A stretch of 64,000 nucleotides of DNA from Calditrichota bacterium (GTDB taxonomy: Bacteria > Zhuqueibacterota > Zhuqueibacteria > Zhuqueibacterales > Geothermadaptataceae), in the NCBI GenBank assembly GCA_008501765.1, contig QQUE01000020.1, forward strand, positions 62,001 to 126,000. The letters are read 5' to 3'. Numbering within the stretch: position 1 is the stretch's first letter; each line of letters starts with the position of its first letter. The translations under genes were made by a program, and so were the position numbers. Positions 1 through 64,000 of this stretch are shown in pieces. The notes under the pieces are model-generated. The model was not told where the DNA came from, ran no database searches, and was given only the letters and a program-made list of their open reading frames with translations.

Positions 1-212
1 GTTGGTCGTTCCACAAATGCCAAACCCGCAGGATTTGAAACCGGCGCCCAGTGGCCGTCGAGAAATGCTGTTCCGGTGTAGCCCATTGCAGCCATCGATG
101 GGGCGCTGGGGCGTACGTGCTGCATGATGATGTAATCAGGAACCTGGGCGAGAAGGTGTGTGGAAGTTAAAAGCAGAGTTGCAACAAAAAGACCGGGGTT
201 GAGTGATTTCAT
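1..212 (-). CDS. Secreted outer-membrane barrel-like protein, N-terminal fragment
   Basis: This is the first 70 or so residues of a gene that runs off the left edge. The ATG lies at 210-212 with a GGAC ribosome-binding site just upstream. The translation opens with a signal peptide (MKSLNPGLFVATLLLTSTHLLAQ), then reads VPDYIIMQHVRPSAPSMAAM and contains NPAGLA. The phrase 'asn-pro-ala-gly-leu' shortly after the signal peptide is typical of UPF0164/PorV-like and FadL-like outer-membrane proteins of the FCB group. The barrel itself is outside the window, so the family assignment is an inference from the N-terminus only. Confidence 0.6.
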   Translation of the reverse strand, partial: MKSLNPGLFVATLLLTSTHLLAQVPDYIIMQHVRPSAPSMAAMGYTGTAFLDGHWAPVSNPAGLAFVERP

Positions 213-250
213 CGGTTTGTCCTTTCTTTTCAAATTTGATGAACCAACAC

Positions 251-589
251 TTAATACAAAACACTAACGAATAAAAAGAGTACAGTCAGTAACGAAATGC
301 TCCCAATAAAAAATGCGTCTTCATTCATGCTATATTCAGTTAAGACAGAGAAATTGTAAATTTTTCCCCTGGGAATCACTATTTTTTCGCCGGTTTTAAA
401 TTTCCCAACAATACCATCGTTTTTTATTTCACAATTGTGAAGCCGGACTTTCTGCCCGTTTGTTTTGATAATTTCCACAAGGTCATATTTTACATTTTGT
501 TTATTGGAAAGATTGATTCGGGTTCTTTTCAGGCAGGCAGTAGCGGGAAAAATTAGAGCAAGTAGAAGAATTAAAGTGACAATTCGCAT
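251..589 (-). CDS. Small putative lipoprotein with C-terminal membrane segment
   Basis: A 112-residue protein I do not recognise. Residues 1-19 form a lipoprotein-type signal ending PATAC, so Cys19 is the likely lipidated residue. Residues 20-80 are soluble and mostly beta-like, including TNGQKVRLHN and GKFKTGEKIVIPRGKI, which suggests a small OB- or SH3-like barrel. Residues 92-112 form one hydrophobic helix. The start is the only plausible ATG for the signal peptide. A short hairpin (CGCCGGT/ACCGGCG, 615-634) lies just upstream. Function unknown. Confidence 0.6.
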   Translation of the reverse strand: MRIVTLILLLALIFPATACLKRTRINLSNKQNVKYDLVEIIKTNGQKVRLHNCEIKNDGIVGKFKTGEKIVIPRGKIYNFSVLTEYSMNEDAFFIGSISLLTVLFLFVSVLY

Positions 590-657
590 TTCGTTACCCC
601 AAGTATAGAATTGTCGCCGGTCGGATCACCGGCGGTGAAATTGAACTCCCGACGATA

Positions 658-849
658 TTATTTGTTCACTTCCATCGAATAATGGGCAAAACGGTGATCC
701 ACATCTTTGATATGAAACAAATACCATAAATCCTGTCCAATTTTGCTGAAAATGGGATGCATTGCCTCGAAGGCACGCCCAAGTTCGAAAAATATATTGT
801 AGTAAAACAATAAAACTCGCACATTAATAAAAAAAATCAGATATAATTA
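658..849 (-). pseudogene. Decayed 3' remnant of a DUF1569/DinB-like gene
   Basis: The minus strand from about 849 to the TAA at 658-660 is open but has no start codon. Its last 35 codons read FELGRAFEAMHPIFSKIGQD followed by LWYLFHIKDVDHRFAHYSME and VNK. This matches the C-terminus of the intact gene at 3141-3605 (NPIFGELDQEMWFRFHIKHL, then NHHFAQFSIVVENS) in pattern and spacing. It looks like a truncated paralogue left by duplication or a deletion in this gap. The stretch upstream of the conserved part shows no similarity. The rest of the 590-899 spacer holds only a hairpin at 615-634. Confidence 0.5.
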
Positions 850-899
850 GAACCAGTGAAACATAGTAATGTTGATTCTCACAATCAAGTCAATAGAAT

Positions 900-3107
900 A
901 TGGTGAATACGCAAGTTCAGAAAGGTTTGATGACTATGGCAAGTATTCTCAACCGCTTTAAGCTGAAATGGAAAAAGTCTGCAAAATCGAAAGGCACAAA
1001 ATCGAGGAAGTTTGGAACATTCAGTGGGGTTTTTATACCGGATGTCCTGACAATACTTGGTGTTATCATGTTTTTGCGGCTTGGATGGGTCGTTGGGAAT
1101 GCAGGATTTCTCGGTGCTGTTGTCATAATTTTGCTTGCTAAATCCATTACAATCTGCACTGGACTTTCCCTTGCGTCGATTACTACCAATATCCGGATCG
1201 GCGCAGGTGGAGCATATTCAATAATCTCAAAATCGCTTGGACTCGAAGCCGGGGGCAGCATTGGAATACCGTTTTATATTTCCCAGACATTGTCTGCGGC
1301 ATTGTATATAATCGGTTTTACCGAAGGTTGGTTAAGGATATTTCCCGATCACGTTCCGTTGGTCGTTGCTACCACATCCTGGTTGAGTCTTTTGGTCATC
1401 TCCTACATAAGTGCACATTTTGCGATAAAAGTGCAATACTTAATAATGGCAATACTGGCCGGTTCACTTCTTTCATTTTTTCTTGCCCCGGTTGATATCC
1501 CACAATCTTCGGAATTAGTTGGAAATTTTGAAGACGCCAGTTTTTGGGTTGTATTTGCGATCTTTTTTCCGGCTGTAACTGGAATTATGGCTGGTGCAAA
1601 CATGTCTGGTGATTTAAAAGATCCACGGCGTGCGCTTCCAATCGGTACGCTTTCCTCAATTTTCGTCACCATGGTCATCTATATTGTTCTCGCCTGGGTG
1701 CTCAGTCGTATTGCAAGTCCCGAGGAGTTGCGAACAAATCAGATGATCATGGTAGATAAAGCGCTTTGGGCGCCGGTAATTATTGCTGGAATCTTAGGTG
1801 CCACGTTATCCTCAGCACTCGGTAGCATGCTCGGTGCTCCGCGTATTTTGCAAGCACTTGCCGCACAACGTACTGTCCCTTTCCATCAATTTTTTGCTGC
1901 AAAATCCCGAAAAAATGAACCACGCAACGCAATTATTTTCACCGGTATTTTTATAGAGGTCGCTTTAATTTTAGGAAATATTGATCTGTTGGCATCTTTA
2001 ATAACCATGTTTTTTCTTATCACTTACGGGATGCTGAATCTTGTTGTATTTATCCAACAGAGTATGCGAATAATCAGTTTCAGACCAACTTTCCAAATTC
2101 CACAATTGGTCTCATTTCTTGGTGCCACAGGTTGCATATTTATGATGTTTCTCATCAACGCTGTTTTCAGTATTATAGCAATAATAATAATAATTATTCT
2201 CTATATATGGTTGGAACGGCGGGAGTTAAAATCTAATTTTGGTGATTTACGCGGGGGCTTGTTTCTCGTGCTGGCAGAACGAGCATCCCGTGTGGCGATG
2301 AATTATCCCCGGCATCAGATATCCTGGAAACCTGATTTATTATTACCCATTGATGATCCAAAAGTTTGGGCGGGACCGCTCTTGTTTATTCGAAATATTA
2401 CCTATCCATCCGGCAGTATTTTCGCATTTACAGTACAAAAAAATGAAAATAATAATACCAAGTCTGCGTTGCAGGATTTATTGGAACCTATCAAACGCGA
2501 TGGCGTGCTTGTCAGTACGACGGTAATTGATGACAGCAGTTTTGAGCATGGCGTGAAACTGGTCATTCAGACCTTGAGTGGCAGTGCATTTCGACCAAAT
2601 ATTCTGTTTCTAACGATTGGAGCTGATAATAATAATGATGATGTCATAAACAAGCTTGTGTTCGATGCAGCTAAAAACCGGCTCGGCGTTTCAATTTTAC
2701 GCCAACACTCCCGAAAAGCTTTTGGGATGCAACGCAGCATTAATTTATGGCTCCGGGATAAAAGCCCGAATTGGCATCTTGCGATGTTGATCAGCCTACA
2801 GCTACAAATCAACTGGAATGGGACTATTAATCTTGTCACTGCTTCGCAGGAGAAAGGGGACGAAGGCCGGCTTGCTGGATTTCTGGAAAAACTTGGTGAC
2901 CGGGCCCGATTGCCATCAATGACTGAATTTCATGTACTGATTGGGCCATTTAAGGACGTTGTGAAAGAAGCTCCCCCGGCTGATATTAATATCTTCGGGA
3001 TGGGGCATGGTGCTGTGTCATTTGATTTTATTCGTGAAATATCCGAGCTTACAAAATCTACGTGCTTGTTTGTGCGCGACTCGGGTGAAGAAAGCGCTTT
3101 AGTTTAA
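900..3107 (+). CDS. SLC12-like cation-chloride cotransporter / APC permease
   Basis: A 735-residue inner-membrane transporter. A basic N-terminus (residues 20-38) is followed by GVFIPDVLTILGVIMFLRLG (43-62), the first-helix signature of the Na-K-Cl cotransporter (SLC12) branch of the APC superfamily. About 12 membrane segments extend to residue ~440. A soluble C-terminal domain of ~290 residues follows, as in SLC12 proteins. The predicted role is electroneutral uptake or efflux of K+/Na+ with Cl-, or related amino-acid transport. The ATG at 900 has a poor ribosome-binding site. The ATG at 930 has AAAGG seven bases upstream and may be the true start (725 residues). It appears to be a single-gene unit. 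Confidence 0.8.
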   Translation: MVNTQVQKGLMTMASILNRFKLKWKKSAKSKGTKSRKFGTFSGVFIPDVLTILGVIMFLRLGWVVGNAGFLGAVVIILLAKSITICTGLSLASITTNIRIGAGGAYSIISKSLGLEAGGSIGIPFYISQTLSAALYIIGFTEGWLRIFPDHVPLVVATTSWLSLLVISYISAHFAIKVQYLIMAILAGSLLSFFLAPVDIPQSSELVGNFEDASFWVVFAIFFPAVTGIMAGANMSGDLKDPRRALPIGTLSSIFVTMVIYIVLAWVLSRIASPEELRTNQMIMVDKALWAPVIIAGILGATLSSALGSMLGAPRILQALAAQRTVPFHQFFAAKSRKNEPRNAIIFTGIFIEVALILGNIDLLASLITMFFLITYGMLNLVVFIQQSMRIISFRPTFQIPQLVSFLGATGCIFMMFLINAVFSIIAIIIIIILYIWLERRELKSNFGDLRGGLFLVLAERASRVAMNYPRHQISWKPDLLLPIDDPKVWAGPLLFIRNITYPSGSIFAFTVQKNENNNTKSALQDLLEPIKRDGVLVSTTVIDDSSFEHGVKLVIQTLSGSAFRPNILFLTIGADNNNDDVINKLVFDAAKNRLGVSILRQHSRKAFGMQRSINLWLRDKSPNWHLAMLISLQLQINWNGTINLVTASQEKGDEGRLAGFLEKLGDRARLPSMTEFHVLIGPFKDVVKEAPPADINIFGMGHGAVSFDFIREISELTKSTCLFVRDSGEESALV

Positions 3108-3140
3108 ACCTATTCATGGGTGCTATCTTGCTTTTTATTG

Positions 3141-3605
3141 TCAGGAATTTTCAACGACGATTGAAAATTGTGCAAAATGGTGGTTCAAATGTTTGATATG
3201 AAAGCGAAACCACATTTCCTGATCCAGTTCACCAAATATTGGATTCATGACATTGGCCTCGGGATTTTCACGCCAGAATGTGAGGTAGCGATCGCAGGAT
3301 TTCTCTAATTGGTTGATTGCTTCTGCGGGATTTTCGAATTTGTGGGGCAGAGGATCTTGCGGCAATAGTGGTGTTTTAAAATTTTGCGGCATCGCTCTGT
3401 CACTGCGTAAAAAGGCCTGCTGCCTGGGTAATTTTTCAGCCGGAGTCACACATTTTATATCTTTAAACAGCATATCAAAAGTGATTTTCAGGTGCTCAAT
3501 CATATTTTGAAAATCCATATTACCCCAATTGGGCTGGGGATAGGGGGGATTTTGAACGGCTTTTTTCAAGGCAAAAAGATAGGTTTGCACCAGATCTCCA
3601 ATCAT
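3141..3605 (-). CDS. DUF1569/DinB-like four-helix protein
   Basis: A 154-residue soluble protein with no signal peptide. It resembles the DUF1569 branch of the DinB/YfiT-like four-helix-bundle superfamily. An early helix carries MIEHLKI, and the C-terminal signature is NPIFGELDQEMWFRFHIKHL followed by NHHFAQFS. The His residues in HIKHLNHH would be the metal ligands in this superfamily. The substrate is unknown; members act on small thiols or CoA-linked compounds or are uncharacterised. A truncated second copy of the C-terminal motif lies at 658-849 on the far side of the transporter gene. Confidence 0.65.
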   Translation of the reverse strand: MIGDLVQTYLFALKKAVQNPPYPQPNWGNMDFQNMIEHLKITFDMLFKDIKCVTPAEKLPRQQAFLRSDRAMPQNFKTPLLPQDPLPHKFENPAEAINQLEKSCDRYLTFWRENPEANVMNPIFGELDQEMWFRFHIKHLNHHFAQFSIVVENS

Positions 3606-3725
3606 TTTTTTTTCGGACAGGATTACAGGACATTCATCCCGTAAATCCTGTCTTAAATTTTAAAATTTAATGGGATACACTTTTGTTGAAGATAAGTATC
3701 ATGAATGTGAAGTGCAACCGGGAGT

Positions 3726-3758
3726 AGCGATTCCATTCCTGCAAGTGATGGAATCGCT
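3726..3758. repeat. 11-bp inverted repeat downstream of the barrel gene
   Basis: AGCGATTCCAT and ATGGAATCGCT are perfect complements around an 11-base loop. They lie 13 bp past the stop of the minus-strand barrel gene. No clear U-tract follows on the minus strand, so this is either a REP-like hairpin protecting the 3' end or a weak terminator. Just to the left (3616-3655) is a looser pair of ACAGGATT / AATCCTGT motifs of a kind that recurs near 727 and 15818-15850. Confidence 0.5.
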
Positions 3759-3770
3759 CGCTGCCCTAAC

Positions 3771-4964
3771 TTAAAAATAAACGCGAACCCGCGCAATACC
3801 CCCATAACCAAATTCGCCGAATTCTGAATCTTTTTCGCCGACCGGCACGTAGCCGACGAACATGATTTCGGAGTTGTCATTGAAGCTGTAATCAAACCAG
3901 GGGAAGAAAATCGCGCTTTTGTCGGTGAGATTGATGAGCGCGTAGTTGGACCAATTCCACAATTCAGAGATCGGGTAGCGCTGGCCAGCGAAGAGATAAT
4001 CCTGTCCGAGATTTTCGCCATCCGCACCAAAAAGGCGCATCCAATCGGCAAATGTGTATTGATTTTTATTCGATTTCCCCAACTCATTCCGGTAGTATTC
4101 TGATGTGAAATAGAGCCCGCTTTCAAAAGTATAATCCATCCCGAAAAGATATTGGCCGTAGTTTTCGCTGATTTTCATTTTGTTGTATGCGCCTTCGGCC
4201 CACACGCCCAGGCCGAAGAGTTCCCCGGAAAAATCACCGCCGAAAAGTTGCCGTTTTTCGTTAAACATATCGAAAAATAATATTCCGAAAGTATTAACAT
4301 CGATGAATGTCTGCTGCTCTTTTTCGACTGCACTTGCGGAGAAATCGAATCCAAGAAAGTGTTGTTTAATTTTGAGCGCTTTCGTGGAATTTCCCCATTC
4401 ACTTTCCGGGCTAACTATGGCCGTAAGCATGCCTTCATCGCCGAATGGATATTCCATTTTGAACGCATTAATGCCGACCTTTTCATAGGTGGGATCAAGG
4501 GTGTTTTTCGCGTTGAAAATATCAGTTGGGTTCCACGAATATCCCGTGCCCCACGGCAGTTGCTGTTTACCAATTCGCAGGTTAACAAGGTCGGAATAGA
4601 GTGTGACGAATGCGTTGTCGAGATAATTTTCATCGGTAAATTGCAGATTGAATTCATCGAAACTGGCCAATGGCAAGGCCGCGAGTCCTGCTGTAAATTT
4701 CGCTGGCAAAAAATCGAATGGGTTGATCGTCGTCGCGCCATGGAAAGTACGATAAACATAGTTGGCATTGAATGTGATGTTTTCGGCGACCTCCGCAGAT
4801 ATATCCAGACGCAGTTTATTATAATCCTGCAGCACGAGCTGGTCGCCTACCTTTTGTGGGAAGAATTGATTCTCGAAATAACCGGATAGTTCCAGTTCCT
4901 GGGCATTTGTGATTGAAATTGAAATGAACAGTATGAACGAAAAAAGCCAATAATTGTTTTTCAT
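3771..4964 (-). CDS. Outer-membrane beta-barrel protein, DUF1302-like
   Basis: A 397-residue secreted protein. The signal peptide ends at NAQ (about residue 22). The mature part is rich in alternating aromatic strands and ends in VRVYF, the terminal aromatic residue expected for BAM-inserted barrels. The stretch RIGKQQLPWGTGYSWNPTDI is a typical strand-turn of DUF1302-like or porin-like barrels seen next to RND lipid exporters. I chose the ATG at 4962-4964 because GAGG lies seven bases upstream; the reading frame extends four codons to a TTG but gains nothing. It is probably the outer-membrane component of the module encoded by the next two genes upstream. A MITE-like repeat (5128-5296) separates it from the LolA-like gene. 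Confidence 0.7.
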   Translation of the reverse strand: MKNNYWLFSFILFISISITNAQELELSGYFENQFFPQKVGDQLVLQDYNKLRLDISAEVAENITFNANYVYRTFHGATTINPFDFLPAKFTAGLAALPLASFDEFNLQFTDENYLDNAFVTLYSDLVNLRIGKQQLPWGTGYSWNPTDIFNAKNTLDPTYEKVGINAFKMEYPFGDEGMLTAIVSPESEWGNSTKALKIKQHFLGFDFSASAVEKEQQTFIDVNTFGILFFDMFNEKRQLFGGDFSGELFGLGVWAEGAYNKMKISENYGQYLFGMDYTFESGLYFTSEYYRNELGKSNKNQYTFADWMRLFGADGENLGQDYLFAGQRYPISELWNWSNYALINLTDKSAIFFPWFDYSFNDNSEIMFVGYVPVGEKDSEFGEFGYGGIARVRVYF

Positions 4965-5127
4965 TTTGAGCCTCAATTATTTTATAAAGGCAGAATGATT
5001 TTATTTGCATAGCCTGCGTTCCGCCACGGATATACAAAGATCAAATATGAATTTTTTTAGATAAGAATCCTGTGATTAATCCGTGAAATTCAGTGATCAT
5101 CGGTGGCAAAAAAAACAAGCTAAATAG

Positions 5128-5296
5128 TTAACGTGAGGTCGATGTAAGCTGTAACATTCTTAACCAAGCATAACTAAAATAGAGCGAAGGCGTCTCGCCG
5201 AGCGTTTCGTGCGTTATCCTCGGCGGGACGCCTTCGGACTATATTCTATAATTAATTCGTTTTATCCCCATTATTCTTATATCGAACTCACGTTAG
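5128..5296 (-). repeat. MITE-like palindromic repeat, family 1, copy 1
   Basis: Imperfect terminal inverted repeats TAACGTGAGGTCGATGTAAG and ATATCGAACTCACGTTA bound a ~169-bp element. The core is a long hairpin, CGAAGGCGTC...GACGCCTTCG, flanking an internal GAGGATAACGCACGAAACGC-type segment (given here in the orientation of the other copies). It is inverted relative to the copies at 24061 and 54662. It codes for nothing credible. A short reading frame starting MRYPRRDAFGLY recurs in all three copies only because the DNA is repeated. The terminal TA may be a target-site duplication, as for IS630/mariner-type elements. The flanking 4965-5391 spacer otherwise contains only a short ATCAGTGATCATCGG-like motif. 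Confidence 0.8.
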
Positions 5297-5391
5297 TTAT
5301 AAATGATTCGGGAAATATAATTATTTTTAAGACCTTATCGATCTGCCCAAAATTATTCTGCCTAAAAAAGCCTGCACATATTTTCGGCAAA

Positions 5392-6141
5392 TCATCGCCG
5401 CTTCAAATTTTTCGTAGTGAACATCTTGTCTTCAATTTCGAGATCAAATTCGATTTCCAGCGTTTGCATAATTGTTTCACCGCCGTCCTGCAAATTTTTC
5501 ATCGTCATTTTCATCGCGGTCCAATGGTCGTCGATTTTGCGAATATCCGTCAGGTGCAGGCGTTTGAGAATTTCGTCGGATTCAAAATAATCGATGCGTC
5601 TGGTAACAAATATTTCCTTGTCTGCCCACAGAATGAGCTTGGCATAGCTGGGGCCTGACTCTGTTGGAATGAGTTCAAACTTATAGCATAGCGTATCAGA
5701 AATTTTTTCTTCACCCAACAATTTGTAGTGGTAATCTTTTTCGATTTCCCCGCCGGACATGTCTTCATAGGCAAAATCACTACCCTGAACTTTTTGCTTT
5801 TTTGCATGACTGGCAAGGTGGCGGACCCGGTCGGTTTTTGGTGTGTAAAACCAGATATCATCACCATCGTTGAGCATGAGAATTTTATCGCCCTTAACCC
5901 GTTTTGGCGCTGTGTAAATCATGAGCTGTTTATCGTTTTTATCTTTCGTCCAGGCTTGCATCTCCAGGGTGCGCTTTTTCCCGCTTGAGGTGAGGATTAT
6001 CTGTTTCATCTGCGCTTTGCTGGAATGAACGCGTTCGTTGGCATCTATTTTTTGAATTATCTCTTTTGACGATAATTCTTGCCCTTTTGCCACAGTGAAA
6101 ATCACGGGCGATATTAGTAAAAAGCAGATTATTTTTTTCAT
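5392..6141 (-). CDS. LolA-like outer-membrane lipoprotein-sorting protein
   Basis: A 249-residue periplasmic protein with a signal peptide (residues 1-20, ending AKGQ). The fold is that of LolA-like carriers: ELSSKEIIQKIDANERVHSS at the start, then strands such as KRTLEMQAWTKDKNDKQLMI and KILMLNDGDDIWFYTPKTDR. The sequence HAKKQKVQGSDFAYEDMSGG is characteristic of the 'outer membrane lipoprotein-sorting protein' group encoded with MMPL/RND transporters. It is predicted to ferry a lipid or lipid-linked substrate from the RND permease across the periplasm. The start has GGAAAG upstream. It lies 30 bp after the RND gene, so the two are almost certainly cotranscribed. Confidence 0.8.
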   Translation of the reverse strand: MKKIICFLLISPVIFTVAKGQELSSKEIIQKIDANERVHSSKAQMKQIILTSSGKKRTLEMQAWTKDKNDKQLMIYTAPKRVKGDKILMLNDGDDIWFYTPKTDRVRHLASHAKKQKVQGSDFAYEDMSGGEIEKDYHYKLLGEEKISDTLCYKFELIPTESGPSYAKLILWADKEIFVTRRIDYFESDEILKRLHLTDIRKIDDHWTAMKMTMKNLQDGGETIMQTLEIEFDLEIEDKMFTTKNLKRR

Positions 6142-6171
6142 ATTCTTTCCTTTTATAACAGCGATTTGAAA

Positions 6172-8874
6172 TTAATTATTGGCACGCACATTATTTTTTT
6201 CAATTAATCCCAGCAGCGCTGGTAGAATAATTATCGAGCTCAGAAAGCAGGCTCCGACCCCAATAAATAAGGCGATTCCCAAGCTGCCCAAACCCCGGTA
6301 CGTAGCAAAAACCAACGAGCCAAATGCCAGCATTGTCGTCAGGGAAGTTAACAGAACCGCTTTCCCTGTGCTCGAAAAAACAGTCCGAATTTTTCCGGCG
6401 CCTTCAACACGATAGCGGTGCAGAATGTGGACACCGTCATCGATGCCAATGCCGATTATCAAAGGCAGGCCCATCAGATTAACCATTGTCAATTGCAAGC
6501 CGAAAAGGTGCATCGTGCCTAACATCCAAATAGCGCCGATGATCAGTGGAATCATCGCTAAAATTGCATAGTGGATTTTTCTAAAATCCAGTAATAAAAT
6601 AACAAAAACAACCACGATAGTTAGTGCAGCCGCCTTTTTGCCATCCTGAGCAATAATATCGATGAGAATGTAAAAAATGGGTGCCACACCAGTTACGCGT
6701 GGGTCCAGTTTCTGCATTTGTTGTGTGAAACGTTCAAGAAATTCCAGGTTCCAGACTTGCTCTTTGGGGTAAATTGTGACGAGAAATTTTTTACCATCGT
6801 GACTAACAAAGCGATCTTTAATGTCTTCGGGTATATCGTCGATTGTTATTGGTGTTGTCGTCGCCATTCCGAGCGCAAGTTTGCGGAAGTGAGGCGCAAA
6901 ATGGGTATTAAAACTGTTTAATTTTGCAACATTCCTGACTGGATCTGCTTTGATTTTTTGCACAAGATTCGCCACGAGCGATTCGTTGTTTTCTGATTCG
7001 AGATCACCGATGATCTCTTTGCATTTTTTATCAACTTTATCCTGCCCGCCGAGAAATGCCAATTGCGCGAGCTCAATAATATTGTCTTCGACGCGATATA
7101 ATTCGTCAATATACGCATCGAAATCTGATTGCGATAGCGGGATTATGGTCTGATTTTTTCGCAACGATTTTCTGATTTCATGGATAATCGGCAACCGTTT
7201 GTTTTGTTCCTCTGTCGATGGAATATACTCGGAAATGCTGGTTACCATGCCAATCATTTTCAGATCTTTTGCTGATTTTGTGATCTCTCGCGCTTTCTCG
7301 ATCGATTCCGCTGTCACGATGGCAAAGTCGGGTGTGACATCAAATTTGTTTTCCATTTCATGCTGAAGTTTAATGGAAGTTAGCCCGATTGGTTCCATGT
7401 TGAGATAGTTGTAATCAAAGGTGATTTGTAGCGCCGAGTAAAACAGGAGCGCAGTGACAAGCAGGCATGCAAGTAAAACGGTGACGGGTTGTTTTGATAT
7501 GTTTTCGCCAAGGCTGCCGAGTATTTTAAACTCAGGCGAACGCACAATAAACTTCTTTTTGTGTAATTTTGTTAAAATTCTATCTCGAAATGAAAGCATC
7601 GCTGGCAGAACAAGTATCGCTGCCAGCATGCAGAAAATCACGCCACTGCCTGCGACTATTCCAAATTCGGACATGCCAGCGCTTTCGGAAATCATCAAAG
7701 TTAAAAACGCAAAAGCCGTGGTGAACCCGCCTGTAATAATGCCACTGCCTGATTTTATCAACGCCAATTCAAGAGCTGCCCCAATTGTGTTTCCCTCGGC
7801 TCGTTTCTCAGTATACACTGAAATAATATGAATTGAAAAATCCACGCCCAACCCGATGAGAATAACTGAAAACATCGACGTCATAATATTTAGACTGCCA
7901 ACCGTAATTGCTGCGAAACCAGCCGCCCAGATTATCCCGATAGTCAGGCTGATCCCCGCGAGAATCGGTGCAACCCACATGCGGAAAGAGATAATAAACA
8001 GCGCCAGGATGAGAACTAACGCCAGAAGGGAGGTAATGTACATATCTTCGCTGGCAGCGACCGTTTCGTCACGGGCGAGGGCGAACATGCCTGTCGTTCC
8101 TGCAAAAAGACCGGGGTATTTGGCTGCGACATCGGCTATCAATGCATCAATTGTATTCTCAACTTTGATGACTTTGTCCATTTCGTTAATCGTAAACGTT
8201 GGCTGCGCAAAAAGCAGGATCATATCCTTGTCCGGGGATATCATGTATTCATCGCCGATGATCAGGCGCTCCGCAGCAAATTGCGCCAGTCTTGTATCGG
8301 GACTTGAGTTCATTTCCGTGTACTGATCGAGTGTCTGCAACCAGTATTTTATCCCATCGAGAAACATGACCGCGTTATTCTCTTTTTCTTTTGTCGAGAT
8401 GCTTGCTTCGTCCTGCACCCAGGTTTTTTCGAAATTCTCATTGAGGTGGCGCAACCAGGGAAGAAGGCCGAGGTTCTTATACAGGTCCTGGCTGTTTTTC
8501 AGGTCCTTTTCTTTTTGCAATTTCAATCCGTGCTCGAGAATAAAATTGCGTTCAATTTTATAATCTACTCGCTTCACATATTTATCCAATGAAGCCACTT
8601 TACCGGCAATCTCATCTGCAAATTCTTTCAGGTCGCCTTCCTGGCCTTTCGCGGCAATAATAATCATCGAAGCGGTGCTATAATCATCAATAACCTGATT
8701 AAATTCTTTCACCATTAAATGCGATTGCGGCATAAGATTTTTAAAATGCATTGTCAGTTCGAGATTGCTCGCCAATCCAGCGGCGATAAATGTAAAAATC
8801 AGAGCAATCAGCAACATTGTTCCTGCTCGTTTTTCTGCAACGCGAGCGATTCGCTTCAGTAAATTTTCGCGCAT
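6172..8874 (-). CDS. RND-superfamily (MMPL/HpnN-type) lipid exporter
   Basis: A 900-residue inner-membrane protein with two RND repeats. Each has one N-terminal helix, a large periplasmic loop and a five-helix bundle. The proton-relay regions read LGVDFSIHIISVYTEKR in the first half and IGIGIDDGVHILHRYRVEG in the second, each with a conserved Asp. This is the MMPL/HpnN class, whose members move hopanoids, glycolipids or lipoproteins rather than drugs. The ATG has AGGAG nine bases upstream. A palindrome suited to a TetR-family repressor lies 77-90 bp upstream. It heads the operon with the LolA-like gene and probably the barrel gene. The actual substrate cannot be read from the sequence. Confidence 0.85.
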   Translation of the reverse strand: MRENLLKRIARVAEKRAGTMLLIALIFTFIAAGLASNLELTMHFKNLMPQSHLMVKEFNQVIDDYSTASMIIIAAKGQEGDLKEFADEIAGKVASLDKYVKRVDYKIERNFILEHGLKLQKEKDLKNSQDLYKNLGLLPWLRHLNENFEKTWVQDEASISTKEKENNAVMFLDGIKYWLQTLDQYTEMNSSPDTRLAQFAAERLIIGDEYMISPDKDMILLFAQPTFTINEMDKVIKVENTIDALIADVAAKYPGLFAGTTGMFALARDETVAASEDMYITSLLALVLILALFIISFRMWVAPILAGISLTIGIIWAAGFAAITVGSLNIMTSMFSVILIGLGVDFSIHIISVYTEKRAEGNTIGAALELALIKSGSGIITGGFTTAFAFLTLMISESAGMSEFGIVAGSGVIFCMLAAILVLPAMLSFRDRILTKLHKKKFIVRSPEFKILGSLGENISKQPVTVLLACLLVTALLFYSALQITFDYNYLNMEPIGLTSIKLQHEMENKFDVTPDFAIVTAESIEKAREITKSAKDLKMIGMVTSISEYIPSTEEQNKRLPIIHEIRKSLRKNQTIIPLSQSDFDAYIDELYRVEDNIIELAQLAFLGGQDKVDKKCKEIIGDLESENNESLVANLVQKIKADPVRNVAKLNSFNTHFAPHFRKLALGMATTTPITIDDIPEDIKDRFVSHDGKKFLVTIYPKEQVWNLEFLERFTQQMQKLDPRVTGVAPIFYILIDIIAQDGKKAAALTIVVVFVILLLDFRKIHYAILAMIPLIIGAIWMLGTMHLFGLQLTMVNLMGLPLIIGIGIDDGVHILHRYRVEGAGKIRTVFSSTGKAVLLTSLTTMLAFGSLVFATYRGLGSLGIALFIGVGACFLSSIIILPALLGLIEKNNVRANN

Positions 8875-8950
8875 TTTGAACTCCTGTGAGCTAATTTTCT
8901 GCGTTTTCGTTTGAGATGGTTCAGATGGAATTTTATTTTATATTTAAAAC

Positions 8951-8964
8951 TGACTGTTCGGTCA
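8951..8964 (-). promoter_or_regulatory. Candidate TetR-type operator before the RND export operon
   Basis: TGACTGTTCGGTCA is a near-palindrome with TGAC/GTCA arms around a CGAACA-like centre, the shape of many TetR/AcrR operators. On the minus strand it sits between a possible -35 (TTGCGT) and an AT-rich -10 region (TAAATATAAAAT), where a bound repressor would block transcription. No tetR gene is next to it in the window, so the regulator would be encoded elsewhere. Confidence 0.4.
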
Positions 8965-9049
8965 TACGCAAAAAATAAATAATTTCCTCCATTTTTCAGG
9001 AGTTTCTTTTAAAAATTTCGTTAAAAGATTGCGGAGCGCTAAAAGGCAA

Positions 9050-9090
9050 TAAAAAAAGCCGTTATTTCAAATAACGGCTTTCTAATTTTT
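9050..9090 (-). terminator. Rho-independent terminator after the CoA-transferase gene
   Basis: AAAGCCGTTATTT and AAATAACGGCTTT form a strong hairpin with A/T tracts on both sides. It lies just past the stop of the minus-strand CoA-transferase gene. The A-rich left side becomes the U-tract on the minus strand. The hairpin is symmetrical enough to act in both directions. Confidence 0.8.
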
Positions 9091-9096
9091 CGGTGA

Positions 9097-10374
9097 TCAA
9101 TTGTAGAGTTTTTTAAATCGTTTATGTGCTTCTTTTTCAAGTTGCTCTCGATGATTCGGGTGCGCAATATTGATCATGGCTTTCGCTCTTTGACGTAAAC
9201 TTTTACCATAAAGCCGGGCAATCCCATATTCCGTTACAATATAATGAACGTGCGCCCGGGTAGTAACAACGCCGGCACCTTGTTTTAAAAAGGATGAAAT
9301 TCGAGATATTCCTTTGCGCGTGGTCGAAGGCAAAGCAATGATTGGTCGCCCACCTTCGGAGAGGGAAGCGCCACGCATAAAATCCATCTGGCCGCCAACG
9401 CCGGAATATTGCATCGGCCCAATTGAATCCGCACAAACTTGACCCGTTAAATCGACTTCAATAGCGCTGTTTATCGCGGTAACTTTCGGATTGCGCCTGA
9501 TGACTGCGGTATCGTTGACATAGGCTACATCAAGTAGCAAAACTTGTGGATTATCATCGATGAAATTGTAGACTTTATTCGTTCCCATAATGAAACTGCT
9601 GACGATTTTACCAGGGTGCACACGTTTATTTATGCCATTCACGACACCTTTTTCGACGAGATCGATCAATCCGTCAGCGAACATTTCGGTGTGAATTCCG
9701 AGATTTCTGTGATTGCCTAATGCATTGAGAACAGCATCCGGAATTGCACCAATTCCCATTTGTAAAGTCGCACCGTCGTCGATGAGTTCGGCACAATTTT
9801 TACCAATAGTGATTTCTATGGGTGAAAGGACAGCGCCACCAAATTCAGGAATGGGAATATCAACATCGACCCCGTAATCTATTTTATCAATATGGAGGAG
9901 TCCATCACCGTGGGTTCGTGGCATTTTGGGGTTAATTTGCGCTACCACGAAATCGGCTGTTTGCACTGCTGCGGCCGACACATCGACAGCGATGCCGAGT
10001 GAACAATAACCGTGTTTATCGGGTGGTGAAACTTGAATCAAAGCGACATTTAAGGGGAGAATTCTTCTGCGAAATAAACTCGGTACTTCGCTCAGAAAAA
10101 CGGGAATATAATCTGCGTGGCCTTCTGCAACGGCTTTTCGCAAATTGGCTCCGACAAACATGGCATGCGTTCTAAAACTTGCACTGTATTCGGGGAGTGC
10201 ATATTTTGCTTCGCCCTCAGTGTGGATCTGAACAATTTCAACTTCTTCTAATTCAGGCGCGCGCTCGATCATACTGTCGATGAGAACGTGGGGGGCTGCC
10301 GCGATGCTGTGAATGAACACACGGTCACCTGATTTGATCACTTTGACGGCTTCTTCTGCGGTTACTTTTCTCAT
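9097..10374 (-). CDS. Acetyl-CoA hydrolase/transferase family, probable 4-hydroxybutyrate CoA-transferase
   Basis: A 425-residue cytoplasmic enzyme of the family I acetyl-CoA hydrolase/transferases. The N-terminal half has SPPDKHGYCSLGIAVD. The C-terminal half has the catalytic motif GIHTEMFADG with the nucleophilic Glu near residue 230, then the CoA-binding GGQMDFMRGASLSEGG and the TEYGIARLYGK signature. Length and motifs fit butyryl/4-hydroxybutyrate CoA:acetate transferases. It would exchange CoA between acetate and a short acyl group in fermentation or beta-oxidation. The promoter side is a long AT-rich spacer. The ribosome-binding site is weak (GAATAATTATA). Confidence 0.85.
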   Translation of the reverse strand: MRKVTAEEAVKVIKSGDRVFIHSIAAAPHVLIDSMIERAPELEEVEIVQIHTEGEAKYALPEYSASFRTHAMFVGANLRKAVAEGHADYIPVFLSEVPSLFRRRILPLNVALIQVSPPDKHGYCSLGIAVDVSAAAVQTADFVVAQINPKMPRTHGDGLLHIDKIDYGVDVDIPIPEFGGAVLSPIEITIGKNCAELIDDGATLQMGIGAIPDAVLNALGNHRNLGIHTEMFADGLIDLVEKGVVNGINKRVHPGKIVSSFIMGTNKVYNFIDDNPQVLLLDVAYVNDTAVIRRNPKVTAINSAIEVDLTGQVCADSIGPMQYSGVGGQMDFMRGASLSEGGRPIIALPSTTRKGISRISSFLKQGAGVVTTRAHVHYIVTEYGIARLYGKSLRQRAKAMINIAHPNHREQLEKEAHKRFKKLYN

Positions 10375-10863
10375 TATAATTATTCTTTTGTTTTTTTGTT
10401 AGTTGGAATAGCTTCCCCATTTTAACATGATTTGGAATATGGGGATATATTTTAATGATCTTTGCAAATCATTTGTTTAGTTATTTTTTTTAATATAAAT
10501 TCAGATCTTATTTAAGAAACAATAAGCCCCAATCCTATTCTAAATAAAGTTTTTATCCTACCTGAAAGAAGTGGGCATCTATGGATAAAATACAGATGTT
10601 TTTGAATTAAATATTTTAATGAATTTCTATGAAATATACAAGTTTTTCAAATTAAATCAGCATCTTTTTTATTAGGGGTATCTCGGCTTGATTCGCAGAA
10701 AATTGAATAAATTAATTTTCTTAAAACCTGTTGTAGACGCAGGCCTAAATATTTAAATAAAAGGACACTTGTATACCAGGTTTATCCAGATCAGTATAAT
10801 TAAAGTTGACTAAATTCGATTAAATATTATGAACATCAATTAATCAAAGAAGATTAAAACGTG
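10375..10863. other. AT-rich spacer, no gene seen
   Basis: About 490 bp without a credible reading frame on either strand. It contains a CCCCAT...ATGGGG inverted pair near 10416-10446. It also contains AAAAGGACACTTGTATACC near 10760, which resembles (in inverted orientation) TACAAGTGCCCTTTTT near 44545 in front of a TonB-dependent receptor. It probably holds the promoter of the CoA-transferase gene. Confidence 0.4.
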
Positions 10864-11349
10864 CTATTTCTCTTCGATAGTAACTTTATTCATGACATCA
10901 TCTTGTTGAATTGAATCGATGATTACCTGGCTGCTTGTCACTTTTCCAAAAACTGTATGCCGGCCATTCAAGTGTGGCTGCGGGCTGTGGGTTATGAAGA
11001 ATTGGCTCCCGTTTGTGTTGGGACCGGCGTTGGCCATGGACAGAACGCCAGTTTCATGAACGAGTGGATTACCATCAAATTCATCTTCAAAATTGTAGCC
11101 TGGACCACCCATTCCGGATCCTGTCGGATCACCACCCTGGATCATAAAATTGCCGATGACCCGGTGAAAAGTCACACCATCATAAAAGCCTTCGCGGGCT
11201 AGAAATACAAAATTATTTACTGTATTTGGCGCATGTTGCGGGGCCAATTCAATGACGATATCGCCCTTGTCTGTTTCAATTGTCGCTGTGTATGATTTAT
11301 CAACATCTATTTGCATTGCCGGGCTTGCATCCCATTGCTTTGATTCCAT
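10864..11349 (-). CDS. Cyclophilin-type peptidyl-prolyl cis-trans isomerase
   Basis: A 161-residue cyclophilin without a signal peptide, hence cytoplasmic. The family signatures are clear: [20 protein letters not shown] with the catalytic Arg, [19 protein letters not shown], and HTVFGKV. It catalyses proline isomerisation during protein folding. It is a minimal single-domain form. GAGGAAACC precedes the ATG. It stands alone between two spacers. Confidence 0.93.
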
Positions 11350-11468
11350 GGTTTCCTCTTTTCGTATTTAGATAGAAAAATAGTGTCTGTTTGGGCGTTA
11401 AAAATTCGGTCAATATAGTATCTTCTTCGTTGGAATACAAGTATTGAATTGGAAAATTGACAGGTGAT

Positions 11469-11627
11469 TTAAATTCTAAATCGATATGTTGAAATTTCGC
11501 AATTCATCTCGTGGATCTGTCCTGCACGAATATGATGCGCGATGGTGTCGGGAATCAAGGCGCTTTCACGATATTCAAACCTGATAAAATAATCGCTTTT
11601 GACTAATAATATTTGTACTATGAACAT
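11469..11627 (-). CDS. Possible small protein or 3' gene remnant
   Basis: A 52-codon frame on the minus strand. It reads MFIVQILLVKSDYFIRFEYR, then ESALIPDTIAHHIRAGQIHE and MNCEISTYRFRI. It has a protein-like composition (the RFEYRESALIPDTIAHHI stretch looks like part of a folded domain) unlike the surrounding AT-rich spacer. No good ribosome-binding site precedes the ATG, so it may be the tail of a decayed gene. I cannot assign a family. The rest of 11350-11719 shows nothing else. Confidence 0.3.
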   Translation of the reverse strand: MFIVQILLVKSDYFIRFEYRESALIPDTIAHHIRAGQIHEMNCEISTYRFRI

Positions 11628-11719
11628 TGTTTTTAAGTGGGATGAGCAATAAAATAAATTAAATTTTCGCTTGAATGTCTTAATCCCTTCCTTTGGACCA
11701 TTATTTTATAGAAAAATAA

Positions 11720-13276
11720 ATGATTAAAGAAATTGAGCTAAACTGTACCCCGTCAGAGGCGGCTGATTCGCAATCAATTGAACGGCTTGTTGCCTCGAAT
11801 TGCCAAATTGAAGTGCAAGAAATTAACTCAATCGAATATCTGCGCCGTTCCATCGATGCGCGCAGCAAACAGCCGAAGATCATTTTGCGGCTTAAGGTTT
11901 ATATAAACGAAGAACCACCAGAGCGCGAACGAGCTATCGATCAACTAAGCCGTGTCGGTTCGAAACGACAAGTGCTTATCGTTGGGGCAGGGCCGGCCGG
12001 ATATTTTGCCGCGATGGAGCTTATTAAAGCAGGCATCAAACCGGTGATTTTTGAGCGCGGCAAAGATGTGCAAGCACGGCGGCGGGACTTGCGTGCCATT
12101 CAGCAGGAGGGTGTTGTAAATCCGGATTCCAACTATTGTTTCGGTGAAGGCGGTGCCGGCACCTATTCTGATGGCAAATTATACACGGGTTCAAAAAAAC
12201 GCGGACCGGTCAAACAAATTTTGCAATTGCTCGTCGATCACGGCGCCAATCCGGACATTTTATTCGATGCCCACCCTCACATCGGCTCCAATAAACTGCC
12301 GCAGGTTATTCAGGCCATTCGGGAAACCATTCAAAAAATGGGTGGAGAAATCCATTTTCAGGCACGTGTCAGCGATTTTATAGTGCATGAAGGGGTGATG
12401 CGAGGCGTCGTTGTTAATGATGAAAAAGAGTTTCTAAGCGAGGCGGTCATCCTGGCAACCGGGCATTCCGCCCGTGATATTTTTGATTTAATGGGCAAAA
12501 ATAAAATTCGGCTCGAGGCAAAACCATTTGCCATGGGCATTCGTATTGAACATCCGCAAGCCCTTATCGATACGATGCAATATCACCAAAAACCACGCGA
12601 TGCCAATTTACCGGCGGCGAGTTATAAAATGGTGACGCAAGTAAAAAACCGCGGTGTCTTTTCTTTTTGCATGTGCCCGGGCGGACTCATCGTGCCGACA
12701 GCCACGGCGCCCGGTGAACTGGTCGTCAATGGCATGTCGATGGCAAAACGGGATTCAAAATTTGCCAATTCCGGCATGGTTGTAGCAATTGAGCCGGACG
12801 ATCTGCAGGAATTAAAACGATTTGCTGAACTGCGCTGCCTGCAATTTCAGAGAGCAGTGGAAACCGCTGTTTTCAATTTTGGTGACGGCTCCCAGGCTGC
12901 ACCTGCCCAACGAATGACCGATTTTGTGAAAGGAACTTTATCGGATAAATTGCCTTCATCATCGTATATTCCCGGTATTTATAGTGCGCCTCTCCACGAA
13001 ATTTTGCCGGGTCGAATCACGGAAAGTTTGCAAATCGCCTTTAAGCAATTCGGTAAAAAATACCGCGGCTTTCTCACCGAAGAAGCCAACGTCGTTGGTC
13101 TGGAATCGCGGACGAGTTCCCCGATTCGTATTCCACGCGATCGGGAAAAATGCACCCATACCGAAGTCGATAAACTCTATCCGTGCGGGGAAGGGGCCGG
13201 ATATGCCGGGGGAATAATTTCCGCCGCTCTGGACGGCCAATTGGTTGCCCGTGCTGTTGCGGCACGTGAATTTTAA
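11720..13276 (+). CDS. COG2509-type FAD-dependent dehydrogenase
   Basis: A 518-residue flavoprotein. The N-terminal ~80 residues form the small domain typical of the COG2509 'uncharacterised FAD-dependent dehydrogenase' family. A Rossmann motif follows, VLIVGAGPAGYFAAMELIKA with GAGPAG at 89-94. Then come NYCFGEGGAGTYSDGKLYTG and the C-terminal GEGAGYAGGIISAALDG, which closes the FAD site. The substrate of this family is not established. The gene leads a co-directional run: its stop at 13274-13276 is immediately followed by the MFS start. The ribosome-binding site is poor. Confidence 0.85.
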   Translation: MIKEIELNCTPSEAADSQSIERLVASNCQIEVQEINSIEYLRRSIDARSKQPKIILRLKVYINEEPPERERAIDQLSRVGSKRQVLIVGAGPAGYFAAMELIKAGIKPVIFERGKDVQARRRDLRAIQQEGVVNPDSNYCFGEGGAGTYSDGKLYTGSKKRGPVKQILQLLVDHGANPDILFDAHPHIGSNKLPQVIQAIRETIQKMGGEIHFQARVSDFIVHEGVMRGVVVNDEKEFLSEAVILATGHSARDIFDLMGKNKIRLEAKPFAMGIRIEHPQALIDTMQYHQKPRDANLPAASYKMVTQVKNRGVFSFCMCPGGLIVPTATAPGELVVNGMSMAKRDSKFANSGMVVAIEPDDLQELKRFAELRCLQFQRAVETAVFNFGDGSQAAPAQRMTDFVKGTLSDKLPSSSYIPGIYSAPLHEILPGRITESLQIAFKQFGKKYRGFLTEEANVVGLESRTSSPIRIPRDREKCTHTEVDKLYPCGEGAGYAGGIISAALDGQLVARAVAAREF

Positions 13277-13277
13277 A

Positions 13278-14459
13278 ATGAAAAAATCACTTTTTACCCT
13301 GCAATTTATGCTGCTCTGTTTGAGTGGCATCCTGTTTTTCTCCAGCTTTAATATGCTCATCCCGGAACTGCCCGCTTATCTTTCCAGCCTGGGAGGGGAG
13401 AATTACAAGGGGTATATAATTTCGCTATTCACGCTGACAGCAGGATTGTCCCGTCCGTTCAGTGGAAAACTCGCCGATACGGTCGGGCGAATTCCAGTGA
13501 TGGTTATCGGTGCGCTGGTGTGTGTCGTGTGCGGATTTCTCTACCCCATGGCCAATACGGTTTTTTCATTGTTGGCGCTGCGGCTTTTTCATGGATTTTC
13601 CACGGGATTTAAACCCACCGGCACAGCAGCATATGTTGCGGATATCGTTCCTGCCGACCGCCGGGGCGAGGCCATGGGCATACTGGGTTTTTTTAGCAGT
13701 CTTGGGATTGCACTGGGACCATTTCTCGGCAGTGTAATTACCCTGAAATGGGGTCTGAACACAATGTTTTATACCTCGTCCCTGTTTTCATTTTTATCTG
13801 TTTTCATCCTCCTGCGAATGCAGGAAACATTGCCCGGGAAACACAAGTTCAATTTTCACCTTCTCAGAATACGGCGGGCAGATATTTATACACACAGTGT
13901 GCTGCCGGCGGCCATCGTCATGCTTTTTTCAGTTTATGGCTTTGGCGTGCTCTTGACCATCACCCCGGATTTGAGCGACCATTTAGGCCTCGGCAATAAG
14001 GGAATATTTTATACTTATTTTACATTTGCCTCACTGTTGGTTCGGATTTTTATGGGAAAAATGTCCGACAAGCTGGGCCGCGAGCCGGTTATTTTATTTA
14101 ATTTGGTTGGGATAGCGGCTTCATTCCTTTTCATAGCTTTTGCAGATACAGAATTAAAATTTATTCTCGGCGCATTTATGTTGGGCGCCAGCGTTGGCGG
14201 AGTAACCCCCTCAATTTTTGCCTGGACCATCGATCTGAGTGATAAAAAAATGCTCGGCCGCGCGATGGCTACATTGTACATCGCTTTGGAAATTGGCATT
14301 GGAATGGGAGCCTGGCTCACGGGTGTGATCTATAAAAATAATATTGAAAATATAAAATATACATTTGAAATTTCATCTCTGATGGCGATGATTGCCTTTT
14401 TTTATTTATTGTACTATATTTTGATCGGTAAACGGAGGCAGCAAAATGAGTTTGCATGA
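13278..14459 (+). CDS. MFS transporter
   Basis: A 393-residue, 12-helix major facilitator. The loop 2-3 signature region reads GLSRPFSGKLADTVGRIPVM. A second-half counterpart, VRIFMGKMSDKLGREPVILF, marks the internal repeat. I take the ATG at 13278 as the start. The frame is open to 13245, but that would overlap the preceding gene and add a non-hydrophobic tail. The substrate is unknown; small-molecule efflux is the usual role for this subgroup. It is translationally linked to the genes on either side: two bases after the upstream stop, and a 14-bp overlap with the next gene. Confidence 0.85.
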   Translation: MKKSLFTLQFMLLCLSGILFFSSFNMLIPELPAYLSSLGGENYKGYIISLFTLTAGLSRPFSGKLADTVGRIPVMVIGALVCVVCGFLYPMANTVFSLLALRLFHGFSTGFKPTGTAAYVADIVPADRRGEAMGILGFFSSLGIALGPFLGSVITLKWGLNTMFYTSSLFSFLSVFILLRMQETLPGKHKFNFHLLRIRRADIYTHSVLPAAIVMLFSVYGFGVLLTITPDLSDHLGLGNKGIFYTYFTFASLLVRIFMGKMSDKLGREPVILFNLVGIAASFLFIAFADTELKFILGAFMLGASVGGVTPSIFAWTIDLSDKKMLGRAMATLYIALEIGIGMGAWLTGVIYKNNIENIKYTFEISSLMAMIAFFYLLYYILIGKRRQQNEFA

Positions 14460-15810
14460 TGAGAATTTCGAACAGAACTGGGTAAAGCAATTACACAATC
14501 GTAGCTGGGAAATGGAACTGCTCATCGTTGGTTTCGCGCTTTTGGTACTCATGCGCGTTCCGGAATCGTTGATTGAATTTTTATCTCCGATCGAATCGAC
14601 CGTATCCAATCCCTTTATTCGCGGACTCATCCCCCTGGGATTTACGCTGATCGTCGCTACTTATATTATGTCGTTTAATCTCGGCATTCATATTATTTTA
14701 AGGGGCTACTGGATCGGAATCGTCGGACTGAATTCCGTCTTTCCCGATGGTGTAAATATTGAGAAATTAAACTTTCACCCGCGGTTTGCTGATTATTTAA
14801 AATCGAAATTACACAACCTTGCAGAAACAGCACTCAGAATTGACAAAATTTGCAGCGCTATTTTTGCATTTACATTTCTGCTCATTTTTATCTTTATATC
14901 GCTGGCTTTTTATCTGCTTTCGATGGTTTTAATTTTGTCACCGATTACATTGCTACCAGAAGGATTTAAGCAATCCGTCGGGCAATTTTATGTTCTAATA
15001 GTTCTCTTTGTCTATATTATTTTAGGCCTGCTTTCCGCTGCAGATTTTCTCTCCCTGGGTTTGTTCAAAAAAATTAAAAAAGGCTGGTTTGCCCGCCCAT
15101 ATTACTGGCTGTCCCGCTATTTCCGTTTCATCACCGGTTTTACTTTTTATCAGTCGATTTATTACACTTTGATCAGCAATGTGCCGCGGAAAATTATTGC
15201 TACCATTTTGTCGGTTTACTTATTTATAACTATTGGATTTTTTATAACCCGCTACGACGAAACCATTTATTTCCCGAAATCAGGCCAAATGTCAGCGCAC
15301 AGAGTTTTGCAAAAACACTATCTCGATTCGCTCGATCCTGAGCATTACATTAAATCACCAATTATCCCCGGTAAATTTGTAAATACCGGTTTCATCGAAC
15401 TTTTTATTCCCTATCAAATTACTGAAAACGACAGTTTACAAAAATATTGCGACGGCATATTGCCGCTAAAATCAATCGGTTTTTCGTTCAAAGGCACCGT
15501 AGTTTTTAATGTGGATTCAAGCCGTATTCGCAAAGCGGAAAAAGCGCAGTCTGAAGAAAATATAGCTGCCATTCTCGATTGTGTTGCCAAACTCTATGAA
15601 ATCAGCATCGATGATTCAATTGTGCAGGAGGTTCACTTTTTGTTCTACAACCACCCTCACAGCGATGAGCCAGGCTATTTAACCGCGATCCCGACTGAGG
15701 CCTTGAATCCCGGCTTGCATCGCTTGACGATTCGAAAAAAATACGATTTCAGCACCGACAAAAAGCGGCTGGCAACTACATTTCATATCCCGTTTTGGGT
15801 TGTAAGGTAA
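14446..15810 (+). CDS. Multi-pass membrane protein of unknown function
   Basis: A 454-residue protein I do not recognise. Roughly six hydrophobic segments occupy residues 20-265 (for example LLIVGFALLVLMRV near 24 and LLIFIFISLAFYLLSMVLIL near 145). A final one, IIATILSVYLFITIGFFITR, is followed by a ~170-residue soluble domain, probably periplasmic. This has the layout of a sensor or scaffold more than a transporter. It starts inside the MFS gene with a strong CGGAGG ribosome-binding site, so the two are probably translated together and may work together. Confidence 0.7.
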   Translation: MSLHDENFEQNWVKQLHNRSWEMELLIVGFALLVLMRVPESLIEFLSPIESTVSNPFIRGLIPLGFTLIVATYIMSFNLGIHIILRGYWIGIVGLNSVFPDGVNIEKLNFHPRFADYLKSKLHNLAETALRIDKICSAIFAFTFLLIFIFISLAFYLLSMVLILSPITLLPEGFKQSVGQFYVLIVLFVYIILGLLSAADFLSLGLFKKIKKGWFARPYYWLSRYFRFITGFTFYQSIYYTLISNVPRKIIATILSVYLFITIGFFITRYDETIYFPKSGQMSAHRVLQKHYLDSLDPEHYIKSPIIPGKFVNTGFIELFIPYQITENDSLQKYCDGILPLKSIGFSFKGTVVFNVDSSRIRKAEKAQSEENIAAILDCVAKLYEISIDDSIVQEVHFLFYNHPHSDEPGYLTAIPTEALNPGLHRLTIRKKYDFSTDKKRLATTFHIPFWVVR

Positions 15811-15817
15811 CAAATTC

Positions 15818-15850
15818 AATCCTGACAGGATTTTAAATCCTGTCAGGATT
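15818..15850. repeat. Perfect 15-bp inverted repeat
   Basis: AATCCTGACAGGATT and AATCCTGTCAGGATT are perfect inverted complements separated by TTA. Each arm is itself nearly palindromic. It lies in the 55-bp gap between the membrane-protein gene and the ycaQ-like gene. It has no U-tract and resembles other ATCCTGT-containing hairpins near 3616-3655. It is a REP-like element or an mRNA 3'-end stabiliser. Confidence 0.6.
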
Positions 15851-15865
15851 AATGCAGGGAAATAC

Positions 15866-17125
15866 ATGAAAAAAATAAAATTATCCACCAGTGCCACTCG
15901 CAAAATTATTCTTAATGCGCAACTTCTCAGCGGCCAAAACAATCTGCCAGCCGGCAAAGCAGGGGTCGCAGAAATCATCGATAAACTGGGCTACATTCAA
16001 ATCGATACAATCTCGGTGATCAATCGTGCCCACCACCACAGCCTGTGGGTGCGTCGGCCAGATTATGATGAGAAAATGCTGCACGATTTGCAAGCCAAAG
16101 ACCGCCGTGTTTTCGAATACTGGGGGCATGCCATGGCGTATTTGCCGATGCGCGATTATCGTTTTTTTCTGCCGAAAATGAAGAATTTTGAAAATCCCAG
16201 CGGCAACTGGGCCAGGGACAGGTTGGATAAATACGGCAAGCTGATGCCATCCGTATTAAAACGAATCCGCGAAGAAGGACCACTCAGCGCGAAAGATTTC
16301 GAAGCGCCGAAAGGCCGGAAAGGTGGTACCTGGTGGGACTGGAAACCGGCGAAAATGGCGCTGGAACTTCTTTTCTGGCAGGGAAAATTGATGATCACTG
16401 AACGCCGTAAATTCCAGAAATACTATGATCTGCGTGAACGCGTGCTGCCGGATAAAATCGATACCAGCTTGCCTGATGAAAAAGAAATCGGGCGGTTTTT
16501 GGTGCGGCGCGCTTTGTCAGCTCTCGGCGTGGCAAACGAGCGCGAAATTCTCAACTTTATGCAACCCGGAACCGCGCGCGACAGCGACATGCAGGTCGCT
16601 GGAAAATCCGTATTGCACAATTCTTTGAACGAATTGATTGAAGCGCAAGAAGTTACACCAATTGAGATTGAAGGGCAATCTGCACAGAATTATTTTGCTG
16701 CAACCAGATATCTGGAGAAATCAACTACGGAAAATACTGGCCCTGCAAACATTCATTTCCTCTCACCCTTTGATAATTTAATCATTCAGCGGGATCGGAC
16801 AAAAAGACTTTTCGGTTTCGATTATACTTTAGAATGCTATGTGCCAGCACCAAAACGAAAATACGGCTATTTCGTCCTGCCGGTGCTTTGGGGTGAAAAC
16901 TTCGTCGCTCGCTTTGATGCCAAAGCCGATCGCAAATTGAAAAAGCTGCTCATTCGCAACCTGTTTTTTGAGCCCGGTTTCGAGCGTTTCGATTCGTTTT
17001 TGCCGCGATTCGCAAAAAAGATGGGAGAATTCGCGCACTTTAATGACTGTGAGGGTATTGTCGTCGAAGAGGTGCAGCCGAGAAAGATGCAAAGTAAATT
17101 CCGGGATGTGCTGCAAAAAAAATGA
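15866..17125 (+). CDS. YcaQ-like winged-helix DNA glycosylase
   Basis: A 419-residue protein of the COG3214 / YcaQ (HTH_42) family, whose characterised members are DNA glycosylases that unhook crosslinked or alkylated bases. The family core is evident: KLGYIQIDTISVINRAHHHS with the conserved QxD and RxHH region, then WVRRPDYDEKMLHDL and FEYWGHAMAYLPM. The late segment FLSPFDNLIIQRDRTKRLFG is also typical. Residues 27-33 (LPAGKAG) look like an in-frame insertion of a short palindromic DNA repeat near the N-terminus. CAGGGA precedes the ATG. It is the fourth gene of the plus-strand run. Confidence 0.85.
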   Translation: MKKIKLSTSATRKIILNAQLLSGQNNLPAGKAGVAEIIDKLGYIQIDTISVINRAHHHSLWVRRPDYDEKMLHDLQAKDRRVFEYWGHAMAYLPMRDYRFFLPKMKNFENPSGNWARDRLDKYGKLMPSVLKRIREEGPLSAKDFEAPKGRKGGTWWDWKPAKMALELLFWQGKLMITERRKFQKYYDLRERVLPDKIDTSLPDEKEIGRFLVRRALSALGVANEREILNFMQPGTARDSDMQVAGKSVLHNSLNELIEAQEVTPIEIEGQSAQNYFAATRYLEKSTTENTGPANIHFLSPFDNLIIQRDRTKRLFGFDYTLECYVPAPKRKYGYFVLPVLWGENFVARFDAKADRKLKKLLIRNLFFEPGFERFDSFLPRFAKKMGEFAHFNDCEGIVVEEVQPRKMQSKFRDVLQKK

Positions 17126-17224
17126 AGTAAAACAGACTCTTAATCCTACGCGTTCTCGTAATCGGTTTCTGTAGCGACGAGAAGGATTACGATTACGAGT
17201 ACGAAAAAAAATTGGGGAGTATGA

Positions 17225-17635
17225 ATGCGGCCAAAAACGCATATAAAAATTTTCGCCATCGCGACGCTGGTATGGGCTGTGTTTGTGGTTGCCGGATTGC
17301 CGGATTACTATCTGCAGCATCCCGCGACCACCATGGTTTTCTTTGATATCTTTCTCATCATTCCATTCTCGGCAATCATTTATCATGTTTTCATACCCAT
17401 AAAACCGCAAAGGCGGATGAAAATTTCACTGTGGTATGCGTTTTATTTTACTGTGCCTTTCTTCCTCTACGACTGGATTTTTTGCGGCCTCTACCTGGGC
17501 CATGGATTCGATTTCCTGACCGTCTACTGGTTTTTGACAGTGTATTATTTCATTCCGTGGGTATTGTTTCCGTTGATTGCTTATGGGTTAAATCATAAAA
17601 ATGAGAACCGGACAAATAAACATAAAAGCGAATAA
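17225..17635 (+). CDS. Small four-helix membrane protein
   Basis: A 136-residue integral membrane protein with about four helices (residues ~8-26, 38-57, 68-88 and 102-124). It has many aromatic residues (VYWFLTVYYFIPWVLFPLIA) and a charged C-terminal tail. I do not recognise the family. GGGGAG stands six bases before the ATG. The 100-bp gap upstream holds a degenerate run of TTACGATTACGAGTACG-type repeats and a partial inverted TCTCGTAATCG copy. Confidence 0.65.
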   Translation: MRPKTHIKIFAIATLVWAVFVVAGLPDYYLQHPATTMVFFDIFLIIPFSAIIYHVFIPIKPQRRMKISLWYAFYFTVPFFLYDWIFCGLYLGHGFDFLTVYWFLTVYYFIPWVLFPLIAYGLNHKNENRTNKHKSE

Positions 17636-17815
17636 TTATTTGATGTCGACAGTGGGCGTGGGGTGATACAAGACTTGCATAGCAACCCTGTTTTTGTTAG
17701 ATATTACTTGAAATAATTCAATGTTTTTTCATAACAATTCATAGTTACAGACAATAGATTTCATCCTTGACTGTCAGCGAAAAAATATTCAACATCATAA
17801 AATAAGGGATCAAAA

Positions 17816-18955
17816 ATGGATCAATCACTAGTTAAAACAATAACGAGAATTGAAACAATTATTGATAAGTTGTTCCTCGATCCAAACAACCCAAGGTTTG
17901 TCAGTCCTGAGTGGGAATATATATCAGAAGACAATATTACGAGGACATCTATTCAGGACAACATAACTGGTAAACTAATCAGTGGGTTTGGGATAGAAAA
18001 ATTAGCGTCCAATATAAAAATAAATGGCTTTCTGAAGATAGATCGAGTGGTTGTGAAAAAAATTAATGGAACGGAAGATCAATATGTTGTATTGGAAGGT
18101 AATAGAAGAATTTGTGCAGCCAAAATGGTATATGAATTTTCGAAATCAAACTCTGAGTTACCAGACGATGTTATTGAATCTGTTACTAATATCGAATGCT
18201 TAGAATATATTGGTACTGACGCTAAGGCGTCGTGGATTTTTCAAGGTTTGCGACACATATCTGGGATTACGGATTGGCCTCCATTTAACAAAGCAAAGTT
18301 ATTAGTTGAGCAGATGGAAAGTGATGACTTGACTCTTACACAAGTAGGAGAACGTTTTGGCATCACAGCATACGCTGCGGGCCAATGGATGAGAGGGTTT
18401 AGAGCATTTCAACAAGCATCTGAAGATTCCGACTTTATACATGAACTTGATATAAAATCTTATCCATACTTCCAAGAAGTCTTTGGTAGAAGTTCCTCCG
18501 GAGTACGTGAATGGCTTGAATGGGATGAAAATGAAAGAATGTTTAAAAACGTTCTTAATTTGGATGAATTTATTAGCTGGTTATATCCCAGAGAAGATGA
18601 AGAAAGCGATGCATTTGGAAGTTGGGATAAAAGACATCTTAAAGTTCGTGATGATCTCAGAACTCTTTCATACCTGATGAAAGAGTCGCCAAAACATTTT
18701 GAAGAATTCAGGCGCACAAAAAATTTAGAAAACTGCTATGCACAAGCACTGGCGGTGAAACAAGACGAGAGAGCAGTTGATCACACAGAAAAAACGTTGG
18801 ACTTGCTGTCAGGTTGCACCAATGCAGTTGATAATTTACCTGCAAGGGCATTACGCGACGCAACTGTAAAACAAAAAATAGTAGATAAATGTAAAGATCT
18901 TTTGGTCTCCATCAAAGACATTTTGCCGGAAGCTTTTGACAATGGGCAGGATTAA
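17816..18955 (+). CDS. ParB-like DNA-binding protein of a two-gene nuclease cassette
   Basis: A 379-residue soluble protein. Residues ~10-130 form a ParB/Srx-like domain. LFLDPNNPRF (19-28) is the opening strand motif. EGNRRICAAK (94-103) corresponds to the GERR/GEHR nucleotide-binding box of ParB, with Asn replacing Glu. Residues ~172-195 (LTLTQVGERFGITAYAAGQW) look like the helix-turn-helix that follows the ParB domain in KorB/ParB proteins. The last ~180 residues are not recognised. AGGGATC precedes the ATG. The gene overlaps an Mrr-like nuclease by 14 bp, and both are more AT-rich than their neighbours, which suggests horizontal acquisition. There is no ParA partner, so plasmid partition is unlikely. 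Targeting or licensing of the nuclease is my inference. Confidence 0.7.
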   Translation: MDQSLVKTITRIETIIDKLFLDPNNPRFVSPEWEYISEDNITRTSIQDNITGKLISGFGIEKLASNIKINGFLKIDRVVVKKINGTEDQYVVLEGNRRICAAKMVYEFSKSNSELPDDVIESVTNIECLEYIGTDAKASWIFQGLRHISGITDWPPFNKAKLLVEQMESDDLTLTQVGERFGITAYAAGQWMRGFRAFQQASEDSDFIHELDIKSYPYFQEVFGRSSSGVREWLEWDENERMFKNVLNLDEFISWLYPREDEESDAFGSWDKRHLKVRDDLRTLSYLMKESPKHFEEFRRTKNLENCYAQALAVKQDERAVDHTEKTLDLLSGCTNAVDNLPARALRDATVKQKIVDKCKDLLVSIKDILPEAFDNGQD

Positions 18956-19778
18956 TTATTGGCAAATAATTAAAAGCCATGCATACGCAAATGCCAAAAT
19001 AAATCAAAGTGCAAAACTTGAATCTTATGCATATGAACTTTTAGTTAATCATGGCACAATAGAGCCTTTAGACGCAGAAAGATACTGCACAAAAAATTTA
19101 AAAATAATTGGTAATAAATTTGCCCAACTAATAGATGATGATAAAAAAAGAGGTGTAACCCCTCCTTTAATACTTGGTAGTGGATATATTTGTCTATGGC
19201 ACCCTCAAAATACCAGGCAAGAAGCTGTATGGACATATCGTAATTCGTTACTGAGAAAGTTAGCCGAGATTGATGATGATTCATTTGAAGCTTTATGTTG
19301 CTATGCCATAGAGTCCATTGGAGGAATATCATTTAAAACAAAATCAAAAAGTGACGGTGGTGTTGATGGATATGCTCTATTATCTAACCAAATAGACAAC
19401 CATATTTTTGGACAAAAAAAAATTAACCTAAAGATCGTCGGCCAATTCAAAAACTATAACCACAAAGAAGTTGTAACTAAATTTGAATCATTCATTCAGA
19501 CAATAAATAACGTTAGGTATATGTCAGAGCGTATAAGAAGTGAAATGCCTTCTTTCTTCTCTTCTGCCAAAGGACCAATAGTTGGTTGGTATGTTTGTAA
19601 AAGTGGCTTCCAGGTTCAAGTTTATGACCAAGCAAAATGGCATGGAATTATCATCTCAGATTTGATAGACATAGTCGAACTTCTATGCAATATTGTTGTG
19701 TACCCATTTGGCGATAGAAAAACTAAATTATTATTGAACGTCTTTTCATCATTGAAAGCCATACTTAATAATTGCTGA
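18942..19778 (+). CDS. Mrr-like PD-(D/E)XK restriction endonuclease
   Basis: A 278-residue protein counted from the ATG at 18942; the frame also has a TTG at 18936. GGAAG lies upstream of both. Residues ~110-200 fit the Mrr catalytic domain: DSFEALCCYAIESIGG with Glu116, then SDGGVDGYALL with the metal-binding Asp142, and GQFKNY with the Gln168-x-Lys170 pair that replaces ExK in many Mrr enzymes. The N-terminal ~105 residues may be a winged-helix target-recognition domain, but I cannot name them. The start lies inside the ParB-like gene, so the pair is translationally coupled. No methyltransferase is encoded nearby. It could therefore be a modification-dependent nuclease or be controlled by the ParB-like partner. 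Confidence 0.7.
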   Translation: MGRINYWQIIKSHAYANAKINQSAKLESYAYELLVNHGTIEPLDAERYCTKNLKIIGNKFAQLIDDDKKRGVTPPLILGSGYICLWHPQNTRQEAVWTYRNSLLRKLAEIDDDSFEALCCYAIESIGGISFKTKSKSDGGVDGYALLSNQIDNHIFGQKKINLKIVGQFKNYNHKEVVTKFESFIQTINNVRYMSERIRSEMPSFFSSAKGPIVGWYVCKSGFQVQVYDQAKWHGIIISDLIDIVELLCNIVVYPFGDRKTKLLLNVFSSLKAILNNC

Positions 19779-19871
19779 ACCGTTGCACTCATCAGGCGGC
19801 ATGAGGTGCGGCGGCCCTAGTATGGTAAGCCAATGATGATCCCTGGCGTCTTGCACAATTTATATATTTCA

Positions 19872-20720
19872 CTATACACCTACCGTCCCTTCCGGATCAA
19901 TCCCGTCTTTCCGCAATAAATCATCCGCTCCGTCGATTAAATTATCTATTTCAGGCAACAATTGTTCCTCCATCCTGGCGGTTTTTTGCAGCACGCGCTC
20001 GATTTGTTTTGCCATGTGCGGTGGTACTTTTTCACAGTGCTTTTCAATGAATGACAGAATCTTTTTTTCCCCGGGATTGAGCACACGGTTGACGGCAAAT
20101 ATGACTTCAAAGTAGCTCGCCAGCAGGCCGGCCACACGGTGGTTAATACTGATCAAATCGTTGCGCTCGATGGCTTTTTTGATCTGCACATAATAGGCGG
20201 GAATCGCCTGACGCAGTACAGGATGGTTTTTCGCGATGATGGCGTTGCGCAAATTATCGGGGTAGGGGATATTGCATTTTTGCTGCAGCCGGGCAAACCA
20301 GCTGTCACGATCGAAGAGAATTTTGGCATTGCGGATCGTGTGCCAAAAACAGGTTGTGTAGCCGACTGAAGCTTCATTGCGAATCACAACACGGTCGATT
20401 TGCTCTTCGATCCAATTTGGTTGCCAAAACATGACATCCAGTTCTATTCCTGTTTTCTGGTCAAACCACGCATCGCCAACATCCCAAAAGGAGAGATTCA
20501 TATTACTGTGGCTCGCCCCTCTGCTGGCAACTATTTTTTCCCGCTCGGGCAGGGGGATTTCCCCATTGACAAAAACATAAAGATCGATATCCGAAAGTCT
20601 GTCGGTGGCGCCCGTCATTTGCGATCCGCCCAGTGCGATTGCCTCAACTTGCTTGAGTTTGGAGTATTTGTCCGCCAGAAATTCTGCTAATTCCGCATAT
20701 TGGGATTGATTTTTTTCCAT
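19872..20720 (-). CDS. Nucleotidyltransferase-fold protein (DUF4037-like)
   Basis: A 282-residue cytoplasmic protein. The N-terminal half has the minimal nucleotidyltransferase motif: GGSQ at 31-34 followed by LSDIDLYVF (SDID at 43-46), giving two metal-binding Asp. A third acidic position is likely in ELDVMFW. A helical C-terminal half (residues 130-282) resembles the substrate domain of aminoglycoside-type or DUF4037 nucleotidyltransferases. The substrate is unknown. AGGACAAAAT precedes the ATG. It converges with the nuclease cassette across a 93-bp spacer. Confidence 0.7.
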   Translation of the reverse strand: MEKNQSQYAELAEFLADKYSKLKQVEAIALGGSQMTGATDRLSDIDLYVFVNGEIPLPEREKIVASRGASHSNMNLSFWDVGDAWFDQKTGIELDVMFWQPNWIEEQIDRVVIRNEASVGYTTCFWHTIRNAKILFDRDSWFARLQQKCNIPYPDNLRNAIIAKNHPVLRQAIPAYYVQIKKAIERNDLISINHRVAGLLASYFEVIFAVNRVLNPGEKKILSFIEKHCEKVPPHMAKQIERVLQKTARMEEQLLPEIDNLIDGADDLLRKDGIDPEGTVGV

Positions 20721-20885
20721 ATTTTGTCCTGATTCAATTTATATCCAACAATTTTGCCATCGGAATAACGGAAGAAATATGCTGTTATTCAAGGGGGACT
20801 TTTAGATTGCTGTGAAATTGGACTGCAGACAGTTGGCAATTTTGAGTAAAAATTTCATATTGTGGTTAGAAATTTTTTCGTATTT

Positions 20886-21084
20886 TAACGTGAGTTCAAT
20901 GTACGCGCCATATGAAAATGAAGCAAGGCATCCCGGCTTGAGTGCCAACGAGATGCCGGGTTCTCCTTGGCGAAGCACTTAAATCTTTGATCGAGTTAAT
21001 CGTTTGAGATCCCGGTATTTTGCACTGCAAAAACCGGGATGACGAAATATATTCGTGCAATTCCATTATCTCGAACTCAGGTTG
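20886..21084 (+). repeat. MITE-like repeat, family 2, copy 1
   Basis: About 199 bp with ends TAACGTGAGTTCAATGTA and TCGAACTCAGGTTG, close to the ends of family 1. The body differs: it holds two hairpin-prone blocks. One is around CATCCCGG...GATGCCGGG. The other is GATCCCGGTATTTT...AAAACCGGGATGAC. The segment ACTTAAATCTTTGATCGAGT joins them. It matches, in inverted orientation, the element at 30601-30799. Its second block recurs alone at 54836-54871. It fills most of the 20721-21122 spacer upstream of the PaiB-like gene. Confidence 0.75.
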
Positions 21085-21122
21085 TTTTATGCAAAATGTG
21101 AAAATCGGTTGGGAAATTCCAA

Positions 21123-21731
21123 ATGTACACACCAAATAAATTTGTGGAAAAAGATGAGCAGCGGCTGCTGCAGCTTGTGGATGAAAATTCGTTCGGCACG
21201 TTGATTTCCGTAGTGGATGATCTTCCAGTTGCTACACATATCCCATTTTTAGTTGAAAAAACAGGCGCACTAAAACTGGTTGCTCATTTGGCAAAAGCCA
21301 ATCCGCATTGGCAATTTTTGAAGTCAAATCCTGAGGCGATGGTGATTTTTCACGGTCCCCACTCTTATATTTCACCAACCTGGTACACAGAAAATGATGC
21401 GCCGACATGGAATTACGCGGTTGTGCATTTCAGCGGCAGCGCGAGTGTATTTACCGACACAGCGCGGTTGCGGGACATTGTTGAGGCATTAGCCACAAAA
21501 CATGAAAAAACGAACACAAATCCATGGAAACCTGAGTATCCGGCGCATGAGCTTCGCGGCATTGTTGGGATCGAAATAGAAGTCAATCAAATTGAAGGGA
21601 AGTTTAAGTTGAACCAAAACCGGCCGGCTGTTGATCAGCAAAATGTTATCGAAAAATTGTGCGAAATTGGATCGGATAATGCGCTTGGCGTGGCTGAGCT
21701 GATGCGCGAAAATATGTTAAAAAAGAAGTAA
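21123..21731 (+). CDS. PaiB-like FMN-binding protein
   Basis: A 202-residue protein of the PaiB / FMN-binding negative transcriptional regulator family. The opening MYTPNKFVEKDEQRLLQLVD is diagnostic, as are THIPFLVE, LVAHLAKANPHW and the FHGPHSYISPTWY loop that contacts flavin in the split-barrel fold. Bacillus PaiB represses sporulation and protease genes, but most homologues are known only as flavin-binding proteins. GGGAAATTCC is upstream of the ATG. It lies directly after the family 2 repeat, whose right end is 39 bp before the start. Confidence 0.88.
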   Translation: MYTPNKFVEKDEQRLLQLVDENSFGTLISVVDDLPVATHIPFLVEKTGALKLVAHLAKANPHWQFLKSNPEAMVIFHGPHSYISPTWYTENDAPTWNYAVVHFSGSASVFTDTARLRDIVEALATKHEKTNTNPWKPEYPAHELRGIVGIEIEVNQIEGKFKLNQNRPAVDQQNVIEKLCEIGSDNALGVAELMRENMLKKK

Positions 21732-21783
21732 AATGCGCTGTTGTACAATACTCAAATTAACCTGTTAGGTGGAGAATTTTTCT

Positions 21784-21871
21784 CGTCATTCCGTTATGCT
21801 TTTAGACAAAATCTCTCATTTGTCAGCTCTAATGCAGTGTGGATTCCCGCTAAAAAAATGCGGGAATGACG
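21784..21871. repeat. GTCATTCC-type palindromic repeat
   Basis: CGTCATTCCG and CGGGAATGACG form inverted ends of an 88-bp element. An inner hairpin, ATTCCCGC...GCGGGAAT, surrounds an A-run. The same GTCATTCCCG...CGGGATGAC theme appears at 54428-54504 and near 54570. It lies in the 234-bp spacer between the PaiB-like and ArsC-like genes. Confidence 0.65.
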
Positions 21872-21965
21872 AAAATGGTGGAAAATTACAAAAATCAACC
21901 AAATATTTTTAATCATTTTCTGATTTGCACTGTGCGTTAAAATTCGAATAATTGAAAGGATTAGT

Positions 21966-22316
21966 ATGAAGACGAAAATATATCACAATCCCCGGTGCAG
22001 CAAAAGCAGGCAAACATTGCAATTGCTCACAGATAATAATATCGAGCCTGAAATTGTCAAATATTTAGAGTCGCCACCGACTCAGTCGGAGCTGAAAGAA
22101 ATCCTCGATTTGTTGGGAAAACAGCCGCAGGATATAATTCGATTCAAAGATAAGGTGGCAAAGGAGCTCGGGATTTCTGCAAGAGATGAGCGCAGTGCTG
22201 CAGAGTGGATAGAGTTGATGGTGAAAAATCCGGCCCTAATTGAGCGGCCAATCGTCGTTGTTGGTGGCAAAGCTGTGCTGGGGCGCCCGCCGGAAGCTGT
22301 ACTTGAGATTATTTAA
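21966..22316 (+). CDS. arsC: ArsC-family (glutaredoxin-type) arsenate reductase
   Basis: A 116-residue thioredoxin-fold protein. The catalytic Cys11 lies in HNPRCSKSRQTLQLL. The conserved middle is YLESPPTQSELKEILDLLG, and the C-terminal ERPIVVVGGKAVLGRPPEAV carries the Arg/Pro loop of the family. Classical members reduce arsenate with glutathione and glutaredoxin. The related Spx/YffB branch does not, and with no ars genes nearby the arsenate role is likely but unproven. AAAGGATT precedes the ATG. Confidence 0.88.
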   Translation: MKTKIYHNPRCSKSRQTLQLLTDNNIEPEIVKYLESPPTQSELKEILDLLGKQPQDIIRFKDKVAKELGISARDERSAAEWIELMVKNPALIERPIVVVGGKAVLGRPPEAVLEII

Positions 22317-22435
22317 TGATTGATTGTGATCTTAACTCTGCTGAATGCGGGTTAATAACTTGATTATCAATACTTTGTGCATTTTCTTTTTTGCTTGATC
22401 AAAAAAGAAACAAAAAAATCAAGGCTGATGAAAAA

Positions 22436-22532
22436 TCGGCTAAACTTTTGGCTAATTTCCTAAATCATTTTAAACTCGCTACGCTCAAACAAAAAATGAT
22501 TTTTAACGGAAATTAACCAAAAGTTCTTAACG
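22436..22532. repeat. Imperfect long inverted repeat
   Basis: The left arm begins CTAAACTTTTGGCTAATTTC. The right arm ends GAAATTAACCAAAAGTTCTT. They pair over roughly 30 bases with a few mismatches around a CGCTACGCTCAAAC loop region. A second A-rich inverted pair (TTGCTTGATC.../...AAAAAATCAAG) lies just to the left (22394-22424). A third hairpin (CACCGATTGCCACTGATTT / AAAATCAGCGCTAATCGGTG) lies at 22620-22675. Together they fill the 22317-22685 spacer, in which I see no gene. Confidence 0.55.
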
Positions 22533-22685
22533 CCATTTTTCAAAGGCCAAATAATGACAAAATTGCGGAGCACCCGGCCTATCAATTTAATTAAGTCAAG
22601 GTTCTTGACGGTACGGATTGACACCGATTGCCACTGATTTAAATCACCAGTGAAAATCAGCGCTAATCGGTGGCTCAAAAGAATA

Positions 22686-23837
22686 TCACTTGCCGAAACT
22701 TTGCAGAATTTTTGCCTTATTTGAATTGCGGGCTTTGCCGAAGCTAAGCCGGAAGGTGAGTGCATTTCCCGATAAGTCAGAACCACCATCAGAATCATAG
22801 TCGATAAGAGCGTAGCGGACTTGCAAACCGAGATATGCCGTACTAAAAGAATGCAGGAAAAAACGGTAGCCCGCGCCAAAATTTATATTTTTTGACGCTG
22901 GCGATACATCCTGGTCAGCCCCCCGGCCAGTGAGCGCGTCGAATCCCTCGTAACCAAAACCAGCCAGTAAATCGAATTCCTGACGGTTGTTTTGCCAGAC
23001 CTCGCGGCCGAATTCCAGACCCATGTAACCACCGCGATATTTGTCCGTCGCTTCAATTCCTGTCGGTGAGCCGACAGTGTAAGTTGCTTTGGATTTCGTA
23101 AATCGCAGCTCGCCGACGATATCTAAAAGCCAGCGATTCTTTTTTAATCCGAGGGTGACACCGAAGGTCGGGTGGCTGCCAAGCACATCCAAATTGCCGG
23201 ATGGCATCCACGAACCGCTGTGCACAGCATAATGTTCTTCCAATCGGGAGTTTGCATTTTCTAAATAGGACTTGGTATATTTTTGCAGTTCGGTTTCGGC
23301 GTAATCCATTTCCTGCACTGTCTTTAATGCTTTATCAAATTCATGGTTGTAAAACAGGCTGAAGAATCGCTGCGGATCGCCTTTTTTAAATTCATCCTGC
23401 CTGCGGATGGCCATATTCATGGTCAATTTATTGAAGGCTTCGCTAACAAACGGCGCCTTGGGTAAATTTTCTTTGGAGGACGAATGCCGCATTTTCCAGG
23501 CGTCGGCGCCTTTTTCTTGCATGCTTTCGACGCGAACACGGTATTTCATCAAAAAGCCCATAATGCGATCGTCGTAAAGTTTTTCGTTGAATGTGCCGTC
23601 CTGCATGGCTAAAAGGACTTTAAAACGCAGCAGGGGTTCGTTCATATTGCATTCATTTTCCCAATATTGCAGAACCATGCGCACCGTGTCCATTTGTTCG
23701 GCGCGGTAATATTTAACGATTAGTTTTGATGAATTCAGCGATTTATCTTCCCAGCGCCGATCGGTGTCGGTACCGGAGAAAGCTGTGTTTGCAAGAAATA
23801 AACTCAAAAGCAGTAAGTTTGTGAGCAGGCGAGTCAT
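22686..23837 (-). CDS. Secreted protein with C-terminal outer-membrane barrel
   Basis: A 383-residue protein with a signal peptide ending near TAFSG. Residues ~20-200 are helical and charged (for example RAEQMDTVRMVLQYWENECN). From about 205 the sequence turns into alternating aromatic strands with glycine turns: GVTLGLKKNRWLLDIVGELR, YMGLEFGREV, LLAGFGYEGF and TAYLGLQVRYALIDY. This looks like an 8-10-strand barrel with a periplasmic helical extension. The start is the ATG at 23835-23837, with GGAAG six bases upstream; the frame extends only to a TTG five codons earlier. Family and role unknown. Confidence 0.65.
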   Translation of the reverse strand: MTRLLTNLLLLSLFLANTAFSGTDTDRRWEDKSLNSSKLIVKYYRAEQMDTVRMVLQYWENECNMNEPLLRFKVLLAMQDGTFNEKLYDDRIMGFLMKYRVRVESMQEKGADAWKMRHSSSKENLPKAPFVSEAFNKLTMNMAIRRQDEFKKGDPQRFFSLFYNHEFDKALKTVQEMDYAETELQKYTKSYLENANSRLEEHYAVHSGSWMPSGNLDVLGSHPTFGVTLGLKKNRWLLDIVGELRFTKSKATYTVGSPTGIEATDKYRGGYMGLEFGREVWQNNRQEFDLLAGFGYEGFDALTGRGADQDVSPASKNINFGAGYRFFLHSFSTAYLGLQVRYALIDYDSDGGSDLSGNALTFRLSFGKARNSNKAKILQSFGK

Positions 23838-23974
23838 TGAGCTTCCTTTCAACTTCGATTGCAGCCGTGCAATACTCGGGTGGATATTTTTATTATTTTG
23901 TGCCTGATAATTTCAATCAGAGATTGCAACTGGACTATTAGAATACCTGCATCGGGGATTTCTGGCGAGAAAAT

Positions 23975-24010
23975 AAAAAAAGCTTCATCGTGCAGGATGA
24001 AGCTTTTTTA
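23975..24010 (-). terminator. Strong terminator ending the sigma/HEAT operon
   Basis: AAAAAAGCTTCATC and GATGAAGCTTTTTT pair perfectly over 14 bases with an eight-base loop. The hairpin has a T-tract on both strands. It is placed to stop minus-strand transcription from the operon at 24238-28936 before the barrel gene. The MITE-like element at 24061 lies between the operon and this hairpin, so it would be transcribed. Confidence 0.75.
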
Positions 24011-24060
24011 TGAAAAAGTAGATGAGTTGGGTGGTGTTTTAAAAACGGAAACTCGCTAAC

Positions 24061-24226
24061 TAACGTGAGTTCGGTATATGAAGAATTGGGGAAAAACGAA
24101 TTAATCATAGGATATAGTCCGAAGGCGTCCCGCCGAGGATAACGCACGAAACGCTCGGCGAGACGCCTTCGCTCTATTTTAATTATGCTTGGTAAGGATG
24201 TTACAGCTTACATCGAGCTCACGTTA
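24061..24226 (+). repeat. MITE-like palindromic repeat, family 1, copy 2
   Basis: Ends TAACGTGAGTTCGGTATATG and CATCGAGCTCACGTTA. The core CCGAAGGCGTCCCGCCGAGG and its near-complement CTCGGCGAGACGCCTTCG flank a short loop. The right third reads TTTTAATTATGCTTGGTAAG. It is the same element as at 54662 (same orientation) and 5128 (inverted). It lies immediately downstream of the last gene of the minus-strand sigma/HEAT operon. It fills most of the 23838-24237 gap. Confidence 0.85.
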
Positions 24227-24237
24227 ACTATGTTTCA

Positions 24238-25056
24238 TTATTCTTTTGCCAATTCTTCTAAAATGGCTTTTGCTTTTTTTTTGTCGCTCTTGCCGAGAAT
24301 TGAAATGGCAGCTTTTCGAACCTGAATATTGGGATCGTTGCGGGCGCGATCGCCGAGCAAATCAATGCTCTTTTCATTTTTCAGGAAATAGTGCAATTTC
24401 CTGGTTGCTGCGTATCGAATCGCCGGGCTTGCTTCACGGTCGAAAAGTTTTTGCAGCACTGGCAAAGTGGCTGTCGCATTATTTTTATCCAGCGCACGAA
24501 TAGCCTGAATCTTGATCTCTTCATCATCGCTGAGATCAGAGAATAGTTTTCGTGCTCCGGATGAATAGATAAAATGGGATTTGTCACCGTCAATCCGAAT
24601 TACATGATCTTCCTCATAAATCGTGTCGAAATTGAATTCCAAATCATGATCGAATTCAAAGTCAAACTCAATGTTTTCCAAATCAAACTCAATTTCTGGA
24701 ATCACAATGTTGATTTCAGGGATCTCCGGTAGCTCAATTTCGGCGATGTGGCGCAGTTCGTGAAAATCGATATCGCGCAGTTTCTCTTGTACTTCTTCGA
24801 GCTTGCCTTCCTGCAATTCGTGTAATTTGCTTTCCAGTTCGTGCAATCTTTCTTCGCTCAATTCCTCGGATAAATTACGACTCTTTCTGTGCAATCTCCG
24901 GGCTTCCTGCATCTGCTTTTCTGTGACTTTTTTGAGACGGGCCTGTTCTTTTTGCACTTCATTATCTTCCTGTTTCGCTTTTTCCTGTGCTGTCAGTGTC
25001 GATTGACTGATTACCAGACCAAGAATGAGCGCTGCGAAAACGACTAGATTTTTCAT
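24238..25056 (-). CDS. Secreted coiled-coil / HEAT-repeat protein
   Basis: A 272-residue periplasmic protein with a signal peptide (1-23, ending LTAQ). Residues ~24-95 are a highly charged coiled coil (RLHELESKLHELQEGKLEEV). Residues ~105-150 form an unusual acidic segment alternating Glu/Asp with Phe/Ile/Leu (PEIEFDLENIEFDFEFDHDL), followed by EEDHVIRIDGDKSHFIYSSG. The last ~110 residues are HEAT repeats (LPVLQKLFDREASPAIRYAA, then ARNDPNIQVRKAAISILGKS). AGGAG precedes the ATG. It is the last gene of the ECF-sigma operon. Its role is unknown; HEAT repeats suggest protein-protein contact, perhaps with the other secreted members of the operon. Confidence 0.75.
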   Translation of the reverse strand: MKNLVVFAALILGLVISQSTLTAQEKAKQEDNEVQKEQARLKKVTEKQMQEARRLHRKSRNLSEELSEERLHELESKLHELQEGKLEEVQEKLRDIDFHELRHIAEIELPEIPEINIVIPEIEFDLENIEFDFEFDHDLEFNFDTIYEEDHVIRIDGDKSHFIYSSGARKLFSDLSDDEEIKIQAIRALDKNNATATLPVLQKLFDREASPAIRYAATRKLHYFLKNEKSIDLLGDRARNDPNIQVRKAAISILGKSDKKKAKAILEELAKE

Positions 25057-25088
25057 GATTTTTCTCCTGAAAATATTGGATATAATTT

Positions 25089-25826
25089 TTATGCCGTAAT
25101 TGTTTTTTGCTGCGGTCTGGACTTGTTGCGCAATCTCATTTTTGAATCCGTCTTCATTTGCCCAAGGATGATTTTTCTTAAAAATGGCAAAACTTTTTGC
25201 GGCCGGTCGTGGGAACTGATTGCGTGGATCAGTTTCTTCTGTATCTTTGTTTCATCATTTTCGATGAACATTTTCATCAAAAAATTCAAGCTGACATCTG
25301 TATTGATTTTGCCAAGCCAATAGACCGGTGCTTCGCGCAAATTCATGTAAAGAGTGAGATTGCTGAGTTTAATTTTTTCCAGCTTGAATTTGCCGGTATT
25401 TTGCCTCTCAATGTAAAACATCACCGCAATTTCCTTTTCAACATCTTTTCCGATTCTGTCTCCGGTTTTGCCGTGATATATTTCATGCCGGGCTAAATTT
25501 TTGATGGAGATATCGCTGTCATCGCTGTTGTAGGGATCGTCGTCAGTAATGCCGTACACAACTTCACAAAGCTGGTGCACCGATTTCTGTTTCCCGGAGT
25601 AAAAGCTGCCCATCCAGGAATTTTCCGCCATCCTTCTGTTAAAAGAGTAGCCAATCCAAAATCCGCTACTTTTCTTGCCTTCCCGGGCGGTTTTTTGAGC
25701 CCAATTCCAGAGTTCAGCTAAACGATGCTCGCCGCCCGGGTGGTGAATCGCTCTTTGCGCGCAAACGATTTTCGCGGTGAGGAGCAAACAAAGAGTGATC
25801 GTTAAATGTATGATTTGATTTTTCAT
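25089..25826 (-). CDS. Secreted protein of the sigma/HEAT operon
   Basis: A 245-residue periplasmic protein with a signal peptide (1-23, ending VCAQ). The N-terminal part, RLAELWNWAQKTAREGKKSS followed by GFWIGYSFNRRMAENSW, resembles no family I can name. Residues ~165-225 may be two degenerate HEAT-like helical pairs (NTDVSLNFLMKMFIENDETK and RPQKVLPFLRKIILGQ). CACAGGA precedes the ATG. It lies 33 bp from the downstream gene and 44 bp from the upstream one, so it is cotranscribed with both HEAT-repeat genes. Confidence 0.65.
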   Translation of the reverse strand: MKNQIIHLTITLCLLLTAKIVCAQRAIHHPGGEHRLAELWNWAQKTAREGKKSSGFWIGYSFNRRMAENSWMGSFYSGKQKSVHQLCEVVYGITDDDPYNSDDSDISIKNLARHEIYHGKTGDRIGKDVEKEIAVMFYIERQNTGKFKLEKIKLSNLTLYMNLREAPVYWLGKINTDVSLNFLMKMFIENDETKIQKKLIHAISSHDRPQKVLPFLRKIILGQMKTDSKMRLRNKSRPQQKTITA

Positions 25827-25870
25827 TGCTATATCCTGTGCCTAATTAATTCCCACGTCGTAATACTCAA

Positions 25871-27490
25871 TTAGAAGTTTAATATTTCAAGCAATGCTTT
25901 TTGCGATTTTTCCGAATCGATTGAACCCAGCGCCCGGACAGCAGATTTGCGCACGTCGGCGTCCTGGTCATTTTTAACGGTGTCGAGCAGGATATCCACA
26001 GCCTGATCATTGTCGATTTCAGCGATGGCGTAGACAGTACTTTTGCGCAGCGCAGGATCGATTTCGGTTTTCAGAATATTTGCGAGCTGACTTAGGGCGT
26101 CACTCTTGGGTCCTTTTTCAGCAATCTGGTAAAGCGCTGCTTTGCGAACTTCAACGTGTTTTGTTTTCGAATATATTTCGAACAGTTTGGCCGCCTGAAC
26201 TTCGTCCAAATCAGCGTAAGCGTACAAGGCGGCTTTGGCCAGATTTTTATCTGCGTTTTCCATCGCATGTTTATAGAGCAACGGCGCAACCTGCGGTTCG
26301 TGCAAATCAGCCAGTGCATATAAACTTGCCTTTTGGATTTTTTCTTTCTGGCTGGTTTCCAGGATTTGTTTAAGGGCTGAAAATGCTTTTGGGGACTTCG
26401 TATCAGCTAATGCGTAGACTGCGGCTTTTTGCAAGTTTTCATCGCTACTTTCAGTTGCTACTTTGAGCAGTACATTGAGAGCCGCATCTCCTTTTTGATC
26501 GGCGATGGCGTAGAGAGCTGCTTTTTTAACCGAACTTTCGATGGCCTCGGTTAAAATGCGTTGCAAGGCTTTTTCAGCCTGCGGTGAATTCATTTCTCCC
26601 AAAGCATAGGTTGCTGTTTTCGCCAGGCTCTGGTCCGGATCTGTCAGGGCGATATTTTCGAGTAGCGCAATCACCTTCGGGTTCTTTTTGTCGTCCAGTG
26701 TGTGCAGGGCGGCTTTGCGCAAAGTCGTTGGCGCCCTGGAGTTTATGATTTGTAAAATCGCTGCCTCGGCTTTTGGATTTTTATTGTCCCCAAGCGCATA
26801 AATTGCTTTTTTGCGCAGTGCCAGTGCTGGTTCATTTTTAGCGATTAAAATCAACTTATCCAACGCAACGTCCGATTTAAAATCGGCGAGCATGTAAAGA
26901 ATAGCGCCGCGAATTTTTTCATTTTCATTGCGATCATAAATTGTAAGCAAGGTCGACAAAGCCTGTTCGTCTCCAATATCAGCCAGCGCATAAATTGCCT
27001 GCAATTTGACCTCATCTTTATGGCTTTTTTTCATCGCATGCAAATATTCTTCATATTCTTTGCTCAGCGAACCGGATCGTGCAAGCGTATTGCCCAATTT
27101 AATGAGTTCCTGCTTCGCGTTGTCCGACCAGGAACTGCGGGGATATTTCTTCACGAATGCATCAAAACAATTAAAAACATCTTTTGCGGGGTGGTTCAAT
27201 TTAGAGCGCGAATAACAGATCCAATATTCGGCATCGTCGAGATAATTGCTGGATTTGTACTGGCCGACAAACGCCTGCATCGCCTGCAATGCATTCTGCC
27301 AATTTTGATCGATGACCAGGCTGTAAGCTTCGTTATAGGCTTTTGAATCAGCAGATTGGGTAGTGCCCCAGGAAAATATGCTGTTCAATTTTGCCTCGGC
27401 TCTACCAAATGTTGTTGTCGAAAATCCGAATGCGAATATGAGCATAATTGTTGTTAAAGTTATTTTCTGTACACTTTTTCTCGGAGTCAT
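25871..27490 (-). CDS. Secreted HEAT-repeat protein with N-terminal TPR-like domain
   Basis: A 539-residue protein. I start it at the ATG at 27488-27490 because AGGAG stands just upstream; the longer frame adds 13 unlikely residues. A signal peptide (to about TFGRAEA) is followed by TPR/YbgF-like helices (QNALQAMQAFVGQYKSSNYL, then DDAEYWICYSRSKL). From residue ~155 to the end there are about a dozen HEAT repeats of ~31 residues with the theme 'A-L-x-x-I-A-x-x-x-x-x-x-x-x-L-R-K-x-A-L-Y-A-L-x-D'. It is likely a periplasmic scaffold. It follows the sigma and anti-sigma genes in the operon. Confidence 0.85.
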   Translation of the reverse strand: MTPRKSVQKITLTTIMLIFAFGFSTTTFGRAEAKLNSIFSWGTTQSADSKAYNEAYSLVIDQNWQNALQAMQAFVGQYKSSNYLDDAEYWICYSRSKLNHPAKDVFNCFDAFVKKYPRSSWSDNAKQELIKLGNTLARSGSLSKEYEEYLHAMKKSHKDEVKLQAIYALADIGDEQALSTLLTIYDRNENEKIRGAILYMLADFKSDVALDKLILIAKNEPALALRKKAIYALGDNKNPKAEAAILQIINSRAPTTLRKAALHTLDDKKNPKVIALLENIALTDPDQSLAKTATYALGEMNSPQAEKALQRILTEAIESSVKKAALYAIADQKGDAALNVLLKVATESSDENLQKAAVYALADTKSPKAFSALKQILETSQKEKIQKASLYALADLHEPQVAPLLYKHAMENADKNLAKAALYAYADLDEVQAAKLFEIYSKTKHVEVRKAALYQIAEKGPKSDALSQLANILKTEIDPALRKSTVYAIAEIDNDQAVDILLDTVKNDQDADVRKSAVRALGSIDSEKSQKALLEILNF

Positions 27491-27503
27491 GATTTTCTCC
27501 TTT

Positions 27504-28343
27504 TTATAGAGATGATGGTATATTTTCATTTTTCTTTTTCGAGGAAGGAAAGGAATTATTTTTATTGCGTATTTTTTCGAGATTAATTTTTAATAGGATC
27601 GAACGTCTGTCGATGGCGCTCTGGACGAATTCGATCGCCGGAATATCGTCTTTTTCATCGAGGTTGGCCAATTGCAGCAGAATGAGTTCGAGCTCCGAAA
27701 TCAGGCCGAGCAACCTGGTTTCTTTGGCATCGGACAAGCCGGGTTTGAGTACAGCGGCCTGCCGGGCAAGTTGTCTCGAATAGCCTTTTTTATCCTGCAA
27801 ATCGAGAATAAATGGATCCTCATTTTTCGTATCAAAATTTGATATGCCCAGCAATAGCAAATTGGTTTGCTCAAGATAAGCGCTCGTCTGTCTTTGCAGC
27901 TCGATAGGGAATGTGGCGCTGTCGTTTAAAAACAGACCCTGGTTTTGAATCTGGCTGTTATTAGTGAAATATATTTTCCCGAGGAAAAAACCAATGATCA
28001 TAAAACTGACCGCTGCACCAAATTGCAGAACAGTTCTCGGACGCAGCAATTTTTTTGTACTGACTTTTAAACGTGGCCACGATATCAGGCTTGCATGCTG
28101 TGGCTTGGTTTCCTGCTGCAATTTCACCTGTACGTCGCCCCAGAATCCATCCCAGAATGCATCTTCGGGCTCAGGACGTTGGCGTTCATTCATCACACCA
28201 AGGGTCGTCTGCATTTGCTGAAATTCGCGTTGGCATTTCTCACACGATTGCAAATGTGCCTGCAACGCGTTGTTCTTTTCTTCGGTTAACTCATCGTAGA
28301 GTGCCAAAACAAAAAATTTATGATATTTTTTGCAGCCAATCAT
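27504..28343 (-). CDS. Zinc-finger anti-sigma factor with one membrane helix
   Basis: A 279-residue protein. The N-terminal zinc-binding anti-sigma (ZAS) motif reads HLQSCEKCQREF (His30, Cys34, Cys37). It is followed by a linker, one transmembrane helix near 108-128 (VLQFGAAVSFMIIGFFLGKI) and a periplasmic helical domain. It should hold the sigma factor encoded just upstream at the membrane and release it on an envelope signal. GGAGG precedes the ATG. Its start overlaps the sigma stop in an ATGA arrangement, the usual coupling for such pairs. Confidence 0.85.
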   Translation of the reverse strand: MIGCKKYHKFFVLALYDELTEEKNNALQAHLQSCEKCQREFQQMQTTLGVMNERQRPEPEDAFWDGFWGDVQVKLQQETKPQHASLISWPRLKVSTKKLLRPRTVLQFGAAVSFMIIGFFLGKIYFTNNSQIQNQGLFLNDSATFPIELQRQTSAYLEQTNLLLLGISNFDTKNEDPFILDLQDKKGYSRQLARQAAVLKPGLSDAKETRLLGLISELELILLQLANLDEKDDIPAIEFVQSAIDRRSILLKINLEKIRNKNNSFPSSKKKNENIPSSL

Positions 28344-28936
28344 TTTGAGACCTCCAGGCCAAGATCCTGACGATAAAAGGATAACTCAACTTGTAATTTC
28401 CGAATGGCACGGAAGAGCAGGCCTTTCACAGTGCCTTCCGCGATATCGAGGGAAAGAGCGATTTCTTTGAGCGGTAAATCTTTATAGTGTCGCAGAACAA
28501 AAACAGCGCGTTCACGCTCGGATAAACTTTGCAAAGCATTGTTTATGTGGGCTTGTGCCAGCGTGCTGTCGGTCGTTCTTTCTGGATTTTCTTGCACTCT
28601 GCCGCCATCAAAAGAGGCGCTGTTACTTTTCTCCCGCGAAAAATCTTCTTGTAATTTCATAGAATTCAGTGCTTTTTTTCGTTTTTTATTGATACATAAA
28701 TTGACCGTAATCCGGTAAAGCCAGGAACTCAATTTGCCATCGCCGCGATAGGAATCTAACGAATTATACATCTTGACGAAGACATCTTGTGCGAGGTCTT
28801 CCGCGTCGTGATGGTTGCCGGTGAGATCAAGCGCCAAATAGTAGACATTCTTTTTGTGATGCTCGACAAGGTCCCGAAATGCCTTGGCGTCACCGTCTCG
28901 AGTCTCCTGGATGGCCTGCTGTTCATTAAAACTCAT
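28340..28936 (-). CDS. ECF-type RNA polymerase sigma factor
   Basis: A 198-residue sigma-70 family protein. Region 2 reads YYLALDLTGNHHDAEDLAQD and VFVKMYNSLDSYRGDGKLSS, followed by WLYRITVNLCINKKRK. Region 4 reads LQSLSERERAVFVLRHYKDL, then PLKEIALSLDIAEGTVKGLL. A low-complexity linker (residues ~95-125) joins them. GAAAGGG precedes the ATG. It heads the operon with its anti-sigma factor and three secreted proteins, at least two with HEAT repeats. It probably drives its own operon plus an envelope-related regulon. Confidence 0.93.
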   Translation of the reverse strand: MSFNEQQAIQETRDGDAKAFRDLVEHHKKNVYYLALDLTGNHHDAEDLAQDVFVKMYNSLDSYRGDGKLSSWLYRITVNLCINKKRKKALNSMKLQEDFSREKSNSASFDGGRVQENPERTTDSTLAQAHINNALQSLSERERAVFVLRHYKDLPLKEIALSLDIAEGTVKGLLFRAIRKLQVELSFYRQDLGLEVSK

Positions 28937-29126
28937 ATTTTCCCTTTCCGCACTGATAGACGTGGGGGGAGTTGGATAGGTTTACAAATTGCATTGAATA
29001 ATTTTGAATTGGTTAAAAAATGTGTGAAAATAAATTTTAAGAAAAATAGTGGTGAGAATAAATGGGCAATTGCAATACTGAATCCACAGTGCACCGGAAG
29101 CGTTGCCTTCGCCGAAAAATCATAGT

Positions 29127-29675
29127 TCAGGAGTCAATGAGTTGAGCGTGGGCAGGAAAAAGGGGTTTCTCATGCTGAGCAATTTTTTCGATCATTATTT
29201 GAAACCAAATGGTGAATCGATCCGGGTAGGATTTGATTTCTTCGTATAAATCGCCGAGTGACTGCCAGCGAATTTCCATCACTTCAGAGGGATTGGGTTT
29301 GATTTCGCCTTCAAATTCGCCAACGAGGACGTGGTCCAGTTCGTGTTCTATTAGACCATAATCAAAGGTGGTTTTATAAATGAAATCGAAAATTTTTTTG
29401 AATGAACATTGAATTCCCAGCTCTTCGATTAAACGGCGCTTGGCGGCTTGTTGGATATTTTCACCGGGGCGCGGATGGCTGCAGCAGGTATTCGTCCATA
29501 GACCGGGAGAATGGTATTTGTCCAAAGCCCTTCTTTGCAGCAACAATTCTCCGGCTTTGTTAAATAAGAGAACGGAAAATGCGCGATGCAATTTTCCGGA
29601 TTTGTGGGCATCCATTTTCTCTTCAATACCGATTTGTTGATCCTTTTTGTCGACGAGAATTACGTAGTCTACCAT
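29127..29675 (-). CDS. idi: Isopentenyl-diphosphate delta-isomerase, type 1
   Basis: A 182-residue Nudix-fold enzyme that interconverts isopentenyl and dimethylallyl diphosphate in isoprenoid synthesis. The active-site Cys lies in LWTNTCCSHPRPGE (about residue 65). The second catalytic acid is in LIEHELDHVLVGEF (Glu near 112). The Nudix-like block AAKRRLIEELGI is intact. AAAGGC precedes the ATG. It stands alone, not in an isoprenoid operon. The 190-bp spacer upstream of the sigma operon (28937-29126) shows nothing notable. Confidence 0.93.
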   Translation of the reverse strand: MVDYVILVDKKDQQIGIEEKMDAHKSGKLHRAFSVLLFNKAGELLLQRRALDKYHSPGLWTNTCCSHPRPGENIQQAAKRRLIEELGIQCSFKKIFDFIYKTTFDYGLIEHELDHVLVGEFEGEIKPNPSEVMEIRWQSLGDLYEEIKSYPDRFTIWFQIMIEKIAQHEKPLFPAHAQLIDS

Positions 29676-29776
29676 TGACTGCCTTTAATTTTTGTGGCCA
29701 ATATGATGAATTGAATCGGATGTTGGATCAAATCAAACAAGCCTGGCATAAAAATAATTTCAAGCTAACCTGATCT

Positions 29777-29904
29777 ATTCATAAACTGGTAAAAATGTGC
29801 CTGGCACTTCTTCAAGTTACAAATCAAATTAAAAGCTGCTTTGCTTAGTTAAATTTATAAAAATCAACTAAGCGCCAGGCACATCCACTGCGCTTTATGA
29901 ATAA
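29777..29904. repeat. GTGCCTGGCAC-ended repeat, copy 1
   Basis: A 128-bp element. The outer ends are ATTCATAAA and TTTATGAAT. Inside these are AAAATGTGCCTGGCACTT and AAGCGCCAGGCACATCC, which are inverted complements. The middle contains AAATCAACTAAG. It is complete here. The second copy at 40003-40330 is split by other DNA after AAAATCAACTA. Motifs of this GTGCCTGGCAC kind accompany IS200-like (Y1) transposases in other genomes, but no such gene is present in the window. Confidence 0.7.
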
Positions 29905-29910
29905 TTCAAT

Positions 29911-30555
29911 CTAATTGAATTTAAATTTTAGATATTTAATTGTATCTTGCATTTCCAAGTGTTTTTTCTCAAATGCCGTTTGAATGGTGAGATTGATATT
30001 GTCGATGGGCGTATTGTATAAATCAGCAATATCTTCCAAAATCTCAATCTTATTTTCCTGGAGAGTTGCTTTTGTGAATTCATATAATTTTGTGTGATCG
30101 GTTTTGAAATGGACACAGCCGCCGTCGATCAGGATTTTTTTGTACATGGGTAGATAGCGGGTTGAGGTCAATCGCAACCGGTATTTTGTCCCTCTTTCGA
30201 ATGGATCCGGAAATGTAATCCAGATTTCTGTCACCTCATTTTCAGCAAAATAGTTGAGCAAATCATAAATATCAATCCGCATAAACAGCACGTTCTTTAA
30301 TTTATCCTGTGCAGCTATTTTGGCGCCAGCCCAAAGGCGATCGCCTTTTATATCGATGCCGAGAAAGTTCTTATCCGGGTTTAATCTGGCCAATGCGATT
30401 GAGTATTCTCCTCGGCCACATCCCAATTCAAGAATTATTGGATTGGTGTTTTTAAAAAAATTCTTTTGCCAGTTCCCTTTGGTGTCCGGTGGACTTAACA
30501 ACACATTGGATGCGGTTGCAATTGCTGCAAATTTTCTTAATTTGTGCCGTGACAT
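29911..30555 (-). CDS. trmB: tRNA (guanine-N7-)-methyltransferase
   Basis: A 214-residue SAM-dependent enzyme that makes m7G46 in the tRNA variable loop. The SAM-binding motif LELGCGRGEYSIALARLNP includes GCGRGE at 45-50. It is followed by FLGIDIKGDRLW and the family signature ITFPDPFERGTKYRLRLTS, with FPDPF in place of the usual FPDPW. The C-terminal FKTDHTKLYEF fits TrmB. The ribosome-binding site is weak. The repeat at 29777-29904 lies immediately downstream. Confidence 0.92.
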   Translation of the reverse strand: MSRHKLRKFAAIATASNVLLSPPDTKGNWQKNFFKNTNPIILELGCGRGEYSIALARLNPDKNFLGIDIKGDRLWAGAKIAAQDKLKNVLFMRIDIYDLLNYFAENEVTEIWITFPDPFERGTKYRLRLTSTRYLPMYKKILIDGGCVHFKTDHTKLYEFTKATLQENKIEILEDIADLYNTPIDNINLTIQTAFEKKHLEMQDTIKYLKFKFN

Positions 30556-30600
30556 CTTTGCTTGATTTGATAAAGTTTGAAGGTCAATTGTGAACTAAAA

Positions 30601-30799
30601 TAACATGAGTTTGACATATGGACACTGCACTAATCTGCCGCGTCATCCAAGATTTTGCAACGCAAAATACCGGGATCTCAAACGATTAACTCGATCAAAG
30701 ATTCAAGTGCTTTGCCAGGGAGATTCCGGGATCTCCCTGGCACTCGAACCGGGATGACATGCAGCATATCCATTTTGGGCTTACATCAATTTTACGTTA
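30601..30799 (-). repeat. MITE-like repeat, family 2, copy 2
   Basis: 199 bp with ends TAACATGAGTTTGACATATG and CTTACATCAATTTTACGTTA. It is the inverted counterpart of 20886-21084: it contains GTCATCCAAGATTTTGCAAC followed by GCAAAATACCGGGATC, then CGATTAACTCGATCAAAGAT, then a hairpin around CCAGGGAGATTCCGGGATC. The length is the same as copy 1, so it looks like a full element. It lies 45 bp upstream of trmB. Confidence 0.75.
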
Positions 30800-31289
30800 A
30801 AATAGGAAGAAAGGAAAAATATGGCAACAGGTTTTTCCATTCTGAATATTCACCCTATAAAAATTTTGCCTTTTTAAATGTTCAATAGAGCAGTTCCGTA
30901 AAATAGAGCTTTTACAAAGATTGCCAACAAATCAGGTCATAGTGCAGGCGCCGGCCTGCGGCTCCGCATGCTTTTAGTGAGAATCTGCAATTTTAGTTGG
31001 TGGATTCCCTTTACAAGCAAATTGAACCGATTGGCTGACGAAGTAAAACCTTATTTGTTATATGCAGTAAAATGACGAAACAATCGACAATGGTTTCGGG
31101 CTGAACGAATTATGCACAATGGATTACCGGTATAAGCGAAAGATTCGACGGCTTGATTTTGCTGAATTTAATATTTATGTTGTACTACAGGATTTTACCC
31201 TGAACAAAATAGTTATCTCTCCGTAGCACCAAGGGTTCAATAAAGCTAAAAGCATTCCCCGGCCGGATTTTAAAAAAGAAAAATGCCGA
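30800..31289. other. Spacer before the SpoIIE phosphatase gene, no gene seen
   Basis: About 490 bp without a convincing reading frame. It contains a GCAGGC...GCCTGC hairpin near 30941-30960. No other repeat found in the window occurs here. It presumably contains the promoter of the phosphatase gene. Confidence 0.4.
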
Positions 31290-34091
31290 ATGAGAAGACA
31301 ATTTTATTTTGATCGACACCCACAAGTTTTCCGTATTTTGCTCGGATTTGCTGCCTTCATTATTCTCTGGATTTGGTCCGTTGCTCTCTATAATGTTGCG
31401 CGAAGGGCTACCGATGAAAATATATTCCGTGATATTCCGACGCCATTATACGTCAAAGCAAGTTTGCCATCACAATTGGTCGCAACAGATGCGCAGAAGC
31501 CAACTGTAGAGAATGGAAACCCGCAACAAATATTAAGCGGGGATATTTTAGTTTCTATAAATGGCAAGTCTGTTCAAAGTAAAAAAGCAGTGCATCGTCT
31601 CATCAGTGAAATTCCCGACGATTCCCGAATGATCCTGCAAGTGCTGAAACCTGCCCTTGACCGACGCTACAATTATAGTGTCAAACGCTCAGATTTTTCT
31701 CTGCGTGTGCTGCGTGATCTCGGTCCGGCAGTTTATGTAACAAAAGTATTTTCCGGGGGCGCTTCTGAGCGCGCCGGCATGAAAGCTGGTGATTTAATTG
31801 TCAGTATCAATGGCAAGGATTTTAAGGACATGATGGAAGCTGATGCCATCATGGCCCGGGGCCGCAGCGGATCGACAGTTCAATATGTGATTTTGCGAGA
31901 GAATTCCTGGCATACTTTGCAAGTGACTTTGGTGCAATTTGAAATAAATCTCTCTTATATTGTTTTTAGTATTTGCGGGTTGATTGTTTTAGGAGTGGGA
32001 TTATTTATCGGGATGAGGAAAGCACATTTTATTGCCGCGCGCCTCATCGGAATGGCTCTCTTTTTATCTGGTTGCTTTTTTGCTTTGTCTGGTGCATTGC
32101 ATTTCCGAATCTCGAATCCGTTCCATAGTTTTATATTAACGCTCGTAATAGTTTTTAGTTTTTCGATCTGGATTCACAGTCGGATTTATTTTCCTTCCTA
32201 TGATCCCGGCTTGCATGCACGAATTTGGAATGTACGAATTGCCTATATTTTCTCTCTGATTATAGCATTCAGTTTTTTCATTTTCAACTCACTATTGATG
32301 GCGGTGCTGGCGATACTTTTCAGCATCTTTTTTGTTTTTGTGTTCTTCACTGATTTGAGAGCGCAAAGCCAGGAAAACAAACAAATTATGCGGCCAGTCA
32401 ATTATTTGAACGTAGCCGGGATGCTTTTAGCAGTGGTCATCGCTGTTTTTGTGCAATTGGGGGGCTTTAAAGAAATGGACGGTTATGCCGGGTTGCCTAT
32501 TTTAACACTGCCATTTTCTTATATGTATGTGATCGGTCGTTACCGCCTGCTTGAGCTCGATTTAAGGTTAAGGAAAAATATCCAATACGTTATCGTCACG
32601 AGTGCGTGGGCTACCATCCTGATTGTAGCGATCATCTATTTTTTGACCCTCATTCCCAATCTCACCGAAAACCTGCCAGCGATTTATTTTTCACGGGCCA
32701 TCCTGGAAATATCACGGGATCAATCGGATTCAGCAGCAATTCAAATGACGCGCTATATTGTCCTGATGACTTCCGCGGTAATAATCGCCTATTTAGGTTT
32801 GCGAGTCGGCCGCATCGGGCAAAGTATTATCGATCGAAAGTTTTTTCGAAATAAATATAATTACCAGGTCACGACCCGGTTGATGGCGCGAATTTTAACC
32901 AAACAATTAAGTTTGTTAAATCTCGGCAATGGCATCATAAAAATGCTGACTGAGGAAATGCAATTGAAGCGCGCTGCCATTGTTCTTTTTCGCAATGAAA
33001 GCGAATGTTGTTGTCAGGAAAGTATTGGATTTGCGCATAATCAATGGGTGAAATTTTGCTCTGATTCGCTCACAGAAATGAATGCAATCTTACAAGATTC
33101 TTCGAGTGATTCACGCTATAGTATTAATACGTTCCCTCAAAATTTGCAGACGAATTTTAAAAATCTTGGGGTTTATCACATTCTAAAAATAACCTCGCAG
33201 GGTAAACTGCTGGGCGCAGTGCTTATCGGGGAAAAACGTTCGGAAACAGCTTTTCACCGCGATGACCTGGATTTTTTGAGTTATGTTTCGCACCAGGCCG
33301 CCGTTGCCATCGAAAACGCTTTTCTGCATGAGGTAATTACGGAACAGGAGCGTTTTAAGCACGAGCTTGCAATCGCCCGCCGAATCCAGCTTTCATCACT
33401 GCCGACAACTGCGCCCGAACTTCCGGGTTTGGAGATTTGCGGTACATCTGTCCCGGCGATGGAAGTGGGTGGCGACTATTTCGATTATTTAAATGGTCAG
33501 GATGGCCACCTGACAGTGATCGTGGGAGACGTCAGTGGCAAAGGCACTTCAGCGGCGTTGTACATGTCGCGAATGCAGGGGATTATGCGCTCGTTGAATA
33601 CATTTAACCTGCTACCACGTGAATTGTTTATCCGGGCGAACGTGCTGCTAAAACAAAATCTTGACAAGCAGTTTTTTATGACGATTCTTGGCGGCCATTT
33701 CAATTGTCAAACCAAAACCATGTTACTGGCGAGAGCCGGGCATCTGCCGCTATTTTATTATAACCGGAAAAAGAACAAAGTTGAGTCGGTAACACCGGAC
33801 GGGATTGGCCTTGGCCTCAACAGCAATGGTATTTTTGATGAAAAATTGCAGGAGCAAAAAATTAAATATCATGCTGGCGATGTTTTTCTGTTTGTCACTG
33901 ATGGAATTACCGAGGCTGTCGATGCGGAAAATGAGGAATTTGGTGAGCACCGCGTGCTTTCAATTCTCGAAAAAAATCATCATAAAACTGCTGATGAACT
34001 CTGTCATTTATTGATGAGCACTATCAACGATTATGAATCCCGCGATGATCAGACGATTGTTGTTGTGAAGGTAAAACCGGAAGGAGCTTGA
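31290..34091 (+). CDS. Membrane SpoIIE-type phosphatase with PDZ and GAF domains
   Basis: A 933-residue signalling protein. One N-terminal helix (15-35) is followed by two PDZ-like segments (GDILVSINGKSVQSKKAVHR near 85, and GMKAGDLIVSINGKDFKDMM near 165). About eight membrane helices span ~220-505. A GAF domain (~527-683) is followed by a PP2C/SpoIIE phosphatase domain (~693-932). The metal sites are EVGGDYFDY, VGDVSGKG, ARAGHLPLFYY and VTDGITEA. It likely dephosphorylates an anti-anti-sigma (STAS) protein in a partner-switching pathway. The paired PDZ domains would let envelope protein ends tune the output. A terminator follows at 34134. Confidence 0.85.
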   Translation: MRRQFYFDRHPQVFRILLGFAAFIILWIWSVALYNVARRATDENIFRDIPTPLYVKASLPSQLVATDAQKPTVENGNPQQILSGDILVSINGKSVQSKKAVHRLISEIPDDSRMILQVLKPALDRRYNYSVKRSDFSLRVLRDLGPAVYVTKVFSGGASERAGMKAGDLIVSINGKDFKDMMEADAIMARGRSGSTVQYVILRENSWHTLQVTLVQFEINLSYIVFSICGLIVLGVGLFIGMRKAHFIAARLIGMALFLSGCFFALSGALHFRISNPFHSFILTLVIVFSFSIWIHSRIYFPSYDPGLHARIWNVRIAYIFSLIIAFSFFIFNSLLMAVLAILFSIFFVFVFFTDLRAQSQENKQIMRPVNYLNVAGMLLAVVIAVFVQLGGFKEMDGYAGLPILTLPFSYMYVIGRYRLLELDLRLRKNIQYVIVTSAWATILIVAIIYFLTLIPNLTENLPAIYFSRAILEISRDQSDSAAIQMTRYIVLMTSAVIIAYLGLRVGRIGQSIIDRKFFRNKYNYQVTTRLMARILTKQLSLLNLGNGIIKMLTEEMQLKRAAIVLFRNESECCCQESIGFAHNQWVKFCSDSLTEMNAILQDSSSDSRYSINTFPQNLQTNFKNLGVYHILKITSQGKLLGAVLIGEKRSETAFHRDDLDFLSYVSHQAAVAIENAFLHEVITEQERFKHELAIARRIQLSSLPTTAPELPGLEICGTSVPAMEVGGDYFDYLNGQDGHLTVIVGDVSGKGTSAALYMSRMQGIMRSLNTFNLLPRELFIRANVLLKQNLDKQFFMTILGGHFNCQTKTMLLARAGHLPLFYYNRKKNKVESVTPDGIGLGLNSNGIFDEKLQEQKIKYHAGDVFLFVTDGITEAVDAENEEFGEHRVLSILEKNHHKTADELCHLLMSTINDYESRDDQTIVVVKVKPEGA

Positions 34092-34133
34092 CGATTGCCA
34101 GCATGAGTGAATTTGACAAATGAAGAGAACTCA

Positions 34134-34178
34134 ATGAACCACTGTGAAACAACCCTATCACTGTGGTTCATTTTTTTT
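34134..34178 (+). terminator. Terminator after the SpoIIE phosphatase gene
   Basis: ATGAACCACTGTGA pairs with TCACTGTGGTTCAT (one mismatch) over a nine-base loop and is followed by eight T residues. It is a classic rho-independent terminator 43 bp past the stop. The AT-rich region between it and the next gene (34179-34490) has no other gene and probably holds that gene's promoter. Confidence 0.85.
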
Positions 34179-34406
34179 GCATCTATTTTAAAAACAGTCT
34201 GTTTTTAAACAGGAGTCAAATTTCCTTTTTCCCTCAAATTTATAACTTCTTCATTTCAAACGATTTGAAATCCTCTAAATTTCACAATATAACTTACTAT
34301 GGCTTGCTTCTTGCATATATGCATCAATCGTTTTTTGCCTGTTGCGATCTGCTAATCTTCAATAAATAATAAATTGAAGTTATTTATTGCTCTCTTTTTG
34401 CATTGA

Positions 34407-37400
34407 ATGTGGCAAATTGTCGATAAAAGTAGTGATCAGGTGGAAGGAAATAGTACAGAATTTACAGTGGATAAAGGATTTGAGTTGAAAATGAAGCAGG
34501 AATTAATACAAGTTCGAGAGAATATGACTAAGAGAATAGCGCAAATTGCCGGATTCACATTTCTTCTTTTTTTTAGTTTGGGTGCAAACTATCCATCGGT
34601 GAATAGCCCCGTATTAATTGAAAATATCGCCAGCCAGAACAGTTCGTCGGTTCATAAATTTGTATTTTCTCAACCTGACAGCGTATCCTTCGAGTTGGGA
34701 AGTTCGACAATTAGCAAAGCTGTCAGCGGAATTATTGGCGACAGCCAAACGAGTGCACTGCTGAATAATATTGCCGTAGTCGCTTATTGGGGTGGAGATT
34801 ATCGTTACCGTTTAGGCGATACATTACACTCAAACAGCTCAGGAGTTTACTCGGGAAATATCGAATCGCGCATAAATCCCCTGGCCGTCGATGACAATTT
34901 TAGTCCTGCCGTTCAACCTGAATCATTCAAACTTTATAACGCTTATCCAAATCCTGTTTCCAATGGTCGAAGTACCCTGCAATTTGATCTTTTCAAACCC
35001 GGATATATTCGATTATCAATTTATAATATTGCCGGGCAGCGTCTTGCAACACGCAGTGAAAATATTTCTTTGCCCGGGAGATTTCGAACAATTATCGATT
35101 TATCGAATGTCGCCAATGGCGTTTATTTTTACAAATTTGAATCAGAAAATGGAGCCGGCGCCGGTCGTCTTCTCGTTCTTCGCGATGTCGGTGGACTTTC
35201 CGGAAATGCTGTAACTATCTCACCGCTAATGGTGGGTGGGGCAGTTGGTTTCGCAAACACCGCAGCGCTCACAAAAAGTTCTTCGCGGACCAATGAATCA
35301 TTCTCGGAACCAACTTACTGGAGTGACGCCCCTGACTTTTTTGTTCTTTCCGTGCAGGTGCCGGGCTATGCACCAAAAGAACAAAAAGTTTTTCATTCGG
35401 GAACGGCAACAGCATTTAATTTTATTATGGAGCCTTCAGATTCCCAATTTGTTACACTGGATGTTCTGACGAAAGACCCGCAGGCCGGGCCTGATTCCCT
35501 GCTCGAAAATGCCAGTGTTATCGTTTACAGCAAAGAGGGTGACGAATATGGCCGCGCCAAAACCAATGCTTTTGGCCGGGCATTAATTAAGCTCGCCGAA
35601 CCTGAATTTAGCGATAGTTTGAGCGTGAAAGTGGAGTATGTTTTCCCCGGCGACGAATCGGTCACCAGCGAAACTCTGGTGCCAACAAACTTGTCTGGAA
35701 TTACTTACGTTGATGCAATCGTAACCGAAGATTTTAGTGCACAATACGCAATTCAGGCATTTGACCGGCTCAATAATCCGATTCAGGCAACCTACGAATT
35801 CCGCAATAACGGCAATGCACTGGCTGTGGTTAGCAGCAATAATTCGGTAACTTTTGATGTCGATTTACAACAGTATTCGGGAGATGGTTTTTCGGTTTAT
35901 GTTGAATCGCACGGCTATATCCCGGAAAATTTTGATCTGCCGATGATTTCACCGGGAGAAGCGAAGTCGATAGGACTTTATCTTACTGTAAATAATGCAG
36001 CTATGATTTATCGCTTAAGTGGCAACGTTAAGGAAAGCGACAGTTCAGCTCCAATCGATGAACTGAGCGTCGAAGCCTGGCACAAGGGACAACTTGTGCA
36101 GAGTACAATTACGGATAGCGAAGGAAATTATACATTGTCGGTAATTGGTGGTGGTGAAACGAACCTCGGAATCGATGATACCGTTGCCGTCATTTTTAAT
36201 AGCGAGTTTTTTGTAAATCAGACTTTTGAAAAAATTGCAAAAGATGATTCTGAGGTATTGAATGCCGTACTCGATTTTGATGCTTTTAATTTGCATGTAA
36301 CAGGTATCTTGAAAAGTGACGGTCAGATTTTACCCATGGGACAGGTTATGGCTCTGCAGATCGATGGTTTAACCAAAACGACAGCGATAACAAATGCCAG
36401 TGGTATATTTAATCTGCTCTATTTGATCGATTCTCAGGCCATGCTCAACCAAAGCGCCGAATTGGTTGGCAGTAATTTAGGTGCGAATGGCTTTACCTAT
36501 TTTAATGAAGTGCGCGAAGTCGTCAACCTGCGTAATCGGGAAACTCAGCAAATTAACCCGGCGCTGCAATTCAATTCATTTTCACTACTTATAAAAGGGA
36601 GCGGTGTTGGTAGTGATGGTCAGGGCGGACTGGATGGCGGCAAGGCAGCGCTTTTTGTTAATCAAATCGAAACCAGCTCACAGAATCTGCTTGGCGACGG
36701 GCTATTTGAACTTTCTTACACAGTAACAAAACTGGCCGAAGCCATGAACCAGGCCGAGCTGCGGATTTCGCATCCTTATTTTTCCACTAAAAAAACATTG
36801 GTTTCCTTAAGTTCGAGTGCAACCCAGGACTTTGGGCCAATTTCCGCTCAATTTTTACAAAGCGAATTTCGGGTACAGGGCGAAGTTAAAAGTACAAAAG
36901 ATGGAAATCCTGTTGAGGGTGCGACTGTGCAATTTCCGGGCACACCGGATGCCTTCACAGACACCCATGGCTGGTTCACAACAAATATATTTTATATTAA
37001 CAGCCGCGCCGACATCGATCTTCAAAAAACGTTGACCATTTCTCAGATTGGCCATACAAACTACACCCGGACACTCGCTACAGCCTATAACTCGATGCCC
37101 CATATCGGCACAGTGAATCTCGTTTGGAGTTTTACTGCCTATACTGTGACGATTGATGGCGACACAGAATTTAACCTGACAGAGCCGGGTGTCGGGCCCA
37201 TTTCCGGTGCCACGGTCAAACTTATTCGCGATTCGGACGAAGTTGTGCTTGACGAGACCACGACAAATGCCTCTGGGAATTTGGCAAAAAATCTGTCTTA
37301 CTTCTTTTTGGAACCACAATCCAGCACCGCGCGCCTGGAATGGAGCAAAGTTGAATATCAAACCGGCAGCCTTGGGAATATCGATATTTCTACTCAGGCA

Positions 37401-38582
37401 ACGCATGTCATTAGCAACCAATCAATTTTCTTTGAACCACTCATCCAGCAAGTGAGCGGTCGAATAACTTCTGTGACCCTGGGAAGTGGCATTGCCAGCG
37501 CTGCGATCGTCTGGCAGTCCGGTTCCAGTGCCGCGACGGATGGCAATGGTGATTTTAACTATCAAGATGTGATGACGCGCAGCAATGAGCCGGGGACTGA
37601 GCGCACGGTCATGGTTTCAGCTACCGGATATCGCGACAGCACATTTACCTATACGCGCAGCACAACCTCTGTCACCCGGAATCTTGCTTTGGAAGACGGC
37701 CCCGCCAACCCACAATTGGATATTCAATTGTGGGTGCGTGATCTTTTGGGCAATACGAGCAATATCGCAGTGACTTTGCAAGCCGATGGATTTCCAGCAG
37801 AAATACTGGCCACTTCCAACGGGTTGTTGACGACTTCACTGGATTATAACGGCAATTCAAATTCACTAATACGCATTTGGATTGGCGATGGCATGGTTGC
37901 CATTCCGGAGTTGGCAAAAGCCAGCGCCCGCACTGGAACAGGAGTGATTGATACGCTGAAAGTTACTGCTAACGATTTTGCAACGGAACAAACAGCGTAT
38001 TATATAGCAAATTCATTTTCCAATCCAAATGGTGGAAGCGTGAGTTTCAACCAGTTCTGTGATTTTGTTGGCGCTGCAACCGGACTGGCACGCAATTTTG
38101 TTGACAATGGTGAGGTGCAGGTTCTGAAGTTTAATCCGTCGAATAAACCAGTGGATGCCAGCGATTATAATGATACAAAAACGACAGTTGATGGCCTCAT
38201 CCTCGATCTCGAAACCTCGATGCAGAATGGCAAATATTTTGGCCCGCTAAACATAACTTCCCGTTTGTTGGATGATAATACCGATTCCCAGTTTGAAGGC
38301 CCGAACACATTGCAACTTTACACGGATGACGCCGCAACGAGCAATTCGTACAGCATCAGCCTGCGTACGGGCACCAACGTAACACGCGGCGAAGGATTTT
38401 TCGTCGTTGGTTCAGCTGCAGCTGAAAAACAAGAACAGATGCTGGGCTTGCTCTTCGATCTGGTAGACTGGGATGGCAGCGGTATTGCAAACTGGATGAT
38501 TGGCGGCGATGGCCATATTCATGATTTGGGTCATCAAATTAAAAATGCGATCTATCTGTTCCGCGGTAAACAAATGAAATAA
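34407..38582 (+). CDS. Giant secreted protein with FlgD/T9SS-like module and repeated regulatory-like domains
   Basis: The frame codes for 1391 residues. The signal peptide begins MTKRIAQIAGFTFLLFFSLG, so the real start is probably the ATG at 34491 or 34524 rather than 34407. Residues ~170-263 form a FlgD-Ig / Por-secretion-tail-like module (FKLYNAYPNPVSNGRSTLQF, then LSIYNIAGQRLAT and NGVYFYKF), here near the N-terminus rather than the usual C-terminus. The rest is a series of ~90-residue beta domains of the carboxypeptidase-regulatory type, with cues such as GNVKESDSSAPIDELSVEAW and GEVKSTKDGNPVEGATVQF. The C-terminal ~150 residues are not recognised. It probably acts at the cell surface or outside the cell. 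A terminator follows. Confidence 0.75.
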   Translation: MWQIVDKSSDQVEGNSTEFTVDKGFELKMKQELIQVRENMTKRIAQIAGFTFLLFFSLGANYPSVNSPVLIENIASQNSSSVHKFVFSQPDSVSFELGSSTISKAVSGIIGDSQTSALLNNIAVVAYWGGDYRYRLGDTLHSNSSGVYSGNIESRINPLAVDDNFSPAVQPESFKLYNAYPNPVSNGRSTLQFDLFKPGYIRLSIYNIAGQRLATRSENISLPGRFRTIIDLSNVANGVYFYKFESENGAGAGRLLVLRDVGGLSGNAVTISPLMVGGAVGFANTAALTKSSSRTNESFSEPTYWSDAPDFFVLSVQVPGYAPKEQKVFHSGTATAFNFIMEPSDSQFVTLDVLTKDPQAGPDSLLENASVIVYSKEGDEYGRAKTNAFGRALIKLAEPEFSDSLSVKVEYVFPGDESVTSETLVPTNLSGITYVDAIVTEDFSAQYAIQAFDRLNNPIQATYEFRNNGNALAVVSSNNSVTFDVDLQQYSGDGFSVYVESHGYIPENFDLPMISPGEAKSIGLYLTVNNAAMIYRLSGNVKESDSSAPIDELSVEAWHKGQLVQSTITDSEGNYTLSVIGGGETNLGIDDTVAVIFNSEFFVNQTFEKIAKDDSEVLNAVLDFDAFNLHVTGILKSDGQILPMGQVMALQIDGLTKTTAITNASGIFNLLYLIDSQAMLNQSAELVGSNLGANGFTYFNEVREVVNLRNRETQQINPALQFNSFSLLIKGSGVGSDGQGGLDGGKAALFVNQIETSSQNLLGDGLFELSYTVTKLAEAMNQAELRISHPYFSTKKTLVSLSSSATQDFGPISAQFLQSEFRVQGEVKSTKDGNPVEGATVQFPGTPDAFTDTHGWFTTNIFYINSRADIDLQKTLTISQIGHTNYTRTLATAYNSMPHIGTVNLVWSFTAYTVTIDGDTEFNLTEPGVGPISGATVKLIRDSDEVVLDETTTNASGNLAKNLSYFFLEPQSSTARLEWSKVEYQTGSLGNIDISTQATHVISNQSIFFEPLIQQVSGRITSVTLGSGIASAAIVWQSGSSAATDGNGDFNYQDVMTRSNEPGTERTVMVSATGYRDSTFTYTRSTTSVTRNLALEDGPANPQLDIQLWVRDLLGNTSNIAVTLQADGFPAEILATSNGLLTTSLDYNGNSNSLIRIWIGDGMVAIPELAKASARTGTGVIDTLKVTANDFATEQTAYYIANSFSNPNGGSVSFNQFCDFVGAATGLARNFVDNGEVQVLKFNPSNKPVDASDYNDTKTTVDGLILDLETSMQNGKYFGPLNITSRLLDDNTDSQFEGPNTLQLYTDDAATSNSYSISLRTGTNVTRGEGFFVVGSAAAEKQEQMLGLLFDLVDWDGSGIANWMIGGDGHIHDLGHQIKNAIYLFRGKQMK

Positions 38583-38610
38583 TTTTTGCTGATAAATCTG
38601 ATTTCAACAA

Positions 38611-38644
38611 AAAGTCCGGCAGAATAGTTCTCCCGGACTTTTTT
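38611..38644 (+). terminator. Terminator after the giant secreted protein gene
   Basis: AAAGTCCGG and CCGGACTTT pair around a short loop, followed by a T-tract. It lies 29 bp past the stop codon. Confidence 0.85.
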
Positions 38645-38779
38645 GTTTTACCCATTTTATTATTTTGCCCTAAAATTTTATATTAACTATATTTAGACGA
38701 TAAACAAATTACGAAATGAGCCGTGTACGTTTGGTTTGTGTCCCAAACCCAAAGGCTAAACAAAACAAGGATTTGAGAA

Positions 38780-39838
38780 ATGTCTAAAAAGTGGATTATT
38801 TACGGGGCGAATGGATATACAGGAACTCTAATGGCTAGAGAAGCCCAAAGCCGTGGATTAACACCATTTCTGGCGGGCCGTTCGAAGCAGAAGCTGCTTC
38901 CTTTAGCACAGTCACTCAATCTTGAAATAATTGAGTTTGACCTGGAAGACCGCAGCCGGTTAAATAAAATTATAGCCGATTTTGATCTTGTGTTGCATTC
39001 GGCCGGCCCATTTATTCACACCTTTGAGCCGATGCTTCAGGCATGTCTGGGAGGTGGAACACATTACCTGGACATTACGGGGGAAATACCGGTTTTTGAG
39101 GGATGTTTTGCACACGATAAAGAAGCACAAGAGAAAAACATAGCCATAATTCCCGGAGTTGGATTTGATGTTGTTCCGACGGATTGTCTTGCCGTTTATA
39201 CAGCTAAAAAAGTAAAAAATCCCACGGACCTGGAAATCGCTTTCAGCACAAGTTCCAGTGCGAGCCGCGGTACTGCAAAAACGATGGTCGAGCATTTGCG
39301 TTTTGGGGTGCAGATCCGCCGCGATGGCAAAATCGAAAAACTCTCGTCCGGTAAACAGGCCAGGCGAATCCGATTTTCCGATAAAGAGCGCCATGTTCTG
39401 CCCATTAGCTGGGGGGATGTAGCGACTGCTTATCGCTCGACGGGCATTAAAAATATTACAACTTACACCAGTTTTCCCAGCCGTTTTATCAACCATTATC
39501 GCTGGGTTGAACCTATTACCCGGGGCATGTTTTCATTGGCTTCCACGCGCAGGCTCGCTCAAAAGTGGGCGGATAAAAATGTCACCGGGCCTGACGCTAA
39601 AACCCGCGAACGGGCGCAATCTCACGTTTGGTGCGCCGTATCCAATGCCGCAGGAGAGACGGCCGAAGCCTGGCTCGAAACTGTGGAAGCTTACAAGTTT
39701 ACCGCCATCGCCGCAATCAATTCCGTTGAATCTGTTCTGAATAATGAAATACGCGGAACTTTAACCCCCGCTCAGGCGTTTGGGGAAAACTGTGTGCTGC
39801 GGGTTGATGGATCCCGGTTTCTCGATGCGATCGGATGA
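38780..39838 (+). CDS. Saccharopine-dehydrogenase-like oxidoreductase (enoyl-reductase type)
   Basis: A 352-residue cytoplasmic oxidoreductase. The N-terminus has a Rossmann fold, KWIIYGANGYTGTLMAREAQ, with GANGYTG at 9-15 as the NAD(P) loop. AGRSKQKL follows, then a conserved LVLHSAGPFIH and HYLDITGEIPVFE. These match the COG3268 group (saccharopine dehydrogenase NADP-binding domain). Mycobacterial trans-acting enoyl reductase is a known member. The substrate here is unknown; a lipid-type reduction is possible. AAGGATT precedes the ATG. It appears to be a single-gene unit. Confidence 0.85.
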   Translation: MSKKWIIYGANGYTGTLMAREAQSRGLTPFLAGRSKQKLLPLAQSLNLEIIEFDLEDRSRLNKIIADFDLVLHSAGPFIHTFEPMLQACLGGGTHYLDITGEIPVFEGCFAHDKEAQEKNIAIIPGVGFDVVPTDCLAVYTAKKVKNPTDLEIAFSTSSSASRGTAKTMVEHLRFGVQIRRDGKIEKLSSGKQARRIRFSDKERHVLPISWGDVATAYRSTGIKNITTYTSFPSRFINHYRWVEPITRGMFSLASTRRLAQKWADKNVTGPDAKTRERAQSHVWCAVSNAAGETAEAWLETVEAYKFTAIAAINSVESVLNNEIRGTLTPAQAFGENCVLRVDGSRFLDAIG

Positions 39839-40002
39839 CCAATCGACCAATCCGATATGTACCATCCTGAAAATAGATGATTATGCCGCAAAAGATTAAA
39901 TCCGCTGCTTGCTTTTTTGGTCAGGTTACCGTATAATTCGCTCCTCAATCCTGGCACTCACGCGATGAGAGCAGCAAATGGCGAGCATGCATTTTATCTG
40001 AA

Positions 40003-40330
40003 CTATATTTATACCGGTAAAAATGTGCCTGGCACTTAGGCAAACCTTTAAAAATATCAGAAGTTGATTTGCAAACATTATAAAAATCAACTATCCTGAA
40101 TAATTCTCACGCAAAGGCACTAAGTCCGCAAAGAAAATATTTAAATACTTATAAAACTTAATTTTGTGGACTCTGTGGATTTGTGAGAGATAATTTTAAT
40201 AGAAAATTTAGTTTTTCTGAACGTTTTATCTCAAACATCGAATTATCAATAGGTTAAGAATATTTTAATAAATATTTATGATTAAAGCAGGCTAAGTGCT
40301 CGGCACATCACCAATACTTTATGAATAATG
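40003..40330. repeat. GTGCCTGGCAC-ended repeat, copy 2, interrupted by another repeat
   Basis: The left part (TATACCGGTAAAAATGTGCC, TGGCACTT, up to AAAATCAACTA at ~40102) and the right part (GGCTAAGTGCTCGGCACATC to CTTTATGAATAAT from ~40290) match the ends of the 29777-29904 element. About 190 bp lie between. That insert carries TCTCACGCAAAGGCACTAAG and AGTCCGCAAAG near its left end, with GTGGATTTGTGAGAGA as an imperfect inverted partner. The host element was therefore present before the insert arrived. The spacer 39839-40377 holds no gene. Confidence 0.6.
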
Positions 40331-40377
40331 TACGTTAGTGGCCTTAAATTTATTACTTAATTATTTGGAAAATTATT

Positions 40378-41454
40378 ATGTCTCATATTTTGAAGTTAGT
40401 TTTTTATTTCCTTTGTGTACAGGTCGCCTTTGCGAAATCCCCTAAAAATATAATTCTATTTATTGGTGACGGGATGGGGCCTACGCAAATCACCGCAGCG
40501 CGGACGGTGAAGGGTGAGTTAGCCTTGGAAAAATTTAATGTATCCGGTTATGTGCTCACCCATTCGACAAATAAATATATTACCGATTCTGCTGCTGGAG
40601 CAACAGCCTTTGCAACAGGATATAAAACCTATAACGGTGCTATTTCGGTACATCCTGAAACGAAGAAACCTCTAAAAACAATTCTTGAATTTGCTGAAGA
40701 AAAAGGCAAATCATCGGGATTAATCGCCACAAGTTCTGTAACGCATGCAACGCCGGCCTGTTTTGCCGCCCATGTAACCTCGAGGTCAAAGCAGCAGGAT
40801 ATCGCGGCACAGATTGCTGTTTCCGGAGTAGACGTACTCATCGGTGGCGGTCTGGGATATTTTTTACCGCGGGACAAAAAAGGCAGCAAACGCAGCGATA
40901 AGAAGGATTTGTTAGATAAAATGCAGGGCTATGAATTTGCCAACAGTTATGCAGAATTTCGCAAGGTTGCGACACCGGAAAAACTTGTGGCCCTTTTGGA
41001 AACAGGCCATCTGCACAAGGCTAAAGATCGCAAAATTAGCCTCGGTATGATGACGATGAAAGCGCTGAATATTTTGTCACAGAATGAAAATGGTTTTTTT
41101 CTCATGGTTGAAGGTTCGCAGATTGATTGGGCTGGGCACGATAATAAAAAGAAATACCTGATGACAGAAATGGTTGATTTTGACGATGCCATAGGGATCG
41201 CACAAAAATTTGCTGCGAATAACGAGGAAACGCTGGTACTTGTTACGGCAGACCACGAGACCGGCGGCCTTGCGCTTTTAGGCGGTTCGCTCGCGGAAAA
41301 GAAAGTGAATCTGAAGTTCATTGACGGGCATCACACGGGTGTCATGGTTCCGGTCTTTGCCTTCGGCCCCGGCGCAGAAGCATTTGGCGGCATTCAGGAG
41401 AATCATGAAATTGGGAAAAAGATGATTGGCCTGTTTAACTCTGAAACCAATTGA
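40378..41454 (+). CDS. Alkaline phosphatase (PhoA family)
   Basis: A 358-residue exported phosphomonoesterase with a signal peptide ending near VAFAK. All family motifs are present: FIGDGMG with the first metal Asp, TDSAAGATAFATG with the nucleophilic Ser, VTHATPACFAAHV, VEGSQIDWAGHDN, TADHETGG, and the late GHHTGVMVPVFAFG. It is shorter than E. coli PhoA and fits the compact form with few insertions. No pho box could be identified. A terminator follows. Confidence 0.92.
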   Translation: MSHILKLVFYFLCVQVAFAKSPKNIILFIGDGMGPTQITAARTVKGELALEKFNVSGYVLTHSTNKYITDSAAGATAFATGYKTYNGAISVHPETKKPLKTILEFAEEKGKSSGLIATSSVTHATPACFAAHVTSRSKQQDIAAQIAVSGVDVLIGGGLGYFLPRDKKGSKRSDKKDLLDKMQGYEFANSYAEFRKVATPEKLVALLETGHLHKAKDRKISLGMMTMKALNILSQNENGFFLMVEGSQIDWAGHDNKKKYLMTEMVDFDDAIGIAQKFAANNEETLVLVTADHETGGLALLGGSLAEKKVNLKFIDGHHTGVMVPVFAFGPGAEAFGGIQENHEIGKKMIGLFNSETN

Positions 41455-41465
41455 TTTTTCAATAA

Positions 41466-41508
41466 AAAAAAAGCAAGGCAATAGTTGCATGCCTTGCTTT
41501 TTAAGGTT
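41466..41508 (+). terminator. Terminator between alkaline phosphatase and TonB receptor genes
   Basis: AAAAAGCAAGGCA and TGCCTTGCTTTTT pair around a nine-base loop, with A- and T-tracts on both sides. It stands between two convergent genes and can serve both. Confidence 0.85.
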
Positions 41509-41528
41509 ATCAATCCAATTTACAAATA

Positions 41529-44231
41529 TTAGAACAGACTGTCATAGCTTAAACCGATATAGAATATCCGGCCGATATCAACGCTGCCATACATCTGCGT
41601 ATAGTTCTCAGCAAAGAGATTGCTAACACCGGCTTTTACGGTAGAATTCATGCTTGGCATGCGCAATGAAACCTGCCCATCCATAATGAATTCGCCACCC
41701 ACCATGCCTTCTCCAAAAGTAGCGCTCCACAAAAATTCATCGCGCCATCTTCCTGCCAGGTTGAAGCCAATATTTTTGAAGACTTTGGCATTACCAAGAC
41801 TCACTTTTACGCTGTGTTTCGCACGGTTTATACTCGAGAGCCAATCTTCAGAACCGCCTGTTCGCTCAATAAAGTTGTAACTGGTGTTCACGCGATAGCC
41901 GCTGCTGAAGCTATAGGTCAAACCAGCTCCGGCGCCTCTGATAACAACATCGCGATCATCATTTGTATACAACCCATAAACTTTTCCAGTGGTCGGGTCG
42001 AGAACCCGTGGATTGCGAAAGCGATCTTTATAATTTGAATGATAATAGTTGAGATCAACAAAAAGATTGTTGTGAATGAGTGTTTTGTACCCAATCTCGG
42101 TGGATGTTTGGTATTCCGGCTTAATAAAATCAGTTTTGACTACTTGTGGTGTTCCCGCGAGATAACTCTCCAGATCGATCGCACTGGCATAAACATCACC
42201 TGCACCGAGTGTCCGGTTGGTGCGATCCATATTATCCTGTGTGCCGCCGATCAGTGTAATTGGACCGAGATCGAGGTTGATGTACTGAGATTCAATGATT
42301 GGATTATTGAATCCGGACTGGAAAGAAGCCCGGAAATGGTGATCCGGGTTGGGTGAATAAACAGCGGCGATACGCGGTGAAATATGATCATCAAAGTTTT
42401 TATGACCATCGAGGCGTAGCGAGCCGATTACCTTCAGTTTATTTTCCATCACGCTTTTTGAAGCCTGTGCGTAGGCGCCGTATTCTGTAATATCGATGCC
42501 TTCATTTTCATCACTGTAAATTGTGCCCTCTGTATCGACAGAGTAGGCACGGAAATTACCACCGACTTGCAGATCGATAAAACTGATTTTATCGGCAAAA
42601 TTATACATGCCTTCGACATTATTGAAGCCGGAATTTGAGGTAAATCCGGCACCGGTGACAAAATCTTTTTTAGCGATAATATCCTCTAATGTGCTTTCGA
42701 ATTCTGATGTTCCAGGCATCAAACGGCCAGCATCAGCTGCAGCCCGACCGGCAGCGTGGGCAGTCGTCGGGTCAGCACCTTGCAACAAAGCACCCAGATA
42801 ATTACCGCCATATTCGCCAAACCATTGGGTATCACCTTTCCAGGTTCTGTTGACGTTCCAGCCGGCAAAAATAATATCATAAGAATCACCAGCATTTTCA
42901 CGCTGGGTATATCCACGGACATAAAAATTCTGCCCTTTTAATTCAAGTTTGGTGAAAGTTTGATTCAAATCGTCCAGGGCATAACGGTTGGTACCCTGAT
43001 AAATGGCGCGTCCGCGGCCATGGCGGATATCAAAACTGGCTTCCATGGTTTCGTTCAATCGGTAACGCAAATTACCGCTGGCTTTGAAGGATTTTGCCGG
43101 TTCATAATCATAAAGGTCTTCCTCTTTGTAGCCAGTACGTGCGACGAAAATGGAACCAAAATCCATATCAGGAATGGCCATCCCCTGGGCACGCAAGGCA
43201 GCAGCTACATCATTTAAGTTTAGGTTTGTGGCAACTTCATCACCGTACGTATTCGTTCCGTTATATCCGGGTGATGATGGGCCCACGCCATTTTTATCAC
43301 TAAAATCATGGGCATACCAGTCCGTCGCCTGGAATTGTGAAACGACAGCTTTAAATCCAAAGTTATTGATAGCTTTCGCATAACGGAAAGATGCTTCATA
43401 AAGCGGATTGCTGCCGCTATAATCGGAGTCCGAGCTGCCTGTCTTTACCTGAAAACTGGCGCCGGGGTAATCAAAAGGCGATTTACTGTTTATGAACAAC
43501 ACACCGCTAAATGCATTGGGGCCATAAAGTGCTGAGGATGCACCGGGCAAAAATTCAACTTCTTCGATGTCAATATCAGAAAGACCGGCCATGTTGCCGA
43601 TAGCGAAACCACCATTGGCGATTCCGGTGTTATCGACGCCGTCTACAAGCTGAATGAGACCCGGGTTGTGTGACGAGCCTTCACCACGGCCAGTTGGACC
43701 CGCGAATACCATGCTGTTGGCCGTCATTTCAACTTCCTTGATATTGGCCAATCCATCAAAGACCGTGATCGATGGGGATTCGCGAATTTGCAGCTGATCC
43801 ATTTTTTCAACTGTCACAGGCGCTTTGAGGATATTTTCTTGCAGACGCGATGCAGACACGACAAGTTCACCGACCATAAATGCCTTTTCTTCGAGCTGAA
43901 TATCGAGCATCGTCGTCGCGTCGGTTACTTCAATTTCCTGGGTTGCGTAGCCAATCATCGAGACTTGCAGGGTAAAAGGTATGGGCTGCGCTGTTTTCAG
44001 AATAAAAGTGCCATCTGCATTTACAGCCGTTCCAACGAATTTCCCCTTGACCTGCACCGATGTTCCGGCAAGAGTTTCCCCGCTGGTTTTGTCTGTGACT
44101 TTCCCCGAAATAGTAACTTTAACTTTGGCTCCACCTTCCTCTTCGGCGAGTCCGGTACTGGTTAGCATGCACACTGCGAATGTGAAAATTAACAGCAAGT
44201 GACACGTTTTCCGAAAGCATTGAACGAACAT
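41529..44231 (-). CDS. TonB-dependent receptor with carboxypeptidase-regulatory domain
   Basis: A 900-residue outer-membrane receptor. A signal peptide (to about GLAEE) is followed by a CarboxypepD_reg-like domain (residues ~38-115: ISGKVTDKTSGETLAGTSVQ). The plug (~130-250) reads GELVVSASRLQENILKAPVT, then LVDGVDNTGIANGGFAIGNM and FLPGASSALYGPNAFSGVLF. A barrel of ~650 residues ends in a Phe-terminated strand (FYIGLSYDSLF). The substrate cannot be read from the sequence. GGGAGG precedes the ATG. It is a single gene with a long upstream spacer and no SusD-like lipoprotein beside it. Confidence 0.9.
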   Translation of the reverse strand: MFVQCFRKTCHLLLIFTFAVCMLTSTGLAEEEGGAKVKVTISGKVTDKTSGETLAGTSVQVKGKFVGTAVNADGTFILKTAQPIPFTLQVSMIGYATQEIEVTDATTMLDIQLEEKAFMVGELVVSASRLQENILKAPVTVEKMDQLQIRESPSITVFDGLANIKEVEMTANSMVFAGPTGRGEGSSHNPGLIQLVDGVDNTGIANGGFAIGNMAGLSDIDIEEVEFLPGASSALYGPNAFSGVLFINSKSPFDYPGASFQVKTGSSDSDYSGSNPLYEASFRYAKAINNFGFKAVVSQFQATDWYAHDFSDKNGVGPSSPGYNGTNTYGDEVATNLNLNDVAAALRAQGMAIPDMDFGSIFVARTGYKEEDLYDYEPAKSFKASGNLRYRLNETMEASFDIRHGRGRAIYQGTNRYALDDLNQTFTKLELKGQNFYVRGYTQRENAGDSYDIIFAGWNVNRTWKGDTQWFGEYGGNYLGALLQGADPTTAHAAGRAAADAGRLMPGTSEFESTLEDIIAKKDFVTGAGFTSNSGFNNVEGMYNFADKISFIDLQVGGNFRAYSVDTEGTIYSDENEGIDITEYGAYAQASKSVMENKLKVIGSLRLDGHKNFDDHISPRIAAVYSPNPDHHFRASFQSGFNNPIIESQYINLDLGPITLIGGTQDNMDRTNRTLGAGDVYASAIDLESYLAGTPQVVKTDFIKPEYQTSTEIGYKTLIHNNLFVDLNYYHSNYKDRFRNPRVLDPTTGKVYGLYTNDDRDVVIRGAGAGLTYSFSSGYRVNTSYNFIERTGGSEDWLSSINRAKHSVKVSLGNAKVFKNIGFNLAGRWRDEFLWSATFGEGMVGGEFIMDGQVSLRMPSMNSTVKAGVSNLFAENYTQMYGSVDIGRIFYIGLSYDSLF

Positions 44232-45038
44232 AATTCCTCCCGTACTGAATGATACATTGAATATGGTTATTATATTTTGGTTTACATAATTATTGAATCA
44301 ATCAGAGAAAGCTGAAATTTATATTTTTATTGCTATGTACCAGTGTGAGGTGGTTGCAGTGCTGCTGACAATTTAAATGCTTCCTGTAATAACTTTGCAT
44401 AAATATCTAGAAGCTTTTTAAAAGCTGATTCCAGTTCCATTTTTTTGGGGATAAATCGGATTATTGCGCCATACAACATACAATAAAGACATTAAAAAAA
44501 GCAAGCAATTTAAGTATGAATGAGGTTAGTGCTTAGTATTTAAGTACAAGTGCCCTTTTTAATTTAATGTTTTAAATTACTTAAATTATTTCTTTTAAGT
44601 CTGAAATATTTTATAAAAAACGGTGCTGATTTTTATTAAAAATGGCAAAATATTTGTTATTATATTTTACCTGTTGCATAAATTTTTTTAACAATTTTTT
44701 AAAATAAAGAAGTTGAATTAAATAATATTATAATTTTTACTAAAATTGCACGACTATTATAAATTGTTATGTTTTTTCAATCCCGGTTTGCAGGGTTCAT
44801 TTATCCACAGTTTTTGAGACGAACCTCCAATCTGAAATAGAGTGAGCAACGAAAAAAAAACTTTTTTTCTCCATTTTATCATACTAAATTTGTCCTATTT
44901 AAATGCTCAGCTATTCCAATGCTGGCAGGAAATATATCTGAGCAAAAATCTGTTGCTGTTTGGGATTAATACAGTCAATATACTTCGCTCACTGTAATAA
45001 AATGCCCACAATTGTGAAAATAAAAGGTATTGTTAAAT
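44232..45038. other. Long AT-rich spacer between divergent genes, no gene seen
   Basis: About 800 bp between the TonB receptor and mnmA starts, very AT-rich in 44480-44760. No reading frame looks coding. The stretch near 44545 (TACAAGTGCCCTTTTT) resembles, inverted, a stretch near 10760. The promoters of both flanking genes must lie here. Confidence 0.4.
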
Positions 45039-46091
45039 ATGAAAATAGCTGTTCTTCTGTCTGGCGGTGTTGATAGTTCCGTAGCGTTAAATTTAGCACT
45101 TGCAAATGGAGCAAACGAAGTCTCTGCGTTTTATCTTAAAATCTGGCTCGAAGATGAACTGCAGTATCTTGGCGATTGCCCCTGGGAAGATGATTTGCAT
45201 TATGCGCGCGCCGTGTGTGAAAACGCCGGGGTGGATTTGCATGTGGTTCCTTTGCAAGAACAATACTACAATAAAGTCGTTGAGCACACAATTAGGGAGC
45301 TCAAAAGCGGCCGCACACCCAGCCCGGATATTCTCTGCAATCAACGTATAAAATTTGGTGAATTCATAAATTCCATCGATCCTGATTTTGATAAAATTGT
45401 ATCCGGACATTATGCCCAAATTGAAGAAAAAAATGGCAATTTCCTGCTTAAACGCTCTCCTGATCCTGTGAAGGATCAAACTTATTTTTTATCCTATCTG
45501 GATCAAAAACAGCTCAGCCGGGCCTGGTTTCCCATTGGTGGTCTGCATAAATCTGAAGTGCGGGATTTGGCGCAACGGTTTGATCTACCCAATAAAGAAC
45601 GCAAGGACAGCCAGGGCATTTGTTTTCTGGGCAAAATCAAATATCCGGAGTTTGTGAAATTTCATCTCGGAGAAAAAAAAGGCGACATCGTCGAGCTGAA
45701 TTCCAATAAAATTCTCGGGCAACACAATGGATTTTGGTTTCACACAATTGGCCAAAGACAAGGACTGGGACTTTCCGGTGGGCCGTGGTTTGTGGTGCAG
45801 AAGGATTGCGAAAAAAATATAATTTACATATCGCATAAAAAGGATTTTCAAACGCAGGCGCGAAGAAATTTTATCGTCAATAATGCAAACTGGATTCCCG
45901 CGCTCCCCGTCAAAACTGAACTCACAACCAAGTTGCGCCACGGCCCTCGGCTGGAACCGTGCCGGATTGAAATATTATCTAGACAGCGTGTTGCCGTTGA
46001 ATTAGCGGAGGAAGATCAGGGTATTGCCCCCGGACAATATGCAATTTTTTATGATGGAGAATATTGCCTCGGTGGCGGAGTGATTGAATAA
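45039..46091 (+). CDS. mnmA: tRNA-specific 2-thiouridylase MnmA
   Basis: A 350-residue ATP-pyrophosphatase that thiolates U34 of tRNA. The PP-loop reads LLSGGVDSSVALNLA near the N-terminus. The catalytic Cys pair is in ILCNQRIKFG (about residue 100) and GICFLGKI (about residue 196). The mid segment DQTYFLSYLDQKQLSRAWFP and the C-terminal GIAPGQYAIFYDGEYCLGGG are diagnostic. The ATG at 45039 has AAGG upstream. The frame extends three codons to a TTG, which I reject. It is probably followed in the same transcript by the GNAT gene. Confidence 0.93.
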   Translation: MKIAVLLSGGVDSSVALNLALANGANEVSAFYLKIWLEDELQYLGDCPWEDDLHYARAVCENAGVDLHVVPLQEQYYNKVVEHTIRELKSGRTPSPDILCNQRIKFGEFINSIDPDFDKIVSGHYAQIEEKNGNFLLKRSPDPVKDQTYFLSYLDQKQLSRAWFPIGGLHKSEVRDLAQRFDLPNKERKDSQGICFLGKIKYPEFVKFHLGEKKGDIVELNSNKILGQHNGFWFHTIGQRQGLGLSGGPWFVVQKDCEKNIIYISHKKDFQTQARRNFIVNNANWIPALPVKTELTTKLRHGPRLEPCRIEILSRQRVAVELAEEDQGIAPGQYAIFYDGEYCLGGGVIE

Positions 46092-46179
46092 TTTTAAGGA
46101 ATAGCAGAAAATACCCAGCTTAAAGACTTGGAAAATATCAGAAATTACCGGGAGGGAAGTCATCGTTAAAATCCGCAAT

Positions 46180-47010
46180 ATGCTGTTGTCTGATATTGAT
46201 TTCGCCTATGCTTGTATTCTACAGGAAGGATGGGATGGCGAAAATAAATCGGCTCTGCAAGGAATGTTCGAATTTGGACCCGAAGGCTGTTTTTTGCTTG
46301 AAGAACGAGGAGTCCGGGTGGGTGTTTGTGTGGCCGTCAAATACGCGCATAGCGGTTTTATTGGTGATTTAATCGTTCTCAATGAATTTCGTGGTAAAGG
46401 GTATGGAACGCAGCTTTTCCAGCATTCTGTCAATTACATGGAGAGTCAGGGAATCACAAACTTGTATCTCGATGCTGCGCTTGCCGCCGTACCAATTTAT
46501 GAGCGCGAAGGATTTCGGACTGTCGACAGGTCGTTGCGGTTTATCGGCACCGTCCCAGGCAAACCCCATGCGCATGTGCGTCCGTTTCAGCCGACAGATT
46601 TGCGGCAAATAATTACCATGGATAGAAAATATTTTGGTGATGACAGAAGTTTCTTTTTAACCAGAAACGGCACATTTTATCCGGAATATTGTTTTGTCTT
46701 TGAAAAAAATGATGCCATTGGCGGCTTTATAATGGGGCATCCCGGGATTGGTGTTTTAACTGTTGGCCCCTGGGTTGTTTGGGATGAAACAGTCGATCCT
46801 TGGCAGCTTTTGGAAAGCCTTGTTCATTATTATGGGGATAAACCACTACGAATTGGTGCGCTGGAAAAACATCAAAATACGGTTGCTCGCCTACGTAACT
46901 CAACATCATTTCGGGAAAGAGTGCCGTGTTTGCGCATGGTTTTGGGCAGCACCGAAAATGTAGGCAGCCATCCGGCATTGATTTCCATCGGCTCCGGGGC
47001 AAAGGGGTAA
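46180..47010 (+). CDS. GNAT-type acetyltransferase with two domains
   Basis: A protein of at least 276 residues. The N-terminal GNAT domain has its acetyl-CoA loop FRGKGYGTQLFQHSVNYME, followed by YLDAALAAVPIYEREGFRTV. A second, more divergent GNAT-like half occupies residues ~130-276 (VRPFQPTDLRQIITMD at its start). The best ribosome-binding site, GGAGGG (46151), is 23 bases before the ATG at 46180. It is much better placed for the in-frame ATC at 46162, which would add VKIRN, a typical first GNAT strand. The start is therefore uncertain. The substrate is unknown. It lies 88 bp after mnmA. Confidence 0.75.
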   Translation: MLLSDIDFAYACILQEGWDGENKSALQGMFEFGPEGCFLLEERGVRVGVCVAVKYAHSGFIGDLIVLNEFRGKGYGTQLFQHSVNYMESQGITNLYLDAALAAVPIYEREGFRTVDRSLRFIGTVPGKPHAHVRPFQPTDLRQIITMDRKYFGDDRSFFLTRNGTFYPEYCFVFEKNDAIGGFIMGHPGIGVLTVGPWVVWDETVDPWQLLESLVHYYGDKPLRIGALEKHQNTVARLRNSTSFRERVPCLRMVLGSTENVGSHPALISIGSGAKG

Positions 47011-47212
47011 AACACACTCGACTCATTATCGGTTTTCATTTTGGAACATTCACGCCAATCTTTTTTCATTCCTGAAAAGAATTCAACATAATTTTATCTG
47101 AAAAAACTCGGTTTTACTATTAAAATACTTAAAACCAAATTTGGTTTTATTTTTGCTGTCAGTAGTCCAAATTCTTATCAATGAATTATTATTAAGACCG
47201 AAGGCGCTTTTA

Positions 47213-48820
47213 ATGCAGTGGTTATTCCGAAAATCAAAATGGATTCATAAATATATCGGGCTGATTCTCGTGCTTTTTCTCATATGGATGAGTGTGAGCG
47301 GAATTTTGATGAATCACCCAAATCTCATTTCAGGCTTATCAGTCCCCAAATGGCTGGTTCCGTCGCCATACCATATTGAGAACTGGAGCCGAAGTGCCCT
47401 AATTAAGTTGGTTTATTCGAGCCAAAATCCACAAACCGCCTACGGTTGCGGCAAGCAGGGCATTTGGAAAAGTGAAGATGGCGGGCGCAGTTTTGCCCCG
47501 ATGATGGCCGGATTGCCGGAGTCCCGGTTTTATCGAAAAACCTATGATCTGCTGTTGCTTGAAAGTAGCCATAATCAGTTAATCGCAGCGACGCACAATG
47601 GCTTGTTTAGTTGCGATCTGGCAACGGAACAATGGCGGCCTCTAATAATAGCGGATGAGAAATTTGTCAAACTCCAGCAGGTGAAAAATTCAGTTCTGGC
47701 TTTCAGTCAGTCCAATATTTACCAGGCTTCCCTCGAAAACAGCTCTCTGGATTTTAAACGAATCGAGGCCCGGCGCGATGAACCTGAAAGCCGGGTTTCA
47801 CTGGTCAAATTATTTTTTGATGTTCACTATGGCAAAGCCTGGGGATTGCCGGGATTATTGTTTTTCGATTTCCTGGGGCTGGTCATTTTCTTCCTCAGTA
47901 TATCCGCATTTTACGCCTGGTTTTTTCCCTGGAAACGGAAAAGAGAGACCCGAAAGATCAAAAAAGCATCAAGCAGGAAAACACGTTTGCTATTCAAATA
48001 CATGCTCAAATATCATTTGAAGATTGGTATTTGGGTTGCGGTTTTCATGCTGATAATTGGTGGAACGGGCCTTTTTATGCGGCCGCCACTCTTGGCCGTT
48101 TTGGCCGGATCATCGATTCCGAAATCCTATTATCCGGGTTTCTTGCCAGACAATCCCTGGGATCATAAAATTCACAATGCAGTTTATGATGAAAAATCAG
48201 GCAGTATAATTATCGATGCTGAAGATGGACTCTGGCAGGCGCCGGATGATTTCTCACAACCATTCCAAAAACTCGAACTTGAGGTGCCGATTTTTGTCAT
48301 GGGGTCGACAGTGCTGGCGCCATACAAAAAGGAAGATTTATTAATCGGTTCTTTTTCGGGGTTGTTCCACTGGCAGCGGCAATCGGAAAAAGCTTTCAGT
48401 TTGCGCAATGGCAAAGCAGTGAATGATGTCTCCAGAGTTCGGCCTTCAAAATTTATGGTTACCGGCTATATTCGCACACCGGATGGCCGTGAATTTATGA
48501 ACACACATGAGCAGGGAATTATCCCAATCAACGGAGCCGATCGCGGAGAATTGTTTCAGCAGCCCGCAGAGATTACCTCAGGATTTCGCATGCCCTTATG
48601 GAATTATTTATTTGAAATTCACAATGCACGCTTCTTCAAAAGCTGGATTGGTGCCTTGAATATTTTGGTGGTGCCGTTGGGATCAGTACTTTTTATACTG
48701 ATCATTTTTTCAGGAATTTATGACTGGTTCTACTTGAAAATAGTGCGGCGGAAAAAGCCTGTTTTTGAACCGGAAGAACAAAAGATGGGTGAATTGGAAT
48801 TGGGAGTTGAGTCGGCTTAA
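47213..48820 (+). CDS. PepSY-associated membrane protein with Asp-box periplasmic repeats
   Basis: A 535-residue protein from the ATG at 47213, which has GAAGG nine bases upstream; the frame opens at 47141. It has the PepSY-TM layout: a first helix WIHKYIGLILVLFLIWMSVS followed by GILMNHPN, a helix near 230-250, another with WVAVFMLIIGGTGLFMRPPL, and a last with LFILIIFSGIYDWFYL. The periplasmic part contains GIWKSEDGGRSFAPM, a sialidase-type Asp-box (BNR), and a parallel DGLWQAPDDF. That suggests short beta-propeller-like pieces in place of the usual PepSY domain. Relatives act in iron or haem uptake; here that is an inference. Confidence 0.65.
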   Translation: MQWLFRKSKWIHKYIGLILVLFLIWMSVSGILMNHPNLISGLSVPKWLVPSPYHIENWSRSALIKLVYSSQNPQTAYGCGKQGIWKSEDGGRSFAPMMAGLPESRFYRKTYDLLLLESSHNQLIAATHNGLFSCDLATEQWRPLIIADEKFVKLQQVKNSVLAFSQSNIYQASLENSSLDFKRIEARRDEPESRVSLVKLFFDVHYGKAWGLPGLLFFDFLGLVIFFLSISAFYAWFFPWKRKRETRKIKKASSRKTRLLFKYMLKYHLKIGIWVAVFMLIIGGTGLFMRPPLLAVLAGSSIPKSYYPGFLPDNPWDHKIHNAVYDEKSGSIIIDAEDGLWQAPDDFSQPFQKLELEVPIFVMGSTVLAPYKKEDLLIGSFSGLFHWQRQSEKAFSLRNGKAVNDVSRVRPSKFMVTGYIRTPDGREFMNTHEQGIIPINGADRGELFQQPAEITSGFRMPLWNYLFEIHNARFFKSWIGALNILVVPLGSVLFILIIFSGIYDWFYLKIVRRKKPVFEPEEQKMGELELGVESA

Positions 48821-48919
48821 GTGAAAATTGGAATCTCCTCCCTTTCGCTTGTTCGTTGAGTCATATTCCTGAACCCGCAATCTGTGTGGGAGTTAAAAGA
48901 TGACAATATTTCCTGGTAA

Positions 48920-49153
48920 CTAAGATGTCATTAATTCTTCAGCAGAATAATAAAAATGTCCATTTTCATTGATATAGTTTTTGTTGTTCTGAACAACGTA
49001 GGTCATCATTTTTTCGATGATATTCGGTGTCAATTGAATGCCTTGCTGTGACAACATTTCGGAAATTTTCTGCGGCGAAAGAGCTTTCTCTCGGGATGAT
49101 GCCCGGAAACGCACAGGATAACAGATCATCCTGATCATATCCAGTTGTTTCAT
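48920..49153 (-). CDS. Small hypothetical protein
   Basis: A 77-residue protein. The ATG at 49151-49153 has AAGGAACC upstream, better than the frame's longer start. It reads MKQLDMIRMICYPVRFRASS, then REKALSPQKISEMLSQQGIQ and NIIEKMMTYVVQNNKNYINE. This is a helical, winged-helix-like pattern that could be a small DNA-binding or regulatory protein. I do not recognise a family. It converges on the PepSY-type gene. Confidence 0.5.
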   Translation of the reverse strand: MKQLDMIRMICYPVRFRASSREKALSPQKISEMLSQQGIQLTPNIIEKMMTYVVQNNKNYINENGHFYYSAEELMTS

Positions 49154-49379
49154 GCGTGGTTCCTTTTTAAAAGAAAAGTTAATCATGTGAGTTGAATACT
49201 ATTCTTTTATACTTAAAACCCGGTCTTTTTCGGAAAATTGTAACAATTAATTTAAATCTATTTATGATGGCACCACGCAGATGGGGTGGGGCGGTAAAAA
49301 ATTAACACAGAATTAGTCCGTTTTCCAATTTTGGGACTTGGAATTGATACCTAAAATCTCGCATTCATTACCGGAAATA

Positions 49380-49420
49380 AAAAAAGAGGCATCACAAAAG
49401 TGGTACCTCTTTTTTTTTAG
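49380..49420 (-). terminator. Terminator after the Na+/solute symporter gene
   Basis: AAAAAGAGGCATCAC and GTGGTACCTCTTTTT pair over most of their length with flanking A- and T-tracts. It lies 20 bp beyond the minus-strand stop of the symporter gene. Confidence 0.8.
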
Positions 49421-49440
49421 CAAATTCTATAGTTTGAATT

Positions 49441-51078
49441 CTACCAGAATACGGTATAAAGTACCGCAGCTATGATCAGAATCACGTAAGATGTCACATT
49501 GAATACAGAATCCGTGCGAAACGTTTTTGCCGTCAGCGGGATACCTTTTGGGTCGTCATCATTTTCGGATGTTGTCATGCTAACACCGGCAATGATAACC
49601 ATTGTGATGGTGAGTGTGTAAAACATTTGGTCGATAAACGGCAAATCCACAATTGTTGTTTTTAAAAACAACGCGACCAAAATTGAACTGAGAACACCGA
49701 CAATCGCGGCTTTATTGGTGGTCTTTTTCCAAAATAATCCCATTAAAAAGACAGCGAGAATTCCCGGGCTCACCAAGCCGGTGTATTCCTGAATGTACTG
49801 AAACATTTGTGGAATATTTCCCATGACCGGCGCCATTAAAATAGCGATAACAAGGGCGATACCGGCCGTGATTCGTGCTGCATTTACCAGATGGTGCTCC
49901 GAAGCATCTTTTTTCAAATACGGTTTGTAAATATCCATTGTAAAAATTGTCGAAGTCGAGTTCAGCATCGATGCCAGCGACGAAACAATAGCCGCTGTAA
50001 GCGCAGCTAATACCAATCCTTTGAGTCCAGTCGGGATGAAAACGCTGATAAGCCATGGGTAGGCTTTGTCATTATTTAAACTGCCGTCCGCTTTAAGAAA
50101 TGCCTCTTTTACTCCGTCGATGACCGCAGTTCCTTCTGGTTGGTCAAACATAACAAATGCAACGATGCCGGGAATAACAACGATCAATGGAATGATCAGT
50201 TTAAGAAATGCAGCAAAAGCGATCCCTTTTTGCGCTTCGGCCAGCGATTTTGCTGCAAGTGTGCGTTGGATAATATATTGGTTAAAACCCCAGTAGTACA
50301 GGTTGGCGACCCACATGCCGCCGATCAGAACGGCTATGCCGGGCAAATTAAAATACTCTGGATTTTCTCGCGAAATTATCATGTGAAATTTATCGCCGGC
50401 AGTATTGAAAATATGGCTCAATCCGTGGAAAACGCCGCCTTCGGGAGTAACATGATTTAAGGCGATAAACGAAGTAATTAATCCCCCGAGAATTAACAGG
50501 GCTACCTGTACGACGTCTGTCCACGCAACTGCGGCCAACCCACCGTAAAGTGAATAGGCTGCAGCGATGAATGCCAGCCCGAGAATAGCGTAAATTAACA
50601 GGCTGCCATCACCGGTGCCAATAATTGTATCAATGGCTTTTCCGCCGAGGAACAGGACAGATGTCAGGTTGACAAAAATGAACAACGCCACCCAAAATAC
50701 GGCGAGGATCGTTTTTAAGTTTGTGCTGAAACGTTTTTCGATGAACTGAGGAATTGTATACAACTCTTTTTCGATAAAAATTGGCAGAAAAAACTTCCCG
50801 ACAACAAGCAGAGTTATGGCCGCCATCCATTCATAGGAAGCGATTGCCAATCCCACGGCGAAACCGGAGCCGGACATGCCGATGAATTGTTCGGCAGAAA
50901 TATTGGCCGCGATCAGTGACGATCCAACGGCCCACCATGGCAGTGCTTTGCTGGCGAGAAAATAATCTCTTGAATCTTTTTCATGGCCTTTTTTCTCCCG
51001 CGAGACCCAAAGACCAAGGCCGACAATAAAAATGATGTATCCGAAAAATACACCGTAATCAACTGTTGAAAAATTCAT
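49441..51078 (-). CDS. Sodium:solute symporter (SGLT-like)
   Basis: A 545-residue, ~14-helix transporter of the SSS family. I start it at the ATG at 51076-51078, with GGAAGGAT upstream; the frame runs 18 residues further without a ribosome-binding site. Signatures are YFLASKALPWWAVGSSLIAA, NISAEQFIGMSGSGFAVG, the YSLYGGLAAVAWTDVVQVAL block, and WVANLYYWGFNQYIIQRTLA, close to bacterial vSGLT. It should import a sugar or related solute with Na+. It is a single gene with its own terminator. Confidence 0.9.
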   Translation of the reverse strand: MNFSTVDYGVFFGYIIFIVGLGLWVSREKKGHEKDSRDYFLASKALPWWAVGSSLIAANISAEQFIGMSGSGFAVGLAIASYEWMAAITLLVVGKFFLPIFIEKELYTIPQFIEKRFSTNLKTILAVFWVALFIFVNLTSVLFLGGKAIDTIIGTGDGSLLIYAILGLAFIAAAYSLYGGLAAVAWTDVVQVALLILGGLITSFIALNHVTPEGGVFHGLSHIFNTAGDKFHMIISRENPEYFNLPGIAVLIGGMWVANLYYWGFNQYIIQRTLAAKSLAEAQKGIAFAAFLKLIIPLIVVIPGIVAFVMFDQPEGTAVIDGVKEAFLKADGSLNNDKAYPWLISVFIPTGLKGLVLAALTAAIVSSLASMLNSTSTIFTMDIYKPYLKKDASEHHLVNAARITAGIALVIAILMAPVMGNIPQMFQYIQEYTGLVSPGILAVFLMGLFWKKTTNKAAIVGVLSSILVALFLKTTIVDLPFIDQMFYTLTITMVIIAGVSMTTSENDDDPKGIPLTAKTFRTDSVFNVTSYVILIIAAVLYTVFW

Positions 51079-51545
51079 AAAACATCCTTCCATTGAATTA
51101 TACATTCTGATATGCGCGTCGTCATTTTGCAATTAATCCATATAATATATAAAGCATATCAGAGCAATGAGTGTGACAATTTATCATAAAAATACGCTGT
51201 TTTAAAAAATATTCATAACAAAGTTGGGCAGGGAAATATATTTAACAGCGATAAAAAAAATGGATACCACAATTTAGAAATTTCCACCTGAATTTTGCTG
51301 CTTTAAGCATAAAAGTACCGGATGTTTTTCTATTCATCGATCGTCAATAATAGTATCCGTCGAGGTGGATGGTCAAAATCATTGTATCGAAAATAACAAA
51401 AATTCCCATAAATGCAATACGTGAATTTTTAGGTCAAACAATCCTTAAAAACCTTATGAAGAAATTGAAGAATGACGGGGATTGTAGATTTTTTGCCGAT
51501 CTCAAAAGAAGTGAGTGAAATTAAAAATTAATATGAAGGGTGCTT
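51079..51545. other. AT-rich spacer, no gene seen
   Basis: About 470 bp between the divergent symporter and hemerythrin genes. No coding frame, tRNA or repeat related to others in the window is visible. It probably contains both promoters. Confidence 0.4.
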
Positions 51546-51953
51546 ATGTTACAATGGCACAGCATGTACGAAACCGGAGTGCAGGACATTGATATTCAGC
51601 ACAAAAGATTATTCGAAATGATCAATGGCTTTGACAAATCTATTTCGGATAAATCTGCAGAGGGAATGATCGATGAATTTCTCACATTTTTAGGTGAATA
51701 CATAAAAACGCATTTTGCATTTGAAGAACAATGCATGGCGGAATTAATTTGTCCGGTTGCCGAGAAAAATGCGAATGCACACCAGAAATTTCTTGTAACT
51801 TACATGAATTATTATAATCGATTTAAGGATGAAGGATACAGTGAGCAGCTTGCGAGAGAGTTGCATAAAACAGCCGAGGCCTGGCTGGTGAAACATATTT
51901 GCGGTATCGATGTGCATCTGAAATTCTGCGTTAAAAAAGGCGCCGCCGCCTGA
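51546..51953 (+). CDS. Bacteriohemerythrin
   Basis: A 135-residue four-helix protein with the hemerythrin iron ligands in order: WHSMYETGVQDIDIQHKRLF (His in the first two helices), FEEQCM (Glu), AHQKFL (His), and WLVKHICGIDVHL (His and Asp). It binds O2 or senses it through a di-iron centre. I place the start at the ATG 51546, five bases after AAGGG; a GTG two codons earlier is also in frame. It is a single-domain form. Confidence 0.9.
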   Translation: MLQWHSMYETGVQDIDIQHKRLFEMINGFDKSISDKSAEGMIDEFLTFLGEYIKTHFAFEEQCMAELICPVAEKNANAHQKFLVTYMNYYNRFKDEGYSEQLARELHKTAEAWLVKHICGIDVHLKFCVKKGAAA

Positions 51954-52260
51954 TTCGTTCGATCTGGATTTGTATCCTCTTGATTTAATATCATTAAACA
52001 ATATTTATAAATTTGATATAAAATATGGCGCTGTATGTGTCAAAATTAAATTATTAACTCCGGATCATCGTCCGATTTCCAGCCTGTAAACTCAATTCCA
52101 ATTTTTTTCTTGTATGTAAATATTATATTCCGTATCTACTAATAGTTTAGTTGTGTGACTATTTTTTTAATTATATTTTTATCCGGAAAATCCAGGATAA
52201 AATTTTTTTATTGTTAGCTCCTATAAATTTAGTTATTTTCGGAAAATAATAGGAGGATGT
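51954..52260. other. AT-rich promoter region before the blaI-like gene
   Basis: About 300 bp without a gene. A strong ribosome-binding site (AGGAGG) stands at its right end. I looked for the TACAnnTGTA-type operator of BlaI/MecI and found no convincing copy. The region is rich in A/T runs near 52130-52210. Confidence 0.4.
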
Positions 52261-52659
52261 ATGAACAAGATTAAAAAACTCTCCGTCATCGAAAGTGAGT
52301 TGATGGATTGTATTTGGAAAATGCCGCGCCGGGTGACTGTGCGCGAAGTACATAGTAAGTTATATCCGCGAGGCGAAAAGGCGTACACAACGGTGCAAAC
52401 GACGTTGAATATTCTTGTCGATAAAAAGTTTTTGCGCAAACAAAAAATCGGCATGGTCAATTTTTACACCGTAAAAGTGCGCCGAGAAGAAGCGATGAAA
52501 AATGAGACGAAAAGTTTGGTCTCCAGTATTTTTCATGGTTCATTTGGCGCTTTGGCGACGCATTTGATTCAGTCGGGCGAATTGTCGTCGAAAGAGCTTG
52601 ACGAGATCAAGGCACTCATTGAGCAGCAAGAAAAAAATGAAGAGCAACAAAAGAAATAA
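52261..52659 (+). CDS. BlaI/MecI-family transcriptional repressor
   Basis: A 132-residue winged-helix protein: KLSVIESELMDCIWKMPRRV, TVREVHSKLYPRGEKAYTTV and QTTLNILVDKKFLRKQKIGM, the typical BlaI DNA-binding half. A helical C-terminal dimerisation region follows. BlaI repressors are inactivated through the M56 protease encoded next to them, and that partner is here 25 bp downstream. The strong ribosome-binding site AGGAGG fixes the start. It probably represses the whole cluster to 58379. Confidence 0.92.
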   Translation: MNKIKKLSVIESELMDCIWKMPRRVTVREVHSKLYPRGEKAYTTVQTTLNILVDKKFLRKQKIGMVNFYTVKVRREEAMKNETKSLVSSIFHGSFGALATHLIQSGELSSKELDEIKALIEQQEKNEEQQKK

Positions 52660-52683
52660 CATGCACCTTTCCCCGGAGGTAAA

Positions 52684-54354
52684 ATGGATTTCATAAATAC
52701 AATGGCTGAAGGCTGGATGTTTCCGCTGGCCATGCATGTTTTTGAATTTTCTCTGTTTATTGCGCTCATTTGGTTGGCGGATACCGTTTTTCATCTGAAC
52801 ACAAAAATCCGTTACTGGCTCTGGCTATTAGCAATGCTTAAAATATTTATTCCTCCTGTTTTGCAAATGCCGCAACAGGCTCAAGTGGCGCAGCAAGGCC
52901 TGTATTTATTAACACCTATTTCTGCCACTTCTGCCTTCGTAAAACAGGAGTTCATCCTTTCAACTCCAGGCTGGATTGCTTTACTTTGGCTCCTGTCGAT
53001 CCTCGGTTTTACGATTGTTTTTTGGATGAAAAACCGGATTTTGCAGCACCAACTTTCTGAGGCAATTCCACTTCAACTTTCTGAACTAAAAAGCACACAA
53101 CTAAACTCAATAAATAATCTCCGTTTATTCGCAAGTGACAATCTGCAAACGCCTTTGCTCACAGGGCTTTTTCGTCCCTCGCTGTATTTACCGGCTGGTT
53201 ATAATTCATGGCCGCCGGTGCAGCTGGAATCTGTTTTACAGCATGAGATCGCCCATCTGAAGCACCGCGATCTTTGGGCGGTTGCCGGGCAGATGGCAGC
53301 GCTGATTTTTTTCGGTTTAAATCCGTTGGTTTGGCTGATGCACCGCCGCTTGCTGCACCTGCGTGAGCTGCGCTGCGATGAATATGCCATCCGGGAAACC
53401 GGAATTCACCCCACCGAATACAGCCGGTTTTTGTACGATATTCTCAAAAAACAGCAAAAACCAACGGCTGCTCTGGCTTCAGGAATTTACTTTGCGGAAG
53501 ACTCGCAAGCGATTTTTAAACGGTTCAGTCACATTTTTGAAATCTCTAAAAAAGGAGTGCAAAAAATGCGTTGGTGGCATTATTTAGTTGTGATTACCGT
53601 TTGTGCGGCCATTCTGCCGCTCAGTTGGCAATGCTCGAACAAAAATTTGTTGGTAACACCAGAAAACTCTGAATTGAAAAAAGTAAAAAATTTCGTTGAA
53701 TTTGACAAAGCACCCGCGCCTGTCGGTGGCTTCAAAACGATACAGGAAAATCTCAAATATCCTGAGTTGGCACGCAAAGCTGGCATCGAAGGGCGTGTGA
53801 TTCTCAACGTGCTTGTTGGTGTCGATGGGAAAGTAAAGGAAACACAAATTCTCAAAAATATAGCCGATGGGAACAATGGCTGCGCCGAAGCTGCTGTTGC
53901 AGCTGTTGAAGCGACCGAGTGGACTCCAGCTGAACAGAAAGGTAAACCTGTGCAGGTATGGGTGGGGATCCCGGTTATTTTTCGTTTGAGTGGTGAGAAA
54001 CAAAATGATTCTGATGACATTTTAATCATGAAGACGAAAAAGAGTAAAAAATTTGTAGAATTCGATAAAGCACCAGCGCCTGTAGGCGGCTTTGCCGCGA
54101 TACAGGAAAATCTCACGTATCCAGAAATTGCACGCAAAGCCGGTCTCGAAGGGCGTGTGATTCTAAATGTGCTTGTTGGAATTGATGGAAAAGTGAAAGA
54201 CACTCAAATTCTTAAAAATCTTGCTGATGGGAATAATGGGTGCGCAGAAGCAGCGATAAATGCTGTTCGTGCCGTGAATTGGAGGCCGGCAGAGCAGAAA
54301 GGGAAGCCAGTAGAAGTTTGGGTTGCTATTCCTGTGATTTTTCGCCTGAAATAA
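52684..54354 (+). CDS. BlaR1-like M56 peptidase fused to two TonB C-terminal domains
   Basis: A 556-residue membrane protein. About four helices lie within residues 10-320. The zinc-protease motif is HEIAHLKHRD, near residue 188. The last helix ends near LSWQC. Beyond it are two near-identical TonB_C-type domains of ~105 residues (about 331-435 and 451-556), each with FVEFDKAPAPVGGF, YPE-ARKAG-EGRVILNVLVG, GKVK-TQILKN, NNGCAEAA and PVIFRL. The DNA of the two copies is also very similar, so the duplication is recent. GGAGG precedes the ATG. The protease half should relieve BlaI-like repression. The TonB half should contact a receptor, probably the one encoded next. Confidence 0.88.
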   Translation: MDFINTMAEGWMFPLAMHVFEFSLFIALIWLADTVFHLNTKIRYWLWLLAMLKIFIPPVLQMPQQAQVAQQGLYLLTPISATSAFVKQEFILSTPGWIALLWLLSILGFTIVFWMKNRILQHQLSEAIPLQLSELKSTQLNSINNLRLFASDNLQTPLLTGLFRPSLYLPAGYNSWPPVQLESVLQHEIAHLKHRDLWAVAGQMAALIFFGLNPLVWLMHRRLLHLRELRCDEYAIRETGIHPTEYSRFLYDILKKQQKPTAALASGIYFAEDSQAIFKRFSHIFEISKKGVQKMRWWHYLVVITVCAAILPLSWQCSNKNLLVTPENSELKKVKNFVEFDKAPAPVGGFKTIQENLKYPELARKAGIEGRVILNVLVGVDGKVKETQILKNIADGNNGCAEAAVAAVEATEWTPAEQKGKPVQVWVGIPVIFRLSGEKQNDSDDILIMKTKKSKKFVEFDKAPAPVGGFAAIQENLTYPEIARKAGLEGRVILNVLVGIDGKVKDTQILKNLADGNNGCAEAAINAVRAVNWRPAEQKGKPVEVWVAIPVIFRLK

Positions 54355-54388
54355 CTATCAAAAAACCTTTTAAATGCCCGATATACTG

Positions 54389-54530
54389 ATTTGCAAAAGT
54401 AATGTCCGATGATAGCTTCCTCAATTTGTCATTCCCGAATGATCCTATCGGGAATCCATGCTTGTACAAATTTTGGATCCCCGATAAAAACATTCGGGGA
54501 TGACAAACATAAGACATTACTTTTGCAAAT
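54389..54530. repeat. 142-bp element with perfect 18-bp inverted ends
   Basis: ATTTGCAAAAGTAATGTC (54389-54406) and GACATTACTTTTGCAAAT (54513-54530) are perfect inverted complements. Between them sits a second inverted pair, GTCATTCCCGAATG (54428) and CATTCGGGGATGAC (to 54504), with one mismatch. It is therefore a nested or composite palindromic element. The DNA at 54570-54650 has a further GTCATTCCGGTTTTCATCG / CGATGAAATACCGG pair. Confidence 0.7.
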
Positions 54531-54661
54531 AGCTATAGCCAAGGGAAATCCCTGGGCTATCTACCTCCCGTCATTCCGGTTTTCATCGCACGCAAAGCAT
54601 TTAAATCCACCCAAATCGCAACCGATGAAATACCGGAATCCCCTGAAATTGGGGTAATATT

Positions 54662-54828
54662 TAACGTGAGTTCGATGTAAGAATAATTGGGACAAAACGA
54701 ATTAATTATAGGATATAGTCCGAAGGCGTCCCGCCGAGGATAACGCACGGACCGCTCGGCGAGACGCCTTCGCTCTATTTTAATTATGCTTGGTAAAGAA
54801 TGTTACAGCTTACATCGAACTCAAGTTA
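54662..54828 (+). repeat. MITE-like palindromic repeat, family 1, copy 3
   Basis: Ends TAACGTGAGTTCGATGTAAG and CTTACATCGAACTCAAGTTA pair almost perfectly. The core CCGAAGGCGTCCCGCCGAGG and CTCGGCGAGACGCCTTCG is the same as in the copy at 24061. This is the best-preserved pair of ends of the three copies. It lies in the repeat-packed spacer 54355-55055 between the M56-TonB gene and its receptor. Confidence 0.85.
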
Positions 54829-54835
54829 TTTAGTA

Positions 54836-54871
54836 GATCCCGGTATTTCAAAAAGCGAAAACCGGGATGAC
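54836..54871. repeat. Partial family 2 block
   Basis: GATCCCGGTATTT and AAAACCGGGATGAC around a short centre match the second block of the family 2 elements at 20886 and 30601. It begins only eight bases after the family 1 copy ends. It may be a solo hairpin unit or a fragment. The remaining stretch to 55055 shows no gene. Confidence 0.55.
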
Positions 54872-55055
54872 CAGTTAGATGATTTTTTTCGCAGCTTAAC
54901 TCTCTTTTTCCACTCTCCCAAGATGCGCTAATTCACACCACTTAAATTACGCGGAACCTTTTTCTGTTTTTGTAAGTTGAAAATGGTAATTCAATTGCGT
55001 ATCCTGCGAAGTCTCCATCCAAATTCTGATTTGATGTTCTTTCCGGGAGGTCTCA

Positions 55056-57419
55056 TTGATTTCAGGGAACCAACGACTCACCTTTTTACTTTTATTGCTC
55101 ATCTTTTCTTCTTCAATTTTCGCGCAAAAATTCACCATCAGCGGCTATGTTCAGGACAATGCCAGCGGTGAAAAACTCATCGGCGCCAATGTTTTTATCA
55201 AAGACCAAAATCGCGGCACAGCCACCAATAATTACGGCTTTTTTAGCCTGACATTGCCGGAGAGTGAAACAGATTCACTCACTTTGCTTGGATCGTATAT
55301 TGGCTACCGGCTCTGGCAAAAAACGTTGCCTGCCAACAGCAACCAGCAAATTGAAATAGCGCTGCAGTTGTCGGTGCTGCAGGGAGAAACCGTCGAAGTA
55401 ATTGCCGAGGCGTTGGAGCCAATTGAAAGCAAGTCGCAGATGAGTGTTATCGAAGTGCCCATCGACCAGTTGCAGCATATCCCGGCTCTGCTCGGCGAAA
55501 TCGATGTTATCAAAGCAATGCAGCTTTTGCCCGGTGTGCAGTCCGGTTCTGAGGGCAGCAGCGGACTTTATGTTCGCGGCGGTGCACCCGACCAAAACTT
55601 GATTTTGCTCGACGGCGCGCCGGTTTATAATGCCTCCCACTTGTTCGGATTTTTCTCAATTTTTAATGCAGACGCTGTGAAAAACGTGAAATTGACCAAA
55701 GGCGGTTTCCCGGCGCGTTTCGGCGGCCGCCTTTCTTCGGTGATGGAAATTAACCTGAAAGAAGGCAATAATCAGGAAATCGATGGCCAGTTTACACTTG
55801 GAATCATTTCATCGCGATTCAATATCGAAGGCCCAATCAAAAAGGGAAAATCCTCTTTTATTTTTTCGGGTCGGCGAACCTACATCGATTGGCTGGCTCA
55901 ACCTTTTTTAAAGGAGAGTGAACGCGGTAACGGCTATTATTTTGGCGATCTCAATGCCAAGTTTAACTACATTTTATCAGATAAAAACAGGCTTTTTCTC
56001 AGCTTGTATTCCGGATTGGACAAAGCGTACGTGCAAAATGAAGACAAATGGGAGACCGCTGAAAATAAGTTGGAAAATGACCTCTGGTGGGGAAATTTGA
56101 CTTCAACTTTGCGCTGGAACTGGCTTATTTCACAAAAGCTTTTCAGCAACTCAACTTTTATGTACAGCAAGTATCGCTTCAACGTTGAATTATCTGACGA
56201 AGAAAAAAACCTCGATCAAAATACCAGTGAAGCCTATTATTTGAAATATCATTCCGGCATTGAGGACTGGACAGCCGCCATCGATTTTGATTTTCTGCCG
56301 GATCCTGCGCACGATATTAAATTTGGCGGCACTGTCGTCGGGCATACGTTTCGACCCGGCGCTGTGCATTTCAAATCCGAGGGAAATAATGTATTCGAAA
56401 TTGACACACTGATCGCTCCCGTCAACACGCAAAAAGCAATCGAAACCAGTTTCTATCTCGAAGATGATTTTGATTTGACGCCGCTTCTGAAAATAAATGC
56501 CGGGCTGCATGCCTCCAGTTTTTCTGTCAATTCTAAGCTCTACTCCTCGGTGCAGCCCCGTTTTTCGATGCGCTATCTTTTTGGCTCCTGGGCGCTCAAA
56601 TCCTCCTTCGCAACGATGACCCAATACGTGCATTTGCTGACAAATTCGGGCATCGGCCTGCCAACCGATTTGTGGGTACCGACAACGCCAAAAGTAAAAC
56701 CCCAAAAAAGCCAGCAATATGCGCTTGGTTTGGCCCACACTTTTGCAGATAAAAAACTCGAAGCCAGCCTTGAAGGCTATTATAAAAAAATGGAAAATCT
56801 CGTTTCCTATAAAGAAGGCGCCAATTTTGTCGGGCTGGATGAACTGTGGGAGGATAAAATTACTGCTGGCAAGGGTGAATCGTATGGCATTGAACTTTTT
56901 CTGCAACGGAAACAGGGAAAGACAACAGGATGGCTCGGTTACACGCTTTCGTGGAGCAATCGCCAGTTTGAAGAGCTGAATTTTGGCAATGAATTTCCTT
57001 ACCGCTACGACCGGCGGCATGATTTATCGCTGGTCGTGAACCACAAGATTCGTTCAGGTATTGAATTGTCCGGAACATGGGTGTTCGGGACCGGAAACAG
57101 CATTTCACTCCCCTCCGCGACCTATACCGGTTTTGTGGATTACAGTGAATTCCTTGGCGAATATTTCGGGGAAATCAAATATTACTCCGAGCGCAATGGG
57201 TCCCGTATGCGGGCCTATCACCGTCTGGATCTTTCCATCCGCTTCGTTAAAGGAAGTACTGAAAGAAAGCACGTTTGGGCATTCGGCGTTTACAATGCTT
57301 ATAATCGGAAAAATCCATTTTTTTATTTTTTCAGTGAAGAAGAAAACAGCACGCCGGTGGTGAAGCAGGCCAGCCTGTTCCCGATAATTCCGGCAATCAG
57401 CTATAGCTATTCTTTTTAA
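55056..57419 (+). CDS. TonB-dependent receptor with carboxypeptidase-regulatory domain
   Basis: A 787-residue outer-membrane receptor. The start is a TTG at 55056, fixed by GGGAGG five bases upstream and by the signal peptide (LTFLLLLLIFSSSIFAQ) that follows. Next come a CarboxypepD_reg-like domain (~27-110: GYVQDNASGEKLIGANVFIK), a plug (~145-230: MQLLPGVQSGSEGSSGLYVR, GGAPDQNLILLDGAPVYN) and a barrel ending SYSYSF. It lies between the M56-TonB fusion and a DUF4249-like lipoprotein. That arrangement is common in Bacteroidota-type loci for uptake of an unknown ligand. Confidence 0.9.
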   Translation: MISGNQRLTFLLLLLIFSSSIFAQKFTISGYVQDNASGEKLIGANVFIKDQNRGTATNNYGFFSLTLPESETDSLTLLGSYIGYRLWQKTLPANSNQQIEIALQLSVLQGETVEVIAEALEPIESKSQMSVIEVPIDQLQHIPALLGEIDVIKAMQLLPGVQSGSEGSSGLYVRGGAPDQNLILLDGAPVYNASHLFGFFSIFNADAVKNVKLTKGGFPARFGGRLSSVMEINLKEGNNQEIDGQFTLGIISSRFNIEGPIKKGKSSFIFSGRRTYIDWLAQPFLKESERGNGYYFGDLNAKFNYILSDKNRLFLSLYSGLDKAYVQNEDKWETAENKLENDLWWGNLTSTLRWNWLISQKLFSNSTFMYSKYRFNVELSDEEKNLDQNTSEAYYLKYHSGIEDWTAAIDFDFLPDPAHDIKFGGTVVGHTFRPGAVHFKSEGNNVFEIDTLIAPVNTQKAIETSFYLEDDFDLTPLLKINAGLHASSFSVNSKLYSSVQPRFSMRYLFGSWALKSSFATMTQYVHLLTNSGIGLPTDLWVPTTPKVKPQKSQQYALGLAHTFADKKLEASLEGYYKKMENLVSYKEGANFVGLDELWEDKITAGKGESYGIELFLQRKQGKTTGWLGYTLSWSNRQFEELNFGNEFPYRYDRRHDLSLVVNHKIRSGIELSGTWVFGTGNSISLPSATYTGFVDYSEFLGEYFGEIKYYSERNGSRMRAYHRLDLSIRFVKGSTERKHVWAFGVYNAYNRKNPFFYFFSEEENSTPVVKQASLFPIIPAISYSYSF

Positions 57420-57488
57420 ATATGCAAAATATAGAATTGTGTTAGTTCACACAAATCCCGATCAAAACCAATTCAAAAATACACGGGA

Positions 57489-58379
57489 ATGAAAAATATG
57501 TTTCAATTGAGAAAATGCTCAACATTGCTCGTTTTTGGTTTGCTTTTTTTTGTTGGTTGCGAAATGATTGTCGAAGTTGATTTACCCGAACATGAACCAG
57601 TTTTGGTAGTAAACAGCTTTTTTTCTCCGGAGAATCCATGGGTGATTCGTGTCAATCACAGCCTTGGGATATTGGATTCAAATCAAATTGAGCCTGTTAA
57701 AAACGCCAAAGTAGAGCTGGAAGTTAGTGGATCACAAACATATTTACTATCACGCAACTCAAACGGATATTATTACAACAATGCGATTCCGCTGCCGCAG
57801 GTTGGGAAAAATTATCGTGTCATCGTTTCTGCACCGGGGTATGAAGCTGTGCAAGGGGAAAGCCACGTTCCCGTTGCCGTGCAAATCGATTCTGTAAAAT
57901 CACGGCGGCTGCTCAATACTTCCGGCGATATTGAACTGGAAATAACCATCAATTTTAAAGATCCGGTGGAAATAGAGAATTATTATCAAATTGCCGTTAG
58001 AAGAGTTGATGGGCCTGGGCTTTATTCCGGTTATCTCGAATTCGAGAGTGATGATCTCGTTTTTAACCGCGATGGCGGGACAGTTTTTACCGATGACCTT
58101 TTTAACGGAAATTCGTACGGGCTAAAAATTACACTTTATTCCCATCAGGTTCACGGGGCGGATGTGCGGGTGGATTTTATGACGACGACCGAGGAATATT
58201 ACAAATATATTAAGTCCTATCGTCAATACGAAGATCACGATGAAAATCCATTTGCAGAACCAGTTTTTGTGTATAATAATGTCGAAAATGGACTAGGCAT
58301 TTTTGCAGGATTTAACAGGGCGCAGCCTAAAATAGCAAGCTGGCAACAGCGAATATATATTTTGAATTCACAAGATTAA
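57489..58379 (+). CDS. DUF4249-like lipoprotein partner of the receptor
   Basis: A 296-residue lipoprotein. The signal ends at FFVGC (Cys24). VDLPEHEPVLVVNSFFSPEN and a series of Ig-like beta segments follow (for example NAKVELEVSGSQTYLLSRNS and GKNYRVIVSAPGYEAVQGES). This matches DUF4249, usually encoded right after a TonB-dependent receptor. It is probably a surface-exposed or periplasmic accessory to the receptor. The ATG at 57498 has GGGA at better spacing than the one at 57489. It ends the cluster begun by the BlaI-like repressor. Confidence 0.8.
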   Translation: MKNMFQLRKCSTLLVFGLLFFVGCEMIVEVDLPEHEPVLVVNSFFSPENPWVIRVNHSLGILDSNQIEPVKNAKVELEVSGSQTYLLSRNSNGYYYNNAIPLPQVGKNYRVIVSAPGYEAVQGESHVPVAVQIDSVKSRRLLNTSGDIELEITINFKDPVEIENYYQIAVRRVDGPGLYSGYLEFESDDLVFNRDGGTVFTDDLFNGNSYGLKITLYSHQVHGADVRVDFMTTTEEYYKYIKSYRQYEDHDENPFAEPVFVYNNVENGLGIFAGFNRAQPKIASWQQRIYILNSQD

Positions 58380-58395
58380 AATCTTTGTTTTTTCC

Positions 58396-59364
58396 TCATT
58401 TAGCCACAGAATTTAGAAACGCAACCGCTTGTTTTTCCGACCAGTATTCTTTTTCATTATTAAATTGAACAAAACCCACATGCCCGCCATGCCGCGGTGA
58501 TTGCAGAACAAAACTGGGATTGAGTTGCGCCTCTTTTACCGGAAAACATTCTGGCGAGAGAAACGGATCATCTTTCGCGTTGACAAGCAGCGTTGGCGTT
58601 GTTATGTGGGGCAGGTACGGTTTGGAGCTGGCTTGTCGCCAGTAATCAGCTGCGTCACGAAAACCCCACATTGGAGCAACGTAGCGCCCGTCAAAATCGC
58701 CAAATGACTTGATTTTATGAAAATCTGCATCATCAATTTCCCCCGGAAATATCTTCATTTTTTCTTTTATTTTTTGGTGCAGCATTTTTAAAAACCGGCG
58801 CATGTAAATTTTATTTTGCCATTTGGCGAGTTCCACCGCACTGGTAGCCAGATCGCAGGGAACTGAGAATGCAACGCAACCACAGATCCGCTTATCCAGT
58901 GGAACTTCCTTTTGCCCGAGGTACATCAAACTCATATTGCCGCCCATGCTGAAACCGATCAGCGCCAGCTGGTCGTAATTTCCTGTTCCTAAAACATGCT
59001 GACTCACAGTGTGCACATCCGGCCAGCGACCGCTGTGATAAAAGTAAAGTTTTCTATTCGTTTCACCGCTGCAACCACGAAAATTCCAGGCGGCGGCATC
59101 CCAGCCGGCTTTGTTTAATGCGCGGACCATTCCAATAACGTAGGATCTGTTCGTGTCACCCTCAAGACCGTGCGAAATTACTACCGCGCGCCGCGCACCG
59201 ATACGCGACCAGTCAATATCAATAAAATCATCGTCCGGTGTTGCGATGCGCTCGCGCTTATAATCTGGTTTGGGTAGTTTGCGAATAAGTGAGGGATAAA
59301 TACTGAGAAGATGCCCGTTTGACAATAAAAATGGGGGTGTGTAATCGAGTTTTTTATAGTTCAT
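58396..59364 (-). CDS. YheT-like alpha/beta hydrolase
   Basis: A 322-residue cytoplasmic hydrolase of the YheT/EMB8 family. It starts FLLSNGHLLSIYPSLIRKLP and has DDDFIDIDWSR, the oxyanion stretch SHGLEGDTNRSYVIGMVRAL, the nucleophile elbow LIGFSMGGNMSLMYLG (Ser), WNFRGCSGETNR, and the late HGGHVGFV with the catalytic His. The substrate is unknown; relatives cleave lipid-like esters. The ribosome-binding site is weak. It converges on the DUF4249-like gene. Confidence 0.9.
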   Translation of the reverse strand: MNYKKLDYTPPFLLSNGHLLSIYPSLIRKLPKPDYKRERIATPDDDFIDIDWSRIGARRAVVISHGLEGDTNRSYVIGMVRALNKAGWDAAAWNFRGCSGETNRKLYFYHSGRWPDVHTVSQHVLGTGNYDQLALIGFSMGGNMSLMYLGQKEVPLDKRICGCVAFSVPCDLATSAVELAKWQNKIYMRRFLKMLHQKIKEKMKIFPGEIDDADFHKIKSFGDFDGRYVAPMWGFRDAADYWRQASSKPYLPHITTPTLLVNAKDDPFLSPECFPVKEAQLNPSFVLQSPRHGGHVGFVQFNNEKEYWSEKQAVAFLNSVAK

Positions 59365-59551
59365 TATGTTTTTCTGTTTCGTTTCCGGTTCCTGGCGAAA
59401 GTTTTGAATTTGGTCTTGAATTCTGATCGTCCCGGTCTTCTCAGATTCGTTTCAATAAAAAGATGTTGAATTAGAAATGCTATATAATTATGTTAATATT
59501 GCATTTTAAATTGAAGATAAATTTTCAGAATTTTCGAGTCAGGTTGGTGGG

Positions 59552-59707
59552 GTGGCTCTGAATTTAATTAAAATATTGGCTCGAAGTCTTGCGCAATACA
59601 CTCTTTTTCAACCAACTTTACCTCCGCTTTACAATATTGGAATTTACCGTGTGTGGGAAAAAATAACTAGCAATCCAGATTTTTATTCACCAACAAATTT
59701 ATTTTAA
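59552..59707 (+). CDS. Possible 51-residue reading frame before the acyltransferase
   Basis: A GTG-started frame ending ten bases before the acyltransferase ATG. It reads VALNLIKILARSLAQYTLFQ, then PTLPPLYNIGIYRVWEKITS and ends NPTNLF-like after NPDFYSP. It is preceded by AGGTTGG at a usable distance. The composition is protein-like, but I recognise no family and the start is not ATG. It may be a leader peptide or chance. The rest of 59365-59551 holds only AT-rich, promoter-like DNA. Confidence 0.25.
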   Translation: MALNLIKILARSLAQYTLFQPTLPPLYNIGIYRVWEKITSNPDFYSPTNLF

Positions 59708-59717
59708 GAGACAGGCC

Positions 59718-60452
59718 ATGAAACGGATTTTAGGCTTTTTATTTTTTATTTATCAGTTGGTAGTAATTTTTCCTGTCTTCGGCATTGCCACAGCAATTTG
59801 CGGATTCATTGCTGTCAGCATCTCTGTTTTGGGATACCCTTCGTTTGCCAGTCAATTTGCGGGCAGCATTTGGGGACGCGTAAGTGTTTGGGTGACTCTT
59901 TCCCGGATATCTGTTTCTGGCCGGGAAAAAATAAAGGAGGGGCAATCCTACGTAATCGTCGCCAATCACCCCAGCGCTTTTGATATTCTCGTCGTTTACG
60001 GCTGGATCGGTCTCGATTTTAAGTGGGTGATAAAAAAGGAAGTTCGCAAATACCCGATTTTAGGATATTCCTGTCATAAAATGGGGCACGTCTTCGTTGA
60101 CCGTTCCAATACGGATGCAGCCATAAAATCATTACAAAGTGCTAAATCCAGAATACGCGATGGTGTCTCTATTTTCTTTTTTCCCGAGGGAACCCGGCAC
60201 AAGGAAATTGGGCAATTTAAAAAAGGCGCTTTTCGCATGGCGCTCGATTTGGAGCTGCCTATTTTGCCGGTTACGATCAGAGATTCCGAAAAAATTATTC
60301 CATCCAAATCTATAAAAGTGCGGCCCGGGCATGCAGAGATGATATTCCACGATCCCATCGAAACTTCAGACTATAATCATGAAAATTTACGTGAATTAGT
60401 GGAAAAGAGTCACGATATCATCATGGCTCCCTTAAAAAAGAGCGGTAAATAA
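59718..60452 (+). CDS. 1-acyl-glycerol-3-phosphate acyltransferase-like (PlsC family)
   Basis: A 244-residue membrane-associated acyltransferase. An N-terminal hydrophobic hairpin (residues ~3-45) is followed by the HX4D motif IVANHPSAFDILVVYG, the acceptor-binding HVFVDRSNTDAAIKSL, and FFPEGTRHKEIGQFKKGAFR, then LPILPVTI. All four PlsC motifs are present. It likely makes phosphatidic acid or acylates a related lysolipid. AGAGACAGG precedes the ATG. Confidence 0.88.
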   Translation: MKRILGFLFFIYQLVVIFPVFGIATAICGFIAVSISVLGYPSFASQFAGSIWGRVSVWVTLSRISVSGREKIKEGQSYVIVANHPSAFDILVVYGWIGLDFKWVIKKEVRKYPILGYSCHKMGHVFVDRSNTDAAIKSLQSAKSRIRDGVSIFFFPEGTRHKEIGQFKKGAFRMALDLELPILPVTIRDSEKIIPSKSIKVRPGHAEMIFHDPIETSDYNHENLRELVEKSHDIIMAPLKKSGK

Positions 60453-60734
60453 TTCCTTCGATTTTGTTACTAAAGTTATACAATAAATTGCCTTTTCAGA
60501 TGGGTTGTCGGGGAAGTATCGATTCGTATTTTTTGCCTTGAATTAACAAGGGAAAATCCACCTTTTGATTTACTAATTTAGGCAACTTTAGCTTGCAATC
60601 GTCAGACATCCTTGCTAACTTAAATGCCTGAATTTCATATTGCTGGTATGTGTACGACAGCAATTTATTTATACAGGAAGTATAATTATTATTGGTGATG
60701 GATGAATCCATTAAAGCAGGAATAAGGAGGAGTA

Positions 60735-62186
60735 ATGACATTCGTTTCTGAATTTGAACCCAAAATTTTGTGGAAATTTTTTGATGAAATTTTAACCATT
60801 CCACGTGGTTCAAAAAATGAAGAGAAAATTCGGCAATATGTTATTTCAATTGCTGAGAAACACAATCTCGATTATGTGCAAGACCCGATCGGGAATGTGG
60901 TGGTGCGCAAACCGGGCTCGGCCGGGCACCAAAATGCGGCTGGTGTCGTCCTGCAAGCGCATATTGATATGGTTAATGAGAAAAATTCTGATGTGGAATT
61001 TGATTTTGATACCGAAGCATTGAAGCCCCAATTGGACGGAGAATATCTCAAAGCAACGGGAACGACTTTAGGTGCTGACAATGGTATTGGTGTGGCAGCG
61101 ATGTTGGCTGTTATGAGTGATGACAGTCTCGAACACGGACCGTTGGAGTTTTTATTTACCATCGATGAAGAGACCGGATTGACCGGAGCACAGGAGCTTG
61201 GTAACGACATGCTGCAAGGGCGCCAATTACTCAACCTGGATACCGAGGAAGAAAACAGCCTTTGTGTCGGTTGTGCCGGCGGTGGTGATACACGCATAAC
61301 CGTGCCGGTAAAACGCATGACACAACCTGCGGGTACTGTTGCCATTGAACTCAAATTAACGGGTTTAAAAGGCGGTCATTCTGGCTGTGATATCCACTTA
61401 CAAAAAGGCAATGCAGTAAAATTGCTTGTTCGTGCGCTGTTCGCATGTTCAGAAGAAATGGCCTTTAACATCGCCGAAATTGCCGGTGGCGATAAACACA
61501 ATGCCATTCCGCGTGAGGCATTTGCCACCGTTGTAATCGACGCGGCTGCAAAAGCGAAATTTGTTGCAAAAATGAATGCTGAAATGGCAGCGATGGCTGA
61601 GGAATACAAATCTGTCGAGCCAGATTTTACTTTTGCAGCAGCAGAAACCACAATTTCGAACAACGTGCTCGACCTTGCCAGTTCACAAAAACTGCTCAAC
61701 TTTGCTCAGGCTTTGCCGCACGGCGTTGTCGCAATGAGCTACGATATTCCGGAGCTTGTCGATACGAGCACCAATTTGGCCAAACTTAAGCTGAGCGAAG
61801 ATTCAATTTTTGTTCTTATGAGTTCACGCAGCTCGATTTCCTCGGGAATGGACGCCATTCGTCAACAAATTCACGCGGTTGCCGGCCTTGTCGATGGAAA
61901 AATGGAAGAGTCGGATGCCTATCCCGGCTGGAAACCGAACATGGATTCCCGGTTACTTAAAGTGATGAAAGAACTTTACACCAAAGAAACCGGTATTGAG
62001 CCTGAAGTCGGCGCAATTCATGCAGGATTGGAATGCGGAATTATCGGTGCAAAATACGATGGCATGGATATGATTTCCTTCGGTCCACAAATCGAATTTC
62101 CACACAGCCCCGACGAACGTGTTAAAATTGACACTGTCGCTGCTTTCTACGACATGTTGCTAAAAACACTCAAAGAATTAGCTTGA
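60735..62186 (+). CDS. pepD: Aminoacyl-histidine dipeptidase (PepD-like, M20 family)
   Basis: A 483-residue cytosolic zinc peptidase that cleaves Xaa-His dipeptides. The opening WKFFDEILTIPRGSKNEEKI is diagnostic. The metal and catalytic motifs are VLQAHIDMVNEKN, LGADNGIGVAAMLAV and FTIDEETGLTGAQEL. The later AGGDKHNAIPREA and HAGLECGII fit PepD. A very strong ribosome-binding site (AAGGAGG) fixes the start. A terminator follows at once. The 282-bp spacer upstream shows no gene. Confidence 0.92.
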   Translation: MTFVSEFEPKILWKFFDEILTIPRGSKNEEKIRQYVISIAEKHNLDYVQDPIGNVVVRKPGSAGHQNAAGVVLQAHIDMVNEKNSDVEFDFDTEALKPQLDGEYLKATGTTLGADNGIGVAAMLAVMSDDSLEHGPLEFLFTIDEETGLTGAQELGNDMLQGRQLLNLDTEEENSLCVGCAGGGDTRITVPVKRMTQPAGTVAIELKLTGLKGGHSGCDIHLQKGNAVKLLVRALFACSEEMAFNIAEIAGGDKHNAIPREAFATVVIDAAAKAKFVAKMNAEMAAMAEEYKSVEPDFTFAAAETTISNNVLDLASSQKLLNFAQALPHGVVAMSYDIPELVDTSTNLAKLKLSEDSIFVLMSSRSSISSGMDAIRQQIHAVAGLVDGKMEESDAYPGWKPNMDSRLLKVMKELYTKETGIEPEVGAIHAGLECGIIGAKYDGMDMISFGPQIEFPHSPDERVKIDTVAAFYDMLLKTLKELA

Positions 62187-62193
62187 TTTATAT

Positions 62194-62225
62194 CCGGAGT
62201 TACTATTTTTTGTAACTCCGGTTTT
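62194..62225 (+). terminator. Terminator after pepD
   Basis: CCGGAGTTAC and GTAACTCCGG pair perfectly over ten bases around an eight-base T-rich loop. Four T residues follow. It lies seven bases after the stop codon. Confidence 0.88.
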
Positions 62226-62417
62226 CCTTTCAATCTTCTGTAACTGCTTTGCTTTTATTGTACTCCATTTAAGCCCCAGGTTTTTATCAAACTTCCAACC
62301 TTTACACAATAACTACACCAGTATTCGTATACCTGAACGAATTATTGCATATGCAGCAGAGGCCGGTATCACAGGTCAGAGAGTCGAATTCTGTCGATCG
62401 AGCCGCCATCTCTGTGT

Positions 62418-62595
62418 ACTCGTGTTTTGTCAAGTCTAAACCTGATGTATGGCTATTCGTGTTGATAATATTTATTACACAGTGCCTTTAATCAAAATCG
62501 GTGCGCTCGGAGTGCAATCCCTTCATGGATTGCAGTGCATTGCATAAAGGCAATGCACTGCAAATCTACAAATTAAGACTTGACAAAACACGAGT
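62418..62595. repeat. MITE-like element with ~20-bp inverted ends
   Basis: ACTCGTGTTTTGTCAAGTCT on the left and AGACTTGACAAAACACGAGT on the right are perfect inverted complements. The 178-bp interior contains a strong hairpin, GGATTGCAGTGCATTGC / GCAATGCACTGCAAATC, next to a GGAGTGCAATCC block. No gene lies inside. Nothing else is visible in the 62226-62776 spacer. It is a separate family from the TAACGTGAG-ended elements. Confidence 0.75.
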
Positions 62596-62776
62596 TATAA
62601 GATTCCGAATTAAGCAGGGATTCGTTTGATTTAGTTTAAAATCGAATACAAATTTTCATTCGATTTAATTTGAATATAATTATTCCTCTTACTTCGTCCG
62701 ATAACATCAATATAAATCAATGCTTTCGGGGTGGAATAAGGAGACAATAAAGAATAAAAAAAGTGAATATGTTTAG

Positions 62777-64000
62777 ATGAGTATCTTAAAATCTGCAAAA
62801 CATCAAGTCTTTCTCTCTATTGTACTCTTGTGCGGTTTAATCGTTGGAGGAACAACCGGGTATGCATTGTTGGAAGATTATTCCATTGCCGATGGATTTT
62901 ATATGACCATTATAACGATTACAACGGTTGGATATGGGGAAATTAAGCCTTTGTCAACCAGCGGGAGACTGTTTACTTCTGTGCTTATCTTGTTTGGGTT
63001 TGCTGCCATTGCATTTGTGGGCCGCACTTTTGCAGAAAGTTTTTTTGATAGAATAATGAGTTCAAATTCGGAGAAAAAGAAGATGCTGAACGAAATAGCT
63101 CAATTAGAATCACACTATATAATTTGTGGATATGGCAGAGTTGGGAATGCTGTCGCCGAAAAACTCAGGTCTTTTGGCAACAAGTTTGTTATCATTGACT
63201 CCGATCCTGAAAGTTGTAAACAATTAGAAGAAGATAATTGTTTATTTCTGGAGGGAAATGCAACCAATGATCGCACATTGTTAATGGCCGGAATAAAAAA
63301 GGCTGTTGGATTGCTTGCAATTTTACCATCAGTGGCGGATAGTTTATTTATTACTTTAACGGCCCGTGAACTAAATCCTTCATTACAAATTATCGCTCGT
63401 GTCGACAGTGCAACATCTGAAAAACGATTGATTCAAGCGGGTGCTGATATTGTTATTTCCCCATATACGAGTGCCGGCCATGGCATTGTAAATATGATGC
63501 TGGCTGCAACAGGCAAGGTTGAAATTAAAAATCAACCGGAACAAATTATACACGCTATTCCACGTTGGATAACTTTAAATAATGAGCCTGATTTGCGTGG
63601 GGCAACTCTTCAAGAATTTTCAGAAAAGAAAGGATTCAAAGTACTCGGATTGCGACGATCAGGTGAAGATTTGCTTGACCCACAGACTGAAATAAAATTA
63701 ATTACAGGGGATCAACTTTATATAGTTGAGCAGGGCAAATTGGCTCCTACGGAAAAGATTCAGCGACGGAAAAATACGCCAATTGTACTGATAGTCGATG
63801 ACAATCCTGTTATTCTAAAACTCTATGTTCGTCTATTTCGGCGTTCTGGTTTTACGCCAATTACAGCAAAAAATGGTGATGAAGCTCTAAAGATGATAAC
63901 AGAAAATAAGCCGAATGCTGCAGTAATTGATTATCAATTGGGTGGATTTTCTGGCATTGATATTTGCAATAAAGTTCGAAATGAACAGAAGAATAATGAA
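62777..64000 (+). CDS. K+ channel with RCK domain fused to a response-regulator receiver, 3' truncated
   Basis: 408 codons from the ATG at 62777 to the window edge. There are two membrane helices around a pore loop with the K+ selectivity filter TTVGYGE (residues 49-55). The RCK/TrkA-N domain follows (YIICGYGRVGNAVAEKL with GYGRVG at 118-123, then VIIDSDPESCKQL). A TrkA-C-like segment follows at ~250-325. From ~335 there is a receiver domain: PIVLIVDDNPVILKLY with the acidic pair, and VIDYQLGGFSGIDIC with phosphoacceptor Asp385. The channel alone is common; fusion to a receiver is not. The ribosome-binding site is weak. The C-terminal end is outside the window. Confidence 0.85.
   Translation, partial: MSILKSAKHQVFLSIVLLCGLIVGGTTGYALLEDYSIADGFYMTIITITTVGYGEIKPLSTSGRLFTSVLILFGFAAIAFVGRTFAESFFDRIMSSNSEKKKMLNEIAQLESHYIICGYGRVGNAVAEKLRSFGNKFVIIDSDPESCKQLEEDNCLFLEGNATNDRTLLMAGIKKAVGLLAILPSVADSLFITLTARELNPSLQIIARVDSATSEKRLIQAGADIVISPYTSAGHGIVNMMLAATGKVEIKNQPEQIIHAIPRWITLNNEPDLRGATLQEFSEKKGFKVLGLRRSGEDLLDPQTEIKLITGDQLYIVEQGKLAPTEKIQRRKNTPIVLIVDDNPVILKLYVRLFRRSGFTPITAKNGDEALKMITENKPNAAVIDYQLGGFSGIDICNKVRNEQKNNE

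Follow-up and report, generated by a model that had tools for sequence, protein, structure and literature searches.

A mobile ParB-like and Mrr-like gene pair as a candidate two-component defence cassette

Introduction

ParB proteins are CTP-switched DNA clamps that act in chromosome segregation. What, then, would a ParB-like protein do when its gene overlaps that of a putative nuclease? This question is posed by two genes, here called A and B, in a 64,000-nucleotide stretch of DNA from a Calditrichota bacterium (contig QQUE01000020.1; hereafter the window). A preliminary description had pictured them, from the letters and open reading frames, as a ParB-like/Mrr-like nuclease cassette and a possible new defence or DNA-processing system. 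Here we follow the pair through profile searches, predicted structures and comparison of genomes.

Gene pair and locus

Gene A spans positions 17816..18955 of the plus strand and encodes 379 amino acids; gene B, on the same strand (18942..19778), encodes 278. As the start of B we preferred the ATG at 18942 to the TTG at 18936, where the mechanical ORF begins, since the residue numbers given earlier for its active site (E116, D142, Q168, K170) then match exactly. Both genes lie where they had been described, with a 14-bp overlap on the plus strand (18942..18955) that suggests translational coupling; in homologues, too, the two genes overlap or adjoin, usually by 4 bp or 10 bp. Equally correct was the remark that the pair is more AT-rich than its surroundings: its GC content is 0.356 against a window mean of ~0.426 (sd 0.023), and only 0.4% of the window's 1963-bp stretches reach so low a value. 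Promoter and terminator predictions were not commoner than in shuffled sequence.

Immediately around the pair lie an AlkZ-like glycosylase gene upstream, a 136-aa ORF (17225..17635, plus strand), a nucleotidyltransferase (DUF4037) gene after B and a gene for an FMN-binding protein; as had been stated, no methyltransferase, ParA or transposase was found among them. A defence-island setting for the window pair was considered and rejected, with matches to PADLOC in 0/9 neighbour genes.

The congeneric species G002 has the same gene order, with the AlkZ-like and nucleotidyltransferase genes ~53 bp apart and neither A, B nor the 136-aa ORF present. The extra segment of the window (~17120..19890; boundaries approximate) is without a direct or inverted terminal repeat, and no target duplication was seen. 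The 136-aa ORF inside it looks membrane-like by eye and has no Pfam or PADLOC match; it is not among the neighbour genes listed for other AB pairs and is therefore probably outside the system.

Predicted folds of the two proteins

Protein A is highly diverged from ParB. As a single sequence it remained below the cut-off for Pfam ParB_N (14.0 bits, E 0.055; gathering score 26.3), and a profile built from 37 A proteins matched PadC and Noc. Foldseek aligned its AlphaFold (AF2) model (mean pLDDT 88.9) with KorB, Noc and ParB over ~250 columns (best E ~8e-6). Judged by this model, A has the ParB/Noc/KorB fold, with an N-domain plus a helix-turn-helix (HTH; residues ~174–204), as its motifs had led one to expect. 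TM-scores normalised by query reached only 0.2–0.34; A bears an extra, alpha-helical C-terminal half, and the angle between its modelled domains is likely different from that of its ParB relatives. The motifs singled out at first, LDPNNPR (21–27) and EGNRR (94–98), are present and nearly invariant across 37 homologues (DP-N-R at 22–27, V-x-EGNRR at 92–98; GNRR in 37/37), and GNRR aligns with the GERR/GFRR phosphate motif of Noc/PadC. The ENxQR motif of ParB, judged by eye, is apparently replaced in A by G-x-R-H, followed by W154 and A160; at motif III, comparison of the profile with the true ParB of locus L023 gave a weak match only.

For B, the single sequence scored 17.4 bits against Pfam Mrr_cat, under the cut-off of 21 that the related B of locus L014 passes with 53.9 bits. 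A profile from 36 B proteins matched MspJI (1.9e-6), and Foldseek paired the AF2 model (mean pLDDT 89.7) with MspJI (E 9e-7) and AspBHI (E 5.5e-4), both modification-dependent endonucleases. The catalytic half of B, which follows a helical N-terminal region of ~100 aa, is in this model an MspJI/AspBHI (Mrr-type PD-(D/E)XK) fold, in line with the first assignment of B as Mrr-like. The proposed catalytic residues held up as well: 14/14 close relatives have E116, G140, D142, G167, Q168 and K170 unchanged, and at least 90% of 36 B proteins keep E116, D142 and K170. PADLOC returned a weak PDC-S02 match for B and nothing else, and neither A nor B showed a recognisable SRA-like domain or any other that reads modifications.

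Distribution and mobility of the pair

A single-sequence search of genome contigs with A gave no match, and P0002 as a lone query had no plasmid or viral match; relatives were found by profile. Searching 84,980 species genomes in this way yielded 430 relatives, of which the best 80 of the 430 loci were analysed, with 80 more from viral contigs. Among these best 80 of 430 loci, A proteins with 39–53% identity occurred in 14 genomes, near full-length in 13 and broken in one (L028); viral contigs carry further near full-length copies. Such a spread is far from chance. The A tree places the window in a 16-member clade (SH-aLRT 100) made up of the window, 13 genomes and two viral contigs; phyla with the pair include Pseudomonadota, Desulfobacterota, Bacillota, Acidobacteriota, Chloroflexota, Kapabacteria and KSB1. 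Among the sampled kin of the window genome, the window species alone has it.

That homologues would stay adjacent in unrelated genomes was borne out throughout the clade: in 15/15 members with downstream sequence (window included) B begins directly behind A, with a spacing of −20 to +9 bp, while the contig of the remaining locus, L097, stops at A. In one locus, B is split between two frames by a frameshift (L022:1546-2456), and a decayed copy outside this count has a broken A and lacks B (L028:7953-9026). We also looked for B without A. With a profile of B (A5), 398 proteobacterial genomes around G102 gave no match but the already paired seed, and so did 398 clostridial genomes around G105; in viral contigs the profile found only two already known pairs and none unpaired.

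Both genes are under purifying selection: dN/dS was 0.05–0.11 for A and B alike in three pairs of close loci, with A the more conserved of the two. The distance matrices of A and B correlate (r = 0.91; 0/5000 permutations as high), a value that shows co-transmission rather than contact, since linked inheritance alone gives such a correlation. A and B are a real unit that has moved together between distant bacteria.

The neighbours of this unit vary from one genome to the next, with few exceptions; by gene names assigned on inspection of the protein sequences, the pair lies behind pnp/rpsO, behind rpsB/tsf or next to ftsK. Three Chloroflexota share one position inside an ABC-transporter operon, and two of them show strong purifying selection. 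Mobile surroundings recur: a CI/S24-type repressor gene is next upstream of the pair in L018, recombinases flank it on both sides in L099, L097 is a viral contig, and in a Clostridium prophage a related pair (L047/L100) has the tail tube gene on one side and the tail chaperone gene on the other. By gain or loss relative to a sister species and by its presence on mobile elements, the pair is horizontally mobile. The expectation that homologues fall in defence islands fared less evenly, as the close clade was not found in classical islands and relatives do occur in prophages, between recombinases and in a known phage defence hotspot (see below).

The wider family of A

Beyond the close clade, we compared 156 distinct A proteins, ~141 of which have one of three downstream partners. 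Forty are followed by an Mrr-type B; 92 by a divergent nuclease with the residues D-x3-D, QC and W-x2-K, to which B shows weak homology at the DGGxD core (hhalign 55%, E 1e-4); and in nine, A is fused to AAA_21 (~700 aa in all) and followed by a DUF3226/TOPRIM-like gene. A further class resembles PD-Lambda-5, a long A (460–580 aa) preceding a D12 methyltransferase.

The partner classes differ in their methyltransferases. Counting D12 and C5 enzymes within 4 kb, at loci that extend at least 2.5 kb to either side, we found one at 5/33 Mrr-type loci vs 55/63 divergent-nuclease loci (Fisher p 3e-12, uncorrected for kinship; the methyltransferase label requires 12 changes on the A tree). A D12 or C5 methyltransferase adjoins A in 78/92 of all loci with the divergent nuclease, and one lies within 4 kb in just 1/16 members of the window clade, namely L097 on its phage contig. 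The Mrr-type relatives that have one are L014, L032, L035, L040 and L060. Of the genomes with a close-clade pair, reached through their loci, 11/13 encode at least one C5 methyltransferase; none was found in the window genome. Compared by sequence, these proteins fall into one larger ParB-like family with exchangeable partners; within it, the window clade has a nuclease as its only partner and hardly ever a methyltransferase.

Several members have arrangements of their own. Two P2-like coliphages (L003:96-3266; L002:4974-8010) carry an unnamed trio—a ParB-like protein, a divergent PD-(D/E)XK-like nuclease and a C5 methyltransferase—between the portal and replication genes, a site known as the P2 defence hotspot (PMC9519451). 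ParB-like proteins fused to AAA_21 (~700–740 aa) and followed by a DUF3226/TOPRIM-like gene were seen in L044:7971-10942, L049, L052, L053, L056-L058, L197 and L199, and account for PDC-M38A. Long ParB-like proteins (460–510 aa) with a D12 adenine methyltransferase directly after them are found in L206-L208 and L210. The Ti plasmid locus L007:4989-10711 of an Agrobacterium has a relative of A that follows a DEAD/DEAH helicase gene and converges with dndBCDE, possibly a phosphorothioate-linked variant. In L014:12252-16103, downstream of A and an Mrr-type B come a D12 methyltransferase and a wHTH protein, judged HNH-like by eye; by its gene content this locus is an intermediate between the methyltransferase-free pair and the RM-like forms. 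The Anaerolineae genome G109 has both a methyltransferase-free AB pair and an operon of C5 methyltransferase, A and divergent nuclease (L193:464-3736 and L027). Outside the D12/C5 count, ORFs that contain an xPPY motif lie upstream in L033 and L036.

Comparison with named systems

Both folds are already known, and the AB pair is, provisionally, without a name in the sources searched: neither PADLOC-DB nor the literature covered, mainly openly accessible journal papers, lists it under a name, and no paper there described a ParB-like/Mrr pairing as a defence system. The impression that the pair is unnamed stands to this extent; it does not extend to the A half, which is known as the N-terminal part of PDC-M38A and as kin of PD-Lambda-5_A.

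PADLOC matched A to PDC-M38A (2e-49) over the N-terminal half of that model. PDC-M38, which no paper that we found mentions, likewise is a two-gene operon, and A is a homologue of PDC-M38A over the first 360 residues of the latter. However, PDC-M38A has ~715 aa and its relatives carry a C-terminal AAA_21 ATPase and then a DUF3226/TOPRIM-like gene, whereas A matches profile positions 7–362 of 715 only and the window has an Mrr-type nuclease instead of an ATPase. PD-Lambda-5 (Vassallo et al. 2022, PMC9519451), described there as an RM+Abi-like system, is akin through its PD-Lambda-5_A models, which match the first 100–180 residues of A (1.6e-12); its relatives combine a long A (460–580 aa) with a D12 adenine methyltransferase, neither of which the window has, the next genes being B and the nucleotidyltransferase. 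The P2-hotspot trio (orf98-orf96-mth of Wphi, unnamed) combines, as the window does, a homologue of A with a PD-(D/E)XK-like nuclease whose gene comes next and overlaps or abuts it, but that nuclease has D-x3-D...QC...W-x2-K rather than GxD...QxK, and a methyltransferase adjoins. In the P2/P4 hotspot paper, the main text names no ParB system.

B shares with Mrr, MspJI and AspBHI the predicted catalytic fold and the E...D...QxK residues; their recognition domains, by contrast, were not recognised in B, which is tied to a ParB-like partner gene. A, in turn, resembles ParB, Noc and KorB in its N-domain plus HTH fold and, by alignment, in a putative GxRR phosphate-binding motif, and differs from them in that no ParA was found nearby and in having a ParB_N match of only E 0.055 and the added helical half. 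Alike in logic are GmrSD, BrxU, SspE and DndI, in which a ParB/Srx-superfamily domain is coupled to a nuclease and gates it (PMC11662687); in GmrSD, SspE and DndI, a ParB-superfamily NTPase (DUF262) gates an HNH nuclease (PMC11662687). By analogy, the mechanism of the pair may resemble that of GmrSD, SspE and DndI, although neither A nor B has a DUF262 or DUF1524/HNH Pfam match and the window nuclease is PD-(D/E)XK rather than HNH and is encoded by a separate gene. CMoRE (PMC12923530), also considered, is a GIY-YIG enzyme unrelated to the pair.

Discussion

What is the pair for? The folds, the catalytic residues, the A–B linkage, purifying selection, the empty site, the mobile context and the relatives in the P2 hotspot together favour a role in defence: on sequence and structural models, the pair is probably a compact, mobile two-component cassette of restriction type, in which A would recognise DNA and license B, and B would cut. 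A would be a DNA-binding protein of ParB/Noc fold, probably a nucleotide-gated dimer or clamp, that recognises some feature of incoming DNA; its HTH and ParB-like domain would make the contact with DNA, perhaps together with a nucleotide, and A would position or activate B. Thus licensed or recruited, B as an Mrr/MspJI-type nuclease would cut the incoming DNA. In methyltransferase-bearing relatives, self DNA would be spared by methylation; in the methyltransferase-free clade of the window, self and non-self would be told apart otherwise, most likely through a required DNA modification or a phage-specific DNA state. All of these steps are inferred, from nucleotide binding, DNA loading and contact between A and B to cleavage, and so are phage defence itself and what sets it off.

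Foremost among the alternatives, which we consider possible if somewhat doubtful, is a type IV-like, modification-dependent restriction, with either A or the N-terminal part of B as the sensor of modified phage bases. If B cuts only modified phage DNA, no methyltransferase is needed, and their scarcity beside Mrr-type pairs as opposed to the sister branch agrees with this, as does the window genome with its lack of a C5 enzyme. The Mrr_cat match and the modification dependence of MspJI and AspBHI, the closest solved relatives of B, point the same way; yet kinship of fold does not fix the substrate, no modification-reading domain was recognised in either protein, and the C5 methyltransferases in 11 of the 13 pair-bearing genomes exclude a general 5mC trigger in those hosts. 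Generic 5mC is weakened as a trigger by the same count, and hypermodified bases, sequence context and a replication-linked signal remain as candidates.

The order of the genes—an overlapping two-gene operon with the putative regulator first—would also suit an abortive-infection or toxin-antitoxin-like pair, in which A keeps B silent until a phage product or state frees it to damage host DNA. The broken copies L022 and L028 and the RM+Abi-like description of PD-Lambda-5 (PMC9519451) fit such a scheme; against it, A is more conserved than B and its ParB motifs are invariant, which is more than a mere inhibitor needs, and we regard it as unlikely. A notch less probable still is restriction-modification with the protecting methyltransferase encoded elsewhere in the genome. 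It would accord with the methyltransferases that adjoin most divergent-nuclease relatives and some Mrr-type ones, but such an enzyme is near a single member of the window clade, on a phage contig, and a cassette crossing phyla minus its methyltransferase would kill its new hosts.

A housekeeping role in DNA repair, recombination or partition, which the ParB fold and the AlkZ-like gene upstream might bring to mind, is very improbable given the sporadic spread over phyla and the confinement to the window species among sampled kin; the congener keeps the AlkZ-like gene without the pair, and neighbours elsewhere are unrelated. Least probable of all is a selfish element (a homing nuclease or transposon-like unit): clean presence or absence at one site and the many contexts of the two-gene unit would suit it, but the missing terminal repeats, which count against a transposon or homing reading, the missing target duplication, the restriction-type nuclease fold and the operon position shared by three Chloroflexota, two under strong purifying selection, all oppose it.

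If the defence-cassette reading is extended to the whole family, one arrives at a more tentative proposal, namely a so far unrecognised superfamily of ParB-gated defence systems that combine a nucleotide-gated ParB-like DNA sensor with interchangeable effectors, be it an Mrr nuclease, a divergent nuclease plus methyltransferase, AAA-TOPRIM or a methyltransferase. The pair in the window would represent the smallest version of it, free of a methyltransferase, in which ParB-type loading on DNA chooses the target of the nuclease. Should this hold, a small, portable two-gene nuclease system would be added to the bacterial immune repertoire, and PDC-M38, PD-Lambda-5 and the unnamed P2-phage trio would be linked by a common ParB-like sensor. 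Licensing of a nuclease by a clamp would be a novel means of selecting what is cut, and the pair would pose the question of how a restriction-type system without a methyltransferase spares its own chromosome.
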